A DNA stretch of 64,000 nucleotides from Polyangia bacterium (lineage in GTDB: Bacteria; Myxococcota_A; Polyangia; Fen-1088). Position numbers and translations under genes: made by a program. The stretch lies in contig DATATI010000095.1 in assembly GCA_036268875.1 (NCBI GenBank), positions 1 through 64,000 of the forward strand. Reading direction: 5' to 3'. The notes beneath the pieces were generated by a model, which made no database searches, was not told where the DNA came from, and worked only from the letters and a program-made list of their open reading frames with translations. Each line of letters starts with the position of its first letter. The stretch's first letter is position 1. Below, piece by piece: positions 1 to 64,000 of the stretch.

Positions 1-906
<906 letters not shown>

Positions 907-1194
907 TTACTCGATCACCGCAAGGATGTCGTCCTCGCGCAAAATCAGATGCTCGGTGCCGTCGATCTTGATCTCATTGCCCGAGTATTTTGAAAACAGG
1001 ATCTTGTCGCCGGCCTTCACCTCAAGCTTGCGCAGCGAACCGTTGTCCTGAATCTTGCCGTTGCCCACGGCCACCACCAGCGCCTCCATCGGCTTTTCCT
1101 TGGCGGAGTCGGGGATGAAAAGACCGCCGGCGGTCTTGGTCTGTTCTTCGAGGCGCTTGACCAGAATTCGATCGTAAAGGGGTCGGATCTTCAT
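907..1194 (-). CDS. groS: GroES co-chaperonin
   Basis: This 95-residue protein is the expected length for the 10-kDa co-chaperonin that caps the GroEL ring in the cytoplasm. It starts [12 protein letters not shown]. It carries the mobile loop around residues 17-34 ([13 protein letters not shown]) that contacts GroEL, and it ends in the usual ILAVIE-type tail. An AAGGAGA ribosome site lies just upstream of the ATG at 1194. groEL follows 30 bases downstream and an fmdB-like gene lies 38 bases upstream, all on the minus strand. No CIRCE operator (TTAGCACTC and its inverted arm) is visible in front of it, so heat control by HrcA is not supported here. Confidence 0.97.
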
Positions 1195-1232
1195 TGGCTG
1201 TTCTCCTTGTTAAACAAAAAGGAAGCCGGCGC

Positions 1233-1541
1233 CTACGCGGCGCTGGCCTCGGTCTTCTTGGCTTTGGTCGTGGTCTTGGTGGTGGAGGTCGACGTGCTGG
1301 CCGCTTCTTTTGAAGTGGAGTCCTTGCTCGCCCCCTGATCCTTGGCGCCGTTCGGCTTGGGCCCGGCGTAAAGGTCCGAGTACCAGCCGCCACCCTTCAA
1401 TTGAAAGGACGTCTGGCTGATCAGCTTTTCAACTTTCTTTGCCTTGCACTTCGGGCAGGTACGAATCGGCTTGTCGGACATCTTTTGCCACTCTTCGAAC
1501 TGGTGGCCGCAGGCAGCGCAGGCGTATTCATAGATGGGCAT
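1233..1541 (-). CDS. FmdB-family zinc-ribbon protein
   Basis: This small protein of about 102 residues starts MPIYEYAC. It has two CxxC pairs (Cys8/Cys11 and Cys29/Cys32) that should form a zinc ribbon, as in the FmdB putative regulatory family. A low-complexity Ser/Thr/Lys/Ala tail follows from about residue 65. A longer frame opens at 1568, but the ATG at 1541 is preferred. It has a GGAG ribosome site about 8 bases upstream, it begins the family's MPIYEY motif, and a likely promoter at 1567-1596 would start transcription inside the longer version. The molecular role of the family is not established. It lies 38 bases upstream of groES on the same strand and may share its transcript. Confidence 0.85.
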
Positions 1542-1566
1542 AACAGCTCCGTTCCGGTTGCGCGGC

Positions 1567-1596
1567 ATAGCTTAAGCGCCAAGCCTCCGCTGTCAA
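1567..1596 (-). promoter_or_regulatory. Probable sigma-70-type promoter for the fmdB-like gene
   Basis: On the minus strand a perfect TTGACA (1596-1591) stands 17-18 bases before a weak -10 (AAGCTA or AGCTAT, about 1573-1567). The expected start is near 1560, giving a leader of about 20 bases before the ATG at 1541. Confidence 0.45.
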
Positions 1597-1705
1597 GCGA
1601 CCTTCGAGAGTGCCAAATTTCCTGGTAATTGGTAATTAAAATAAATACTTAAGTCCATGTTTCCAAGCTGCCACCAAAGAAAAATGCCCACCCGAGCCGG
1701 CTGCC

Positions 1706-2101
1706 GTGGCTGATGCCGTTCACCCGCCGGGGTGGCCATCGCCTCGGGGCTACGCGCACGGGATGCTGGCCAGCGGCAAGCTGTTGGCAGTGGCCGGGCA
1801 GATTGGCGCTGACCAACACGGCCGATTGGTGTCGGACGAATTTCCGGATCAATTCGCGGCGGCACTCGCTAATGTGCTGGCCGTGGTGACAGCGGCTGGA
1901 GGCACGGCGCACGATATCGTGTCGATGACCGTGTTCGTGGTCGACAAGCAGCACTATCTGGATTCGCGCCCGGCGCTGGCCCAGCGCTGGCAAAAGCACC
2001 TCGGCCGCCACTATCCCGCGATGACGCTGGTTGAAGTGAAGGGACTGGTCGACGCCGGCGCCCAGGTCGAGATCCAGGCCCTTGCGGTGTTGGCTTCCTG
2101 A
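1706..2101 (+). CDS. RidA/YjgF-family protein lacking the catalytic arginine
   Basis: This 131-residue protein has the YjgF/RidA fold signatures, including VAGQIG near residue 29 and the C-terminal VEI-A-A segment. True RidA enamine/imine deaminases carry an arginine in a PARS-VEV motif (Arg105 in E. coli). Here the matching segment reads YPAMTLVEV, so the arginine is methionine. It is therefore unlikely to be a classic 2-aminoacrylate deaminase and fits one of the other Rid subfamilies. The start is GTG at 1706; no in-frame ATG lies upstream. Its stop overlaps the next ATG by one base (TGATG), so it should be translationally coupled to the enoyl-CoA hydratase gene. Confidence 0.85.
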   Translation: MADAVHPPGWPSPRGYAHGMLASGKLLAVAGQIGADQHGRLVSDEFPDQFAAALANVLAVVTAAGGTAHDIVSMTVFVVDKQHYLDSRPALAQRWQKHLGRHYPAMTLVEVKGLVDAGAQVEIQALAVLAS

Positions 2102-2898
2102 TGCCACCAACGACGTTCCTCTTTCAGCAGCGGCCGGGCGGCGTCGCTGTGCTGAGGTTGAACCGCCCCGCCCGCCTCAACGCGCTGACCTTCGACGTTT
2201 ACCGCGAGCTGCACGAGACCTTTCGCGCCCTGCAAGATCTGCCCGACGTTCGCGCGCTGGTGATCACCGGCGCCGGCAAAGGGTTCTGCTCGGGCGGAGA
2301 CATCAACGAGGTGGTCGAGAAGCTGACCCGGATGCCTTCGGTGGATCTGCTGCGGTTCACCCGTCTGACCGGCCAGGTCGTGCTGGCCATGCGCCAGCTG
2401 CGCACGCCGATCATCGCCGCCATCAATGGCGCCGCGGTGGGTGGCGGCGCGGTGATCGCGCTCGGGGCCGACATTCGTCTGGCGTCGGAGAGCGCCCGCA
2501 TCGGTTTCGTTTTCCCGCGCCTCGGCCTCTGCGGCGCGGACATGGGCGCGTCGTGGTTGTTGCCGCGGATCATCGGGGCCGGCCGCGCCGCCGAGCTTTT
2601 GCTCACCGGCGAGGTTCTGGACGCCTATGCCGCCGACAAGATCGGCCTCGTCAATCGCGTGGTACCCAGCGAACAACTGCAAGGCGAAGCCGAGGCACTG
2701 GCAGCGCGGCTGGCCGTCGGGCCGTCGCTGGCGCACGCCATGACCAAAGAAATGTTGAACCGCGAGGCCCACATGGATCTGGCATCCGCGATCGAAGCGG
2801 AGGCCCAGGCCCAGCAGATCTGCCTACAATCAAGGGATTTTCGCGAGGCTTACCAAGCGGTGGTCCGCCGCCGGCCACCCAAGTTCGAAGGCCGCTGA
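2101..2898 (+). CDS. Enoyl-CoA hydratase/isomerase family protein
   Basis: This 265-residue crotonase-fold protein starts MPPTTFLFQQRPGG. It shows the oxyanion-hole segments GFCSGGDINE (about residues 60-69) and GAAVGGGAVIALGAD (about 107-121). Of the two classic hydratase glutamates, the second is kept (AELLLTGE). The first is replaced in the FPRLGLCGADMG segment, where an aspartate (GADMG) may serve instead. That pattern is seen in crotonase members other than the standard beta-oxidation hydratase, so the substrate cannot be named. It is coupled to the Rid-like gene upstream. An acyl-CoA dehydrogenase lies 1.7 kb downstream, which suggests a fatty or aromatic acyl-CoA pathway. Confidence 0.88.
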   Translation: MPPTTFLFQQRPGGVAVLRLNRPARLNALTFDVYRELHETFRALQDLPDVRALVITGAGKGFCSGGDINEVVEKLTRMPSVDLLRFTRLTGQVVLAMRQLRTPIIAAINGAAVGGGAVIALGADIRLASESARIGFVFPRLGLCGADMGASWLLPRIIGAGRAAELLLTGEVLDAYAADKIGLVNRVVPSEQLQGEAEALAARLAVGPSLAHAMTKEMLNREAHMDLASAIEAEAQAQQICLQSRDFREAYQAVVRRRPPKFEGR

Positions 2899-2953
2899 CC
2901 GCCCGCGCGCCTCGCCCCTCAAGTGCGAGTGGCGAACCCACGATGTCGAGGGA

Positions 2954-4516
2954 GTGGACGAGCGTTTTCATCATGGCCGAAGCCGTGCCTTGATGTCGGT
3001 CGCGCTGGCTGCTGCCTGGACAACCCTGGCCGCAAGCTGCGTGGATCTGAGCGTGCCTCTCGACGACGCCAGTTCGGGCCAGCCGGGCACGGCAAATCCC
3101 GGGTCCGACGCCGGGTCGAGACCGCCAGTGGTCGACGCCTCGCGGGATCCCGATCCGATCGTCGAAGACCTGGCCACGCCGCCGCTCGCCGACGGCACGT
3201 CGTTGGCGGATGGTCTGGTGGCACACTGGCTGCTGGACGAAGACCAGGGTTCGCGCTTTGAAGACCTGGGCGCCGCTGGGCCCGGCTGGGCGCTGGAAGG
3301 CGCGTCGTGGATGACCGCCGATCTGCCCGCGCCGCTCGGCTCGGGGGACAAGAGCGCGCTGCGCTTTGACGGCGCCAACGCCTACGCCACGCTGGGCGTC
3401 CAAGGATTGCCGGCCAACGGCGAGCCGCGCACGATCTCTCTCTGGTTCAATCTGGCCAAGGACCCCACCATCCAGCAGGACTTCATCAGCCTCACCGACG
3501 GCGTGGGAACGGCGCTGAACCTCAGCGTTCGCAACGGCCTCTTGGTGGCGGCTGGTTGGGGCGGCGCCGTTCTGGTCAGCGTGACCTCGCCTGGCACGGG
3601 CGAGTGGCATCACCTGGCGTACAGCTTTGACAAGACGGCGAACCGCCTCTATCTCGACGGCGCGTTGATGGCCCTCGGGACAGCGGTCCCGCAAAAAGGT
3701 CCGGTGGCCGAGGGCTGGCTGGCCAGCTCTCGCGCCCGCACCGATTTCTTCGCTGGCAAGCTGGACGACATTCGCATCTACGATCGGGCACTGACGAACG
3801 GCGAGGTCAACGCTCTGGCCAATGGCGTCCCGGTCCCCGCGCCCAGCGGTCCGCGCGACGCCGCCGCCCAACCGCCCATCCGCAACCTGGTCGGCTACTG
3901 GAAGTTCGACGAGGCAGTGCCGAGCGGGAGCTTCGTCGATTCATCGGGCAACGGCCTCACCGCCAAAGGCGTGCACAACCCGCAACCGGCGGCCGGCGCG
4001 CCCCGCCTGGCGTTTCCGAACCCGCATAGTCTCAGCTTCAGCGGCAATCAATGCGCGATCGTCGACAACCCGGCGGCGCTGAATTTTGCCGGCCTCATCA
4101 CATTGACAGCCTGGGTGAACATCAGCACCCGCTCTGGCACGCAGACCATCATCGCCCACGGACCAGCCGACACCGAGACCGGACTGCGCCTGGACGGAAA
4201 CGCGTACGTCATCTACTCGGCGTCAGGGAACAACAGCCATCGGGCGACCTTTCCCATCCCCGCCGAAGACGTCGGCTCGTGGGTTCACCTGGCGGGCAGC
4301 TATGACGGGATGACCTGGAGGCTATACCGCAACGGCGATCAGGTGGGCGCCAGCAACGACAGCGTCGGGGCTCTCTTGGTGAATGGCAACTGGTCGATGG
4401 GCGGCAACGGGACCTGCAGCGATCGGTTTTATCGCGGCGGCATGGACGACGTCCGGATCTATCACGGCGATGTCAGCGCGGCTGACGTGGCGCGCATCGC
4501 CGCCGGCACAGATTAG
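2954..4516 (+). CDS. Lipoprotein with two LamG/concanavalin-like domains
   Basis: The predicted protein has 520 residues. A short basic N-terminus and hydrophobic stretch end in LAASC with Cys29, a likely lipidation site, so it should be anchored in the membrane or outer surface. An Asp/Pro/Ser-rich linker follows. Two LamG-type jelly-roll domains come next, at about residues 80-290 and 310-518. Each has the repeated cues of this fold: VAHWLLDE or VGYWKFDE at the start, WHHLAYS or WVHLAGSYDG in the middle, and DDIRIYDRAL or DDVRIYHGDV at the end. GTG 2954 is preferred over ATG 2993 because only the longer form keeps arginines before the hydrophobic segment, but its ribosome site is poor. The ligand is unknown; carbohydrate or cell-surface binding is likely. 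Confidence 0.82.
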   Translation: MDERFHHGRSRALMSVALAAAWTTLAASCVDLSVPLDDASSGQPGTANPGSDAGSRPPVVDASRDPDPIVEDLATPPLADGTSLADGLVAHWLLDEDQGSRFEDLGAAGPGWALEGASWMTADLPAPLGSGDKSALRFDGANAYATLGVQGLPANGEPRTISLWFNLAKDPTIQQDFISLTDGVGTALNLSVRNGLLVAAGWGGAVLVSVTSPGTGEWHHLAYSFDKTANRLYLDGALMALGTAVPQKGPVAEGWLASSRARTDFFAGKLDDIRIYDRALTNGEVNALANGVPVPAPSGPRDAAAQPPIRNLVGYWKFDEAVPSGSFVDSSGNGLTAKGVHNPQPAAGAPRLAFPNPHSLSFSGNQCAIVDNPAALNFAGLITLTAWVNISTRSGTQTIIAHGPADTETGLRLDGNAYVIYSASGNNSHRATFPIPAEDVGSWVHLAGSYDGMTWRLYRNGDQVGASNDSVGALLVNGNWSMGGNGTCSDRFYRGGMDDVRIYHGDVSAADVARIAAGTD

Positions 4517-4559
4517 CCGGCGCCAGGTTCGGCGCGGCGTTTGCGCTAAAGTGCGCGCC

Positions 4560-5693
4560 ATGCAGCCGTTCACCTTGCCCGCGCACGAAGCGCTGCGCGT
4601 CCAGGCCCGGGCCTTCGCCGACGCGCACGACGGCGCCGCCACGGCGGATCGGGCGCCGGCACTGGTGCGCGCGCTGGGCGATGCCAGCTTGCTGGCGGTG
4701 GGCCTGCCGTCGACCGAGGCGGCCGCGACCGCTGCGCTGGCGCTGGTCGTGCTGCGTGAGGAACTCGCGCGCGCTTCTGCGTTGGTGGATGCGCTCTTTG
4801 CCGTCCAGGCGCTGGTCGCGTTGCCGATCGCAGCGGCGGGCGACCCGGCGATGCGCGCGCGCTGGCTGCCGGCGCTGGCTTCCGGGGCGGCCGTCGGCGC
4901 CTTCGCCCTGACCGAGGTCGAGGCAGGATCGGATCTCGGCGCGCTCAGCACCACCGCTCGGCGCGACGGCCCTGGCGGGGGCTATCGCCTGGACGGCGAG
5001 AAGTGTTTGATCTCGAACGCCGGGATCGCTTCGGTCTACGTGGTCTTCGCCCGCACCGGCGGCCCGGACGATCGGCGGCCACTCTCGGCGTTCGTGGTGC
5101 CGGCGGAGGCACCTGGGTTGTCGACCACGCCGGTGGCGCTGGCGGTAGCGCACCCGATCGGAAACCTGCGCCTGGAAGGGGTGCGCCTCAGCGAATCGGC
5201 GCGCCTCGGTGCCGAAGGCGACGGCCTGCGGCTGGCGCTGGCCACGCTGACCCTGATGCGGCCGACAGTGGGAGCCGCGGCTTGCGGTTTGGCCCGCCGG
5301 GCGCTGGATGAGGCGTGCGCCTTCGTTCGTCGTCGCCGCACTTTCGGCCAGGCACTGGTCGAGCGCGATTCGGTGCAGATGGCCCTGGCGGACATGGCCA
5401 CGTCGCTGGACGCCGCGCGCCTGCTGGTTTATCGCGCCGCCTGGCTGCACGACGGCGGGGGCGCGCCCGGCAGCGACGAACGTTTTGCCGCCGAATCGTC
5501 GATGGCCAAGCTGTTCGCGACCGAAGCCGCACAGCAGATCGTCGACCGGGCCGTGCAGCTGCACGGCGGCCGGGGCGTCGTGCAAGGCGTGACCGTCGAA
5601 CGCCTGTACCGGGAAGTGCGGGCCCTGCGGATCTACGAAGGAACCAGCGAGATCCACAAGCTGATCATCGCCCGGGGCCTGCTGGGCCGCTGA
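4560..5693 (+). CDS. Acyl-CoA dehydrogenase
   Basis: This 377-residue flavoprotein has the standard acyl-CoA dehydrogenase layout: a helical N-terminal domain, a middle beta domain with FALTEVEAGSDL (about residues 117-128), and a C-terminal helical domain. The catalytic base is present in IYEGTSEIHK near the C-terminus, at the position of the MCAD glutamate, and RTFGQ is also present. It should oxidise an acyl-CoA to the trans-2-enoyl-CoA and pass electrons to ETF. The chain length of the substrate cannot be read from sequence. The ATG at 4560 follows the stop of the LamG lipoprotein by 43 bases. The 3' end overlaps the convergent trmL by 29 bases. Confidence 0.93.
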   Translation: MQPFTLPAHEALRVQARAFADAHDGAATADRAPALVRALGDASLLAVGLPSTEAAATAALALVVLREELARASALVDALFAVQALVALPIAAAGDPAMRARWLPALASGAAVGAFALTEVEAGSDLGALSTTARRDGPGGGYRLDGEKCLISNAGIASVYVVFARTGGPDDRRPLSAFVVPAEAPGLSTTPVALAVAHPIGNLRLEGVRLSESARLGAEGDGLRLALATLTLMRPTVGAAACGLARRALDEACAFVRRRRTFGQALVERDSVQMALADMATSLDAARLLVYRAAWLHDGGGAPGSDERFAAESSMAKLFATEAAQQIVDRAVQLHGGRGVVQGVTVERLYREVRALRIYEGTSEIHKLIIARGLLGR

Positions 5694-6159
5694 TCGCGGC
5701 GGCGTCCCATTGCCGTCGCACCTCGTAGGCCGCGAGGGCCACGCAGGTCGACAGGTTCAACGACCGCAGCGCCGGATCCTGCATCGGGATCTCAACCGTC
5801 TCGGAGGCGTGGCGGGCGAGAATCTCGTCGGGCAAGCCGACGCTTTCGCAGCCGAAGATCAGGACACACGGCCGTGGGTAAGCGACGCTCTGGAATTGGC
5901 GAGCGGTCCGCGGCCCGAAGAACGACGGCGCGCCCAGCCGCGGCAGGGCCGCTTCGAACGACGCCCAATCGAGCCACACCACTGGCTGCACGCGCGGCCA
6001 ATAGTCCAGCCCGGCGCGGCGCACCTGCTTGTCGTCCAGCGAAAATCCCAGCGGGCGGATCAAATGCAGCTGCGCGCCGGCAGCCAGGCAGGTGCGGCCG
6101 GCGTTGCCGGTGTTCCAGTGAATCTCTGGCGCCACCAGCGCCACGTGCAGATCGGCCAT
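5665..6159 (-). CDS. trmL: tRNA (cytidine/uridine-34-2'-O)-methyltransferase, TrmL type
   Basis: This 164-residue protein is a minimal SPOUT-class (SpoU) methyltransferase. It opens MADLHVALVAPEIHWNTGNA. It carries the three knot motifs: NTGNAGRT near residue 16, LIFGCESVGLP in the middle, and the SAM-binding SLNLSTCVALAAYE near the C-terminus. TrmL methylates the wobble ribose of leucine tRNAs. Its length matches the family. It is convergent with the acyl-CoA dehydrogenase gene, with a 29-base overlap, and divergent from the pseudouridine synthase gene 59 bases away. Confidence 0.92.
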   Translation of the reverse strand: MADLHVALVAPEIHWNTGNAGRTCLAAGAQLHLIRPLGFSLDDKQVRRAGLDYWPRVQPVVWLDWASFEAALPRLGAPSFFGPRTARQFQSVAYPRPCVLIFGCESVGLPDEILARHASETVEIPMQDPALRSLNLSTCVALAAYEVRRQWDAAAISGPAGPGR

Positions 6160-6218
6160 GCGCCGCCGACGCTAGCAGAACAAGACAGAGGCCACCGCGG
6201 TTTGGTAGACCACCGTCG

Positions 6219-6944
6219 ATGATCCGGTTGGATGCGCTTTTGGCGCGCAACCTTGGCTGTTCGAAGACGGCGGCGGCGGCGCTGCTGGCCGCCGGGCGGG
6301 TGCGCGACGACGGGGGGCAAATCCTGGCCGATCGCCGCCGCGGCATCGACGAGGCGACGCTGCCGTTTTCGGTGGCTGTCGACGACCAGCCGCGCGCGCT
6401 GGTGGCGGTGGCGCACGTGCTGCTGAACAAGCCGCTGGGCGTGGTGACGGCGCTGCGCGATCCGGTGCACCGCACGGCGTACCAGCTGCTGCGCGACGCC
6501 CCCTTGCACGGTGAGCTGCGGCCGGTCGGTCGCCTGGACCTCGACACCACCGGCCTTCTTTTGTGGACTACCGAAGGCGCGTGGGTTCAGCGCCTGACCC
6601 ATCCCAAGCGCCAGGTCCCGCGCACCTACCAGGCCGCCCTGGCCTGCCCGCATCAGCCATTGCCATCCGTGCTGGTGCTGGACGACGGCCACCAGCCACG
6701 GATCGAAAACCTGGCTGCCCTGCCAGCGTCCGATCGTCACCCGTCGCTGGTGGCGCCGCCCGAAAGCGCCGCCTTTGCGTCAATCACCGTCGTCGGCGGC
6801 GCCTATCACGAGGTGCGGCGTATCTTCGCCGCCCTGGGCAGCCACGTCCTGGGCTTGTGTCGGGTCGGTTTTGGCCGTCTGGCCTTGCCGACCGACCTGG
6901 AAATGGGCAGATTTCAGCCGGTCGACATTACAAAAGCGGTCTGA
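6219..6944 (+). CDS. rRNA pseudouridine synthase, RsuA/RluB/E/F family
   Basis: This 241-residue protein has an N-terminal S4 RNA-binding domain (about residues 1-60, MIRLDALLARNLGCSK) followed by the RsuA-type catalytic domain. The catalytic aspartate is in the family motif GRLDLDTTGLLLWT (about residues 107-120). A second conserved block, GAYHEVRRIFAALGSHV, lies near residue 196. It should isomerise a uridine in 16S or 23S rRNA; which one cannot be told. The ATG at 6219 is chosen because it begins the S4 domain. The frame stays open further upstream, but that part overlaps trmL and has no homology cues. Confidence 0.88.
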   Translation: MIRLDALLARNLGCSKTAAAALLAAGRVRDDGGQILADRRRGIDEATLPFSVAVDDQPRALVAVAHVLLNKPLGVVTALRDPVHRTAYQLLRDAPLHGELRPVGRLDLDTTGLLLWTTEGAWVQRLTHPKRQVPRTYQAALACPHQPLPSVLVLDDGHQPRIENLAALPASDRHPSLVAPPESAAFASITVVGGAYHEVRRIFAALGSHVLGLCRVGFGRLALPTDLEMGRFQPVDITKAV

Positions 6945-7008
6945 CACCGCGCCGCACTGCCTGGTTTTTTTTCGAGGTAAAACGGTCACTAGACGACGCC
7001 GGCCCGAT

Positions 7009-7023
7009 CAGCTAGCTTAGCTG
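7009..7023. repeat. Perfect inverted repeat upstream of pqqA
   Basis: CAGCTA (7009-7014), three bases, then TAGCTG (7018-7023). It lies 28 bases before the pqqA start, in the region where its promoter or leader should be. The 10-mer TCAGCTAGCT that includes it recurs at the end of pqqE (10298-10307). An operator role is possible but unproven. Confidence 0.4.
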
Positions 7024-7050
7024 GGTTCTGGTTCGCCAAGGAGGAACGAA

Positions 7051-7188
7051 ATGATCTGGGAAGCGCCTAAATTCGAAGAGATCAACATGAGCGCCGAAAT
7101 CGGCGGGTACCAGAGCGAGGGCGATGACCCCATCGGCGACCTGCCGCCGGTCGTCACCGCGACCGCGCGCAGCGAAGACAACCACTAG
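7051..7188 (+). CDS. pqqA: PqqA, precursor peptide of pyrroloquinoline quinone
   Basis: This 45-residue peptide (MIWEAPKFEEINMSAEIGGY...) lies directly before pqqB and has an excellent AAGGAGG ribosome site. It contains the obligatory E-x3-Y pair (Glu16 and Tyr20), the two side chains that PqqE cross-links and that become the PQQ skeleton. Typical PqqA peptides are about 22-29 residues. This one has an extra tail of about 25 residues after the tyrosine, rich in Asp, Pro and Thr. The gene is easily missed because of its size. The pqqABCDE order supports the call strongly. Confidence 0.93.
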   Translation: MIWEAPKFEEINMSAEIGGYQSEGDDPIGDLPPVVTATARSEDNH

Positions 7189-7194
7189 TTTCTC

Positions 7195-8136
7195 GTGCGG
7201 ATCCGCGTTCTCGGCTCTGCGGCCGGTGGCGGCTTCCCGCAGTGGAACTGCGGCTGTGAGAATTGCCAGGGCGTGCGCGCCGGCCGGCTGAAAGCCACCC
7301 CGCGCACGCAAGAAAGCATCGCCATCAGCGTCGGCGATGCCCCGGACGCTGACGATCGCTGGTTCCTGGTGAACGCTTCGCCAGAGATTCGCCAGCAGAT
7401 CGAGAGTTTCCCGGGCCTGTGGCCGCGCCAGCCCCGCCACTCGCCGATCGCCGGGATCATCCTGACCAACGGGGACATGGACCACTGCCTGGGTCTGTTG
7501 TCGTTGCGTGAGTCGCATCCGCTGACCATCTACGCCACCGAGTCGGTGCGGCGTGGTTTCACCGAGGGCAACGTTCTTTATAAAACCCTGGAACGATTTC
7601 CCGGTCAGATCACCTGGATGCCGCTGCGGCCCGGGGCCGAGCAGCCGCTGTTGATCGACGGCCAGCGATCGAGTGGTCTCAGCATCCGCGCGGTTCCCGC
7701 GCCCGGCAAGCGGCCGTTGCACCTGGAGGGCCCAGGCTCGCCGCCGCCAGTTCCGGAAGACAACATCGGGGTGGTGATTCGACCGGCGGGAGGACGCGGC
7801 GGGCTGGCCTATTTCGCCGCAGCGGCGGGTCGCTCGCCGGCGGTGGACGAGGCGGTGGGCGCCGCCGATTGCGTGTTCTTCGACGGCACGTTCTGGTCCA
7901 GCGACGAGCTGATTGCCGCGGGTCTGGGCACCCGGCGCGCCGAGGAGATGGCGCACTGGCCGGTGGGCGGCGAGCACGGCAGCCTGGCCTGGTTGTCGCG
8001 CGCCCCGGCCCGGCGCAAGATCTTGATCCACGTGAACAACACCAACCCGCTGCTGCGCGACGATGGAAGCGAACGCGCCGCCACCACCGCCGCCGGCGTC
8101 GAGCTGGCCTATGACGGCATGGAGCTGACGCTGTGA
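7195..8136 (+). CDS. pqqB: PqqB, metallo-beta-lactamase-fold PQQ biosynthesis protein
   Basis: This 313-residue protein opens with the PqqB signature MRIRVLGSAAGGGFPQWNC, followed by CENC. It keeps the metal-site-like segments NGDMDHCLGL and the later DGTFW. PqqB is thought to hydroxylate the tyrosine-derived part of the cross-linked PqqA dipeptide; that role is knowledge of the family. The start is GTG at 7195, six bases after the pqqA stop. Its stop overlaps the pqqC start as GTGA, a sign of translational coupling. Confidence 0.96.
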   Translation: MRIRVLGSAAGGGFPQWNCGCENCQGVRAGRLKATPRTQESIAISVGDAPDADDRWFLVNASPEIRQQIESFPGLWPRQPRHSPIAGIILTNGDMDHCLGLLSLRESHPLTIYATESVRRGFTEGNVLYKTLERFPGQITWMPLRPGAEQPLLIDGQRSSGLSIRAVPAPGKRPLHLEGPGSPPPVPEDNIGVVIRPAGGRGGLAYFAAAAGRSPAVDEAVGAADCVFFDGTFWSSDELIAAGLGTRRAEEMAHWPVGGEHGSLAWLSRAPARRKILIHVNNTNPLLRDDGSERAATTAAGVELAYDGMELTL

Positions 8137-8873
8137 GATGCGCCGCCGTCGGTTCATCGCTGCCGCTGCTGACGCCCGACGAATTGAGCTCCCGCCTGCG
8201 CTCGGAGGGCGCGAGCCGCTATCACGATCGCCACCCGGTTCACCAGCGCATGCACGCCGGCACGCTGACCCGGCGCGAGTTGCAGCTGTGGGTGCAAAAC
8301 CGATTCTATTACCAGACCCGCATCCCCATCAAAGACGCCCTGATTTTGTCCAAGTCGGAGGACCCGGCCTTTCGCCGCAGCTGGATCCACCGTATCACCG
8401 ACCACGACGGCGACAGCCCCGACTCGGGCGGCCTGGCGCTGTGGCTGCGGCTGGCGCAATCGGTGGGCCTGGATCGCGAGGCGGTGGCGGCGTGTCGGGA
8501 CGTGTTGCCGGGCGTGCGTTTCGCCTGCGACGGTTATGTACAGCTGGTGCGCGACAGCCCTCTCGTGGTGGCGGTCGCCTCGTCGCTGACCGAGTTCTTC
8601 GCCCCTGACCTGATGTCGAAGCGCATCGCCGCCTGGGAAAAACATTACCCCTGGGTGGACGCCGAGGGTCTGGCGTATTTTCGCAGCCGCGTTCCGCGTG
8701 CGCGCGCCGACGCCGACGAGGCCATCCGTTTCGTGGTGGCGAACGCGGATAACCGGGCGTTGCAAGAAGCTTGCGTGGGCGCGCTGATTCGCAAGACCGA
8801 GGTGCTGTGGCATCTGCTGGAGTGCGTGCAGCTGGCCAGCGGCGCCGAGGCGACGGCGGGGACCGGCGCATGA
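8133..8873 (+). CDS. pqqC: PqqC, pyrroloquinoline-quinone synthase
   Basis: This 246-residue cofactor-less oxidase catalyses the final ring closure and eight-electron oxidation to PQQ. It shows the family features YHDRHPVHQRMHAG near residue 30, WVQNRFYYQ near 50, and RITDHDGD near 87. The active-site-type LTEFFAP near 150 and YFRSR near 178 are also present. It starts with GTG at 8133, overlapping the pqqB stop by four bases. It ends in an ATGA overlap with pqqD. Length and order match the standard pqq operon. Confidence 0.96.
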   Translation: MRCAAVGSSLPLLTPDELSSRLRSEGASRYHDRHPVHQRMHAGTLTRRELQLWVQNRFYYQTRIPIKDALILSKSEDPAFRRSWIHRITDHDGDSPDSGGLALWLRLAQSVGLDREAVAACRDVLPGVRFACDGYVQLVRDSPLVVAVASSLTEFFAPDLMSKRIAAWEKHYPWVDAEGLAYFRSRVPRARADADEAIRFVVANADNRALQEACVGALIRKTEVLWHLLECVQLASGAEATAGTGA

Positions 8874-9154
8874 TCGTGGGCCCGGGCAGCCGGCCGCGGC
8901 TGGCGCCGCGGGCTCGCCTGCGGCTGGATCGTCAAACCGGGCAGACGGTGTTGCTGTATCCCGAGCGCGGACTGGTATTGAACACCATCGGGCAAGCGGT
9001 GCTGGAGCTGTGCGCCGCGGATCGCACCGTCGAGGACGTTGTAGCAGTGTTGGGCGAACGCTACGCCGCTGACCCGGCTCAGGTGCGCGCCGAGGTGCTG
9101 ACCTTCTTGCAGCAGCTGGCCGACCGCGGGCTGCTGGAGGAGCGGTCGCCCTGA
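8870..9154 (+). CDS. pqqD: PqqD, PqqA-binding chaperone
   Basis: This 94-residue protein has the RiPP-recognition-element fold that presents PqqA to the radical-SAM enzyme PqqE. Typical features are LAPRARLRLDRQTGQTVLLYPERG in its N-terminal half (here residues about 11-34), LNTIGQAVLELC, and the helix ending LADRGLLEE. The ATG at 8870 overlaps the pqqC stop (ATGA). Its own stop overlaps the proposed CTG start of pqqE (CTGA). Confidence 0.94.
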   Translation: MIVGPGSRPRLAPRARLRLDRQTGQTVLLYPERGLVLNTIGQAVLELCAADRTVEDVVAVLGERYAADPAQVRAEVLTFLQQLADRGLLEERSP

Positions 9155-10305
9155 ACGAAAACGGCAACGGCGAGGGTGAAGACACCACGAATGGGGGCGG
9201 CGACGCCGCCGTTCGTCCGTATACCTTGGTCGCCGAGCTGACGTACCGCTGTCCGCTCCGCTGCGTCTACTGTTCGAACCCGGTGGCTCTGGAGAAAGTC
9301 GGCCGCGAGCTCGACACCGCCACCTGGAAACGCGTCTTCCGCCAGGCGGAAGCCCTGGGCGTGATGCAGCTGAATCTCACCGGTGGCGAACCGCTGCTGC
9401 GCGACGATCTGGAAGACCTGGTCGCCGAGGCGCGTCGCTGCGAGCTTTACAGCAGCCTGATCACGAGCGGCCTGCCACTCGATCGCGCCCGCCTGGAACG
9501 ACTGGCGGCGGCGGGCCTGGATGCCGTGCAGCTGTCGTTTCAAGACACCACCGGCGACGGCGGCCGGCGCATCGGTGGGCGCGACGCCCTGGCGGAAAAG
9601 CGCGCCGTGGCCGGCTGGGTGCGCGCGCTGAACCTGCCGCTGACCGTGAACGTGGTCCTGCACCGCGAGAACCTGGACCACATCGACGCCATCATTACGC
9701 TGGCCGAGGAGGTCGACGCGCAACGGTTGGAATTGGCCAACACGCAATATCTTGGCTGGGCGCTGCTCAACCGCGATCGGTTGTTGCCGTCGCAGGCGGC
9801 GCTGGATCGGGCGCGAATCGCCGCGACGGCGGCGCGCGATCGCCTGCGCGGCAAGATGGAAGTCCTCTTCGTGCTGCCCGACTATTTCGCCGATCGCCCG
9901 CGCGCCTGCATGGACGGCTGGGCCCGGCGTTACATCATCGTGGCACCTGACGGCGTGATGGTGCCCTGCCAGAACGCCCACACGCTGCCGTTGCGGTTCG
10001 AGAATGTGCGTGATCGGTCGGTCGCCGACATCTGGGAGCGCTCGGATGCCTTCAACGCTTTCCGCGGCGAACAATGGATGCCCGAGCCGTGTCGCTCGTG
10101 CGAGCGCCGCGCGGTGGATTTCGGCGGTTGTCGCTGTCAGGCGTTTCATTTGACCGGCGACGCCTCCGCCACCGATCCGGCGTGCGGGTTGTCGGCGCAG
10201 CACGGTTTGATCGAGGCGGCGCGCGCAGTCGCGACGGCGGCAACGACGGCCGGCCCAGCGGAACAACCCGCGCTGGTCTATCGCCGCCTGCCGACAGTCA
10301 GCTAG
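9151..10305 (+). CDS. pqqE: PqqE, radical-SAM PqqA cross-linking enzyme (probable CTG start)
   Basis: This radical-SAM/SPASM enzyme joins the Glu and Tyr side chains of PqqA. The 4Fe-4S motif CPLRCVYC is near the N-terminus (Cys34, 38 and 41 if the start is 9151). The auxiliary-cluster cysteines follow in CMDGW...GVMVPC and CRSCERR...GGCRC. The only standard start in frame is TTG 9226, which would leave just eight residues before the first cysteine and cut the usual RPYTLVAEL strand. A CTG at 9151 overlaps the pqqD stop as CTGA, like the other junctions in this operon. It also has GGAGGA nine bases upstream. It would give 384 residues, a normal length. The next upstream stop is at 9070 and no ATG, GTG or other TTG lies between. 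Confidence 0.92.
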   Translation: MNENGNGEGEDTTNGGGDAAVRPYTLVAELTYRCPLRCVYCSNPVALEKVGRELDTATWKRVFRQAEALGVMQLNLTGGEPLLRDDLEDLVAEARRCELYSSLITSGLPLDRARLERLAAAGLDAVQLSFQDTTGDGGRRIGGRDALAEKRAVAGWVRALNLPLTVNVVLHRENLDHIDAIITLAEEVDAQRLELANTQYLGWALLNRDRLLPSQAALDRARIAATAARDRLRGKMEVLFVLPDYFADRPRACMDGWARRYIIVAPDGVMVPCQNAHTLPLRFENVRDRSVADIWERSDAFNAFRGEQWMPEPCRSCERRAVDFGGCRCQAFHLTGDASATDPACGLSAQHGLIEAARAVATAATTAGPAEQPALVYRRLPTVS

Positions 10306-10371
10306 CTAGACTAGCGCGCACCTACTAGCGGCGCGGGACGCCACCGCGGCTTTGAACCAGCTCAGTCGAGC

Positions 10372-10866
10372 TCAGTCCAGGATCAGCACCGTCAGCTGAT
10401 CCGACAGCCAGCGAATGATCGCCGCGCTGTCCAGAACGCCGACCGGTGGGCCGTCGGCGCGCATCACCGGCAGGTGACGAACGTTGTACGTCTTCATCAA
10501 GCGCACCGCGCTGGCCACGCTGTCGGTGTCCAGACAGAACGGCGGCTCGGGCGTCATCGCTTGCCACACCGAGGTGCGGCTTGGCTCGCCGCCGGCCGGG
10601 TTGCGCAGGCTGGCCAGAATGTCGTGCTCGGTCAGCAAGCCCAGCAGGCTGCCGCTGCAAACGATCAGGGCCGCGCTGACATTGGCTTCGGTCATCTGGT
10701 AAGCGGCGACCGGCACGCTGGTCTCGGGCGCCAGCATCGGCGCCGGCTTGCGTGGCAACGAGCCCACCGCCGTGGTGAAGGCCATGCGGCGCAGATCTTT
10801 GTGCCGGGTGATCAGCCCTTCTGGTTCAACCAGGACGTGGGGCCGCAAGGTATCGAAGTCAAACAT
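10372..10866 (-). CDS. Two-CBS-domain protein
   Basis: This protein of about 164 residues starts MFDFDTLRPHVLVEP and has two CBS domains in its central and C-terminal parts. The cues are VSAALIVCSGSLLGLLTEHDIL and, later, VRLMKTYNVRHLPVM with GVLDSAAII. CBS pairs usually bind adenosyl ligands and regulate a partner; no partner domain is attached. ATG 10866 is chosen over an upstream start at 10953 because GGAGAG stands just before it and the extra residues look non-coding. Nothing in the context fixes its role; it is convergent with pqqE. Confidence 0.82.
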   Translation of the reverse strand: MFDFDTLRPHVLVEPEGLITRHKDLRRMAFTTAVGSLPRKPAPMLAPETSVPVAAYQMTEANVSAALIVCSGSLLGLLTEHDILASLRNPAGGEPSRTSVWQAMTPEPPFCLDTDSVASAVRLMKTYNVRHLPVMRADGPPVGVLDSAAIIRWLSDQLTVLILD

Positions 10867-10968
10867 CACACACTCTCCATCTTTGTTTTGCCCTCGATTA
10901 TGGAGGGCGGCCCATGGACGAGCGGCGACGATCCGGTGACGGTTTCGCAACAAAGAACCTGGACGTCG

Positions 10969-12333
10969 CTAGCTCTGGCGACGGCGCACGGCGAGCAGCA
11001 GCGCCACGGCCGCCAGCGCGCCGCCGGCCCCGCCCCAGCCACCGCGCGTAAGCTGGCATCCGCCACCCGACGACGGAGGCGGCGGTGGCGTCGTCGTCCC
11101 GGCGTCGGCTGGCGTCCCGGCGTCCGGCGTGGCCGTCGGGCCGACGGTCGCCGAGCAAACGTCCAGCGACCACAGGAAACTATCCACCTGCAGGCGACAG
11201 CTGGTCTGACAGACGTCCTTCACGCAGCCTTTGATCCCCCTTACTTGATCGAACCGCATCATCTGGTTCCAGGTCAGGCCGTCGTCGCTGGAAACGCCCA
11301 GGGCATAATTATCCATCTGAAAATCGGCCGCCCCGAACACCTGCGTTCCCCGGCCGGCCAGCGCGCGCAGGTGGGGCGGATTGGACACCGGCGCAAAGGT
11401 GCCGCCGCCGTCGGTGGAACGGAACAAGGCCGGCTGCGCGTCCGCGCCCACTGAACCCGCCACCAGCACCGTCTTCGACGGCAAGCGCGTGAACGCCGCC
11501 AGCCGCCCGCCGGCGGCGGTGAGCACGGTCTTCACCGACGTGCCCCCTTGCTCCACCAGCGCCAGCTGATCCTGCTCGGCGTCACTGACGCGCAAGAAGA
11601 CCCGCTGGGCGTCTTCGGGATCGATGGCGATCAAACGAATGCTGCTGACCCCCAGCGAGGCCTGCAGATCAAACGACGTCCAGTGCGCGCCACCGTCGGT
11701 GGAACGCAGCAGGCGCGGCAAGAACATCGCCCCGCTGGACACCGTCACATAGATCGTCTGCGAATCGGAACGGGCGATCTCCACCCCGGTCAACAGATCG
11801 CCGGCCGCCGCCGCGTACAACATCTGCGTGAAGGTGGCGCCGCCGTCTTTAGATTCCAGGACCACGTGAGCCGACGGACCATCGGTCATCCCGGCGTTGG
11901 CGATGGCCACCACCCGCGTCGGATCGGTCGGATCGGGAAACGCGTCCAGCACCAGAGTGCTGCTCAGAAGGCCGCCCGCCACGTTCCAGCCGCAAGCGTT
12001 GTCGTCGGAAAAGATCAGCCGCCCATTGTTGGTGCCCAGCAACGTCGACAAGGCGAACAACCGATGCGTCGGCGGCGCGCCCATTTGATAAAGGTATGCG
12101 TTGTTCGACGCGGTCAGCTCGCAGGCCCAGCTCCACGTCGCGCCGTCGTCCGTCGACGACACCAACCCAAAGTTGGTGGCCAGCGTGATGACGTGCGCCT
12201 GATCGGCTGGGACCATGATGCTCTGCGAATCCGGAAATGCCCCGTCCGCCCAGGCGTCACCCGCCAGCGCGCCAAGCAGCGCGCCCAACATCCCAAACCA
12301 CGCGACCGGCCGGATCCGAAACCGAATCAACAC
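10969..12333 (-). CDS. Exported BNR/sortilin-type repeat protein with MYXO-CTERM-like tail
   Basis: The predicted protein has 454 residues. A signal peptide (hydrophobic segment about residues 10-28, ending near ADG) is followed by several BNR/Asp-box-type repeats of the sortilin/photosystem-stability-factor propeller, such as STDDGATWSW, SKDGGATF, RSTDGGAHW, RSTDGGGTF and SSDDGLTW. The C-terminus has an Asp/Pro/Thr linker, then GGGC, then a hydrophobic stretch and RRRQS. This Cys-TM-Arg tail resembles the MYXO-CTERM sorting signal, so the protein is likely attached to the cell surface after processing. GTG 12333 has GGAGG just upstream. Ligand and role are unknown. Confidence 0.85.
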   Translation of the reverse strand: MLIRFRIRPVAWFGMLGALLGALAGDAWADGAFPDSQSIMVPADQAHVITLATNFGLVSSTDDGATWSWACELTASNNAYLYQMGAPPTHRLFALSTLLGTNNGRLIFSDDNACGWNVAGGLLSSTLVLDAFPDPTDPTRVVAIANAGMTDGPSAHVVLESKDGGATFTQMLYAAAAGDLLTGVEIARSDSQTIYVTVSSGAMFLPRLLRSTDGGAHWTSFDLQASLGVSSIRLIAIDPEDAQRVFLRVSDAEQDQLALVEQGGTSVKTVLTAAGGRLAAFTRLPSKTVLVAGSVGADAQPALFRSTDGGGTFAPVSNPPHLRALAGRGTQVFGAADFQMDNYALGVSSDDGLTWNQMMRFDQVRGIKGCVKDVCQTSCRLQVDSFLWSLDVCSATVGPTATPDAGTPADAGTTTPPPPPSSGGGCQLTRGGWGGAGGALAAVALLLAVRRRQS

Positions 12334-12435
12334 AGCCTCCAGCGGTGATTCTAGTCTCGCCCCTCATTGCCTGCGCTCAATTTCGCCGCGACATTTCCCA
12401 TCGCACCTGCGCTCTGTCCAATCGCACTCGAAGCG

Positions 12436-13083
12436 TCAGCGAGCGATCTTCCAGTTGAAATGCGGGGACTGAAATTTCCCGTAAAGGCGCACCCACAAAA
12501 GGATGATCGCCTCGGTGGCGCGCGCCGCGCTGATGTCGCCGAGATCCAGCACGCTTTTCCAGCCGAACCAGTCGCGTAGAATCTCGGTCACGCGCGTCTT
12601 GGCGTCGGCGCCATTGCCGCAAATGAACAGGTCGTGCTCGCCGGGCAGCGCGGCCGGGTTGATCATCAGCGCGCTGTTCACCGTGTTCAGGGCCTTGACC
12701 ACCTTCACGTCGGGAAACGCCCGCTGAAGCTGCTCGCCCACCGAATCGGTGTTGCACACGCTCAGCGATGGCGGCATGCCCTTGGAAAAATCCAGCGGAT
12801 TAGAGACGTCGATCAGGATCTTGCCGGAAAGGTTCTTCGCCCCGGCTGCTTGCAGCGCGGGCAACGATACCGTCCCCGCCGTGCAATTGAGGACAATCTC
12901 GCCGAAGGCCGCCGCGTCGGCGAACGTGCCTTGCGCCGCCTTGGCGCCGGCGCTTGTCACCCAGGCCGCCGCCTTCTCGTTGCTGGCGCTGCGCGAGCCC
13001 ATCTTCACCTCATGCCCCAGCTGAACGAACTTGGTTCCAAGCGCGCTGCCAACCATGCCCGAACCGACAATGCCGATTTTCAT
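12436..13083 (-). CDS. NADP-dependent oxidoreductase, F420-dependent/NpdG-like family
   Basis: This protein of 215 residues from ATG 13083 opens MKIGIVGSGMVGSALG, a GxGxxG dinucleotide-binding motif, with GSRSAS near residue 33 to bind the NADP phosphate. It resembles the NADPH:F420 oxidoreductase-like family that includes many proteins not known to use F420. Conserved pieces are ILIDVSNPLDF and KALNTVNSALM. ATG 13083 has GGAG eight bases upstream and is preferred over GTG 13095. It lies 33 bases downstream of purL on the same strand and could be co-transcribed. The substrate is not inferable. Confidence 0.82.
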   Translation of the reverse strand: MKIGIVGSGMVGSALGTKFVQLGHEVKMGSRSASNEKAAAWVTSAGAKAAQGTFADAAAFGEIVLNCTAGTVSLPALQAAGAKNLSGKILIDVSNPLDFSKGMPPSLSVCNTDSVGEQLQRAFPDVKVVKALNTVNSALMINPAALPGEHDLFICGNGADAKTRVTEILRDWFGWKSVLDLGDISAARATEAIILLWVRLYGKFQSPHFNWKIAR

Positions 13084-13116
13084 CTTTGTCTCCACGGCGA
13101 AATTGTCATCATCACG

Positions 13117-16100
13117 CTAACCCACCCAGACGCGAGCGTTTCGGAACAGGCGCATCCACGGACTGTCCTCGCCCCAGCCGACCGGTCTCCACGACAGCTG
13201 CACGCTGCGAAAGACGCGTTCCGGGTGAGGCATCAAGATGGTCGCCCGTCCGCTGGATGTGGTCAGCGCGGTCATCCCGCCCGGCGAGCCGCTGGGGTTG
13301 TCGGGATACCGCTCGGTGACGCCGCCGTGGTGATCGACGTAGCGCGCGGCGACGAGGTCGGATTTTTCCAGCGCCTCGCGGTCGCCGGGCCCGCCCAGCT
13401 CGGCGCGGCCTTCGCCGTGGGCGACGGCGATCGGCAAGCGCGCGCCTTCCATGCCGGCGAAAAAGATCGACGGGCTCTTCTGGATCTGCACGGTCGCCAA
13501 CCGCGCTTCGAACTGCTCGCTGCGGTTGCGCACGAAGCGCGGCCAGTGTTCGGCGCCGGGAATGATCTCCTTGAGGCCCGACATCATCTGGCAGCCGTTG
13601 CAAACGCCCAGCGCGAAAGCGTCGGGGCGGGCGAAGAAGCGGGTGAACTGCTGGCGCACGCCGGCGTGAAAGAGGATCGATTTCGCCCACCCTTCGCCGG
13701 CGCCCAGCACATCTCCATACGAAAATCCTCCGCACGCTGCCAGGCCGCGAAAGCCGTCCAGCGTGACGCTGCCGCCCAGCAGATCGCTCATGTGCACGTC
13801 GACCGCATCGAACCCGGCGCGATTGAAGGCAGCGGCCATCTCGTAATGTCCGTTCACTCCTTGCTCGCGCAGGATGGCCACGCGCGGGCGCGAGCGCCCG
13901 TTGCTGACAAAAGGCGCGGCCACGTCCAGCGCCGGATCAAACGTCAGTAACGTCTGCCGTCCTGGATCGCCGGCATCGCAGCGCGCACGGTGCTCCTCGT
14001 CGGCGCAGGTGGCGTCGTCGCGCATCGTTTGCAAGGCGTGGGTGGTCTCGGACCACACGCTGCGCAGCTTTGACCGCGTGTCTTCGAACAACACCGCGCC
14101 GCCCTGATGAAAGACGATGCGCTGGCCATCGGTCGGCCGCCCGATGCGCGTCACCGCGCCACCCAGGCCCTGCTGGGCGCAGGCGGCGGTCACCGCGTCG
14201 ACGTCAGTGGTGCGCACCTGCAGCACTGCGCCCAGCTCCTCGCTGAACAGCGCCGCCAGCGGATCGCCGCTGCCCGGCACGTCGATGTCCAGGCCGCAAC
14301 CGCCGGCGAAGGCCATTTCCAGCAGCGTCACCAGTAGCCCGCCGTCGCTGCGATCGTGATAGGCCAGCAGTTTGCCGCTGGCGCGCAGGGCACCGATAGC
14401 AGCGAAGAAACCGCGCAGGCTCTCCGGCGCGTCCAGATCCGGCGGCGTCGCGCCCACCTGGCCGTAGACCTGGGCCAGGCACGATGCGCCCAGGCGATTT
14501 TTCCCGCCGCCGAGATCAATCAACAACAGCGTCGTCTCGCCGGCGTCGTGGCGCAGTTCGGGTGTCAGCGTGGCGCGCACGTCGACCACCGGCGCGAACG
14601 CAGTGATGATCAGCGACAGCGGCGCGGTGACGCTGCGGCTTTCTCCGCGTTCGCTCCACACCGTGCGCATCGACATCGAATCCTTGCCCACCGGGATGGC
14701 GATCCCCAGCGCCGGACAAAGCTCGGTGCCGACGGCGCGGACGGCGTCGTAAAGACGTCCGTCCTCGCCGGGATGGCCGGCGGGGGCCATCCAGTTCGCC
14801 GACAGCTTGATGTGACAAAGAGCAGCGACATCGGTCGACGCCAGGTTGGTGATCGCCTCGGCCACCGCCAGGCGCGCCGAGGCCGCCGCATCAAGCAACG
14901 CCACCGGCGTGCGTTCGCCCACCGCCATCGCCTCACCGGCAAACGTGTCGAAGCTGGCGCAGGTCACCGCCGCGTCGGCCACCGGCACCTGCCACGGGCC
15001 GACCATCTGATCGCGCGCCACCAGACCGCCGACGCTGCGATCGCCGATGGTGATGAGGAACGTCTTGTCGGCGACGGTCGGCAGACGCAGCACACGCTTG
15101 ACGGCGTCGCGCAGATCGATGCCGCTGGTGTCGAACGGTTCGCTGGTGACGGCGGCGCGGCGCACGTCGCGGGTCATCTTGGGCGGCTTGCCCAATAGCA
15201 CCTGCAGCGGCATCGCCACTGGCGTGCTGGCAAAGTGTGTGTCGTCGACGATCAGCAGGCCGTCGTCGGTGGCCACGCCCAGCACGGCGTGCGGACAGCG
15301 CTCGCGCGCGCACAAGGCCTGAAACTGGGCCAGTCGATCGGGGGCAATGCCCAGGACATAGCGCTCCTGCGCTTCGTTGCACCACACCTCCAGCGGCGAC
15401 ATCGACGGCTCGTCGTTGGGGATGGCGCGCAAAGAGAAACGGGCTCCCCGCCGGCTGTCGTTCACCAGCTCGGGCAGCGCGTTCGACAGGCCGCCGGCGC
15501 CGACGTCGTGAATCGACAGGATCGGATTGTCATCGCCCAGGGCCCAGCAGCGATCGATGACCTCCTGACAGCGGCGCTGCATTTCGGCGTTGTCGCGCTG
15601 GACCGACGCGAAATCCAGATCCTCCTCCGACGCGCCGGAGGCCACCGACGACGCCGCGCCACCGCCAAGGCCAATCAACATCGCCGGCCCGCCCAGCACC
15701 ACCACCGGCGCGCCCGCCGGGATGATCGCCTTCTTGACGTCGGCGGGGCGAATGTTGCCGTAGCCGCCGGCCAGCATGATCGGCTTGTGATACCCGCGCA
15801 CCTCGCGCGCGCCACCAGGCCCGGGTGTCTCGAGCTCGAAGGTGCGGAAGTAACCAGCCAGGTTGGGGCGCCCAAATTCGTTATTGAAGGCGGCGCCGCC
15901 GAGCGGCCCGTCGATCATGATCTCCAGCGCCGAGGCGATGCGCCCCGGCTTGCCGTGGTCGCGCTCCCACGGTTGCACGGCGCCCGGCAAGCGCAGGTTG
16001 GAGACGGAAAATCCGGTCAGTCCCGCCTTTGGTTTGGCCCCGCGGCCGGTGGCGCCTTCGTCGCGGATCTCGCCGCCCGATCCGGTGGCGGCGCCGGGAA

Positions 16101-17103
16101 ACGGCGAGATGGCGGTGGGGTGATTGTGCGTCTCGACCTTCACCATGATGTGCGCGGGCTCGCGGTGAAAGCCGTAGATGCGCGTGGCGGGATCGGGGAA
16201 AAAACGCCCGGCGGTGCTTCCTTCGATCACCGCCGCGTTGTCGCTGTACGCGGACAGCACGCCGGCCGGCGACGCTTCGGTGCTGCGGCGGATCATCTTG
16301 AACAGCGACGCCGCCTGGGGCTGGCCGTCGATGATGAAATCGGCGTTGAAGATCTTGTGGCGGCAGTGCTCGCTGTTGGCCTGGGCGAACATCATCAGCT
16401 CGACGTCGGTGGGATCGCGGCCCAGCATCCGATAGCTGCTGAGCAAGTAATCGATCTCGTCGGGCGACAGGGCCAGACCCATGCGGGCGTTGGCGCGTTC
16501 GAGCGCGGGGCGACCGCCAGCGCCCGCGTCAGCGTCGGCGTTGGGCGGTCCCAGTTCGATGACGGATAGCGGGCGCGGCTGCGCGTGGGCAAACAGCGCC
16601 TCCGCTTGCTCCGGGCTGGTCAACGCCGATTCGGTCATGCGATCGGCCATCGCCCACCGCAACGCCGTCTCGTCGCCGACGTCGCCGGCGACGGTGTAGG
16701 AAATGCCGCGTTCGATTCGTCGAACCGCCGACAGGCCGCAGATGCGCGCGATGTCCGTGGCCTTCGACGACCACGGCGAGATGGTCCCGAGACGCGGCAC
16801 CACCAGCCAGCGCCGGCCGGCCACGGTGCGCGCGGCGGCGCGCGGGCCGTAGCGCAAAAGACTGTCCAGCGTCGCGCGCGCCGGGTCCGAGAGCGTGCCG
16901 TCAATGTCGACGAGATGCACGAAGACGGCGGCAATCTCCCGCACGCCCGGGTTGCGCTGGCGGATGACCTGCAGTCGTTTTTCCAGACGGGCGGGAGTGA
17001 ACGCGGTCGCGCCGACGATCTCGTACATGATGAGCGTCGCCAGCCTGCCGCGGTCTTCCCGCAGATGCAATCGCGCCGAAGCGGCCGGCGGCCGTTCAAA
17101 CAC
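13117..17103 (-). CDS. purL: Phosphoribosylformylglycinamidine synthase, large single-chain form
   Basis: This 1328-residue frame is the large FGAM synthase of the purine pathway, which converts FGAR, ATP and glutamine to FGAM. The N-terminal PurS-like domain ([15 protein letters not shown] near residue 105), two AIRS-type ATP domains and a C-terminal class I glutamine amidotransferase are all in one chain. The amidotransferase has its nucleophile in GVCNGCQM (about residue 1170) and its His/Glu in PHPERVFR. The frame is open from GTG 17103, but alignment with E. coli PurL suggests Met26 (ATG 17028, MYEIVGA) is the true start, giving 1303 residues. No good ribosome site helps decide. A small gene lies 44 bases upstream. 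Confidence 0.96.
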
Positions 17104-17147
17104 CGAGCAGCTTCAACGCACCATCGCGGCGTCGGCGCGCGATGCGT

Positions 17148-17564
17148 TCAGCGGACCAGGAAGCGGCGGCCGCCGGGCGCGTGGTGCGCGGCCAAGACCT
17201 GCAACGAGGGGGGGCCTTCCTCGTCGTCTCTGTCTTCTTCGTAGGCCAGCTCGCCGCTGTCCCAAAACGACAGCGCCGCCTCCAGCGGCAGGCCCGCGCC
17301 CAAGCAATCGGCCAGAGCGTCGACGAATTCGGCTTCGTCTTCTTCCATCGCGGCGGTGGGCGATGTCCAGGCCTCCGCCAACCGCACGCTGAGATCAGCC
17401 GGATCCATGGCGAACTTGGCGCGCACCCGGGCCAGCTCTTTCACCAGCCGTTCGCTGGCATCCATCGGCTCGTCGGCTGCCTCCACCGGCGCGTCGCTGC
17501 CCCTCCCTTTGCCGTCGGCCGTCTCCGCCCCCATCGTCGCTTTCGGCCCTTGCATGGTCCCCAT
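17148..17564 (-). CDS. Hypothetical acidic protein upstream of purL
   Basis: I do not recognise this 138-residue protein. It has an Ala/Asp/Glu-rich N-terminus, a central helix-rich part (ERLVKELARVRAKFAMD), an acidic stretch EEDEAEF and a segment EEDRDDEEG, and ends HHAPGGRRFLVR. A strong AAGGAGG stands seven bases before the ATG at 17564, which supports real translation. It has no signal peptide or membrane segment. It reads in the same direction as purL and may lead the same transcript. Confidence 0.65.
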   Translation of the reverse strand: MGTMQGPKATMGAETADGKGRGSDAPVEAADEPMDASERLVKELARVRAKFAMDPADLSVRLAEAWTSPTAAMEEDEAEFVDALADCLGAGLPLEAALSFWDSGELAYEEDRDDEEGPPSLQVLAAHHAPGGRRFLVR

Positions 17565-17669
17565 GAGCCCCTCCTTCCCACGAAAAGTGTACGCCCACTG
17601 TTGAAAGCCGGCGGGCGAAAATAAAGTCGACCAGAGGGACTCGCGCGATGGTCGCTGCTGGCGCCGCCG

Positions 17670-18125
17670 CTAGCGATAAGAATCGGTGCGGTGTCGGGCG
17701 TTCGGTCTTTCAGCGCTGAGTTCGGGCTTGGCCGAATTCAATGCCAGCAAGACAGCCCCGGCCATCACCAGCATCGTCACGGTGACAAGAGCATTGCGCA
17801 GGCGCTGACGAAACCGACGTTGGCGGCGGCGCTGACGCCGCTCTTGCGAAGACTCAGTGTTGTGCACCGACGGAGACAAGCCGCGCCCGTCATCGCGCGG
17901 CGGCGGCACGGCGGGCAATCCCGGCCCGCCGCCTTTTGCGCCTTCGGCGACGCCCTCGTGAAACCCGCGCGAATATTGCAAACGCAGCGCTTCTTTCACC
18001 GCGCCGATCAGCTCCGGTTCGCCATCCAGCTTTTCGGTCTTCAACACCTGTCGGAGAAGCTCCCGCGATTGAGGGGTCAGGAGCAGCGTGTCGTCGTTGT
18101 CTGAGCGGTGGCGGCCCTGGTTCAT
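17670..18125 (-). CDS. Hypothetical single-pass membrane protein
   Basis: This protein of about 151 residues (start ATG 18125; in-frame starts at 18155-18158 and further upstream are also possible) is not recognised. The N-terminal half (TPQSRELLRQVLKTEKL) looks helical. A Gly/Pro linker and a strongly basic run (ERRQRRRQRRFRQRLR) come next. One hydrophobic segment (VTVTMLVMAGAVLLALN) then lies about 25 residues from the C-terminus. The basic run before the segment predicts the N-terminal part stays in the cytoplasm. It is divergent from the DsrE-family operon. Confidence 0.55.
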   Translation of the reverse strand: MNQGRHRSDNDDTLLLTPQSRELLRQVLKTEKLDGEPELIGAVKEALRLQYSRGFHEGVAEGAKGGGPGLPAVPPPRDDGRGLSPSVHNTESSQERRQRRRQRRFRQRLRNALVTVTMLVMAGAVLLALNSAKPELSAERPNARHRTDSYR

Positions 18126-18306
18126 GATCGATCTCGGTTTGCGCCCGTCATTCATCATCGACAGCGCCGACCGACGACTTGAGAGGCAGCACCCCGTCCG
18201 CCGGTCCCGCTCACTTCGGCCCACCCGGCCTCCGTTGCCCGGACCTGTGCCCGTGGGTTAGCCTCCGCCCGGGAGCGGTTGCCGACCCTTTCGGAAGGGG
18301 AACATC

Positions 18307-18633
18307 ATGGAAAAGTATCTTTTCATTGAATCGCGCGATCCGTTCGAATCGCGCGAGGTCGGCCAGTCGTACGATCTGGCGGCGGCGCTGGCCCAGGAAG
18401 GCAAGACCGTCACGCTGTTTCTTGTGCAGAACGGCGTGCTGCCCGCGCGCCAGAGCAGCGAGTCGGCGGCGCTGGAAAAAACCGCCAAGGCCGGCGTGGA
18501 GATCTTGGCCGATCAATTCTCGCTGAAGGAACGCGGCATCACTGATGCGCGCCTTTGCCGGGCCGTGCAGCCCGCGCCGCTGGACGTGGTGGTCGATCAA
18601 CTGGCCGAGGGACGCAAGGCCATCTGGCTTTAG
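18307..18633 (+). CDS. DsrE-family protein, first of three
   Basis: This 108-residue protein with a DsrE/TusD-like alpha/beta fold starts MEKYLFIESRDPFES. It has a GKTVTLFLVQNGVL strand-loop near residue 33, FSLKERGI near 71 and a single cysteine, Cys84, in ARLCRAV. DsrE/TusBCD proteins carry persulfide sulfur or act as small regulators of sulfur transfer. A GGAAGGGG ribosome site precedes the ATG. It is followed after 22 bases by a second DsrE-family gene and then a third, an arrangement like dsrEFH/tusBCD but diverged. No tusA, tusE or dsrC gene is next to it. Confidence 0.8.
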   Translation: MEKYLFIESRDPFESREVGQSYDLAAALAQEGKTVTLFLVQNGVLPARQSSESAALEKTAKAGVEILADQFSLKERGITDARLCRAVQPAPLDVVVDQLAEGRKAIWL

Positions 18634-18655
18634 CGGCAAAAGGGAGACGACGACC

Positions 18656-19066
18656 ATGGAGAAGAAAACCCTCACTTTCGCCCTGATGGACGCGCCTTAC
18701 GAAAACAGTCGCACCGTGACCGCGCTGCGCTTGATCGACATCGCCGCCCGGCGCGGATACAACCTGACGGTGTTCGCTTACGAAGGCGCGGTCAGCCTGA
18801 CCTTCGCCAAGCAGGCGGCGCACGCCAACGCCGTGCACGGCCGCGACGCCGCCCAGGAAGATCACCCGCTGCCCAAGGATTGGGCCGCTGCCCTGTTCTC
18901 CTCGGCCGAGAAGAGCGGCGGCAAGATCGACTGGATCAACTGCGGCCTGTGCGTCGACGAGCGCGGCGTGGGCGAATCCATCCCCGGCGCCCGGCGCGGC
19001 AGCCCCGGCGACTTGTGGAAGGCCGCCGAGGCATCGGACAACACGTTGATCATCGGGACCCGGTAG
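18656..19066 (+). CDS. DsrE-family protein with CxxC, second of three
   Basis: This 136-residue protein starts MEKKTLTFALMDAPYE at an ATG with GGGAGA upstream. It has the GYNLTVFAYEGAV strand-loop near residue 34 and a paired-cysteine motif NCGLCVDERG (Cys96 and Cys99). That motif is the likely sulfur-carrying or redox site and is absent from the two flanking paralogues. It ends TLIIGTR. The three genes most likely make a hetero-oligomer as DsrEFH and TusBCD do; that is inference from order and fold. Confidence 0.82.
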   Translation: MEKKTLTFALMDAPYENSRTVTALRLIDIAARRGYNLTVFAYEGAVSLTFAKQAAHANAVHGRDAAQEDHPLPKDWAAALFSSAEKSGGKIDWINCGLCVDERGVGESIPGARRGSPGDLWKAAEASDNTLIIGTR

Positions 19067-19080
19067 GAAGGAGCGACGAC

Positions 19081-19467
19081 GTGGCTCGCAAAGTGTTGCA
19101 AGTGATCGCCTCGGCGTACCGGTGCAATCTGGAAGAGCAAGACGATCCGATCCTGTGGATCACCCACGCCATGAAAGGCGCGGGCGCCGAGCTGGCGGTG
19201 CTGTTGCGCGGAAACGCGGTCAACTACGCGGTGAAGGCGCAGGACGCTTCCGGACTGTCATTCGGCGATCGCACCCAGACCCAGCCGCCGCGCATCGCCG
19301 ACGATCTGGCCAAGCTCGGCCCGAAGGGCGTCGAGGTCTTCGTCGTCGAGGAAGACGCCGCCTTGCGTGGCATCGAACGCGGCGAATTGATCGACGGTCT
19401 CAAAAACGTCTCGCGCGCCGCTCTGCCCAAGCTGTTCGCCGGCTACGACCAGATCTGGCATTGGTAA
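19081..19467 (+). CDS. DsrE-family protein, third of three
   Basis: This 128-residue protein starts with GTG at 19081, 14 bases after the previous stop. It reads MARKVLQVIASAYRC, with Cys15 the only cysteine, and ends in the motif AGYDQIWHW. The middle (ELAVLLRGNAVNYAV) is the usual DsrE strand-loop. Its stop overlaps a TTG that can start the thioesterase gene, so all four genes probably form one transcript. Confidence 0.78.
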   Translation: MARKVLQVIASAYRCNLEEQDDPILWITHAMKGAGAELAVLLRGNAVNYAVKAQDASGLSFGDRTQTQPPRIADDLAKLGPKGVEVFVVEEDAALRGIERGELIDGLKNVSRAALPKLFAGYDQIWHW

Positions 19468-19898
19468 AGAAAACGCCCGAAACACCCATCGTGGTGCGCC
19501 CGGTGGCCGAGCTGCGGGTCATCTACGGCGACACCGACCAGATGGGGATGGTGTACTACGCGAACTACCTGCGTTACTTCGAGGTCGGGCGCAACGAGTA
19601 CCTGCGCGCCGCCGGCGCCAACTACCGCGCGTTCGAAAAGACCCACGGATTGTTCTTGCCCGTGGTGGAAGCGCACCTGAACTACAAGCGCCCGGCCCGT
19701 TACGACGATCAGTTGCAAATCCTGGCCGGCCTTTCGACCGTCGGCGCCGCCTCGGCCCGCTTCGAGTACGAGCTGCGCCGGCTCCCGGAGGGCGAGCTGC
19801 TGGTCACCGGCTACACCTTGCACGCCTGCATCACCACCGACGGCCGTGTCGTCCGCATCCCACCGGAGATGCGAACGGCGCTCGGCCCCGGGCGCTGA
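19461..19898 (+). CDS. YbgC/FadM-type acyl-CoA thioesterase
   Basis: This hotdog-fold thioesterase has the hallmark YGDTDQMGMVYYANYLRYF (about residues 23-41), where the aspartate of DTDQMG is catalytic. The length of about 145 residues is typical. The start is uncertain. TTG 19461 overlaps the preceding stop, and GTG 19491 is also in frame and would still leave the whole domain; neither has a clear ribosome site. YbgC often travels with tol-pal genes, but here it follows three DsrE-family genes and converges on an OmpA-family gene. The acyl substrate is unknown. Confidence 0.88.
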   Translation: MVKKTPETPIVVRPVAELRVIYGDTDQMGMVYYANYLRYFEVGRNEYLRAAGANYRAFEKTHGLFLPVVEAHLNYKRPARYDDQLQILAGLSTVGAASARFEYELRRLPEGELLVTGYTLHACITTDGRVVRIPPEMRTALGPGR

Positions 19899-19935
19899 TT
19901 TTTTTTCGGCGGCCGATCGCCGCCACCCGGCGCCG

Positions 19936-21417
19936 CTATTGCGCCGGCGCCGTGATCAGGCGGAACTCTGTTCGCCGGTTGCGGGCGCGGCCCGAGTCGG
20001 TCTTGTTCGAGGCGACGGGGCGATCCATGCCGTAGCCGATCGAGCTCAAGCGTTCCGGACGGATGCCCTTCGAGACCAGATAGTTCTTCACCGCTTCCGC
20101 TCGCCGCGCTGACAGCGCACGGTTGAAGTCCGCCGAACCGCGATTGTCGGTGTGGCCGGAGATCTCGATGCTGATGTCGGGATACTGGGTCATCACCTGC
20201 GCCGCGCGATCCAGGATGCCGAACGACCCGAAGGTGATGTCCGCCGAGCCGGTCTTGAAGTTGATGCCTTCGATGACGCCGGTAAACCGCGCCAGCGCCT
20301 TTGGCACCTCGTCGGGGCAGCCGTCGTCGTCCTGGAATCCGTTCTTGGTCTCCGGCTGGTTCGGACATTTGTCTTTGATGTCCGGGATGCCGTCGTTGTC
20401 GTTGTCCGGATCCGGGCAGCCGTCTTCGTCTTCAAAACCGTCCTTGTCCTCGGGCAAGTTGGGGCACTTGTCGCGCAGATCGGGAATGCCGTCTTTGTCG
20501 TTGTCGGGATCGGGGCAACCGTCCTCGTCTTCAAAGCCGTCCTTGTCCTCGGCCAGATCGGGGCATTTGTCGGCGGCGCCCGCGATGCCGTCGCCGTCGG
20601 GATCGGACGAAACGTTGCTGATGTTCTTCTCGATCACCTTCACGCGTTGAATGACGACCCGCCTGGGGCGCTCCACCTCGCCGAAGGTCAGATACAAGCT
20701 GCCGAGGGCCATGAAGTCCCAGCCACCAAAGCCCGTCTCATCGCCGATGGAGGCCAGCGACGACGCGAACGACGGTGGGCCGGTGATGCGCCCTTCCAGG
20801 CGCAGGCCGACGTGATCGCCGAAAAGGATCTTGAAGCCCAGGCCGCCGTGGACCATCCCGTCGGTGTCGCTGGGGACGATCGACGTGTCCTTCACGACCG
20901 ACGTCACCGCGCCATAGCCCACCACCAGGAACGGCCTGAACGGCCCGTGGGCGACCAGATTCACCAACAGCTGGCCGCGATAGCCAAAAACCCACATATC
21001 AGTTTGTCGGTCACGCGTGTGCGTGGGCGAACCGTTCGCTTCCAACTCGACCGAGACCCAGGGGTTGAAGTTCAGCGACAGGCGGCCGCCGAACAGCGGC
21101 GCGTCGGCCGGTGACAGATCGGTGGAATCACCTTGGTTCCGGCCGAGGCCGTGGTTCTTGGTGAACCAGTAGTACCCGCCGAAAAGACCAAACTCGAAAC
21201 GGAAATCTTTCGGCTCGCTATCGGTCTTGTCGGCCTCGGCCTCCGCGTCGGCCTCCGATTTGGCGTCCGACTTGTCGGGTGCGTCGTCGTCACTATTGCT
21301 GGCGGCAGGCGCCGACTTGGGCGCCGCGTGCGCGACCGGCACCCCCGCGAGCACCAAGAAAATCAGGCAAACGGACGAGATCAGCAACGAAACGACGCGT
21401 GGGCAGGTCGGTGCCAT
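19936..21417 (-). CDS. OmpA-family outer-membrane protein with thrombospondin type 3 repeats
   Basis: This 493-residue exported protein has a signal peptide of about 31 residues (ending AHAAP) and an acidic/Lys linker (about 42-70). A beta-barrel-like region follows (about 72-250) with aromatic-ended strands. Three calcium-binding-type repeats lie at 283-370, with DKCP at 283, 316 and 349, period 33. The C-terminal OmpA peptidoglycan-binding domain spans about 385-490, with GHTDNRGS and NRRTEFRL. It should link outer membrane to peptidoglycan. An AAGGAGA ribosome site precedes ATG 21417. It is convergent with the thioesterase gene and divergent from the SLT-M23 gene. Confidence 0.92.
   Translation of the reverse strand: MAPTCPRVVSLLISSVCLIFLVLAGVPVAHAAPKSAPAASNSDDDAPDKSDAKSEADAEAEADKTDSEPKDFRFEFGLFGGYYWFTKNHGLGRNQGDSTDLSPADAPLFGGRLSLNFNPWVSVELEANGSPTHTRDRQTDMWVFGYRGQLLVNLVAHGPFRPFLVVGYGAVTSVVKDTSIVPSDTDGMVHGGLGFKILFGDHVGLRLEGRITGPPSFASSLASIGDETGFGGWDFMALGSLYLTFGEVERPRRVVIQRVKVIEKNISNVSSDPDGDGIAGAADKCPDLAEDKDGFEDEDGCPDPDNDKDGIPDLRDKCPNLPEDKDGFEDEDGCPDPDNDNDGIPDIKDKCPNQPETKNGFQDDDGCPDEVPKALARFTGVIEGINFKTGSADITFGSFGILDRAAQVMTQYPDISIEISGHTDNRGSADFNRALSARRAEAVKNYLVSKGIRPERLSSIGYGMDRPVASNKTDSGRARNRRTEFRLITAPAQ
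20308..20571 (-). repeat. Coding tandem repeats of 99 bases in the OmpA-family gene
   Basis: Two complete copies and a partial third copy encode the TSP3-type unit (DKCP...EDKDGFEDEDGCPDPDND-DGIPD). The first two copies are nearly identical in protein sequence and the third is diverged. Such units bind calcium in related proteins. Confidence 0.85.
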
Positions 21418-21644
21418 CGATTCTCCTTGGCCGTGATTTGCGGGGCGGGTGGGGAGGCAGTGGTCAATTCATGTCGCGTCGGGGGACGAGCGCGCCGAAG
21501 AGGATATGCCAAATCGCAGAAAAGTGGCGATCGTCGTCAGACCGCAATTTCCAGCCGTCTCCAAGGCGCGTCGCGGCGCGATCGTCAGAGGTTCGTAAGA
21601 GCCGTCTATCCACAGGCCGCGCGCCCGTGCCATAAAAGCTGGGC

Positions 21645-22895
21645 ATGGCGCGTGCGGTTTCGGCCCTGCTGCTCGCTGTTTTGGTGTTGTGCGGCGACGT
21701 ACAGGCTCGAAATAAACTGTGGGACGCCCGCCATCCGGCGACCGAGCCATTGCCCGCGCATCAGCTTCGCGACGTGGCGACCTGGCCCGCCGAGCCGCCG
21801 GTGCCGATCAACATCGACGATGCCCGCTTTCGCGAGGCCTTTGCCTATCTCTGCAATGTCGCCGCCGATACGCCGATCGCGGCGCTGGCCGCCGACGTAA
21901 AGGCCAGCGCCGCTGAATCCAGCGTCGATCCATTCTTGCTGTCGGCGCTGGTGTTGTTCGAGAGCAGCTGCAAGCCCACTGTCGACTCGCGGCATGGCGT
22001 GGGCCTGCTGCGCATCGATCGATCGCTGTACCTGTCGCCGGGGGCGCCGCCGCCCCCGGTGTCGCGTGATGATCTCACCACCGCCGCCCTGCTTGATCCA
22101 TCGCGCAACCTGCACGTCGGCGCGCGCTTGCTGAAGATGTGGGAAGACATCCACGTCGAGCTGGATCGTCTGTTCGGCGGCGTCCCTCACCGCAGCGCCG
22201 TCGCGCACTTCGTGTGGGGCGACGAAGTGCGCAGCAGCGGCCAGGAGGATCTGATCCTGACCGCGCGCCGCCGCATGATTCGCCACTATGATGGCACCGT
22301 CGAGACGCCGCGCGAATCCTCGCTGGGCGTGCCGATCGTTTCGCCGCTGGACGGCATCCCGCGCGTGGCCAGCAGCGGCCCCGGCGAGGATCGCGACGGG
22401 GGCGCCCGCCGCCACCGGGGCCTGGACATCACCGCCACGCTGGGCGAGCCGGTGCGAGCCATCGCCGACGGCACGGTGATGTTCGCCGGCGCCAACATCA
22501 TCGGCCACCCGCGCACGCTGATTCCGCCCGAGAAGATCGCCCGCTACGTCTACCGCCGCCTGGGCGTGGGCGGCATCTACGTCTGCATCAACCACGACGA
22601 AGAGCGCAAGATCGTCTCCTGTTACATGCACCTGTCGTCTTACACCGTCGCCAAAGACGACCACGTCAGCGCCGGCCAGCGGATCGGCGCCGTCGGGCGA
22701 ACCGGCGTCAAGGTCTCACCGCCGCACCTGCACTTCGAGATCCGCGTGAACGAGCGCTCCACCAATCCAGCGCGCTATCTGGCCGACATGGTCATTCCGC
22801 CCAAGGCGACCATGACCTATCGGTACATGCTGAAGGCGAAACGCGCCAAGCTGCACGCCGCTCACGCCGTGAACGCGCCGAACCAGGGCGTCTGA
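21645..22895 (+). CDS. SLT-like plus M23 (LytM) peptidoglycan hydrolase
   Basis: This 416-residue protein has a short N-terminal signal sequence. The N-terminal domain (about 60-215) looks like a lytic transglycosylase fold, with a candidate catalytic glutamate Glu106 in LFESS and a degenerate HGVGLLRI in place of the usual GLMQ. The C-terminal M23 domain keeps all zinc ligands: His257 and Asp261 in HRGLDI, and His361/His363 in HLHFE. It should cut peptidoglycan peptide cross-links, with a possible second activity on the glycan. The OmpA-family gene is divergent, 227 bases away. Confidence 0.88.
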   Translation: MARAVSALLLAVLVLCGDVQARNKLWDARHPATEPLPAHQLRDVATWPAEPPVPINIDDARFREAFAYLCNVAADTPIAALAADVKASAAESSVDPFLLSALVLFESSCKPTVDSRHGVGLLRIDRSLYLSPGAPPPPVSRDDLTTAALLDPSRNLHVGARLLKMWEDIHVELDRLFGGVPHRSAVAHFVWGDEVRSSGQEDLILTARRRMIRHYDGTVETPRESSLGVPIVSPLDGIPRVASSGPGEDRDGGARRHRGLDITATLGEPVRAIADGTVMFAGANIIGHPRTLIPPEKIARYVYRRLGVGGIYVCINHDEERKIVSCYMHLSSYTVAKDDHVSAGQRIGAVGRTGVKVSPPHLHFEIRVNERSTNPARYLADMVIPPKATMTYRYMLKAKRAKLHAAHAVNAPNQGV

Positions 22896-22935
22896 TTCGC
22901 CGTTGGAGGGCGCGGCGCGCTAAACTGCCGGGACC

Positions 22936-25194
22936 ATGATCCGAAAGATCGACGCCCTTGACTATCACCGCAATGGACGGCCGGGAAAAATGGAGGTGGT
23001 CCCGACCAAGCCGCTGGTCACGCAGCGCGATCTGTCGCTGGCCTATTCACCGGGTGTCGCCGAACCGTGCCGCGAGATCGCCGACAACCCGGAGACGGTG
23101 TGGGAGTACACCGCCCGCGGCAACCTGGTCGGCGTCATCACCAACGGCACGGCGGTGCTGGGTCTGGGCAACATCGGCCCGCTGGCCAGCAAACCGGTGA
23201 TGGAGGGCAAAGGCTGTCTCTTCAAAAAATTCGCCGACATCGACGTTTTCGATCTCGAGCTGTCGGCCACCGACGTCGACGGGTTCGTCGAGGCGGTGGC
23301 GGCGCTGGAGCCCACCTTCGGCGGCCTCAACCTGGAAGATCTGAAAGCGCCCGAGTGCTTCGAGATCGAAACCGCCCTGCGCAAGCGCATGTCCATCCCG
23401 GTCTTTCACGACGACCAGCACGGCACGGCGATCATCTCGGGTGCGGCGCTGATCAACGGCGCGGAGATCTGCGGGAAAAAACTGGCCAACTTGAAAGTGG
23501 TGGTCTCGGGCGCCGGCGCCTCGGCCATCGCCTGCGCGAACTTCTACGTCGATCTCGGCGTGCCGCTGGAGAACATCACCTTGATTGATTCGGTGGGGGT
23601 CATCTTCGCTGGGCGCGGCCAGGGCATGAACCCCTACAAGGCGCGCTTTGCCCGCCGCGACGACGGCGCCCGCACCCGCGCCGATGCCATGCGCGACGCC
23701 GACGTGCTGCTGGGTCTGTCGAAGGCCGGTCTGGTCACCGGCGAGATGCTGAAGACGATGGCCGAAAAACCGATGATCTTCGCGCTGGCCAACCCCGATC
23801 CGGAGGTCAGCTATGCCGACGCCAAAGAGGCGCGCCCGGACGCCATCGTCGCCACCGGGCGCAGCGATTTTCCCAACCAGGTGAACAATGTCCTCGGCTT
23901 CCCCTACATCTTCCGCGGCGCCCTGGACGTCCGCGCCCGCGACATCAACGAGACGATGAAGGTCGCCGCCGCGCACGCGCTGGCGAAGCTGGCCCACCAG
24001 CCGGTGCCGGACAGCGTCTCCGAAGCGTACGGCGTCTCGTCGATCCGCTTCGGTGTCGACTACATCATTCCGAAGCCGCTGGACCCACGCGTGCTGTGGT
24101 GGTGCGCGCCGGCGGTGGCCAAGGCAGCCATGGATTCGGGTGTGGCGCGCATCCAGCTCGACCTGGACGAGTACCGCGACCGCCTGCAGCGCCGCATGGG
24201 CGGGCCGCAGACCATCATGGGCCGCATCATCCAGCGGGCCAAATCCAGCCCCAAATGCATCGTCTTCCCCGAAGGTGATGACATCAAGGTGCTGCGCGCC
24301 TGCCAGATCATCCTGGACGAAAAGATCGCCCGCCCGATCTTGATGGGACAGGAGAAGCGCATCCGCCAGCGTTGCGCCGAGCTGGATCTGGAGATCGCCG
24401 GGGCTCAGATCATCAACCCCGCTGATTCGCCCAAGCTGGCCGAGTACACCCGCGACCTTTTGGAGCTGCGCTGTCGCAAGGGCATCAACACGGCCACCGC
24501 TCAGCAGCAGATGGCCCGGCGGATCAACTTCGCCATGATGATGGTGAGGCGCGGCGACGCCGACGGGCTGGTGGCCGGATTGACCACGCCGTACCCGGAA
24601 ACCATTCGCCCGGCGCTGCAGATGCTGGGCATTCGCCCCAACGTTCACCGCGCCACCAGCATGTACATGATGCTGATGAAGAACGAGGTGAAGTTCTTCG
24701 CCGATCCCAGCATCAACATCGAACCGGACGCTGAAACCCTGGCCGACACCGCCATCCAAGTGGCGGACGCCGTGCGCGCCTTCGAGGTGGCGCCGCGCAT
24801 CGCGATGATCTCGTTTTCCAACTTCGGCTCGGCGCCGCACCCCGAATCAGCGCGGGTGTCGGCGGCGGTGGATCTGGTGCGCAAACGCCGCCCCGACCTG
24901 GAGATCGACGGCGAGCTGCAGGCCGACATCGCCCTCGACAACGACAAGATGCGCGAGCTCTTCCCCTTCACCCGCCTCACCGACGAAGCCAACGTGCTGA
25001 TCTTCCCGTCGCTGTCGGCGGCCAACGCCGCCTACAAGGTGCTGAGCGCGCTGGGTGGGGCGACCGCCATCGGCCCCATCCTCCTCGGCATCAACAAGCC
25101 GATCACCGTCCTGCCCCGCGACGCCAACGTGGACACCATCGTTAGCATGACAGCTTACACAGTGGCGCAAGCGCAGGAACGAGCCGCCCGTTAA
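22936..25194 (+). CDS. maeB: NADP-dependent malic enzyme with phosphotransacetylase-like domain
   Basis: This 752-residue MaeB-type malic enzyme decarboxylates malate to pyruvate with NADP. The malic enzyme part covers about residues 1-420, with [11 protein letters not shown] near 38, FHDDQHGTA near 156 and the nucleotide-binding [12 protein letters not shown] near 192. The C-terminal 320 residues are a phosphotransacetylase-like domain (IVFPEGDD near 443) that in known MaeB proteins is regulatory, responding to acetyl-CoA, rather than catalytic. Length and domain order are standard. It stands alone with its own start at ATG 22936. Confidence 0.95.
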
Positions 25195-25232
25195 CAGGCA
25201 AACTGCTGTAGCATCGGATTTCGAGGAGCTCC

Positions 25233-26549
25233 TTGCCGGCGACACCGAACCAGAAGTCCTCGACGCCCGATTCCGTTTTGATCATCGACAGCGAAGAAGG
25301 CCCGCGCAAGCAGCTGGAAGGCGCGCTGAGCCGGCAGGGCTATCAGGTCAAGGGCAGCGGCGACGCCGAGGAGGCCCTGAAGATGGCGGGCGCCGGGCCG
25401 CTGCACGCGATCGTGCTCGGCGACAAGCTGGCGCAGCTGGACGCGCCGCTGGTTTTGCGGCGGCTGTCCGAAGGGCGCGTGTCAGCGTCGGTGGTGGTGA
25501 CCGGGGTGGCCCAAACCACCACCGAACGGATCATCGAGAGCCTGCGCGCCGGCGCGGTTGAATTCGTACGCAAGCCGCTGCAGCCGGCGATGGTGATGGA
25601 CGCCGTTCAGCGCGCGGTCACTATCGCGCGGAAAAAACAATCCGGGCCGGCGGCCATCGCGCCCACGTTTCCCGAGTCCGTGTTGCCTCGAAAACCGACG
25701 CCCCTGCACCCCGAGCTGGCGGCGATCTTCGACAAGCTGCGCGACGCGCCCGTCGAAATCCCCACCTCGCCGATGATTCTGGGCGAGCTGCGGAAGGCGA
25801 TGAACCAATCGCGCACCTCGCTGGATGACGTCGCCCGGCTGGTGCAGTACGACCCCAGCATCTCGCTGGAGCTTTTGAAGCTGGCCAACGGCCAAGCCTA
25901 CGCGCGCGGCACGCGCACCAGCGACATCAAGACCGCCGTCGGCCGCGTGGGGCTGAAACCGCTGGAGACCGTCGTCGAGACGGTGTTCCAGCGGGGCTGC
26001 TTCGTGCCCGCCGGCCAGCCGTTTTGCGAGATGCTGTCGTCGCTGTGGTGGTACTCGGCGGCCTCGGCGATCGCCATGCGCGTGCTGGCCGAGCTTTTGG
26101 GGCCCAGCGCCCGCCTGGATTCGGGCGTGGCCTACGCCGCCGGGTTGTTTCGCGATCTCGGCGCGGCGTTCCTGATCCGTCTGGTCAGCGAACGGGCGCC
26201 GTTGGTGGAGGCGCCCGACCACCTGCTGTTCCTGCGCCAGCGCCACGAGTACGCGGCCTCATTGCTGCTGTCAGGCCTGGGCCTGGACCCGGCCATCGCG
26301 CAGGTGGCCGGCAGCCACCACGCGCAAAGCGCACCCACCGGGTCCAGTCTCTACTGGCCACTGTCGGCCATGGCCTCCGAGCTGGCGGACACCGCGCTAC
26401 CGGGCGGCGACGTCACCCGCCTGGTGCGACGCGGAGCCGCCTTCACCGCCACCAGCGCCGACACCCTGCGCATCAGCGAAGGCCTGTTGCGCAAGGCCAC
26501 CGATCAGTTGGCCGCCGAGCTGGCGTCGGTCAGCGTCCTGTTCGGTTAG
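25233..26549 (+). CDS. Response-regulator receiver-HDOD signalling protein
   Basis: This 438-residue protein has an N-terminal receiver domain (about 13-130), starting VLIIDSEEG and with a plausible phospho-acceptor in VLGDKLA. A linker is followed by an HDOD domain (about 165-370, IPTSPMILGELRKAMN, VQYDPSISLELLKLAN). HDOD domains are metal-free relatives of HD phosphohydrolases that act in signalling; they are common in myxobacteria. The start is TTG 25233 with GAGGAGC just upstream. The output partner is not encoded next to it. A GH1 gene begins four bases after its stop. Confidence 0.88.
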   Translation: MPATPNQKSSTPDSVLIIDSEEGPRKQLEGALSRQGYQVKGSGDAEEALKMAGAGPLHAIVLGDKLAQLDAPLVLRRLSEGRVSASVVVTGVAQTTTERIIESLRAGAVEFVRKPLQPAMVMDAVQRAVTIARKKQSGPAAIAPTFPESVLPRKPTPLHPELAAIFDKLRDAPVEIPTSPMILGELRKAMNQSRTSLDDVARLVQYDPSISLELLKLANGQAYARGTRTSDIKTAVGRVGLKPLETVVETVFQRGCFVPAGQPFCEMLSSLWWYSAASAIAMRVLAELLGPSARLDSGVAYAAGLFRDLGAAFLIRLVSERAPLVEAPDHLLFLRQRHEYAASLLLSGLGLDPAIAQVAGSHHAQSAPTGSSLYWPLSAMASELADTALPGGDVTRLVRRGAAFTATSADTLRISEGLLRKATDQLAAELASVSVLFG

Positions 26550-26552
26550 CCG

Positions 26553-27986
26553 GTGCGGCCACGGCGACGGCCAGTGAGCGGGTCCGCGCTGGCAAACGGT
26601 GGTCTGTTGGTCGCGGCCGTCGCCGCCGCCGGATGTCACCGCGAGCTGTCGTTCGCTCCGGCGGACATCGCCGCGCATGCGATGCTGGCGGGCGCACCGC
26701 GCGGATTTTTCTTGGGCGCCGCCACCTCGGCGCATCAGATCGAAGGCGGCACGCTGAACGACTGGACGGCGTGGGAGCGCGGAAAATATCCCGACGGGCG
26801 GCCCCACGTCTCCGACGGCGGCACCACCGCGCGCGCCGCCGATTCGTGGCACCGCTGGCCCGACGACGTGGCGGCGCTGCGCACGCTGGGCGCCAACGTC
26901 TATCGCCTGGGTGTCGAGTGGAGCCGCCTGGAACCGACGCCCGGCGCCTGGGATCAAGCCGCCGCCGACAATTATCGGGCGATGTTCGCGGCGCTGCGCG
27001 CGGCGCACATCGAACCACTGGTGACGTTGCACCACTTCACGCTGCCGCCGTGGATCGCTGACCGCGGCGGTTGGGAGTGGGAGGGCGCGCCCACCGCGTT
27101 CGCCGCCTTCGCCGGGCGGGCCGGCGCCGCCTTCGGCGATCTGGTCGACTGGTGGTGCACCATCAACGAACCAAACGTTTTTGTCGCCAAGGGTTACCTC
27201 AGCGCCGAATGGCCGCCCGGCGTGGCGGATCCGAAACGCGGCGCCGCGGTGATGCGGGCGTTGATCATCGGCCACGCCCAGGCCGCCGCGGAACTGCGGC
27301 GCGCCGATCGCATCGACGCCGACGGCGACGGACGGGCCACGGTGATCGGCGTGGCCCAGAACCTGCGCGTCTTCGACGCCGCCTCTCGCAATCCCGTCGA
27401 CGCCCTGGTGGCGAACGCGGCGGCCCGCTTTTACAACGACTCGTTCATCGACGCGGTGGCCACCGGGCGCATCCACATCTCGATCCCGACCGTGGTGACC
27501 ATTGACGAGGCCTACCCAGCCGCGCGCGGCACCTTCGATTATCTGGGCGTGAACTACTACACCCGCGAGCGGGTGGTGGGGCATCTGTTCGGCGGCGCCA
27601 AGAACACTTATCAACGGGCGCCACCCGACGGCCGCCGGCCGGTCAGCGACATGGGCTGGGAGATCTATCCCGAAGGCCTGACCCGCCTGCTTTTGCACTA
27701 CGCCGCCTACGAATGGCCGCTGCTGGTCACCGAGAACGGCGTGGCCGACGCCCGCGGCGATCGCCGCCCGGATTTTCTGCGCGCGCACATCTACGCGCTG
27801 GATCAGGCCCGCGCCGGCGGGGCCGACGTCATCGGCTATATCGTGTGGTCGCTGATCGACAACTTCGAATGGTCGCGCGGCTATGAAGGGCGCTTTGGTT
27901 TGTTCAGCATCGACTTCGCCGGCGATCCGACGCTGCGCCGGCGGCCCACGCCCGCGGTGGCGACGTTTCAGGAAGCGGCGCGGGCG

Positions 27987-28004
<18 letters not shown>
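26553..28004 (+). CDS. Glycoside hydrolase family 1 beta-glycosidase, predicted lipoprotein
   Basis: This 483-residue (beta/alpha)8 enzyme of family GH1 carries the acid/base glutamate Glu206 in TINEPN and the nucleophile Glu394 in LVTENG. FFLGAATSAHQIEGG near residue 52 and NYYTRE near 334 are further family marks. Unusually it begins with a basic segment and a hydrophobic run ending AAAGC (Cys28), a lipoprotein signal, so it should be exported and lipid-anchored, whereas most GH1 enzymes are cytoplasmic. The start is GTG 26553, four bases after the HDOD gene. The sugar substrate is unknown. Its 3' end overlaps the convergent kinase gene by 18 bases. Confidence 0.9.
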
Positions 28005-29582
<1,578 letters not shown>

Positions 29583-29636
29583 TCGTTGCCAGCATAACGA
29601 AGCCGGGCGGCCGGCGCAGCAGCTATTGACGGTTGG

Positions 29637-30446
29637 CTATTGGAACCGCACGTGCACCGCCAGGCCCACGCCCCAGGTGCGCGCTCCGGCGTCGTCGCCG
29701 ATATCGGGAAAGAGAAGCCAGGTCCGCAGATCAACCACCGGCGAGGCGGCGTATCCCAAGCCGAAACCCAGCGGATATTGATTGAACGAGCCGCCGCTTT
29801 GCGCGGTCCGCACGCCCAGCTGCGGACCAAACCATACGCGGCCGGCCTGGATCCACACGTCGACCGGGATGCTGATGGCGCTGCGCTGCGGATCGAACAG
29901 CACCGGCACGTAGACGCCGGTGTCGACGCGCACCTGGCCGATGCGGAACATCAGCGGAACGCCGAACAGGAAACCCAGGCGGGTGCCGCTTTCGATGGGA
30001 AAATAGGCGCGAAACTCCAGGCCCAGCTGGGCGCCTTCGCCGCGCGCCACCAACCAGCGCAGGTGCACCTCGGGATTGGCCACGCTGCTGGTGCCGGTGC
30101 CGTAGGTCTCGGTGTCCCAGGTGCGGCCAAATTGATCGGCGCGCATGCCGCGGCCTTCTCCATCAAAACGGATGCCGGTGCGAACGCCCAGCTCCAGCGA
30201 CGGAACCAGCCCGCCGGCCAGCGCCAGGTTAAGGCCCATGCCGGTGACCGAGCGATCGTCGGGCCCCACCGGCGCGCGCCCGATGCCCACGCCCATGTCT
30301 GCCGCCGCTTCGCCGTAAGGAAGCACGATGCTGCGATAGATGAAGGCCGTCGCCTGGACCGGCGACGCGACGAGGAGAAAGAAACCGGCGCTGGTGAGCG
30401 CCGCGGCCGCCAGACCGGCCCGACCCGATCGGAAAGAACCGTTCAT
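29637..30446 (-). CDS. Predicted outer-membrane beta-barrel-type protein
   Basis: This protein of about 269 residues from ATG 30446 (MNGSFRSGRAGLAAAALTSAGFF) has a typical signal peptide ending VQA-TAF. The rest alternates hydrophobic and polar residues with many Gly and aromatics and ends HVRFQ, a terminal aromatic-type residue pattern as in outer-membrane barrels. I do not recognise a named family. In-frame ATGs upstream (30464 and 30521) would overlap the divergent miaB start and are less likely. Confidence in export is good; function unknown. Confidence 0.72.
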   Translation of the reverse strand: MNGSFRSGRAGLAAAALTSAGFFLLVASPVQATAFIYRSIVLPYGEAAADMGVGIGRAPVGPDDRSVTGMGLNLALAGGLVPSLELGVRTGIRFDGEGRGMRADQFGRTWDTETYGTGTSSVANPEVHLRWLVARGEGAQLGLEFRAYFPIESGTRLGFLFGVPLMFRIGQVRVDTGVYVPVLFDPQRSAISIPVDVWIQAGRVWFGPQLGVRTAQSGGSFNQYPLGFGLGYAASPVVDLRTWLLFPDIGDDAGARTWGVGLAVHVRFQ

Positions 30447-30519
30447 GCGCGCGATGATCGCCATGCCGCCGTCCGCTGGCAACCCGTCCGGGCGCTTTCG
30501 CGCTATAAATCCGCGGTTC

Positions 30520-31914
30520 ATGGCTGATCTGGTGCAGTTGCGGCGAAAATCGCCGGTTTCGGACGCCGCCGGCGCGGTCGGCGGCGCCGCCAGCCCGTCG
30601 CGCCGCCTGGCCTACGTCGAGACCTACGGCTGCCAGATGAACGTCGCGGACACCGAGATGATGATGGGTTTGCTCCACGGCGCCGGCTACGCCCGCACCG
30701 ACGACGCCGCGGCCGCCGACCTGATCTTGCTGAACACCTGCGCCGTGCGCGAAAAAGCCGAGGATCGCGTCTTCGCCCGCGCCAGCATGCTGGCCGCCGC
30801 GCACAAGGGCCGCCCGGGCGTCGTCCTGGGCGTCACCGGCTGCATGGCCGAGCATTTGAAAGAGACCATTCACGAACGAGCCCCGTACGTCGATCTGGTG
30901 ATCGGCCCCGACGGATACCGCCGCCTGGTCGAACACATCGAGACCGCCCGCGCCGGCGCAGCGGTGCAAGACACCACGCTTGATCGCTATGAAACCTACG
31001 AAGGCCTGGATCCAGCGCGCCCGATGACCGGCGGGGTGACTGGCCACATCACGATCCAGCGCGGCTGTGACAAATTCTGCACCTTCTGCGTGGTGCCCTA
31101 CACGCGTGGCCGCGAGCGCGGCACGCCCCCGCGCGAGGTCCTGCGCCAGGCGCGGGCCATGGCCGCGGCGGGCTACAAAGAAATTCAGCTCCTCGGACAG
31201 ACGGTGAACTCGTATCAATACGAAGAGGTGGGGTTCGCCGAGCTGCTGCGCGCGGTGGCCACCGTCGAGGGCATCGAACGCATTCGCTTCATGTCGCCCT
31301 ACCCGCTGGATTTTTCGTCGGCGGTGATCGCCGCCATGGCCGATACACCCAAGGTGGCGCGCCACGTTCACCTGCCGCTGCAGACCGCCGCCGACAGCGT
31401 GCTCGGACGCATGCGCCGCGGCTATCGTTACGACGACTTTCGCCGCCTGGTCGGCGCGCTGCGGGCGGCCCTGCCCGACGTCGCCATCAGCACCGATCTG
31501 CTGATCGGTTTTTGCGACGAGACCGAGGACGAGTTCGCCACCATCCTGCGCGCCCAAGAAGAGCTGCGCTTCGATTCGGCGTTCATGTTCGCCTACTCCG
31601 AACGCGCCGGCACGGTCGCCGCCCGCAAGATGCCCGACACCGTCGACGAAGAAACCAAGCAGCGGCGCCTGGCGGCGGTGATCGCCGTCCAGCATCGCAT
31701 CAGCGGCGAGATCATGGCCGCCCAGATCGGCAAGCGCGAACGGGTGTTGATCGACCACCTCTCCAAGCGCTCGGCGACCGAGTTTCTGGCCCGCACCAGC
31801 GGCTACCGCTCGGTGCTGGTTCCGGCCGGTCCGGGCGTCGAACCGGGCGCGTTCGTCGACGTGGAGATCGTGCGCGCCACGCCGGCCACGCTGTTCGGCC
31901 GGGTCTGCGCCTAG
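30520..31914 (+). CDS. miaB: tRNA-2-methylthio-N6-isopentenyladenosine synthase MiaB
   Basis: This 464-residue methylthiotransferase adds the 2-methylthio group to i6A37 of tRNA. The N-terminal UPF0004 domain has the three auxiliary-cluster cysteines in ETYGCQMN (Cys38), LLNTCAVRE and GVTGCMAE. The radical-SAM motif is RGCDKFCTFCVVPYTRG. A C-terminal TRAM domain starts near residue 400. ATG 30520 is chosen because the frame further upstream overlaps the divergent outer-membrane gene and lacks homology. About 25 Ala/Gly/Ser residues precede the conserved domain. The start codons of the two divergent genes are only 73 bases apart. Confidence 0.95.
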   Translation: MADLVQLRRKSPVSDAAGAVGGAASPSRRLAYVETYGCQMNVADTEMMMGLLHGAGYARTDDAAAADLILLNTCAVREKAEDRVFARASMLAAAHKGRPGVVLGVTGCMAEHLKETIHERAPYVDLVIGPDGYRRLVEHIETARAGAAVQDTTLDRYETYEGLDPARPMTGGVTGHITIQRGCDKFCTFCVVPYTRGRERGTPPREVLRQARAMAAAGYKEIQLLGQTVNSYQYEEVGFAELLRAVATVEGIERIRFMSPYPLDFSSAVIAAMADTPKVARHVHLPLQTAADSVLGRMRRGYRYDDFRRLVGALRAALPDVAISTDLLIGFCDETEDEFATILRAQEELRFDSAFMFAYSERAGTVAARKMPDTVDEETKQRRLAAVIAVQHRISGEIMAAQIGKRERVLIDHLSKRSATEFLARTSGYRSVLVPAGPGVEPGAFVDVEIVRATPATLFGRVCA

Positions 31915-31946
31915 GCGGGCGGCGCGCCCACCCGTTTGACCGGCGG

Positions 31947-31975
31947 TTGACCGGGCCGCGCGGGCCTGCTTTAAT
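31947..31975 (+). promoter_or_regulatory. Strong promoter of the ArsR-methyltransferase/metH operon
   Basis: TTGACC (31947-31952), a 17-base spacer, then TTTAAT (31970-31975), matching the sigma-70 consensus at 5 of 6 positions in each box. A TTGACCGG direct repeat (31936-31943 and 31947-31954) overlaps the -35 box. Confidence 0.65.
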
Positions 31976-32001
31976 ATACGTTCATCAGGATAGACGGATA
32001 T
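31974..32001. promoter_or_regulatory. Candidate operator dyad over the transcription start
   Basis: ATATACGT (31974-31981), 12 bases, then ACGGATAT (31994-32001): the arms match at 7 of 8 positions. It overlaps the end of the -10 box, the expected transcription start and the ATG at 32000, so a bound repressor would block the operon. The ArsR-type protein encoded here is the obvious candidate binder. Confidence 0.45.
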
Positions 32002-32935
32002 GCAGACGCTCGCCGCCACCACCGATCTCTTGCAGCTGTTCGCCGAGCCCTCGCGGGTGCGGCTGGCGGCGCTGCTGGCGGAGCACGAGCTGACGGTGAA
32101 CGACCTCACCAGCATCACGCAGCTCGGCCAGTCGCGGGTGTCCACCCACCTCGGCAAGCTGCGCGAGGCCGGCGTGCTGTGTGACCGGCGGGCGGGCGGG
32201 TCGACGTATTACCGTCTGAACAACGGCCAGATGCCTGCGGCGGCGCGCCAGGTGTGGACGCTGATCGCCGGCGATCTGCGCGACCAGCTGGTGGAGGTCG
32301 ATCGCCAGCGCTGCGCCGCCCTGCTGGCGGCGCGCCAGAAGACCGCGCGCTGGCCCGACACGGTAGCCGGCGAGATGGAACGGCACTACTCGCCGGGACG
32401 GACCTGGGAGTCGCTGGGCCGCGGCCTGCTCGGTCTTTTGCGCCTCGGCGACACACTGGACGCCGGCGCCGGCGATGGCGCCACCGCGCAGCTCATCGCC
32501 CCGCACGCCAGATCGGTCACCTGCCTCGATCAAAGCGAGACCCTGATCCAGGCGGCGCGCACCCGCCTGGCCGGATTTTCCAACGTGCGCTTTCAGATCG
32601 GCGATCTGCACGATCTGCCCTTTCCTGACCGCAGCTTTGACGATGTCCTGCTGTTCAACGTCCTGACCGCGCTGGCCATGCCGGCCCGCGCGCTGGGCGA
32701 ATGTGCGCGCGTGCTGCGCCCCGGTGGCCGCCTGGCCCTGGTGACGCTGGCCCAGCACGCGCACCAGGACGTCACCAGCGCCTACGCGCACCGCCACGCC
32801 GGCTTTGCCCCGGCGACCCTGAGAAAAATGCTGAAAAAAGCCCACCTGGACGTAGAACAGTGCGAAATCACCGTCCGCGAACGCCGCGCGCCTTATTTCC
32901 AGGTCGTCACCGCGCTCGGGCGCCGAAGCAAATAG
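32000..32935 (+). CDS. ArsR-family regulator fused to a SAM-dependent methyltransferase domain
   Basis: This 311-residue fusion has a winged-helix ArsR domain at about residues 1-90 (LFAEPSRVRLAALLAEHELTV, with the recognition helix in LGQSRVSTHLGKLREAG). A class I methyltransferase domain follows at about 130-300, with the SAM motif LDAGAGDGATAQL. No ArsR metal-binding cysteine motif is seen. Proteins of this architecture commonly sit beside methyl-cycle genes, and metH follows 25 bases downstream. The likely role is to sense SAM or S-adenosylhomocysteine through the methyltransferase-like domain and repress its own operon; that is inference. ATG 32000 lies within a candidate operator. Confidence 0.88.
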   Translation: MQTLAATTDLLQLFAEPSRVRLAALLAEHELTVNDLTSITQLGQSRVSTHLGKLREAGVLCDRRAGGSTYYRLNNGQMPAAARQVWTLIAGDLRDQLVEVDRQRCAALLAARQKTARWPDTVAGEMERHYSPGRTWESLGRGLLGLLRLGDTLDAGAGDGATAQLIAPHARSVTCLDQSETLIQAARTRLAGFSNVRFQIGDLHDLPFPDRSFDDVLLFNVLTALAMPARALGECARVLRPGGRLALVTLAQHAHQDVTSAYAHRHAGFAPATLRKMLKKAHLDVEQCEITVRERRAPYFQVVTALGRRSK

Positions 32936-32960
32936 AAACACCCAATAAGAACCATCAACG

Positions 32961-36656
<3,696 letters not shown>

Positions 36657-36671
36657 CCGTCGACCGATTCG

Positions 36672-36700
36672 TTGACATTCCCGAGGGGCGAACGTACGTT
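36672..36700 (+). promoter_or_regulatory. Probable promoter of the Pal-like lipoprotein gene
   Basis: A perfect TTGACA (36672-36677), 17 bases, then TACGTT (36695-36700), followed by the GGAGGA ribosome site and ATG 36725. Confidence 0.5.
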
Positions 36701-36724
36701 TCGGCCCTCGTGGAGGATCAAAAC

Positions 36725-37498
36725 ATGCGCAGGACTGTCCTGAACGCGACCACCCCGCTGCTGGCGGCGCTGGTCATTGCTGCTGTGGCTGTTGTTGTTC
36801 CTGCTTGTAAACCCGACTACCCGTCTTGCGACAAAGACGAGCAGTGCCACGACAAAGAGTTCTGCGTGGAGCACAAATGCCAGCAGTGCCGGCAGTCGTC
36901 GGACTGCGGCGCCGGCCGCCAGTGCAACGCCGGCAAGTGCGAGGCCATCCCCGGTTACTGCACCAGCAAATCCCAGTGCCCAGCCAACCAGGAGTGCATC
37001 GCCAACCACTGCCGGCCCTGCGCCGCCAACAGCGAGTGCCCCGGCGGTGGCAAGTGCGTCAACGGCACCTGCACCGCCAAGAAGCCGTGCAAGACCGAGA
37101 ACGACTGCGCGCAGAACGAGGACTGCGTGGAAGGCTTCTGCGTGGCCGAGCGCCCGGCGGCGCCCCCGCCCCAGCAGTGCGCGCTGGATCCAGTGTACTT
37201 CGACTTTAACGAATCGGCGCTGACCACCGACGCCACCGCCCGCCTGGCCGTCGACGCCGATTGCCTGAAGAAGGTCGGCCGCGCCGCCACCCTGGTCGGA
37301 CACACCGACCCGCGCGGCACCGAAGAATACAACCTGGCCCTGTCCGAAAAGCGCAGCCAGTCGGTGCGCGATCACCTCGGCCGGCTGGGCATCGACGGAA
37401 CCAAGATGATCACCCTGCCGCGCGGGGCGCTGGACGCCAAAGGCACCGATGAACCAAGCTGGGCGCAGGATCGCCGTGTCGACTTCACCTGGCGGTGA
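36725..37498 (+). CDS. Pal/OmpA-type lipoprotein with Cys-rich repeats
   Basis: This 257-residue lipoprotein has a signal ending VVVPAC (Cys28). Four or five short Cys-rich units follow (about 34-140), each like C-x-n-CxxxxxC-x-n-C, for example CHDKEFCVEHKC. A Pro-rich joint leads to an OmpA/Pal peptidoglycan-binding domain (about 155-257, VYFDFNESALT, VGHTDPRGTEEYN, QDRRVDF). Pal domains bind peptidoglycan from the outer membrane. The Cys-rich insert is not part of ordinary Pal and may be an extracytoplasmic binding module held by disulfides. GGAGGA precedes ATG 36725. It overlaps the CpoB-like gene downstream, so the pair recalls pal-ybgF, but no tolB, tolA, tolQ or tolR gene is present. 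Confidence 0.87.
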   Translation: MRRTVLNATTPLLAALVIAAVAVVVPACKPDYPSCDKDEQCHDKEFCVEHKCQQCRQSSDCGAGRQCNAGKCEAIPGYCTSKSQCPANQECIANHCRPCAANSECPGGGKCVNGTCTAKKPCKTENDCAQNEDCVEGFCVAERPAAPPPQQCALDPVYFDFNESALTTDATARLAVDADCLKKVGRAATLVGHTDPRGTEEYNLALSEKRSQSVRDHLGRLGIDGTKMITLPRGALDAKGTDEPSWAQDRRVDFTWR

Positions 37499-38369
37499 GC
37501 GGCAACTGGCGCGACGAGGGACGGGGCGATCGCACTTCGGGTCGTCGGGCGGCGCCCTGCCCCGTCTGCTGGTTCTGCTGGGCCTAGTCGGCGGCGCAGT
37601 TTTGCCCGCCGCCTGCGTGACCAGCGGCGAAGGCGACAAGATGAAGACCGAGCTCGGTGATCTTCGCGCGCGGCTGGACGACATCGACAAGCGCGACGCC
37701 GAATACAAAGAACAGGTGGCCCGGCTGCGCAAGGTGCTGGATCAGGCCACCGCGCTTTTGACCCGCAATTCGGCCGACGTGGGGGCGAAGGCAGCCAAGG
37801 CCGAGACGGACATCGCCGCTCTGCAAGGACGCATCGAGGAGCTCACCCACGCCCAGGACCAGCGCGACCGCCAGAACACCGACGACCGCACCCAGCTGAA
37901 CAACCGCCTGGCCGCGCTGGAGCAGACCCAGACCAAGATCGTCGACAAGGTGGCCCCGTCGCTGCCCGACGACAAGGACCAGCTGTGGCAGCAAGCGTCG
38001 TCGCGCCTGAGCGGCGGCCAGCGCGACGAGGGCCGGCGGTTCTATCGGGTCTTCATCCAGCGTTTCCCGCAGGACCCGCGCGCGTCGCAGGCCTACCTGG
38101 CCATCGGCAATTCGTTCGTCGCCGAGAGCAAGTACCCGAACGCCGCCGCTGAGTTTCAGAAGATTCTGGACGTCTATCCGCGCTCGCCGGAGGTGCCCGA
38201 GGCGATGTGGCAGCTCTCCTCGGCTTTCGTCCAGCTGAAGTTTTGCACCGACGCGCGGGCCCTGCTGTCGGACCTGGTCAAGCGCTATCCCCGCTCGCCA
38301 CGCGCCGCGGAAGCCAAGAGCCAGATCAAGCAGCTCGGCAAGATGCCGAAGAGTTCCTGTACAAGCTAG
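37449..38369 (+). CDS. CpoB/YbgF-like lipoprotein with coiled coil and TPR
   Basis: This protein of up to 306 residues has a signal ending VLPAAC (Cys56), a long coiled coil (about 65-170, heptad-like LGDLRARLDDIDKRD), and a C-terminal tetratricopeptide region (about 185-300, FPQDPRASQAYLAIGNSF, YPRSPEVPEAMWQL). This is the layout of CpoB/YbgF, which links peptidoglycan synthesis to Tol-Pal. ATG 37449 overlaps the preceding gene by 50 bases; GTG 37476 is an alternative with a shorter overlap. Its stop shares CTAG with the convergent thiE stop. Confidence 0.86.
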   Translation: MNQAGRRIAVSTSPGGERQLARRGTGRSHFGSSGGALPRLLVLLGLVGGAVLPAACVTSGEGDKMKTELGDLRARLDDIDKRDAEYKEQVARLRKVLDQATALLTRNSADVGAKAAKAETDIAALQGRIEELTHAQDQRDRQNTDDRTQLNNRLAALEQTQTKIVDKVAPSLPDDKDQLWQQASSRLSGGQRDEGRRFYRVFIQRFPQDPRASQAYLAIGNSFVAESKYPNAAAEFQKILDVYPRSPEVPEAMWQLSSAFVQLKFCTDARALLSDLVKRYPRSPRAAEAKSQIKQLGKMPKSSCTS

Positions 38370-39016
38370 CCGGCGAACGGCGCGGCGACCTGGCGGGCAG
38401 CGGTGGTGGGGTCGGCGGCTTTGTTCACGGCGGCGATGACCGCGGCAGCGGACGCGCCGGCGGCGGCGACGGCGGCGACGCTATCCACGGTGATGCCGCC
38501 GATGGCGACCACCGGAACGGAAACCGTGCGGCAGACCGCGGCCAGCGCTTCGACGCCGACGATCGGATCGGGGTTTTCTTTGCTGGCCGTCCCGAAGACC
38601 GGGCCGAAGGCGATGTAGTCGGCGCCGGCCGCAGCCGCGACACACGCCTGTTCGAAATTGTGGGTGGAGATCCCGATGACGATCGTCCGACCGGTTGAAC
38701 GCAGCACCGCCTGCGCGTCGGCGAGCGGCAGATCCTCCTGGCCCAGGTGCACGACGTCGGCGCCCACCGCCAGCGCAACGTCCAATCGATCGTTCACGCA
38801 AAACGGCACGCCGGCGGCGCGACACACCGGCAGGAGCAGCCGCGCCCCGTCGCACAGAGCGGCCGCATCGCTGCCTTTCGCCCGCAGCTGCAGGCAGCAG
38901 GGCCGCGCGGCCAGCAGGGCACGGGCGCGTGCCACCAGCGCCGCGCCACCGCCGATGCCGACTGGATCCGGGTTCACGTCGACGATGGCGTAGTACCCCC
39001 GCAGCGCGGTCGTCAT
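38366..39016 (-). CDS. thiE: Thiamine-phosphate synthase
   Basis: This 216-residue TIM-barrel enzyme couples HET-P... (thiazole phosphate) and HMP pyrophosphate to thiamine phosphate. Family marks are LQLRAKGSD near residue 41, [26 protein letters not shown] near 72-97 with the Mg-binding aspartates, and [12 protein letters not shown] near 136. Near residue 160 comes [13 protein letters not shown] 39016 begins the domain. The frame stays open far upstream across uvrB, but that is the uvrB antisense frame. It starts only 18 bases from the divergent uvrB start. No other thiamine gene and no TPP riboswitch is visible here. Confidence 0.93.
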
Positions 39017-39034
39017 CGCGTACACTATAGCGCC

Positions 39035-41035
39035 TTGCCCACGCCGTTCCGCCTCCAGACCGAGCTGCGCCCGATGGGGGACCAGCCGCGCGCCATCGAC
39101 GAGCTCTGCACCGGCGTCAAGCGCGGCGATCCGTCGCAGGTGCTGCTGGGGATCACCGGCAGCGGCAAGACGTTCACCGTCGCCCACGTGGTGGAACAAA
39201 TCCAGCGCCCGACCCTGGTCATCGCCCACAACAAGACCCTGGCGCACCAGCTCTACGGCGAGTTCAAGGCGCTGTTCCCCGACAACGCCATCCACTACTT
39301 CGTCAGCTACTACGACTACTACCAGCCGGAAGCCTACGTCCCATCGACGGACACGTACATCGAGAAGGATTCGCTGATCAACGAAGAGATAGACCGCATG
39401 CGCCACGCCGCGACGTACGCGTTGCTCACCCGGCGCGACGTCCTGATCGTGGCGTCGGTGTCTTGCATCTACGGCATCGGCGCGGCGGAGGCGTACCTCG
39501 GCATGAAGATCGATCTCGCCCGCGGCGTGGAGGTGCGGCGCGACGCCGTCCTGCGCCGTCTGGTCGAGATTCAATACGAACGCAACGACGTCGATTTTTC
39601 GCGCGGCACGTTCCGGGTGCGCGGTGACTCGGTGGAAATTTTCCCCGCTTACGAGCGCGAAAAGGCCATCCGCATCGAATGGTGGGGCGACGAGATCGAG
39701 ACCATCTCCGAGGTCGATCCGCTGCGCGGCAAGGTCCTGCGCAAGGTCGACGAGGTGTCGATCTTCCCGGGCTCGCACTACGTGACGCCGGCCGATCGGC
39801 TGACCAAGGCGATGGCCGGGATCAAAGAAGAACTGCGTCCGCGCCTGATGGAGCTCAAGCAGCAAAACAAGCTGGTGGAAGAGCAGCGGCTGCAGCAGCG
39901 CACGCTTTACGACCTCGAGATGCTGGAACAGATGGGTCGCTGCAAGGGGATCGAGAACTACTCGCGCCATCTGTCGGGCCGCGCGCCGGGCGAGCCGCCG
40001 CCCACGCTGCTGGATTACTTCCCGAAGGACTACATGCTGTTCGTCGACGAATCGCACCAGACGGTGCCGCAGATCGCCGCCATGTACAAAGGCGACCGCT
40101 CGCGCAAGGAAACCCTGGTCGAGTTCGGCTTTCGTCTGCCGTCGGCGCTGGACAATCGGCCGCTGCGTTTCGACGAATGGGAGGCGCGCGCGCCGCAGAC
40201 CGTGTACGTGTCGGCCACGCCGGCCGACTATGAGATGAGACAGGCCCAGGGCGTGTTCGTCGAGCAGATCATCCGCCCCACCGGTCTGCTGGATCCGGAG
40301 ATCGAGGTGCGGCCGGTGGGCTCGCAGGTCGACGATCTGCTGGGCGAGATCCGCGAGCGGGTGAAATCCGGCGAGCGCGTGCTGGTGACGACGTTGACCA
40401 AGCGCATGGCCGAGGACCTGACCGAGTACTACACCGAGCTGGGCGTGCGGGTGCGCTATCTGCACTCGGACATCGACACCCTGGAACGCATCGAGATCTT
40501 GCGCGACCTGCGCCTGGGCGAATTCGACGTGCTGGTCGGGATCAATTTGCTGCGCGAGGGTCTCGACCTGCCGGAGGTGTCGCTGGTGGCCATCCTCGAC
40601 GCCGACAAGGAAGGCTTCCTGCGCGCCGAGCGCTCGCTGATCCAGACCATCGGCCGCGCCGCCCGCAACGTGCACGGCAAGGTGATCATGTACGCCGACC
40701 GCGAGACCGACTCGATGAAGAAGGCGCTGGACGTGACGGCCACCCGACGGAGGACGCAGGCGGCGTACAACAAGGAACACGGGATCACGCCGAAGACCAT
40801 CCAGAAGGCCATCGCCGACCTGGCGGGCACCGCGCAGGACGACTTCGTCGATCTCACCAAGCCGCTCAAGAAGTCGAAAACCTCGGACATCCCGCTCGAG
40901 GAACTGCCGCAGATCCTGTCGGCGATGAAAAAAGAGATGTTCGATCTTTCGGAGGCGCTGGAGTTCGAAAAGGCGGCGGTCATCCGCGACAAGATCAAAG
41001 AGCTGGAGGAAGTCCAGCTGGCCGTCTCTGGATAG
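39035..41035 (+). CDS. uvrB: UvrB, excinuclease ABC subunit B
   Basis: This 666-residue helicase-like subunit of nucleotide excision repair has Walker A GITGSGKT (residues 39-46), the damage-verifying beta hairpin [10 protein letters not shown] (about 92-101), DESHQ and the later helicase motifs [14 protein letters not shown] and QTIGRAARN. The C-terminal UvrC-binding UVR motif ends near the stop ([14 protein letters not shown]). TTG 39035 is chosen because it sits at the family N-terminus ([14 protein letters not shown]); the open frame upstream is antisense to thiE. There is no ribosome site before the TTG, and a TACACT/TATAG-like sequence lies 10-15 bases upstream, so the message may be leaderless. 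Confidence 0.96.
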
Positions 41036-41060
41036 GCGTGCGGCGCGCCGGCGGCGCCGT

Positions 41061-41678
41061 TCAGTCGGCGGCGAACAGCAGGCGCCAGATCGGCGTCCCT
41101 TCGTCCACGCACTGGCGCTCGCGGCGCGAACAGGCGGCGTAGGGATTGCCGCGATGGAAGCTCCACGGGCCGACGACGTTGCGCAGCCGGCCGGCGGGCT
41201 CGCCTTCCAGCGTGGCCATCGCTTCCAGGGCGATGGCGAAAATGTCGGTCTGCACGAAGATCTCGCCACCTGGAGTCAGCGCCGCCACCATGTCCGCGGC
41301 CAGCCCGGCCGAGACCACCCGCCGTTTGTGCTGGCGCGACTTCCACCACGGGTCGGGGAAGTTCACGAAGAACCGCCGCACCGACGCCGGCGCGAACAGC
41401 CGCGGCATGTCCACCGACATGTTGGCGAAGACGCTCTCCACGTTGGGCAGGCCCTCGGCCCGGCAGGCTTTATTCGCGCGAGCCACCACCTCGCGCCGGA
41501 TCTCGACGCCCACGCAGTGGCGTTGCCGATCGGCGCGGGCGCGATCCATCAAGAAGTGCGCCTCGGCCGAGCCGAGCTCGACCTCGAGGTCGCTGCCGGA
41601 CGGCGCCAACACCGGCGCTACGTCGATCTCCAGCAGATCGGACTTCAGCGGGTTGACGTGCTGGCGGACGCGGCGCAT
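41061..41678 (-). CDS. trmB: tRNA (guanine-N7-)-methyltransferase
   Basis: This 205-residue methyltransferase forms m7G46 in tRNA. The SAM site (LEVELGSAEAHFL, about residues 31-43) is slightly unlike the usual glycine-rich loop. The family signature NFPDPWWKSRQHKRRVV (about 110-126) and QTDIF near 145 are intact. It lies 21 bases downstream of the transaldolase-like gene and is the last gene of the leftward rpmH-yidC operon as far as can be seen. Confidence 0.92.
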   Translation of the reverse strand: MRRVRQHVNPLKSDLLEIDVAPVLAPSGSDLEVELGSAEAHFLMDRARADRQRHCVGVEIRREVVARANKACRAEGLPNVESVFANMSVDMPRLFAPASVRRFFVNFPDPWWKSRQHKRRVVSAGLAADMVAALTPGGEIFVQTDIFAIALEAMATLEGEPAGRLRNVVGPWSFHRGNPYAACSRRERQCVDEGTPIWRLLFAAD

Positions 41679-41699
41679 GTGATGAAAAACAACCGCCGT

Positions 41700-42323
41700 T
41701 CAAGAACGGGCCGCGTCGGCGAGCGCGCGCCGATCGCCAGCCAGCAATCTCTGCAGCGCCGCGAAGACCACGCTGACCGCGTCAGCGCCGCCGCTGGCCG
41801 CCTCCAGCGCCTGTCCGGAGCGCGACAGCGGCCCCAAAAGCACGCTGGTCTCCCGCGCGTAGGTGCGGCGGGTTCCGTCGGCCATGCGCGCGGCGTTCAG
41901 CACCGGCCCTTCGCCCTGGCCATCGATAAATGCCGGCGAGACCCAGCGGGCGCCGGCCCGCGCACCCCGCTCGACGTCGGCGGGCGATCGGCAGTCGACG
42001 GCGTGCGGGGCCACCCCGCGGGCGGTGCAGCGGCTCATCGCTTCCCAACCGTCCGGGGTGGCGGGAAAGGCGGGCACCAGATTGGGCCCCAGGGCGGACA
42101 ACGCCGCGGCGTCGTCCAGCATGGCGGGCAGCCCGGCCGCCGCCCGCACCGACACGCTGACCGGACCCGAGCAGGACGCCGCGATGGCCTCCAGCAAGAC
42201 GCGGCGGCCGACGTCGTCCAGCGCCGCCAGCGCCGCTGGCGGCACGGTGATCCCGGCGATCACCCCACGCTTGCCTTCCTGCCTGATCTCGTCGAGGTCG
42301 CCGCTGTGAAGAAAGACCTTCAT
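41700..42323 (-). CDS. Fructose-6-phosphate-aldolase/transaldolase-like protein lacking catalytic residues
   Basis: This 207-residue protein aligns without gaps to the first 90 residues of small transaldolases (FSA/TalC), starting MKVFLHSGDLDEIR. The catalytic positions are all changed: Asp6 is His6, Asn28 of TTNPS is Pro28 in TVPPA, and the Schiff-base Lys85 of VVKVP is Ala85 in VPAFP. Later fold cues remain (AGARWVSPAF). It is therefore probably a non-catalytic relative with a binding or structural role, or a different chemistry. Its ATG overlaps the stop of the coiled-coil gene (ATGA), and trmB follows after 21 bases, so it belongs to the yidC operon. The gene is intact and codon use is like its neighbours. 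Confidence 0.75.
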   Translation of the reverse strand: MKVFLHSGDLDEIRQEGKRGVIAGITVPPAALAALDDVGRRVLLEAIAASCSGPVSVSVRAAAGLPAMLDDAAALSALGPNLVPAFPATPDGWEAMSRCTARGVAPHAVDCRSPADVERGARAGARWVSPAFIDGQGEGPVLNAARMADGTRRTYARETSVLLGPLSRSGQALEAASGGADAVSVVFAALQRLLAGDRRALADAARS

Positions 42324-42541
42324 CTCCCGCCGCGCTCGGGATCTTCGTAGTCCAGCGCCTCGAAGTTCAGCTCGGACTCGTCGACGGGCCCGGATTCTTC
42401 GCCAGCCTCGTCCTCGAACAGCAGCGGCACGTCTTCTTCTTCCAGGGACTGGCGCAGCGCCGCCACTCGGCCGGCGATCGCCTCCAGTCGTCGGCGCGAA
42501 TCGGCGACCGCGCGCTCGAGTTCGACCAACCGCTCACCCAT
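42320..42541 (-). CDS. Small coiled-coil acidic protein
   Basis: This 73-residue protein starts MGERLVELERAVADSRRR. A predicted helical coiled coil (about residues 2-33) is followed by a very acidic tail (EEEDVPLLFEDEAGEE, EALDYEDPERG). It is not a family I can name. ATG 42541 lies 37 bases after yidC; an alternative ATG at 42619 lies inside the yidC 3' end. Neither has a clear ribosome site. Its stop overlaps the next gene's ATG, so translation is likely coupled with the transaldolase-like gene. Confidence 0.6.
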   Translation of the reverse strand: MGERLVELERAVADSRRRLEAIAGRVAALRQSLEEEDVPLLFEDEAGEESGPVDESELNFEALDYEDPERGGR

Positions 42542-42578
42542 AGCGGCAAAAATACCACGGATCGGCGCCGCTGCGCCG

Positions 42579-44240
42579 CTAGACGATCGCGCTGGCCTTG
42601 CGGTCGACGTGGTTGACATAGAGCTGCTGCAGGATGCCGATGAGGTAACTGGTCAGCATGTAAAGCGCCAGCCCGGCCGGCAGCACCAGCGAGAAGGCGG
42701 TGAACATGATCGGCATCATCAGCGCCATCATTTGCTGCTGCTGCTGGTCCGGCGACGCCGGCGACATGCGCATCTGCGCGAACATCACCCCGCCCATCAA
42801 GAGCGGCGTGATGTAGTAGGGATCCTTGGCCGTCAGATCGTGGATGTGCAGAATGAACGGCGACCGGTACAGCTCGACCGCATAGTTCAGCGTCGAGTAA
42901 AGGGCGATCCAGATCGGCATCTGGATCAAGCTAGGCAGGCAGCCCCCGAACGGCGAAACGCCGTGGGCCTTGTACAGATTCATGGTCTCGACCGACTGGC
43001 GTTGCTTGTCGTTCTCGTACTTCTTGCGGATGGCGGCCATCTTCGGGGCCAGCTTCTGCATCTTCTTCGCCGACAGCAACGAGCGCTGGGTCGGATAGAA
43101 CGTCAGCAGACGGATGAACACCGTCAGCAGGATGATCGCCAGGCCCCAGTTGCCGACGAACGATTGAAAGAACTTCAGCAGCGACAGGATCGGGCGCGAA
43201 AGAAAGGCCAGGTTGACGTCGATCGCTTCGTGCAGGCGCGCGTCCTCGCCGTTCGGGCTGACCTTTTCCAGGTCCTCTCGGATTTTGGGGCCGGCAAAGA
43301 CGATGAACGGATAGGTGGTCGAGGCGTGCGGCGCCACCGTGCGCTCGCCGAACAGCAAGAAGACGTCACCGATGTCCGGGGCCGGCGACGTTCCCGCGCA
43401 GGTCCGCTCGCGCGGCGGCGATTCAGGAAAAGGAACGGCGGCCAGCAAAAAGAACTTGTCGTCGGTGCCGGCCCAAAGAACGTTGCCGCCCTTTTCCAGG
43501 CGCTCCTTGGCCACCTTTTCGACCGAACGCCGTTCGGCTTTCTCGCCCACCTCGCAGATGACCGACGCCGGGTTGGCCGAGCTGCCGGAAAGGAAGCTGC
43601 CGCCCTTCTGGTCGGGATTCTGATGACCGTAGATGTGCAGGCCAAGGTCATGATCGACCGGCTTGTCGGTCTTGTTCTCGACGGTGACGTCCAGCAATAA
43701 GCGATACGACTCCGGTTCGGCGCGGTACTTCTTCTCGATCCGCACGGCGTCGCTCACGAACTCAAAGGCGACGGTGTCGGCCGCCGGACGCGTGACGGTC
43801 CAGGCGCCGTCGGAAGGCCTGGCGAATCCGGCCTTGGGGAACTCCGTGCGCAAAGGAGAAAAACCGCTCGCGCTGGTGGTGATGAGCTCGAGGCCGCTCG
43901 ACGGGTCGCCCTTGCGCATGAGGTACTTCGGCGCGCGAAGCTGCGCTTGGCGCAGGGTTCCTCCGTGGCTGGATAGGACGAAGCGCACGGCCGGAGTGAT
44001 GAGCTCGACCAGCTCTTCGGGATGATCGGCGGCGGCCACTTCCGCGCCGGCACCTCCAGCGGCGGCGGCCGGGCCCGGCGCCGGGACGCTGCTGGGCGCG
44101 GTGCCGGCCGGTGCGATCGACGGTGACGACTTATCGGCCCTGGGCGCGGGCGTGGGAGCGGTCGGCGGCGGGAAGATCTTCATCCAGGCGAACAAGATCC
44201 CGACGCAGATAACGATGGCGATGACGACCCGCTTTTCCAT
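42579..44240 (-). CDS. yidC: YidC membrane protein insertase
   Basis: This 553-residue inner-membrane insertase has a first transmembrane segment at residues about 5-20, a Pro/Ala-rich linker and the large periplasmic P1 beta domain (about 75-345). The conserved five-helix core follows, with LLKFFQSFVGNWGLAIILLT near 355 and the membrane-embedded PSLIQMPIWIALYSTL near 460. The end of the last helix is followed by a short basic tail. It helps insert and fold membrane proteins with or without SecYEG. It starts six bases after yidD in the standard rpmH-rnpA-yidD-yidC order. Unlike many bacteria, the next gene is not jag/khpB. Confidence 0.97.
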   Translation of the reverse strand: MEKRVVIAIVICVGILFAWMKIFPPPTAPTPAPRADKSSPSIAPAGTAPSSVPAPGPAAAAGGAGAEVAAADHPEELVELITPAVRFVLSSHGGTLRQAQLRAPKYLMRKGDPSSGLELITTSASGFSPLRTEFPKAGFARPSDGAWTVTRPAADTVAFEFVSDAVRIEKKYRAEPESYRLLLDVTVENKTDKPVDHDLGLHIYGHQNPDQKGGSFLSGSSANPASVICEVGEKAERRSVEKVAKERLEKGGNVLWAGTDDKFFLLAAVPFPESPPRERTCAGTSPAPDIGDVFLLFGERTVAPHASTTYPFIVFAGPKIREDLEKVSPNGEDARLHEAIDVNLAFLSRPILSLLKFFQSFVGNWGLAIILLTVFIRLLTFYPTQRSLLSAKKMQKLAPKMAAIRKKYENDKQRQSVETMNLYKAHGVSPFGGCLPSLIQMPIWIALYSTLNYAVELYRSPFILHIHDLTAKDPYYITPLLMGGVMFAQMRMSPASPDQQQQQMMALMMPIMFTAFSLVLPAGLALYMLTSYLIGILQQLYVNHVDRKASAIV

Positions 44241-44246
44241 GCGACC

Positions 44247-44489
44247 CTATTTTTGTCCCCCGCGCGACGACCCCAAAGGCTGGGGCACCGGGTCTATACC
44301 ACCCCGCGCGAACGGATGACAGCGCCCGAGACGCCACGCCGCCAACCCCAGGCCCTTGATGATGCCGTGCTGGCGCAGCGCCTCTTCCGCGTAGGCCGAG
44401 CAGCTTGGTTCAAAACGGCAGCGCGGTCCGAGGAGCGGTGAGATGGCCGCGCGGTAGAACTTGATCAAGAACAGGAGAACGGTTTTCAT
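44247..44489 (-). CDS. yidD: YidD membrane protein insertion efficiency factor
   Basis: This 80-residue protein starts [21 protein letters not shown] and has the family signature [15 protein letters not shown] with its two cysteines. [18 protein letters not shown] follows near residue 52. YidD is a small membrane-associated helper of YidC. Its ATG overlaps the end of rnpA by four bases (ATGA). Confidence 0.96.
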
Positions 44490-44863
44490 CGGCGCCCAAG
44501 TTGTCGGGCAAGGCTAGCAAGCTCCTGCGTCGTAGGCCCGAGGCCGGCGGTGGCCGCCGACGGCTTGGCCACCACCACCAGATCTAGCCCGGCCGGCCAG
44601 GCGGTCATCAGCTTGCGACAGCTCTCGCGCACCCAGCGCTTGACGCGGTTGCGGACCACGGCGTTGCCGACCTTCTTGCTGACCGTCACGCCCACCCGAC
44701 AAGCAGGGGCGGCGTCCCCCGGAGCAACCGCCGACCGCCGCGCGAACAGCAGATAGTGCGCGCCGCCAAAACGGCGCCCGCCATTTTGGACGGCCAGATA
44801 GTCCGAGCGCTTGGAGATTCGTCGCGCGCGCGGAAACGCCTCCCGCCGAACGGGCACGGCCAA
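44486..44863 (-). CDS. rnpA: Ribonuclease P protein component
   Basis: This 125-residue basic protein assists the RNase P RNA in 5' maturation of tRNA. It has the RNR-type motif [15 protein letters not shown] (about residues 66-80) and the N-terminal [12 protein letters not shown]. Likely starts are TTG 44863 or GTG 44857, four to ten bases after the rpmH stop; no strong ribosome site is seen, so translation may be coupled to rpmH. Confidence 0.95.
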
Positions 44864-44867
44864 AGCG

Positions 44868-45017
44868 CTACTTCTTGGCGACGGTGACGGTCAGCTGCTT
44901 GCGGCCCTTGCGGCGCCGTCGGCGGATCACTTCGCGCCCCGCTGCCGTCTTCATGCGTTTGCGGAAGCCGTGCGTCCGCTTGCGACTTTTGCGATGGGGT
45001 TGAAATGTCCTCTTCAC
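44868..45017 (-). CDS. rpmH: Ribosomal protein L34
   Basis: This 49-residue protein starts with GTG at 45017 ([14 protein letters not shown]) and has the typical L34 sequence with RTHGFRKRM and the basic run [13 protein letters not shown], ending TVAKK. A GGAGGT ribosome site stands eight bases before the GTG. It leads the rnpA-yidD-yidC operon beside the origin, as in most bacteria. A promoter with a perfect -35 and a terminator hairpin are found in its leader. Confidence 0.97.
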
Positions 45018-45038
45018 GGGCTACCTCCGAACTGAAAC

Positions 45039-45061
45039 AAAAAAGCCGCCGCAGCGGCGAC
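45039..45061 (-). terminator. Terminator-like hairpin in the rpmH leader (possible attenuator)
   Basis: On the minus strand a six-pair stem (GTCGCC with GGCGGC, one G-U pair) with a five-base loop is followed by six T. It lies between the rpmH promoter and the rpmH start, 21 bases upstream of the GTG. Confidence 0.6.
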
Positions 45062-45076
45062 GACGAAAGGTCGAAG

Positions 45077-45105
45077 GAGATACACCGCCGCTTTCGGCCT
45101 GTCAA
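45077..45105 (-). promoter_or_regulatory. rpmH operon promoter
   Basis: On the minus strand TTGACA (45105-45100) is separated by exactly 17 bases from TATCTC (45082-45077). The start would be near 45070, giving a leader of about 50 bases that contains the terminator-like hairpin. Confidence 0.6.
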
Positions 45106-45130
45106 CCACACCCGCTTTCGAGGTCGCCGA

Positions 45131-45154
45131 CCGCCCCTGCGGGCGGACTTTTTT
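45131..45154 (+). terminator. Plus-strand intrinsic terminator between rpmH and dnaA
   Basis: A perfect six-pair stem, CCGCCC with GGGCGG around the loop CTGC, is followed by AC and six T. No plus-strand gene ends nearby; the last one is uvrB, 4 kb upstream. It may end an antisense or small transcript, or insulate dnaA. Confidence 0.6.
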
Positions 45155-45638
45155 GGGTGGGATTTGTAGGCAGCGAAACTCGTCGTCAGAGATCTCCGTC
45201 GGTGACGAATGCGCATGATGTTCCACGCTTGTGTCGTCGACGGGAGTTTTGCGTCATTTCCAGATCACCCCGCGCATTCCTCGACGACAGTGTCGCGCGC
45301 GCCCGCCGATCGATCGCGCAAAGCCCCATGCGATGGGACTTGGCGCGCTCACAATACAAAATCACCCGTGAAACGTGTGCGTGTCAGGCAGGTGTCCGCG
45401 TCGTTTCAAAAAATTTCATTTGTGCTCGCGTGCTTACAGCCCGAGATGGCAGTGGTGGCGGATTTCAGGGTCGTGTTCGTTCACCGCCGTTGTCAAAAAA
45501 TTTGGCGGATCTTCGCGGTGTTCGGCCGTATGCCCGATTGGTCCTTGATGGGGTGGAAACGGGTCTGATAGACAACGCAGCACTCGCGCGGCTCTCGTTG
45601 TGCGAGTCCCCCCAAAACCGAAGCGGAACTTGGTTTCT

Positions 45639-45656
45639 CCCTGACCGACGTCAGGG
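45639..45656. repeat. Inverted repeat upstream of dnaA
   Basis: CCCTGAC (45639-45645), loop CGAC, GTCAGGG (45650-45656): a perfect seven-base dyad about 105 bases before the dnaA ATG, 22 bases before a DnaA box. No T-run follows, so it is an operator or structural candidate and not a terminator. Confidence 0.5.
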
Positions 45657-45677
45657 GGATGTTTTGGTGTCATTGGC

Positions 45678-45686
45678 TGTGGATAG
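45678..45686 (-). promoter_or_regulatory. DnaA box upstream of dnaA
   Basis: The minus strand reads CTATCCACA, 8 of 9 to the consensus TTATCCACA. It lies 74 bases before the dnaA ATG and suits origin binding or autoregulation. Confidence 0.6.
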
Positions 45687-45744
45687 AGAGGGGAGTGTTG
45701 ATTGAAAGTATCCGACCCGGTTGGTGTTTTCCTGTCTCTGCCCC

Positions 45745-45753
45745 TGTGGAGAA
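45745..45753 (-). promoter_or_regulatory. Second DnaA box just upstream of dnaA
   Basis: The minus strand reads TTCTCCACA, 8 of 9 to the consensus, seven bases before the dnaA ATG. It contains the CCTGTGGA octamer (plus strand, 45743-45750) that recurs in the dnaA-dnaN gap. Confidence 0.5.
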
Positions 45754-45760
45754 ATCCCCG

Positions 45761-47131
45761 ATGACCGTCGAGATGTGGTCCGAAGCGGTCCGATCGATCG
45801 AACCGATGGTCAAGCCCGCACACCGCGATCTGTGGCTGCGTCCGATCGTCTGCGTCGGCATCAACGAAGGGCGTATCCGGTTGCGCGCGCCGAACCGCTA
45901 TCACAAGGAATGGTTCGAGGACAACTTCCTGCCGTCGATCCTGCGCGATCTGGAAGCGCGCGCCCAGCAGACGTTCACCGTCGACTTCGAAGTGGTCGAG
46001 GAAGACTCGCTGTCGGCGGCGCGCGTGCCGATGCGCGAATCGTCAGTGGAAGATCGCCCGACGCCGGTCCCCACGCCAGCGCGGCCACCGGAGCTGCTCC
46101 CGCGCTATACCTTCGATCGATTCGTCGTCGGGCCGACCAACCAGTTCGCTCACGCCGCGGCCCGCATGGTGGCCGAGGCGCCCGCTTCGCGCTGGAACCC
46201 GCTTTTCATCTACGGCGGCGTCGGCCTCGGCAAGACCCACCTTCTGCAGGCCATCGGCCACGAGATCCACCGCCAGCGTCCCGACTGGGTGATCACCTTC
46301 GTCACCTGCGAGCGCTTCGTCACCGATTTTATCGGGTCGATGATGAACCAGAAGCGCCAGAGCGGCACGAATCTCATGCAGGAATTCCGGGCCCGCTACC
46401 GCGAGGTCCCGGACGTGCTGCTGGTCGATGACGTGCAGTTCCTATCCAACAAGGACAGCTCGCAGGACGAGTTCTTTCACACCTTCAATGCGCTTCACTA
46501 TGCGCACAAGCAGATCGTCCTGACGTCAGACAAGCTGCCGGCGGAATTGCCAGGCGTCGAGGATCGGCTGCGCAGCCGCTTCACCTGGGGCCTCATCGCC
46601 GAGGTGGAGACGCCCGATCTGGAAACGCGCGTGGCCATCTTGAAGCGCAAGGCCGAGGCGGAGAAGGTGATCCTTCCCGACGACGTGGCCTTGTACCTGG
46701 CGGCGCACATCAAGACCAACGTGCGCGAGCTGGAAGGCGCACTGTTGCGTCTGGCGGCCCGGGCGTCGTTCCAGGCCCAGCCTATCTCGCTGGAGGTGGC
46801 GCGTGAAGCCTTGGCCAAGCTGTTCGCCCATACACCCACCGGGCTGACCATCGAAGGTATCCAGCGCGAAGTGGCTGCGTACTTCGACGTCAAGCTGCAC
46901 GATCTGAAGGGACCGAAGCGCCACCGCGCCGTCGCCCATCCGCGCATGATTGCCATGTACCTGGCCCGCAAGTTGACCTCGATGAGCTATCCCGAGATCG
47001 GCAGCCGCTTCGGCGGCAAGGATCACTCGACGGTGATCAGCGCGGTCCGCAAGATCGAGCGCCTTTGTGGCGAGGAGCCCACCGTGCGCAGCGTGGTCAG
47101 CACCATCGAGAGCCACCTGCGCCAGCCCTGA
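45761..47131 (+). CDS. dnaA: Chromosomal replication initiator DnaA
   Basis: The initiator ATPase has 456 residues from ATG 45761 (MTVEMWSEAVRSIEP). Domain I comes first, then a Pro-rich linker near residues 95-115. The AAA+ domain has Walker A GGVGLGKTHLLQ (about 150) and Walker B LLVDDVQFL (about 224). The C-terminal DNA-binding domain carries the box-recognition signature VAHPRMIAMYLARKL and GGKDHSTV. The frame is open to 45659, but the upstream part has no DnaA similarity and contains DnaA boxes, so ATG 45761 is preferred; GTG 45746 is an alternative. It heads the dnaA-dnaN-recF-gyrB cluster. Confidence 0.97.
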   Translation: MTVEMWSEAVRSIEPMVKPAHRDLWLRPIVCVGINEGRIRLRAPNRYHKEWFEDNFLPSILRDLEARAQQTFTVDFEVVEEDSLSAARVPMRESSVEDRPTPVPTPARPPELLPRYTFDRFVVGPTNQFAHAAARMVAEAPASRWNPLFIYGGVGLGKTHLLQAIGHEIHRQRPDWVITFVTCERFVTDFIGSMMNQKRQSGTNLMQEFRARYREVPDVLLVDDVQFLSNKDSSQDEFFHTFNALHYAHKQIVLTSDKLPAELPGVEDRLRSRFTWGLIAEVETPDLETRVAILKRKAEAEKVILPDDVALYLAAHIKTNVRELEGALLRLAARASFQAQPISLEVAREALAKLFAHTPTGLTIEGIQREVAAYFDVKLHDLKGPKRHRAVAHPRMIAMYLARKLTSMSYPEIGSRFGGKDHSTVISAVRKIERLCGEEPTVRSVVSTIESHLRQP

Positions 47132-47396
47132 TTGGCCCGCGCCGGCGGCCCTGCTGGCCTGTGGAAAGACCTGTGGGGTGGATCGGTATAAGTGCGATCT
47201 CTCGGTTCTCCACCACGCCACGGAAAAACACGGGTGGCTTTTCAACAGGCCGCCGCCCTGCCCTTCTCCGACGGTGAGCGAGCAACAATTCACAACTCCA
47301 CAGGCCCTACTACATCTACTTTTTAATCTTCTAAATTAAAGATAGAAGACAGAAGGAAACAACCGGGCGGGTGTTGCCAAGGATAAGGAGCACGGG
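47132..47396 (+). other. oriC: dnaA-dnaN intergenic region, likely unwinding site of oriC
   Basis: This 265-base gap has several DnaA-box-like sites. CCTGTGG occurs at 47158-47164 and 47170-47176, TTTTCAACA at 47239-47247, and TCCACAGG at 47297-47304. A short GC stretch follows the last one, then CTA CTA CAT CTA CTT triplets (47307-47321) and an AT-rich run to about 47345. This order (DnaA boxes, GC clamp, DnaA-trio, AT-rich) is that of the bacterial origin unwinding system and resembles the B. subtilis dnaA-dnaN arrangement as I recall it. It also contains the dnaN leader with an AAGGAG ribosome site. Confidence 0.7.
47294..47340 (+). promoter_or_regulatory. Candidate basal origin unwinding system (DnaA box plus DnaA-trio)
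   Basis: AACTCCACAGG is followed by CCC. Triplets whose lower strand reads 3'-GAT-GAT-GTA-GAT-GAA-5' (47307-47321) come next, then TTTTTAATCTTCTAAATTAAA-like AT-rich DNA. Four of the five triplets fit the 3'-(G/A)A(T/A)-5' rule. Confidence 0.6.
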
Positions 47397-48500
47397 ATGG
47401 AGTTCAAGATAGACAAAGGCGAGTTTCTTCGCGGGCTGTACTTGGCCTCCGGGATCGCTGATCGCAAAAGCACCTTGCCGATCTTGGCCAATGTCCTTTT
47501 GCGCACCGAGGGCAAAGACAAGCTCATGTGTGGCGCCACCGATCTGAGCGTGACCACCGTGGCGTCGTTGAACGCCAAGGTCGAGAAGGAAGGCGGCCTG
47601 ACCGTGGTGGCGCGCCAGCTTTATGAGATCGTCAAGGGCCTGCCGGGCGACGAGGTCCGGGTGCGGCGCAACGACCAGAACTGGGCGGAGATCCGCTGCG
47701 GTAAGGTCGAGTTCAAAGTGGTCGGCATGCCCGACCGCGACTATCCGAAGTTGCCGGCGATTCAAGAAGCCGAGACCTTCAAGGTCGACAGCGCCACGCT
47801 CCGCGAAATGATCAGCAAGACCTTGTTTTCGGTCTCGCTGGACGAGACCCGCCAGCATCTGTCCGGCGTGCTGTTCGAATCAGACGGCGCCCAGGCCCGC
47901 ATGGTCTCCACGGACGGCCACCGCCTGTCCAAGGTGGGTCGCGCCTTGCCCGGCGGCCCCAAGTTGCCGACCGGTATCTTGATCCCGCGCAAGGGTGTCA
48001 CCGAGATCCGGCGCGCCATCGAGAACCGCGAAGCGCCCTGCGCCATCGGCGTTTACCAGGGCAACTTTGTGCTGAAGGCCGATGATGTCGGCTTGTCGGT
48101 CAAGCTGATCGATGGGCAGTTCCCGCCCTACGATCAGGTCATCCCCAAGGACAATGACCGAGCCGTGGTGGTTAGCCGGACGGCCATGCTGGACGCGCTC
48201 AAGCGCGTGGCCTTGATGTCGTCGGACAAGACCTGGGGCGTGCGCATCGGCCTTGAGAAAGGCAAGCTGCGCATCGAGAGCGACAACCCTGACCTGGGCG
48301 CCGCCAAGGAAGAGATCGACGTGCCATACAAAGGCACGGCCATGCAGATCGGGTTCAACGCCCGTTACTTCATCGAACTGCTCAGCGAGATCGAGACGCC
48401 GGAGGTTCGCCTGGAGCTGAGCGGTGAGCTGGATCCGGGCGTGGTGCGTCCCGCCGACGGAAGCGACTACGTGGGCGTGGTGATGCCGATGCGCCTTTAG
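47397..48500 (+). CDS. dnaN: DNA polymerase III beta sliding clamp
   Basis: This 367-residue clamp of three repeated domains tethers the replicase to DNA. It starts MEFKIDKGEFLRGL and contains ADRKSTLPILANVLL near residue 20, typical of the family. FPPYDQVIPK lies near 242, and the C-terminal peptide ends VVMPMRL, the usual clamp ending. An AAGGAG ribosome site precedes ATG 47397. recF follows after 24 bases. Confidence 0.97.
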   Translation: MEFKIDKGEFLRGLYLASGIADRKSTLPILANVLLRTEGKDKLMCGATDLSVTTVASLNAKVEKEGGLTVVARQLYEIVKGLPGDEVRVRRNDQNWAEIRCGKVEFKVVGMPDRDYPKLPAIQEAETFKVDSATLREMISKTLFSVSLDETRQHLSGVLFESDGAQARMVSTDGHRLSKVGRALPGGPKLPTGILIPRKGVTEIRRAIENREAPCAIGVYQGNFVLKADDVGLSVKLIDGQFPPYDQVIPKDNDRAVVVSRTAMLDALKRVALMSSDKTWGVRIGLEKGKLRIESDNPDLGAAKEEIDVPYKGTAMQIGFNARYFIELLSEIETPEVRLELSGELDPGVVRPADGSDYVGVVMPMRL

Positions 48501-48524
48501 CCTCGGTCGGAAGCCGCGCGCGAC

Positions 48525-49634
<1,110 letters not shown>

Positions 49635-49708
49635 CGAGAGTTGACGAGCGTTTTCCCTTTGCAGGTCCGCGTCTGCGTGCTAGGTTATTGGAACCGTTGA
49701 GGTTATAG

Positions 49709-52243
<2,535 letters not shown>

Positions 52244-52440
52244 ACGTTCGCTGCGCTCGCTACGTGGGAGTAAGCCGGCGCGGCGGAGGAGCGCCTCCTG
52301 GCGAAAACGGCGACGCTGCTGCCGCCCGAGTTGGGAGGCCGGACTGGTGGGGAGAATGGCGGGAAAAGAAAAACGCCCGGCGGGAAGTCCCAACCGGGCG
52401 GTCACTGCTTAGGTTAGCGAGCTAAGAGCGAGTCTTAAAT
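52244..52440. other. Intergenic region between convergent gyrB and cdnL
   Basis: These 197 bases have no gene signal. They contain the terminator of the minus-strand cdnL gene (52364-52400) and nothing else I could identify. Confidence 0.6.
52364..52400 (-). terminator. Intrinsic terminator of the CdnL/CarD gene
   Basis: On the minus strand CGCCCGG (52400-52394) and CCGGGCG (52380-52374) form a perfect seven-pair stem with a 13-base loop, followed by TTTTTC and TTTTCC. It lies 40 bases after the cdnL stop. Confidence 0.8.
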
Positions 52441-52932
52441 TTAACAGGCAAAGATCCGATCGAGCTTTTCCTCGATCTTCACTTCCTTGGACTTCGTGGC
52501 AACGGCGATCTCTTTGATCAGCAGCGTGCGCGCTGTGTCCAGCATCTTGCGCTCGCCGAACGACAGCTCCTTGTCGCCTTTGAGGCGCTGCAGATCGCGA
52601 AGTACCTCGGCAATCTCGAAGACCGAGCCGGTCTTGATCTTTTCCATGTATTCGCGGTAGCGGCGGTTCCAGGTCTGCCCTTCCACCGCCACTTCTCGGC
52701 TTTTCAGGATCTCGAAGACCTCGTCGACCTCGTCGGCGCGGATCAGCTCACGCAGGCCGACGGCCCCAGCGTTGCGCGTCGGGATCATGATCTTCATCCC
52801 GTTCTCGAGAATCTTGAGGATGTAAAAAGTCTGTTTGTTCGAAGAGATCTCCCGCGTCTCAATACCGACAATCTGTGCTACCCCATGGGCCGGATACACG
52901 GCCAGATCTCCCACTCGGAAAGTCGGCTCCAT
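52441..52932 (-). CDS. cdnL: CdnL/CarD-family transcription regulator
   Basis: This 163-residue protein has the N-terminal RNA-polymerase-interacting Tudor-like domain (FRVGDLAVYPAHGVAQIVGIE, residues 5-25). The C-terminal helical DNA-binding domain includes WNRRYREYMEKIKTG near residue 87. CdnL in myxobacteria stabilises open promoter complexes at rRNA and other housekeeping promoters and is essential there. Length and composition fit the CdnL type, not the longer CarD with an HMGA-like tail. A TTGAAG-N17-TAGAGT promoter precedes it and a clear terminator follows it, so it is a single-gene unit. Confidence 0.93.
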   Translation of the reverse strand: MEPTFRVGDLAVYPAHGVAQIVGIETREISSNKQTFYILKILENGMKIMIPTRNAGAVGLRELIRADEVDEVFEILKSREVAVEGQTWNRRYREYMEKIKTGSVFEIAEVLRDLQRLKGDKELSFGERKMLDTARTLLIKEIAVATKSKEVKIEEKLDRIFAC

Positions 52933-52976
52933 AATTACCGCTGCTCCTTATTGATGACGGTTTTCAAGGCACGCGA

Positions 52977-53005
52977 ACTCTATCACGCGATTTGAACCCC
53001 TTCAA
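52977..53005 (-). promoter_or_regulatory. cdnL promoter
   Basis: On the minus strand TTGAAG (53005-53000), 17 bases, TAGAGT (52982-52977), with an AAGGAGC ribosome site and ATG 52932 downstream. A TATACT further upstream (near 53038) could be a second promoter. Confidence 0.55.
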
Positions 53006-53080
53006 TGCGAATGAGGCGCGTCAGACAGGAATAGTATAATTTGCGAGGCTCATTTTGATTCAGCGCGCAGTGCTTCAAAT

Positions 53081-54604
53081 TCATCGCTCACCGCCGGCGG
53101 CGTCGCGGATGAATCGCAGGATCGACGCCACGGCGAACCCCGTGCCGCCTTTTCCGATATGACCGAACTCTTTGTCGGCGCTCGCCGGACCGGCGATGTC
53201 CACATGGACCCACGGCGTCTCGCCGACGAACTCTTTGAGAAAATGACCGGCGGTCAGGGCGCCGCCCCAGCGCTCGCCGGTGTTCTTCATGTCGGCGATC
53301 TCCGATTTCAGCTGCTCGGACAGACGGCCGGGCAAGGGCAGCGGCCACATCTCTTCACCGGCGGCACGCGCGGCATTCAGCCAGGCCACTGACAAGGCTT
53401 CGTTGTTGCTCATCACGCCGGCGGTGTGCTGGCCCAGCGCCACCACGCAAGCGCCAGTCAAGGTGGCAAAGTCGATGACAATGTCCGGCTTCAGGGCCAA
53501 GCCGTACGTCAGAGCATCGGCCAAAGTTAGGCGGCCCTCAGCGTCGGTGTTGTTGATCTCCACGGTCTTGCCGGCCATCGAGCGGAGCACGTCGCCCAAT
53601 TTGTAGGATCGTCCGGAAGGCATGTTCTCGGTGCATGCGGCCAAAGCATGGACCTCCACCGGCAATTTCTCGCGGGCAACAGCGCCGATCGCGCTCAGCA
53701 CAGCGGCGGCGCCCGCCATGTCGACCTTCATATCCAACATGCCGTCGTTGGTCTTCAACGACAGCCCGCCCGAATCGAAGGTCACGCCCTTGCCAACCAA
53801 AACGATCCGCTTACGCGGTGCCGCCGGTTTCCAGGCCAAATGAATGAAGCGCGGCTCTTCGTCACTGCCTTGAGAAACAGCGAGGAAAAGGCCCATTCCG
53901 CGCTCCCGGCACTCGGTGGGGCCCAAGACTGTGAACTCCAAACCAGCAGCGTGCGCCAGTTCGCGCGCCGTCTCCGCCATGCGTGTCGGCGTCATCACCG
54001 CGGCGGGTTCGTTGACCAGATCGCGGGCCATAGCCACCGCACGCGCCGTCTCCTGAGCCCGAGCGAGGGTCCGGGCGGCAGCGGCGCAATATTTGTTGTT
54101 GGCGGCGGTCCGGGAAAAAATTAGCAGCGCGGCGAGTGGTTCAGGTGGGCGATTGTCGCCGGAGAGGTATTTGTCGAAGCGATAGGCACCCAGCAAAGCG
54201 CCCTCGGCCAGTGCCTGGATGTCTGAAAATGACGGTTCGTCTTCGGGGTCGGCCGCGACCGGCAGGAGAACCAGACCGCCTTTGCTGGCGCCGACGGACG
54301 CGGCCGCGCGGGCGGCGCGGCCGGCAGCGGGCCGCATGTCGGCCGGCTGCGACGAGGAACGCTTACCGAGTCCGATCAACATCAGCCGCTCGGCGGCCAG
54401 TCGTCCTTGCGTGTGAACCAGCAAGGTCTGTCCTGCTCGGCCGCGAAATCGCTCTTCGAGAATCGCCCGCCGGAGGCTGCCGTCCAGCGCTCGGTCGGCG
54501 GCCGCCAGCGTCGGATCGTCTGCCGTCGCCTCTTGGTGAAAAACAAGGGCCAAAAGCGAAAGCGGCTGCAGCAACGGATCAGCGGCTGAAAATGAGATCT
54601 CCAT
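53081..54604 (-). CDS. pepA: Leucyl aminopeptidase (M17)
   Basis: This 507-residue M17 aminopeptidase removes N-terminal residues from peptides with two metal ions. The C-terminal catalytic domain shows VGKGVTFDSGGLSLK (about residues 271-285), the second metal segment DMKVDMAGAAAVL and the family signature NTDAEGRLTLADAL (about 352-365). The N-terminal domain is the usual less conserved macro-like fold. ATG 54604 starts MEISFSAADPL. It is transcribed away from the small-protein/khpB pair, 95 bases apart. Confidence 0.95.
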   Translation of the reverse strand: MEISFSAADPLLQPLSLLALVFHQEATADDPTLAAADRALDGSLRRAILEERFRGRAGQTLLVHTQGRLAAERLMLIGLGKRSSSQPADMRPAAGRAARAAASVGASKGGLVLLPVAADPEDEPSFSDIQALAEGALLGAYRFDKYLSGDNRPPEPLAALLIFSRTAANNKYCAAAARTLARAQETARAVAMARDLVNEPAAVMTPTRMAETARELAHAAGLEFTVLGPTECRERGMGLFLAVSQGSDEEPRFIHLAWKPAAPRKRIVLVGKGVTFDSGGLSLKTNDGMLDMKVDMAGAAAVLSAIGAVAREKLPVEVHALAACTENMPSGRSYKLGDVLRSMAGKTVEINNTDAEGRLTLADALTYGLALKPDIVIDFATLTGACVVALGQHTAGVMSNNEALSVAWLNAARAAGEEMWPLPLPGRLSEQLKSEIADMKNTGERWGGALTAGHFLKEFVGETPWVHVDIAGPASADKEFGHIGKGGTGFAVASILRFIRDAAGGER

Positions 54605-54660
54605 GGCGGCCGGGCGGCTTCAGGGTAGGGGGCAGAGTCGCGATTTTCAAGGGAGTTCTG

Positions 54661-54690
54661 TTGACAGGAACGCAGCCAAGACAGTAGCGT
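54661..54690 (+). promoter_or_regulatory. Promoter of the small basic protein/khpB pair
   Basis: A perfect TTGACA (54661-54666) with an 18-base spacer to TAGCGT (54685-54690). The expected start, near 54697, is almost at the ATG 54700, so the message may be leaderless. Confidence 0.45.
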
Positions 54691-54699
54691 GGTCGGTTA

Positions 54700-54948
54700 A
54701 TGGCGTCGGCCACCCGGAAACAGACTGTGCGTAAGCGCGATCGCAAAGTGACCGCGAAATCCGGCACGAAGGTAGCTGTAACGCCGACGACGAAAGTTGC
54801 TCGGGATGAAGCTCCGACCGGCGGAGAAAGTCGATTGGCTAAGAGCCGGGTCGCCACCCATGGCAAAGAGCCCGCGGCCATGGAAAGTTCGAGCGAACAC
54901 AAAGTTCCCCCTGCGCTGCCGGTGCCCATCGCCAGCTTCACATTTTGA
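54700..54948 (+). CDS. Small Lys/Arg-rich hypothetical protein
   Basis: This 82-residue protein starts MASATRKQTVRKRDRK. The first 35 residues are rich in Lys, Arg and Thr, the middle is Ser/Glu-rich, and it ends PPALPVPIASFTF. It is not recognised. There is no ribosome site, but a promoter with TTGACA places the transcript start next to the ATG. khpB follows after 36 bases in the same direction. The basic head would suit nucleic-acid binding, and the pairing with an RNA-binding KH protein makes that attractive, but it is only a guess. Confidence 0.5.
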   Translation: MASATRKQTVRKRDRKVTAKSGTKVAVTPTTKVARDEAPTGGESRLAKSRVATHGKEPAAMESSSEHKVPPALPVPIASFTF

Positions 54949-54984
54949 GCGCCGGTTTCAAACACCGAGAGAGAGACGACGAAG

Positions 54985-55470
54985 ATGTCCGAGAACCATC
55001 AGCTGGCTGACAAGCGGGAAAATGCCGCCCGGATCTTGCGCGAGATTTTGGATCGAATGGGAATCGATGCCGAGGTCAGCGCCTTCGACGATGGCGAGCG
55101 GGTAATCTTAGACGCGCATGGCCAGGAATCTGGATTGGTGATCGGGAAAAAGGGAGCCACCCTTGATGCTCTTCAATATTTGATCAACCGGATAGTCAGC
55201 AAGAAGCCGGGCGACGGCCCAGGCATCGTCGTCGATGCGGAAGGATACCGGGGTCGACGCGAGGATTCGCTGACCGATCTGGCTCAGCGGCTGGCCGAAA
55301 AGGCGATCAAGAGCGGGCGTCCGGTCCCCGTCGAGCCGATGAGTCCGCATGACCGGCGGATCATTCATGTGGCGCTGAAGGAACATGGAGGCGTCACAAC
55401 CGAATCGGAAGGGGAAGGACTCTTTCGCCGGGTAGTGATTTTTCCGAAGGGCCGCGCCTCAGAGAGCTGA
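54985..55470 (+). CDS. khpB: KhpB/Jag-type KH and R3H RNA-binding protein
   Basis: This 161-residue protein has a KH domain with the GKKG loop (GLVIGKKGATLDALQYLIN, about residues 50-68) and a C-terminal R3H domain (about 90-155, AIKSGRPVPVEPMSPHDRRIIH). The N-terminal Jag_N domain found in longer Jag proteins is absent. KhpB partners KhpA to bind many RNAs. In many bacteria it follows yidC; here it lies 11 kb away on the other side of the origin, behind a small basic gene. Its 3' end overlaps the convergent bioD by 12 bases. Confidence 0.9.
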   Translation: MSENHQLADKRENAARILREILDRMGIDAEVSAFDDGERVILDAHGQESGLVIGKKGATLDALQYLINRIVSKKPGDGPGIVVDAEGYRGRREDSLTDLAQRLAEKAIKSGRPVPVEPMSPHDRRIIHVALKEHGGVTTESEGEGLFRRVVIFPKGRASES

Positions 55471-56181
55471 GCGGTCGCCGAGCAGCCTCGCAACGCGATA
55501 AGCGCCCAAGGCCGCCAGCAAGGCGTCGGCCAATCGATCGGGAGAAGGGTCGGTGACAAAGGGCAAGACGCCCAGCGGTCGAACGCCGGAGATGAGTTCG
55601 ATTTGCCGGAGGTTGTCCAGCTTCGGATCGTGAGAGCCAGGGCTGGTCTCGACCAGGATGATTCCCGCCAAAGCCAAGCCGCGGCGGCGGATTTCGTTAG
55701 TGGCCAGACAACAATGGTTGATGGTTCCCAGGGCTGCGCGGCCCACCAAAAGAAGCGGAAGGGCCAGGCACAGAGCGATATCCACAGTGGTGGACGTCCC
55801 AGCAAAAGGCACCAAAAGGCCGCCCGCGCCTTCGACGAGCAACCCGGCTCCTTGGCTTCGCAACGAGGCAGCTCTGTCGACTATCGAAAGGATATCGACG
55901 GTAATACCCGCGGCGGTTGCGGCGACGGAAGGAGCGGCAGGCAAAGGAAAGGTATAGCGGACGACTTGCTCGACGGGCACGGGCTGATCCGCGGCCAGCC
56001 ATAGCGCCCGCGCGTCGGCTGGGTCGGGAGAGCAGCCGGTCTCGACTGGCTTGAAAGGCACAAAAGTCTTGCCCGATCGATGGGCGATTCGGGCCAGGGC
56101 GCAGGCGACGGCCGTCTTGCCGACGCCAGTGTCGGTGCCGACGACAAACAGTCCGGGCTGGAGAGAAAGATCGATACTCAC
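55459..56181 (-). CDS. bioD: Dethiobiotin synthetase
   Basis: This 240-residue P-loop enzyme forms the ureido ring of dethiobiotin from DAPA, CO2 and ATP. It has the phosphate loop GTDTGVGKTAVACAL (about residues 15-29), FKPVETGC near 43 and EGAGGLLVPF near 115. The frame is intact, in contrast to bioF just upstream. Its ATG overlaps the bioF stop by four bases, so the two were a coupled bioFD operon. bioA and bioB are not in the window. Confidence 0.94.
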   Translation of the reverse strand: MSIDLSLQPGLFVVGTDTGVGKTAVACALARIAHRSGKTFVPFKPVETGCSPDPADARALWLAADQPVPVEQVVRYTFPLPAAPSVAATAAGITVDILSIVDRAASLRSQGAGLLVEGAGGLLVPFAGTSTTVDIALCLALPLLLVGRAALGTINHCCLATNEIRRRGLALAGIILVETSPGSHDPKLDNLRQIELISGVRPLGVLPFVTDPSPDRLADALLAALGAYRVARLLGDRSAL

Positions 56182-57400
56182 GGAGACAGCTCGCTCAGGG
56201 CCGCGAGGAGACCGTCGATCTCCTCCGGCTGATGAGAGGCGGAGATCGTCACCCGTAGGCGTGCAGTTGTTTCGGGGACGGTTGGTGGACAGATGGCCGG
56301 GACGAAGAGGCCACGATCCGAAAGCAGGCGGGCCGCCGCGAGGGCTCGCTGGTCGCTGCCGAGGATGACAGGAAAGATCGGAACGCGCGGCTGGGGCGAT
56401 CCAAGGAGACCGCGGGAAGGCAGGCCAGCCGCGAGACGCTGGCAGTTGGCTTGGAGGGCGCGGCGGTGTGCGTCGCCTTCAGCGCCGGCGGCAAGAGATA
56501 CGGCGGCAGCGCTGGCGGCGGCCGACGGCGGGCGGGGCGGCCGTGGTAAAAATGAACGTCCGGGCCTTGTTGAGAAGAAAAAACCGCTAGGGACTTTGGC
56601 CGGCGACGAACCTGCCGAAGGATCCAAATGCCTTGCCCACGGTCCCAATGAGGACGTTGGGAATGATTCCGGCGGCGGCGCAAAGCCCGCGACCGCCCGG
56701 CCCCAAGACTCCCAGAGCATGAGCTTCGTCGACCACGAGAACCGCGCCGGTATCCTGAGCAGCCCTGGCCAGGGCCCGCAGAGGCGCGACAGCGCCATCC
56801 ATAATGGAAAGGGACTCCGTGACCAGTATGCGATGCCGATAAGAGACAGCCTTTTGAAGAGTCTCATGAGCAGCACTTAGGCGCCGCTCCCTCTGGTGAC
56901 GTTGGTGCGATAAGAGACAGCCTTTTGAAGAGTCTCATGAGCAGCCCGGCCATCTGCACAATGGAAAGATCTTTTAGCGTTGCCCGGGACAGGCGGCAAC
57001 CATCGAATAGGCTGGCATGTTTGCCCTGATCAGAGGCGATTAAGTCCTCGGGCCCGGCCAGTGCGGTGATTGCAGCCAAATTGGCAGTTATAGCCGGTTG
57101 AGAAGCAGAGGCAGTCGGGCTGCGGAAGGTGTTGGGACGAGGCGGCCTCAAGCTCGTGATGGGGGCGGCAGATCTCCGCTAACCAGGCGGGCGGCGGCGG
57201 AGCCGAAGCCAAAGGCGCCGCTGATGTCGGCTGCGGCTTGAGCGAGAATGGGATAGGTGACCAGCCCGAGATAATCATTGGAAGCAAAGGAAAGGAGAGG
57301 GCGGTTCTGCTGCCGCACATGGATGCGGTCGCCTCCGGAAACGGCAGGACAAGCGCGCAATCGGTCATGCGCACGGAGCTGGTTCCAGTTCTTCGGCCAA
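56178..57400 (-). pseudogene. bioF: 8-amino-7-oxononanoate synthase, frameshifted
   Basis: The BioF sequence can be followed across the whole interval on the minus strand but only by changing frame. From a TTG at 57400 the pieces are AEELE, RAHDRLRAC...FASNDYLGL...RLVSGDLP, HHELEAA...FSTGYN, NLAAITALAGPEDLIASD, AAHETLQKAVSYR and HRILVTESLSIMDG. Then come DEAHALGVLGPGGRG, TVGKAFGS with the PLP lysine, and the C-terminal part to the stop. The changes are extra bases at 57381-57382, 57161-57165, 57086, 56578-56583 and 56522-56523, missing bases at 56972-56975 and 56595-56597, and a 71-base gain at 56837-56945. Correcting them gives exactly 383 codons, a normal BioF. Either a young pseudogene or a poorly resolved stretch of sequence. 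Confidence 0.88.
56837..56945. repeat. 38-base direct repeat inside bioF
   Basis: Identical 38-base copies lie at 56837-56874 and 56908-56945, separated by 33 bases that have no counterpart in BioF. One copy plus the 33 bases (71 in all) is extra relative to a working gene and brings a stop codon. Confidence 0.9.
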
Positions 57401-57486
57401 GGACGGCAGGAAGTGGATATATTGCCTTTATACCCCCCGGCGATGTTCCACGTGAAACGATCCGCTGGCGATGCGGAGTTCCGGTT

Positions 57487-58119
57487 TCACGTGGAACGTC
57501 GGAAAGATAATAGCCAGCGGGTGCCATCGGCATAGGATTCGACATCTTCCGGATCAAGTCGATCCGGAATTGCAAGCGACCGATGCGCCGACAATGCCAG
57601 GATGCGACCCTCCGGCCGAACCAAGGACCATGCCTTTTGCAACCAATCTTCGGGACGAAATGTTGCTCGCGACATAGCCACATCAAAGGGGGCACTGCGT
57701 CCGCCAGGCAAAGCGCCTTCCCATCTTTCGGGCACCACCGATACGCGATTACTTAGCCGCAAGGTGCGGATGGCCGTTCGAAGAAAAGCGACCTTCTTTC
57801 GGATCGGTTCCACCATGAGGATAGAGGCCTGGGGCGCCATCAGCGCCGCCGGCAGAGCAGGCAAACCACCGCCGCTCCCGATGTCCACCACTTTGGCTGT
57901 GCTCTTGATTTGCCTGGCGACAGCAAACGCGTCCGAGAAATGCTCGTCTATCAATTCATTGAGCGATTTCGCCCCCGTCAAATTGATCCGTTCATTCCAT
58001 TGCAAGAGCAGTTGGCCATAAGTCAGCAATGCCGCTCGGTCCGCCCGGGACAGAGGAAGCTGCCATTGCTCCGCCATTCGCCGAAGCTGTGTTAGCGCTT
58101 GTTCTTCTTTCGGCACCAT
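57487..58119 (-). CDS. rsmG: 16S rRNA (guanine-527-N7)-methyltransferase
   Basis: This protein of 210 residues from ATG 58119 (MVPKEEQALTQLRR) is the normal length for RsmG/GidB. It carries LQWNERINLTGAK near residue 46, the SAM loop VVDIGSGGGLPALP near 77 and VEPIRKKVAFL near 104. It makes m7G527 in 16S rRNA; loss gives low-level streptomycin resistance in other bacteria. The frame extends upstream but would overlap the divergent kinase gene. Its usual neighbours mnmG and parAB are not here. Confidence 0.93.
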   Translation of the reverse strand: MVPKEEQALTQLRRMAEQWQLPLSRADRAALLTYGQLLLQWNERINLTGAKSLNELIDEHFSDAFAVARQIKSTAKVVDIGSGGGLPALPAALMAPQASILMVEPIRKKVAFLRTAIRTLRLSNRVSVVPERWEGALPGGRSAPFDVAMSRATFRPEDWLQKAWSLVRPEGRILALSAHRSLAIPDRLDPEDVESYADGTRWLLSFRRST

Positions 58120-58141
58120 TCGGACAGTATCATTGCGGCCC

Positions 58142-59200
58142 ATGTTGGCAGAGCCGGCCCTGTCTGAAACCCTGGGTGAATTCGTGAAGTACTTTGCCGG
58201 CGGTCGCTCGGCCTCTGTGCAGACACTGGTGGGCGATGCCTCCAGTCGGCGATACCACCGCGTGACAATGGCTGGCGGATCGCCAGCCAGCGTGGTGATC
58301 ATGGAGCTGCCCGAGGATCAATCGAAGTCCGAGGAGGGCGGCGCCGAAGGGCCGCCGACTGAACTGCCGTTTCTGAACCTGCAGCGCTATTTGGACGCCG
58401 GGGGATTGCCGGTTCCTCGTATCTATCATCACGATCTGAAACGGGGACTGGTGGCGCTGGAGGATCTGGGTGACCAAACATTCGAGATGGCCGTGAAAGC
58501 CGCCACGCCTGAGCAGCGGCGGGGGTTGTACCGACAAGCCATGGCGCACATCGTGGCCTTGCAACGTCTGGGAGACAGCCGCCCGGATCCGGCGTGTGTG
58601 GCATTCGGTCGGCGCTTTGATCAGGCTCTTTTGCGCTGGGAATTAGACCATTTTCGCGAGTGGTACCTGGAAGCGGCGTCGCATGCGGCCCTCACCGCTG
58701 CCGAGTCCCAGGCCGTGACCCAAGCCTTTGAGTGGATTGCCGCCACACTGGCTCAAAGCCCCCTGACCTTGGTTCATCGCGACTTCCAGAGCCGCAACTT
58801 GATGCTCGTCGGCTCAGCCGGCACGCCTGAGATCCGCATCATTGATTTTCAAGACGCTCTTCTTGGCTCGCGGGCTTACGATCTAGTGGCGCTATTAAGG
58901 GATTCTTATGTCGAGCTGCCGTCCGCCGAGGTAGACGCCCACGTCATCTGGTTTGGCCAAGAAGTGGGGTTGCCCGCCGAGGATTTCCAGCGCCTTTTCG
59001 TCCTGCAGGCCTTGCAGCGCAAGTTGAAGGACACCGGCCGCTTCATCTATATCGACCGGGTCCGCAAGAATCCCAGCTTCCTGCGCTGGATTCCCACCAG
59101 CCTTCGCTATGTGGCCGCGGCCTTGAGAGCAGCCCCAACGCCGCTTGAGCCACTGCGGGAGATCTTCGAACGCCATATACCGGCCCTCCACGACTCATAG
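58142..59200 (+). CDS. AmgK-like aminoglycoside-phosphotransferase-family kinase
   Basis: This 352-residue kinase-fold protein starts MLAEPALSETLGEF. It has a glycine-rich N-lobe (VGDASSRRYHRV), the catalytic loop LVHRDFQSRNLM (about residues 213-224), and the metal-binding IIDFQDALLGSRAYDLVAL near 238. These fit the COG3178 branch that includes AmgK, the anomeric N-acetylmuramate/N-acetylglucosamine kinase of cell-wall recycling. Its usual partner murU is not adjacent, so the substrate is uncertain. It starts 22 bases from the divergent rsmG start. Confidence 0.8.
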   Translation: MLAEPALSETLGEFVKYFAGGRSASVQTLVGDASSRRYHRVTMAGGSPASVVIMELPEDQSKSEEGGAEGPPTELPFLNLQRYLDAGGLPVPRIYHHDLKRGLVALEDLGDQTFEMAVKAATPEQRRGLYRQAMAHIVALQRLGDSRPDPACVAFGRRFDQALLRWELDHFREWYLEAASHAALTAAESQAVTQAFEWIAATLAQSPLTLVHRDFQSRNLMLVGSAGTPEIRIIDFQDALLGSRAYDLVALLRDSYVELPSAEVDAHVIWFGQEVGLPAEDFQRLFVLQALQRKLKDTGRFIYIDRVRKNPSFLRWIPTSLRYVAAALRAAPTPLEPLREIFERHIPALHDS

Positions 59201-59322
59201 CAGTTTGCTAGGTACATTTCGTATGACATTGCCGCCGTCCACAAAGCGCAGTGGACACGTCGCGTTGCCTATATACTTTCGCTCGCCGGCTTTGGGGGAC
59301 TGCTGCGCCCTCGGCTGAACCC

Positions 59323-61905
59323 ATGGAACCGCGAACCGAACCGCCCTTCCCGAAGAGTGTGCTGGTTGTTGACGACGATCCGAAGAGCCGTCGGATCATC
59401 GAGGTCAGCCTGCGCAGCGAAGGTTTCGACGTGCAGGTCGCCGCTGATGCCGTCGCGGCGACGGCCTGGTTGGAAGACAATGTGCCCGGCGTGATCATCG
59501 CCGCCACTGCTCTCGGCGACGTCGACGGCTTCGATTTTTGCCGCCGCGTGAAAGAGAAACCGGCGCACGCACAAGTTCCATTCATGTTGCTGGGCGAGGC
59601 CACGGCGGCGAATCGAATTCGCGGAATCGAGATCGGCGCCGAGGAATTCGTCGGCAAGCCGGTGTTCATCAAGGACGTGGTGGGTCGTGTGTCGTTGCTG
59701 CTGCAGCGGCAGAATCGCCAGCGTATGGAGACGGACGGGTCCGGCGACCAGGCTTTCGTCGGCACCCTAGCGGACATCTCGGTGGTTGATCTGGTTCAGA
59801 CGCTGCAAGGCCCGCGGCGCTCCGGCGTCGTCCATCTGCGCAGCCAGCAAAGCGGCAGCGGCGAAATCTATTTTCGCCAGGGTGCGGTGGTCGACGCGGA
59901 GGTCGGTCGCCTCTCGGGGCGCGAGGCGATGTTTCGCCTGTTTTCCTGGTCGCAAGGCACGTATCGCATCGAACCGAAGAGCATCCGTCGCAAGGACGCC
60001 ATTGGCCTTCCGCCGGCCGCGCTGGTGATGGAGGGGATGCGCCGGTTGGACGATTGGCAGCGCCTGTTGAAAGATCTTCCACCACTGCCGACGGTGTTCG
60101 AGGTCGACTACCGCGTGCTGGCCGAGCGCCTGGCGGAAATTCCCGACGAGGTGAACGCGATCCTGCGTCTTTTCGACGGCGCTCGCACCCTGCTCAACGT
60201 CGTCGATGATTGCGGCATCGCCGACAGCGAGGCGCTGAGCCTGGCGGGCAAACTGTTTGCTGAAGGCATCATTCGTGATGTGCAGGCGCCCGCCGAGGAG
60301 ACCGCGGCCGCTTCGCCCGCTGCCGAGGGATGGTTGACCGAGGCGGCGGGTCCGTTTCGCCCGCCGGCCGTCGCCGACGACGCCGAGCCGCCCACCGGCG
60401 ACGGAAACGACATTCATCGCCGGCGCACCGGACCGCTGGAGCCGCTGGAGCCGCCGCTTTCGGCAGCGCCGCCGCCAGTGGCCGACGAACCGCGACGGGA
60501 CACGTTGCTTGAATTGGCTGTTCCAGCGCTGGAGGAACCCAGCGCGGCCAATGGGGCGCCAGCCTCGGTCTTGAATGGTGCGATCTCGACGCCGATCGCG
60601 GCGCCGGCATCGGAGGAACCGCCGCCGGCCGATGCCGCCGACGAAACGGTGGATCTAGCGCCCAGCGCCGCTACGCCCGAGGCCGTCGCACCCACGGTGG
60701 CAGTCGCACCCGACGAGCCACCGCCCATCGCTGTGTCCAGCGGTGCCATTCCCGGACCGCGGGAGAATGAACCGGCCGTGGTCATCCCGTTCGGGGACAT
60801 GGGCGGCGCCGCGCGGCGCACCTTGCTGGCCGCTGGCGGAGCACCCACCGCCGCAGCGAACGCCGCCGACAGCGGTCCGCTGGCAGCCATCGCCGGTTCG
60901 TTGGGCGAGTCGATGTCGCCGTCGGCGCGCTCGACCGAGCCGGGCATTGGTCCGCCCGACGAACTATCCGCGGGATCGCCTCTTGCCGACGCCACCGCGG
61001 CGGAGGCCTTGCTGGCCGGTGCAGAACCATTCCCATCTGCGTCCGATTCCACAGCGCTGCCCGTAAAGGCCGCGCGCTGGACCAAATCGGGCGACGCCGT
61101 CAGCGACGCAGACGCGCTGGACGAGCTGAGCCTGCCTGGCCGCCATCGGGGACCGCTGATGTTGATCGGCGGTGCCGCGCTGCTGGGCGGCCTGGTCTTC
61201 GCGGCCCAACGTCTGTTTCCGCACGGCGAACGCGCAACCGATAGGCCCGCCCTAGCAGCGCCGGTCACGCCGTCCGAGCAAGCCCCGCGGGCAGTCGTCG
61301 TCAAAGAAGCCCAGGCGCCCGCCAAACCAGCGCTGCCGCCGGTGCCCGCGCCGGCGAAGAAGCCAGCGGCGCCCGCGGTCGAGCTACCGACGGCGCCGAT
61401 CGCCGCGTCGCCGAATCCACCCGGCAAAGAATCGCCGCCGCCCGCAGCGCGGGCGCCGGAACTGGCCGCGCGCGAATCACCATCGGCGGCGGCCGCGGCG
61501 AAGTCTCCATCCGCTGCCAAGCCGGCCGTCGCCGCGCAACCCGATCGCGGCGCTGATTTTTCCGGCCTGCTGGAGAAATGCCGAGCCGCCTTCAGCCAGG
61601 GCAAGGTTCGCGAAGCTGCCACCGCCTGCGCCGCCGCCAAGGACGCCAACGGTGAATCGGGCGACGCGCTGCTGCTCTTGGCCCATGTCGAGTTCAACCG
61701 CAATCACTTGAAGGACGCTCTGCAGTGGGCGGAGAAAGCGATCAAGATCGATCCCAATCTCGCCGACGCGTACGTGATCTTCGGCGGCGTGCAACAGGAC
61801 GCTGGCCGCAATCGCGAAGCAAAGTGGGCCTACAAAAAATATCTCGAGCTGGCCCCGCGCGGGCAGTACGCCGCCGACTTGCGGGCCATCGTCGACACGT
61901 TGTAA
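59323..61905 (+). CDS. Pseudo-receiver, DUF4388/PATAN-like, membrane and TPR protein
   Basis: This protein of 860 residues from ATG 59323 starts with a receiver-like domain (about 10-130) with the acidic pair (VVDDDP) and the conserved lysine (VGKPVF, Lys112). The phospho-acceptor position is Ala61 (IIAATALGDVDGF), and the switch Thr is Gly91. A PATAN/DUF4388-like domain follows (about 140-240, GTLADISVVDLVQTLQG, GEIYFRQGAVVDAE). A further helical part, a long Pro/Ala/Glu linker (about 330-590), one transmembrane segment (about 609-631) and C-terminal TPRs (about 735-855) come after. The signal domain is thus cytoplasmic and the TPRs lie across the membrane. Function unknown; this type is common in myxobacteria. 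Confidence 0.82.
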   Translation: MEPRTEPPFPKSVLVVDDDPKSRRIIEVSLRSEGFDVQVAADAVAATAWLEDNVPGVIIAATALGDVDGFDFCRRVKEKPAHAQVPFMLLGEATAANRIRGIEIGAEEFVGKPVFIKDVVGRVSLLLQRQNRQRMETDGSGDQAFVGTLADISVVDLVQTLQGPRRSGVVHLRSQQSGSGEIYFRQGAVVDAEVGRLSGREAMFRLFSWSQGTYRIEPKSIRRKDAIGLPPAALVMEGMRRLDDWQRLLKDLPPLPTVFEVDYRVLAERLAEIPDEVNAILRLFDGARTLLNVVDDCGIADSEALSLAGKLFAEGIIRDVQAPAEETAAASPAAEGWLTEAAGPFRPPAVADDAEPPTGDGNDIHRRRTGPLEPLEPPLSAAPPPVADEPRRDTLLELAVPALEEPSAANGAPASVLNGAISTPIAAPASEEPPPADAADETVDLAPSAATPEAVAPTVAVAPDEPPPIAVSSGAIPGPRENEPAVVIPFGDMGGAARRTLLAAGGAPTAAANAADSGPLAAIAGSLGESMSPSARSTEPGIGPPDELSAGSPLADATAAEALLAGAEPFPSASDSTALPVKAARWTKSGDAVSDADALDELSLPGRHRGPLMLIGGAALLGGLVFAAQRLFPHGERATDRPALAAPVTPSEQAPRAVVVKEAQAPAKPALPPVPAPAKKPAAPAVELPTAPIAASPNPPGKESPPPAARAPELAARESPSAAAAAKSPSAAKPAVAAQPDRGADFSGLLEKCRAAFSQGKVREAATACAAAKDANGESGDALLLLAHVEFNRNHLKDALQWAEKAIKIDPNLADAYVIFGGVQQDAGRNREAKWAYKKYLELAPRGQYAADLRAIVDTL

Positions 61906-61917
61906 GCGTCGGCGGTC

Positions 61918-62928
61918 ATGTTGGTCCTGGGAATCGAGACTTCGTGCGACGAGACCGCCGCGTCGGTGGTGGAGGACGGCCGCCGCGTGCGTTCGGATGT
62001 GGTGGCGTCGCAGATTTTGGTGCACGCGCCTTACGGTGGCGTGGTGCCGGAGGTGGCCTCGCGCCAGCACCTGGCGACGATCATTCCGACGGTGGCGGGC
62101 GCCGTGAAAACGGCCGGCATCACGCTCGGCGACCTCGACGGCATCGCCGTGACGTGCGGTCCGGGTCTGGTGGGCGCGCTGCTGGTCGGCGTGGAGACGG
62201 CAAAATCATTGGGCTATGCGCTGGGCAAGCCGGTGGTCGGCGTCAACCACCTGGCCGGGCATCTGGCGGCGGTGTTTCTTGAAGACCCGTCGCTGCCCGA
62301 GTCGCCGCCCTATCCGCATCTGGCCTTGCTGGTTTCGGGCGGGCACACAGCACTGATTCGCGTCGGTGGCCCGGGGCAGACGCGTCTGCTGGGAGCCACG
62401 CGCGACGACGCCGCCGGCGAGGCGTTCGACAAGGTCGGCAAGATGCTGGGCCTTGGGTATCCGGGCGGCGTGCAGATCGATGGCCTGGCCGCCACCGGCG
62501 ATCCGCGCGCCGTCGCGCTGCCGCGCGCGTTGCCGGGGCGGGACGATCTCGACTTCAGCTTCTCGGGCCTGAAGACGGCGGTGTCGACGATCCTGCACGG
62601 CGCGCCGCCGCCGATCGAGCAACAGCTCGGCGATTTTTGCGCCAGTTTTCAAGCGGCGGTAGTTGATGTGCTGGTGCGCAAGTCGCGCCGGGCGCTGGCG
62701 CTGCAAGGATTGGGCGCGCTGGTGGTGTGTGGCGGCGTGGCGGCCAACCGGGGCCTGCGCGCCGGTCTGGCGGTGGCCGCCGGCGAGGACGGTTTTCGGC
62801 TGTATATCCCGCCGCCCAAGCGCTGCACCGACAATGCGTCGATGATCGCCGCCGCCGGGACGCCGCTTCTGAAAATGGGCACGCGCGCCGCCTGGGATCT
62901 GGGCGTCGATCCCGGACTGCCTCTTTGA
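61918..62928 (+). CDS. tsaD: tRNA threonylcarbamoyladenosine (t6A37) transferase TsaD
   Basis: This 336-residue ASKHA-fold protein starts MLVLGIETSCDETAASVV. It has the metal-binding HxxxH in NHLAGHLAAVF (about residues 110-120), SGGHTALI near 140, and the C-terminal PPKRCTDNASMIA with another metal ligand. It transfers the threonylcarbamoyl group to A37 of ANN-reading tRNAs with TsaB and TsaE, which are not in the window. It ends in a TTGA overlap with rsmA, suggesting coupling. Confidence 0.96.
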   Translation: MLVLGIETSCDETAASVVEDGRRVRSDVVASQILVHAPYGGVVPEVASRQHLATIIPTVAGAVKTAGITLGDLDGIAVTCGPGLVGALLVGVETAKSLGYALGKPVVGVNHLAGHLAAVFLEDPSLPESPPYPHLALLVSGGHTALIRVGGPGQTRLLGATRDDAAGEAFDKVGKMLGLGYPGGVQIDGLAATGDPRAVALPRALPGRDDLDFSFSGLKTAVSTILHGAPPPIEQQLGDFCASFQAAVVDVLVRKSRRALALQGLGALVVCGGVAANRGLRAGLAVAAGEDGFRLYIPPPKRCTDNASMIAAAGTPLLKMGTRAAWDLGVDPGLPL

Positions 62929-63794
62929 CCGCGCGACCGCCCGACGATCCGCGCCGGGTGTTGGCGCGGTACGACCTGCGGGCGAAAAAATCCTGGGGGC
63001 AAAACTTTCTCGTCGCGCGCGGCATTCACCAGCGCATCGTGGCCGCCGCCGGCGCGACCGCGGACGATGTGGTGGTGGAGATCGGCGCCGGCCTGGGCAC
63101 GTTGACCGTTGCGCTGGCCTCGGCCGAGCCGCCACCTCGTCGGGTGATCGCCGTCGAGCGCGACCCCGACATGTTGACCGTCCTGCGTGGCGAACTGGTC
63201 GCCGCCGCCAACGTCGAGGTCGCCGCCGCCGACGCCGCGACGTACGATCTGCCAGCGGTGGCCCGCGGGGCGGGACGGCCGATCATCGTGGTCGGCAATC
63301 TGCCGTATCAGATCAGCAGCGCGTTGTTGTTGCGGCTGGCGCGGGCCGGCACGGCGACGCTGGCGCGCGCGGTGGTGATGGTCCAGCGCGAGATGGCCCA
63401 GCGGGTGGTGGCGCCGGCGGGCAACAAGATCTACGGACGTTTTTCGGTGGCGGTGCAGCAGCGCGCGGCGGTGCGCATCCTGTTTCACGTCAGCCCGGGC
63501 GCCTTTCATCCGCCGCCACAGGTGACCTCGTCGGTGCTGGAGCTTTTGCCGCGGGCGGCGTTGCTGGCGCCGGTGCGCGACGAACTTTTGTTCGACGAGG
63601 TGGTGAAGGAAGCGTTCGGCACCCGGCGCAAGATGCTCCGGCGAGCGCTGGCGCCGGCGTTCGGCGCCGACGTCGCCGAAGCGGCGTTGCAGCAGGCCGG
63701 CCTCGACGGCACATTGCGCGCCGAAGCGCTGACCATCGCCGAGCTGGCGCGTCTAGCGGACGGCATGCTGGCGGCGCGTGCGGCCGTGCGCTGA
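62925..63794 (+). CDS. rsmA: 16S rRNA dimethyladenosine transferase RsmA/KsgA
   Basis: This 289-residue methyltransferase dimethylates A1518 and A1519 of 16S rRNA. It has KKSWGQNFLV near residue 21, SAM motif VVEIGAGLGTLTVAL near 46, NLPYQISSALL near 125 and the C-terminal small domain with KMLRRALAP. TTG 62925 overlaps the tsaD stop (TTGA) and leaves a short basic N-terminus typical of the family. GTG 62958 is a possible later start. mutM begins 43 bases downstream. Confidence 0.94.
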   Translation: MTARPPDDPRRVLARYDLRAKKSWGQNFLVARGIHQRIVAAAGATADDVVVEIGAGLGTLTVALASAEPPPRRVIAVERDPDMLTVLRGELVAAANVEVAAADAATYDLPAVARGAGRPIIVVGNLPYQISSALLLRLARAGTATLARAVVMVQREMAQRVVAPAGNKIYGRFSVAVQQRAAVRILFHVSPGAFHPPPQVTSSVLELLPRAALLAPVRDELLFDEVVKEAFGTRRKMLRRALAPAFGADVAEAALQQAGLDGTLRAEALTIAELARLADGMLAARAAVR

Positions 63795-63837
63795 CGCTGG
63801 TACCGCCGCCGCCGATGCGCTAGACGAAGCGCAGCCG

Positions 63838-64000
63838 ATGCCCGAGCTTCCTGAAGTCGAGACCATCGTGCGCGGGCTGGCGCCGGCGCTGACTGGCCGT
63901 CGCATCGGCGCGGTGTGGGGCAGTGGATTGCCGTTGCGGTTGGCGCGGCCGGTGAACCTGCCTGGCTTGCGCGAGATCACCGTGGGCGCGCGGTTGAAGG
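63838..64000 (+). CDS. mutM: Formamidopyrimidine-DNA glycosylase (partial, runs off window)
   Basis: The ATG at 63838 opens MPELPEVETIVRGLAP, the diagnostic N-terminus of Fpg/MutM. Pro2 is the Schiff-base nucleophile and Glu3 the catalytic acid for removing oxidised purines such as 8-oxoguanine. Only 54 codons are in the window. It reads in the same direction as tsaD and rsmA. Confidence 0.93.
   Translation, partial: MPELPEVETIVRGLAPALTGRRIGAVWGSGLPLRLARPVNLPGLREITVGARLK

Follow-up and report, generated by a model that had tools for sequence, protein, structure and literature searches.

A small-transaldolase barrel without its Schiff-base lysine between yidC and trmB, a pseudoenzyme that probably died in place

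Introduction

Can the role of a catalytically dead enzyme be read from the genes that surround it? This question is raised by a locus in the 64,000-nucleotide stretch of Polyangia DNA analyzed here (the window), in which a gene for a protein of the transaldolase/fructose-6-phosphate aldolase (FSA) type, lacking the Schiff-base lysine of its family, lies between yidC and trmB. We compared the protein with its canonical homologues, followed the same locus through the genomes of the family and weighed what its rate and mode of evolution tell about a remaining function.

Results and Discussion

The locus consists of the following genes, with residues numbered after E. coli FsaA throughout:

41700..42323, minus strand: predicted pseudoenzyme gene of the small-transaldolase/FSA fold without Lys85, 207 aa (H6, P28, S59, A85, H107, V109, A131)
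42320..42541, minus strand: short coiled-coil gene upstream of the pseudoenzyme gene, ATGA coupling, start inferred from relatives
42579..44240, minus strand: yidC, upstream neighbour (Pfam 60KD_IMP, 1.7e-54; YidC_periplas, 4.1e-21; synteny)
41061..41678, minus strand: trmB, tRNA guanine-N7 methyltransferase type, downstream neighbour (Pfam Methyltransf_4, 5.8e-31; synteny)
38747..41035, plus strand: uvrB, named from sequence (73–84% tblastn identity, same place in relatives)

The first-pass annotation had described the gene as intact, translationally coupled and placed between yidC and trmB, and the open reading frame, its ATGA overlap with the stop of the coiled-coil frame and both neighbours bear this out; 21 bp separate its stop from trmB. 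Further upstream follow yidD and rnpA, named from sequence and from tblastn matches at the same place in relatives, and at the other side uvrB, convergent with trmB, marks the end up to which the locus is conserved in relatives, its true start perhaps lying further downstream than the frame given here. The coiled-coil gene likely starts with the Met at 42541 (MGERLVELE...), which aligns by eye with MVERLSEL... of the coiled-coil gene in the related genome G006, and not at the frame start at 42619, which would overlap yidC. Fast-evolving short coiled-coil genes also follow yidC in the relatives L060, L067, L054 and L055, with or without a transaldolase, and a C-terminal motif like SDxWEIxLxNEEGK is common to those of G002 and G006 and absent from that of the window. 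A spurious frame can be ruled out by the codon-position GC of 41700–42323 (0.76/0.60/0.88), a coding-frame pattern, and an assembly or sequencing error by independent metagenome-assembled genomes with orthologues at the same place. The plus strand holds a 398-aa open frame (41154–42350) that covers the pseudoenzyme gene completely, and the end of trmB as well, in antisense, and its codon-position GC suggests the antisense shadow expected of GC-rich genes.

The window protein matches TIGR00875 (fructose-6-phosphate aldolase) over residues 1–194 with E=2.1e-16 and PDB entry 1vpx with E=1.8e-15, and judged by these matches its homology to the FSA/TalC family is confirmed far beyond chance. Its 60 bits do not reach the TIGR00875 equivalog cut-off of 245.95 bits, and its 20.7 bits against Pfam TAL_FSA fall under the 27-bit cut-off of that family, marking the protein as aberrant. 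An AlphaFold2 model built from the window protein and 27 relatives predicts that it still folds as a transaldolase barrel, with pLDDT 90, pTM 0.85 and eight strands in (beta/alpha)8 barrel order, a confidence that is favoured by the alignment of family members used as input. Best PDB match by both Foldseek and VIA-align was 3s1w (Z 27.6, rmsd 2.6, 204 residues), with which other family structures tie, and at Z about 27 to small transaldolases the model agrees with the fold named in the first-pass annotation.

In a gapped alignment with E. coli FsaA and homologues from the class, the window copy shows the exchanges D6 to H, N28 to P and K85 to A already reported from an ungapped comparison, and the loss goes further: T27 is changed to V, E59 to S, N107 to H, T109 to V and F131 to A, and at the phosphate site R134 falls into a gap, S166 is P and R168 is S. 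All these sites are invariant in the 47 canonical class members of the alignment. Lys85, the Schiff-base lysine on strand 4, is present in 47 of 47 canonical proteins, but is replaced by Ala in the window copy and by Arg in the orthologues of genomes G001 and G011. The only lysines of the window copy are K2 and K18, on the first strand and the first helix, which rules out a substitute for Lys85 so far as the sequence allows, such a lysine being what the first-pass annotation had named as evidence against its reading. As Lys85 is absent, no other lysine appears to replace it and most donor- and phosphate-pocket residues are gone, the assignment as a pseudoenzyme is well supported, and on the residues present the protein cannot perform lysine-based aldol chemistry.

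A tyrosine at position 131 is the mark of FSA. Position 131 is Phe and position 59 is Glu in the class homologues, as in small transaldolases, versus Tyr131 and Gln59 in E. coli FSA, and together with the known subfamilies (PMC7092467) this suggests that the protein probably descends from a transaldolase and not from a strict F6P aldolase. Metabolite sensing, which had been proposed as a role, fares differently among the copies: the window copy is unlikely to sense sugar phosphates, its phosphate-site residues being lost, and the copy of G001, which retains D6, T109, F131, R134, S166 and R168 despite K85R, may do so.

To place the gene in its family we used 18 genomes with yidC, in part of which the region downstream of yidC is readable. 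Wherever this is the case the order yidC, trmB and convergent uvrB is conserved, and yidC and trmB are retained in all 18 or nearly all genomes. Four of them hold a transaldolase-family member between the two genes, namely the window genome (G000, K85A), G001 (K85R), G011 (K85R) and G006, whose copy is intact (D6, N28, K85, E59, F131, R134 and S166 kept); the gene without Lys85 (lysine-less below) is thus not unique to one genome. In G006 the coiled-coil gene lies directly 5' of the intact enzyme, and in G001 trmB overlaps the stop of the gene by ATGA (junction GCGATGAGGGTG). The order yidC–coiled coil–X–trmB, whose conservation had been suggested as a check, therefore recurs in G006, but there X is a canonical enzyme, and 13 of 17 relatives have yidC beside trmB without this gene or any FSA match between them where the contig permits a look.

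As G006 has a canonical transaldolase at this very position, the yidC/trmB neighbourhood is older than the loss of catalysis. The location is inherited and gives no specific indication of a role with YidC or TrmB. That the protein acts as a partner of either one in membrane insertion or tRNA modification is suggested by gene order only, and with the canonical enzyme of G006 and the 13 relatives in which both genes do without it, we regard such a partnership as extremely improbable. We find no support for the first-pass proposal that the fold was repurposed for a part in RNA modification or membrane insertion, the locus predating the loss of catalysis and the gene having been lost repeatedly. 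In other families trmB lies at most 1.5 kb from a canonical copy at no fewer than nine loci (L006, L008, L010, L011, L023, L024, L026, L089 and L095). Across several families of the class (L074–L098, L002–L030) a small transaldolase is often found at most 1.5 kb from trmB, an old linkage.

A profile of the three lysine-less copies scored 301–343 bits on themselves and at most 196 bits on anything else from the 318 class genomes. The first-pass annotation had called for a search for relatives lacking Lys85; this gave G001 and G011, and a phylum-wide profile search of 379 genomes added none at E<=1e-54, a threshold too strict to reach divergent independent losses. The single window protein had no matches among GTDB contigs, which is due to the lack of exact peptide words and not to absent relatives. 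A viral scan with a single canonical protein gave no matches, and one with the family alignment gave viral homologues that were used as alignment depth only. A divergent FSA-type group (L030 of G028 and similar copies in family f11) lies on a long branch and reaches about 25 bits against the window protein.

The three copies have in common the loss of K85, N28 and E59 and the exchange of N107 to His. Their C-termini end earlier (192, 193 and 207 aa versus 214 aa in canonical proteins, that is 7–22 residues), which suggests a changed assembly in comparison with the decamer and its C-terminal helix swapping. All trees tried separate them from the rest by a single branch, with 94 SH-aLRT support and 86/85 in a mixture-model tree, the latter becoming weaker with rows left out and the long branches calling for caution, and their monophyly has moderate support. 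A tree of YidC plus TrmB puts their genomes into one six-genome clade (99 SH-aLRT) with G006 outside. The other three clade members, G003, G008 and G007, have no transaldolase gene at the locus; in G003 and G008 a coiled-coil-like frame precedes trmB, and in G007 (L056, 1640–1760) a deletion scar between yidC and trmB joins the first codons of the gene to the start of trmB. What is left in G007 is ATGAGGTTCTTCGAG, which corresponds to the start of the gene in G001 (ATGAAGTTCTTCGTC) and is followed by trmB (spacer ...GCC ATG AGG TTC TTC GAG CGG CGA CGATGA GAG... versus ...GTC ATG AAG TTC TTC GTC GAC... in G001). Such repeated loss in close relatives, including the scar, speaks against the protein being important to YidC or TrmB. 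The locus thus presents a graded series from the intact enzyme (G006) over K85R in a largely preserved pocket (G001) and K85R with more losses (G011) to the strongly eroded window copy and finally the deletion with a scar (G007).

The lysine-less copies also differ from canonical ones in their rate of evolution. Pairs of canonical copies show 62–85% identity where TrmB shows 38–71%, and pairs of lysine-less copies 32–41% where TrmB shows 64–72%; for G006 versus L006 the values are 71% for the transaldolase and 41% for TrmB, for the window genome versus G001 35% and 64%. Relative to trmB the canonical copies are slow, and the lysine-less copies outpace both yidC and trmB by far. Pairwise dN/dS, a rough measure here with dS near saturation and with the trmB comparisons involving G006 left out, is about 0.5–0.8 for the lysine-less copies and 0.24–0.44 for yidC and trmB of the same pairs. 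Composition has drifted as well, towards Ala (21%) and away from Lys (1%). At the changed sites their mean BLOSUM62 scores relative to G006 are -0.33, -0.07 and 0.11, values that were reached in 0 of 100–200 neutral simulations (about -0.6 to -0.8), which started from the G006 gene with the alignment treated alike. Constraint on these copies is relaxed and non-zero, acting on the protein now or at least until recent times, though some of the conservative-substitution signal may stem from the time before catalysis was lost.

These data bear on three further explanations for the open frames. In the first the barrel is a retained pseudoenzyme, binding a ligand or a partner such as an active transaldolase paralogue, with selection acting on that role. 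It would account for a frame intact in three diverged lineages, for substitutions more conservative than in the neutral simulations, for the structural residues retained (G20, G24, G54, P55, S113, G124, S129, P130, Y156 and G180), for the confident predicted fold and for His107 in all three copies, and the pocket of G001 is compatible with binding without catalysis. Against it stand the very fast evolution, the window copy without phosphate-site residues and the absence of the gene from three of the six clade members, and apart from His107 the three sequences reveal no newly conserved motif on the surface or in the pocket, so that we consider a retained role possible but rather unlikely. In the second explanation the frame is kept mainly to feed ribosomes to trmB, through coupling and the avoidance of polarity, the protein itself being of little import. 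The ATGA upstream together with the short gap to trmB in the window and the trmB overlap in G001 fit this, as does a substitution-only simulation at GC 0.75–0.80 and 30–35% identity, in which 8–17% of the runs stayed free of stops per lineage; open frames alone are thus weak evidence for protein function. As the conservative substitutions stay unexplained and relatives do without a gene there, coupling to trmB appears doubtful as the main reason. The third explanation is a different enzyme with new chemistry in the old pocket, using His107, which replaces an invariant Asn in all three copies, or His6, which replaces Asp in the window copy. His6 is not found in G001 or G011, a second conserved residue fit for catalysis did not emerge, and the copies differ from each other at pocket positions 26, 28, 59, 109, 131, 134 and 166, unlike a maintained active site, which makes new chemistry very improbable.

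We also asked which other transaldolases the genomes possess. The window genome has two intact ones, a classical enzyme (C45) and an FSA-type enzyme (C83), each of which retains D, N and K, and G001 and G011 have others too. G006, intact at this locus, shows only FSA-type matches and no classical transaldolase match, as would fit redundancy as the cause of the enzyme's death; this cause is plausible from correlation only, as G004 and G017 likewise lack a classical match, perhaps due to genome incompleteness.

Conclusion

The speed of change, the graded erosion of the pocket and the repeated loss argue that a probably redundant enzyme died in place, and we take it as probable that the gene is drifting fast under relaxed, non-zero constraint and is being lost. 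In the ancestral genome of this myxobacterial family the place between yidC and trmB would have been occupied by a small (subfamily IV, TalC-type) transaldolase, and the lineage of G000, G001 and G011 would have lost Schiff-base catalysis in place through the changes at K85 (to Arg or Ala), N28, E59 and N107. This probably happened once and probably as other transaldolases made the enzyme redundant, the copies of today evolving fast, being repeatedly deleted and presumably having little function left. Several observations run against death in place: three copies have kept intact reading frames through a very long divergence, with substitutions more conservative than simulated, they share an identical His107, the AlphaFold fold is confident, though the family alignment favours that, the long branches leave monophyly moderately supported, and redundancy is a correlation. 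It seems unlikely to us that after the loss of the Schiff base the barrel was retained to bind a new ligand or serve as a scaffold, with the intact orthologue surviving in a sister genus; if true, the locus would document how a pseudoenzyme is born by a natural pair of states, one before and one after the event. The one-locus series allows one to ask whether catalysis was lost before or after ligand binding, and bears on whether proteins of this kind acquire a new role on the way to being lost. It is also a warning that function is not readable from a gene neighbourhood older than the change itself.

In the literature searched, with subscription journals mostly outside its coverage, we found no description of a transaldolase/FSA pseudoenzyme or a lysine-less transaldolase. 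Enzyme folds kept without a catalytic residue are known from bacterial pseudokinases (PMC12599244). The window protein resembles pseudoenzymes in general in having an enzyme fold and no catalytic residue, and differs in its rapid loss among relatives and in a non-catalytic role that is only putative. With E. coli FsaA (1l6w) it shares the fold and the reference numbering at 23% identity, its lineage having the transaldolase pattern at positions 59 and 131. Closer are the small (subfamily IV) transaldolases TM0295 from Thermotoga maritima (1vpx), 3s0c from Thermoplasma acidophilum and 3r8r from Bacillus subtilis, which it resembles in length class and over the whole-chain barrel (Z about 27, rmsd 2.5, 24–28% identity), with common descent through G006; unlike them it has lost the Schiff-base lysine as well as Asp6, Asn28, Glu59, Phe131, Arg134 and Ser166. 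Its top fold match, the engineered Lys86Ala transaldolase from T. acidophilum (3s1w), carries the same Lys-to-Ala change, but as a single man-made exchange, whereas the window copy is natural and most of its pocket is altered too.
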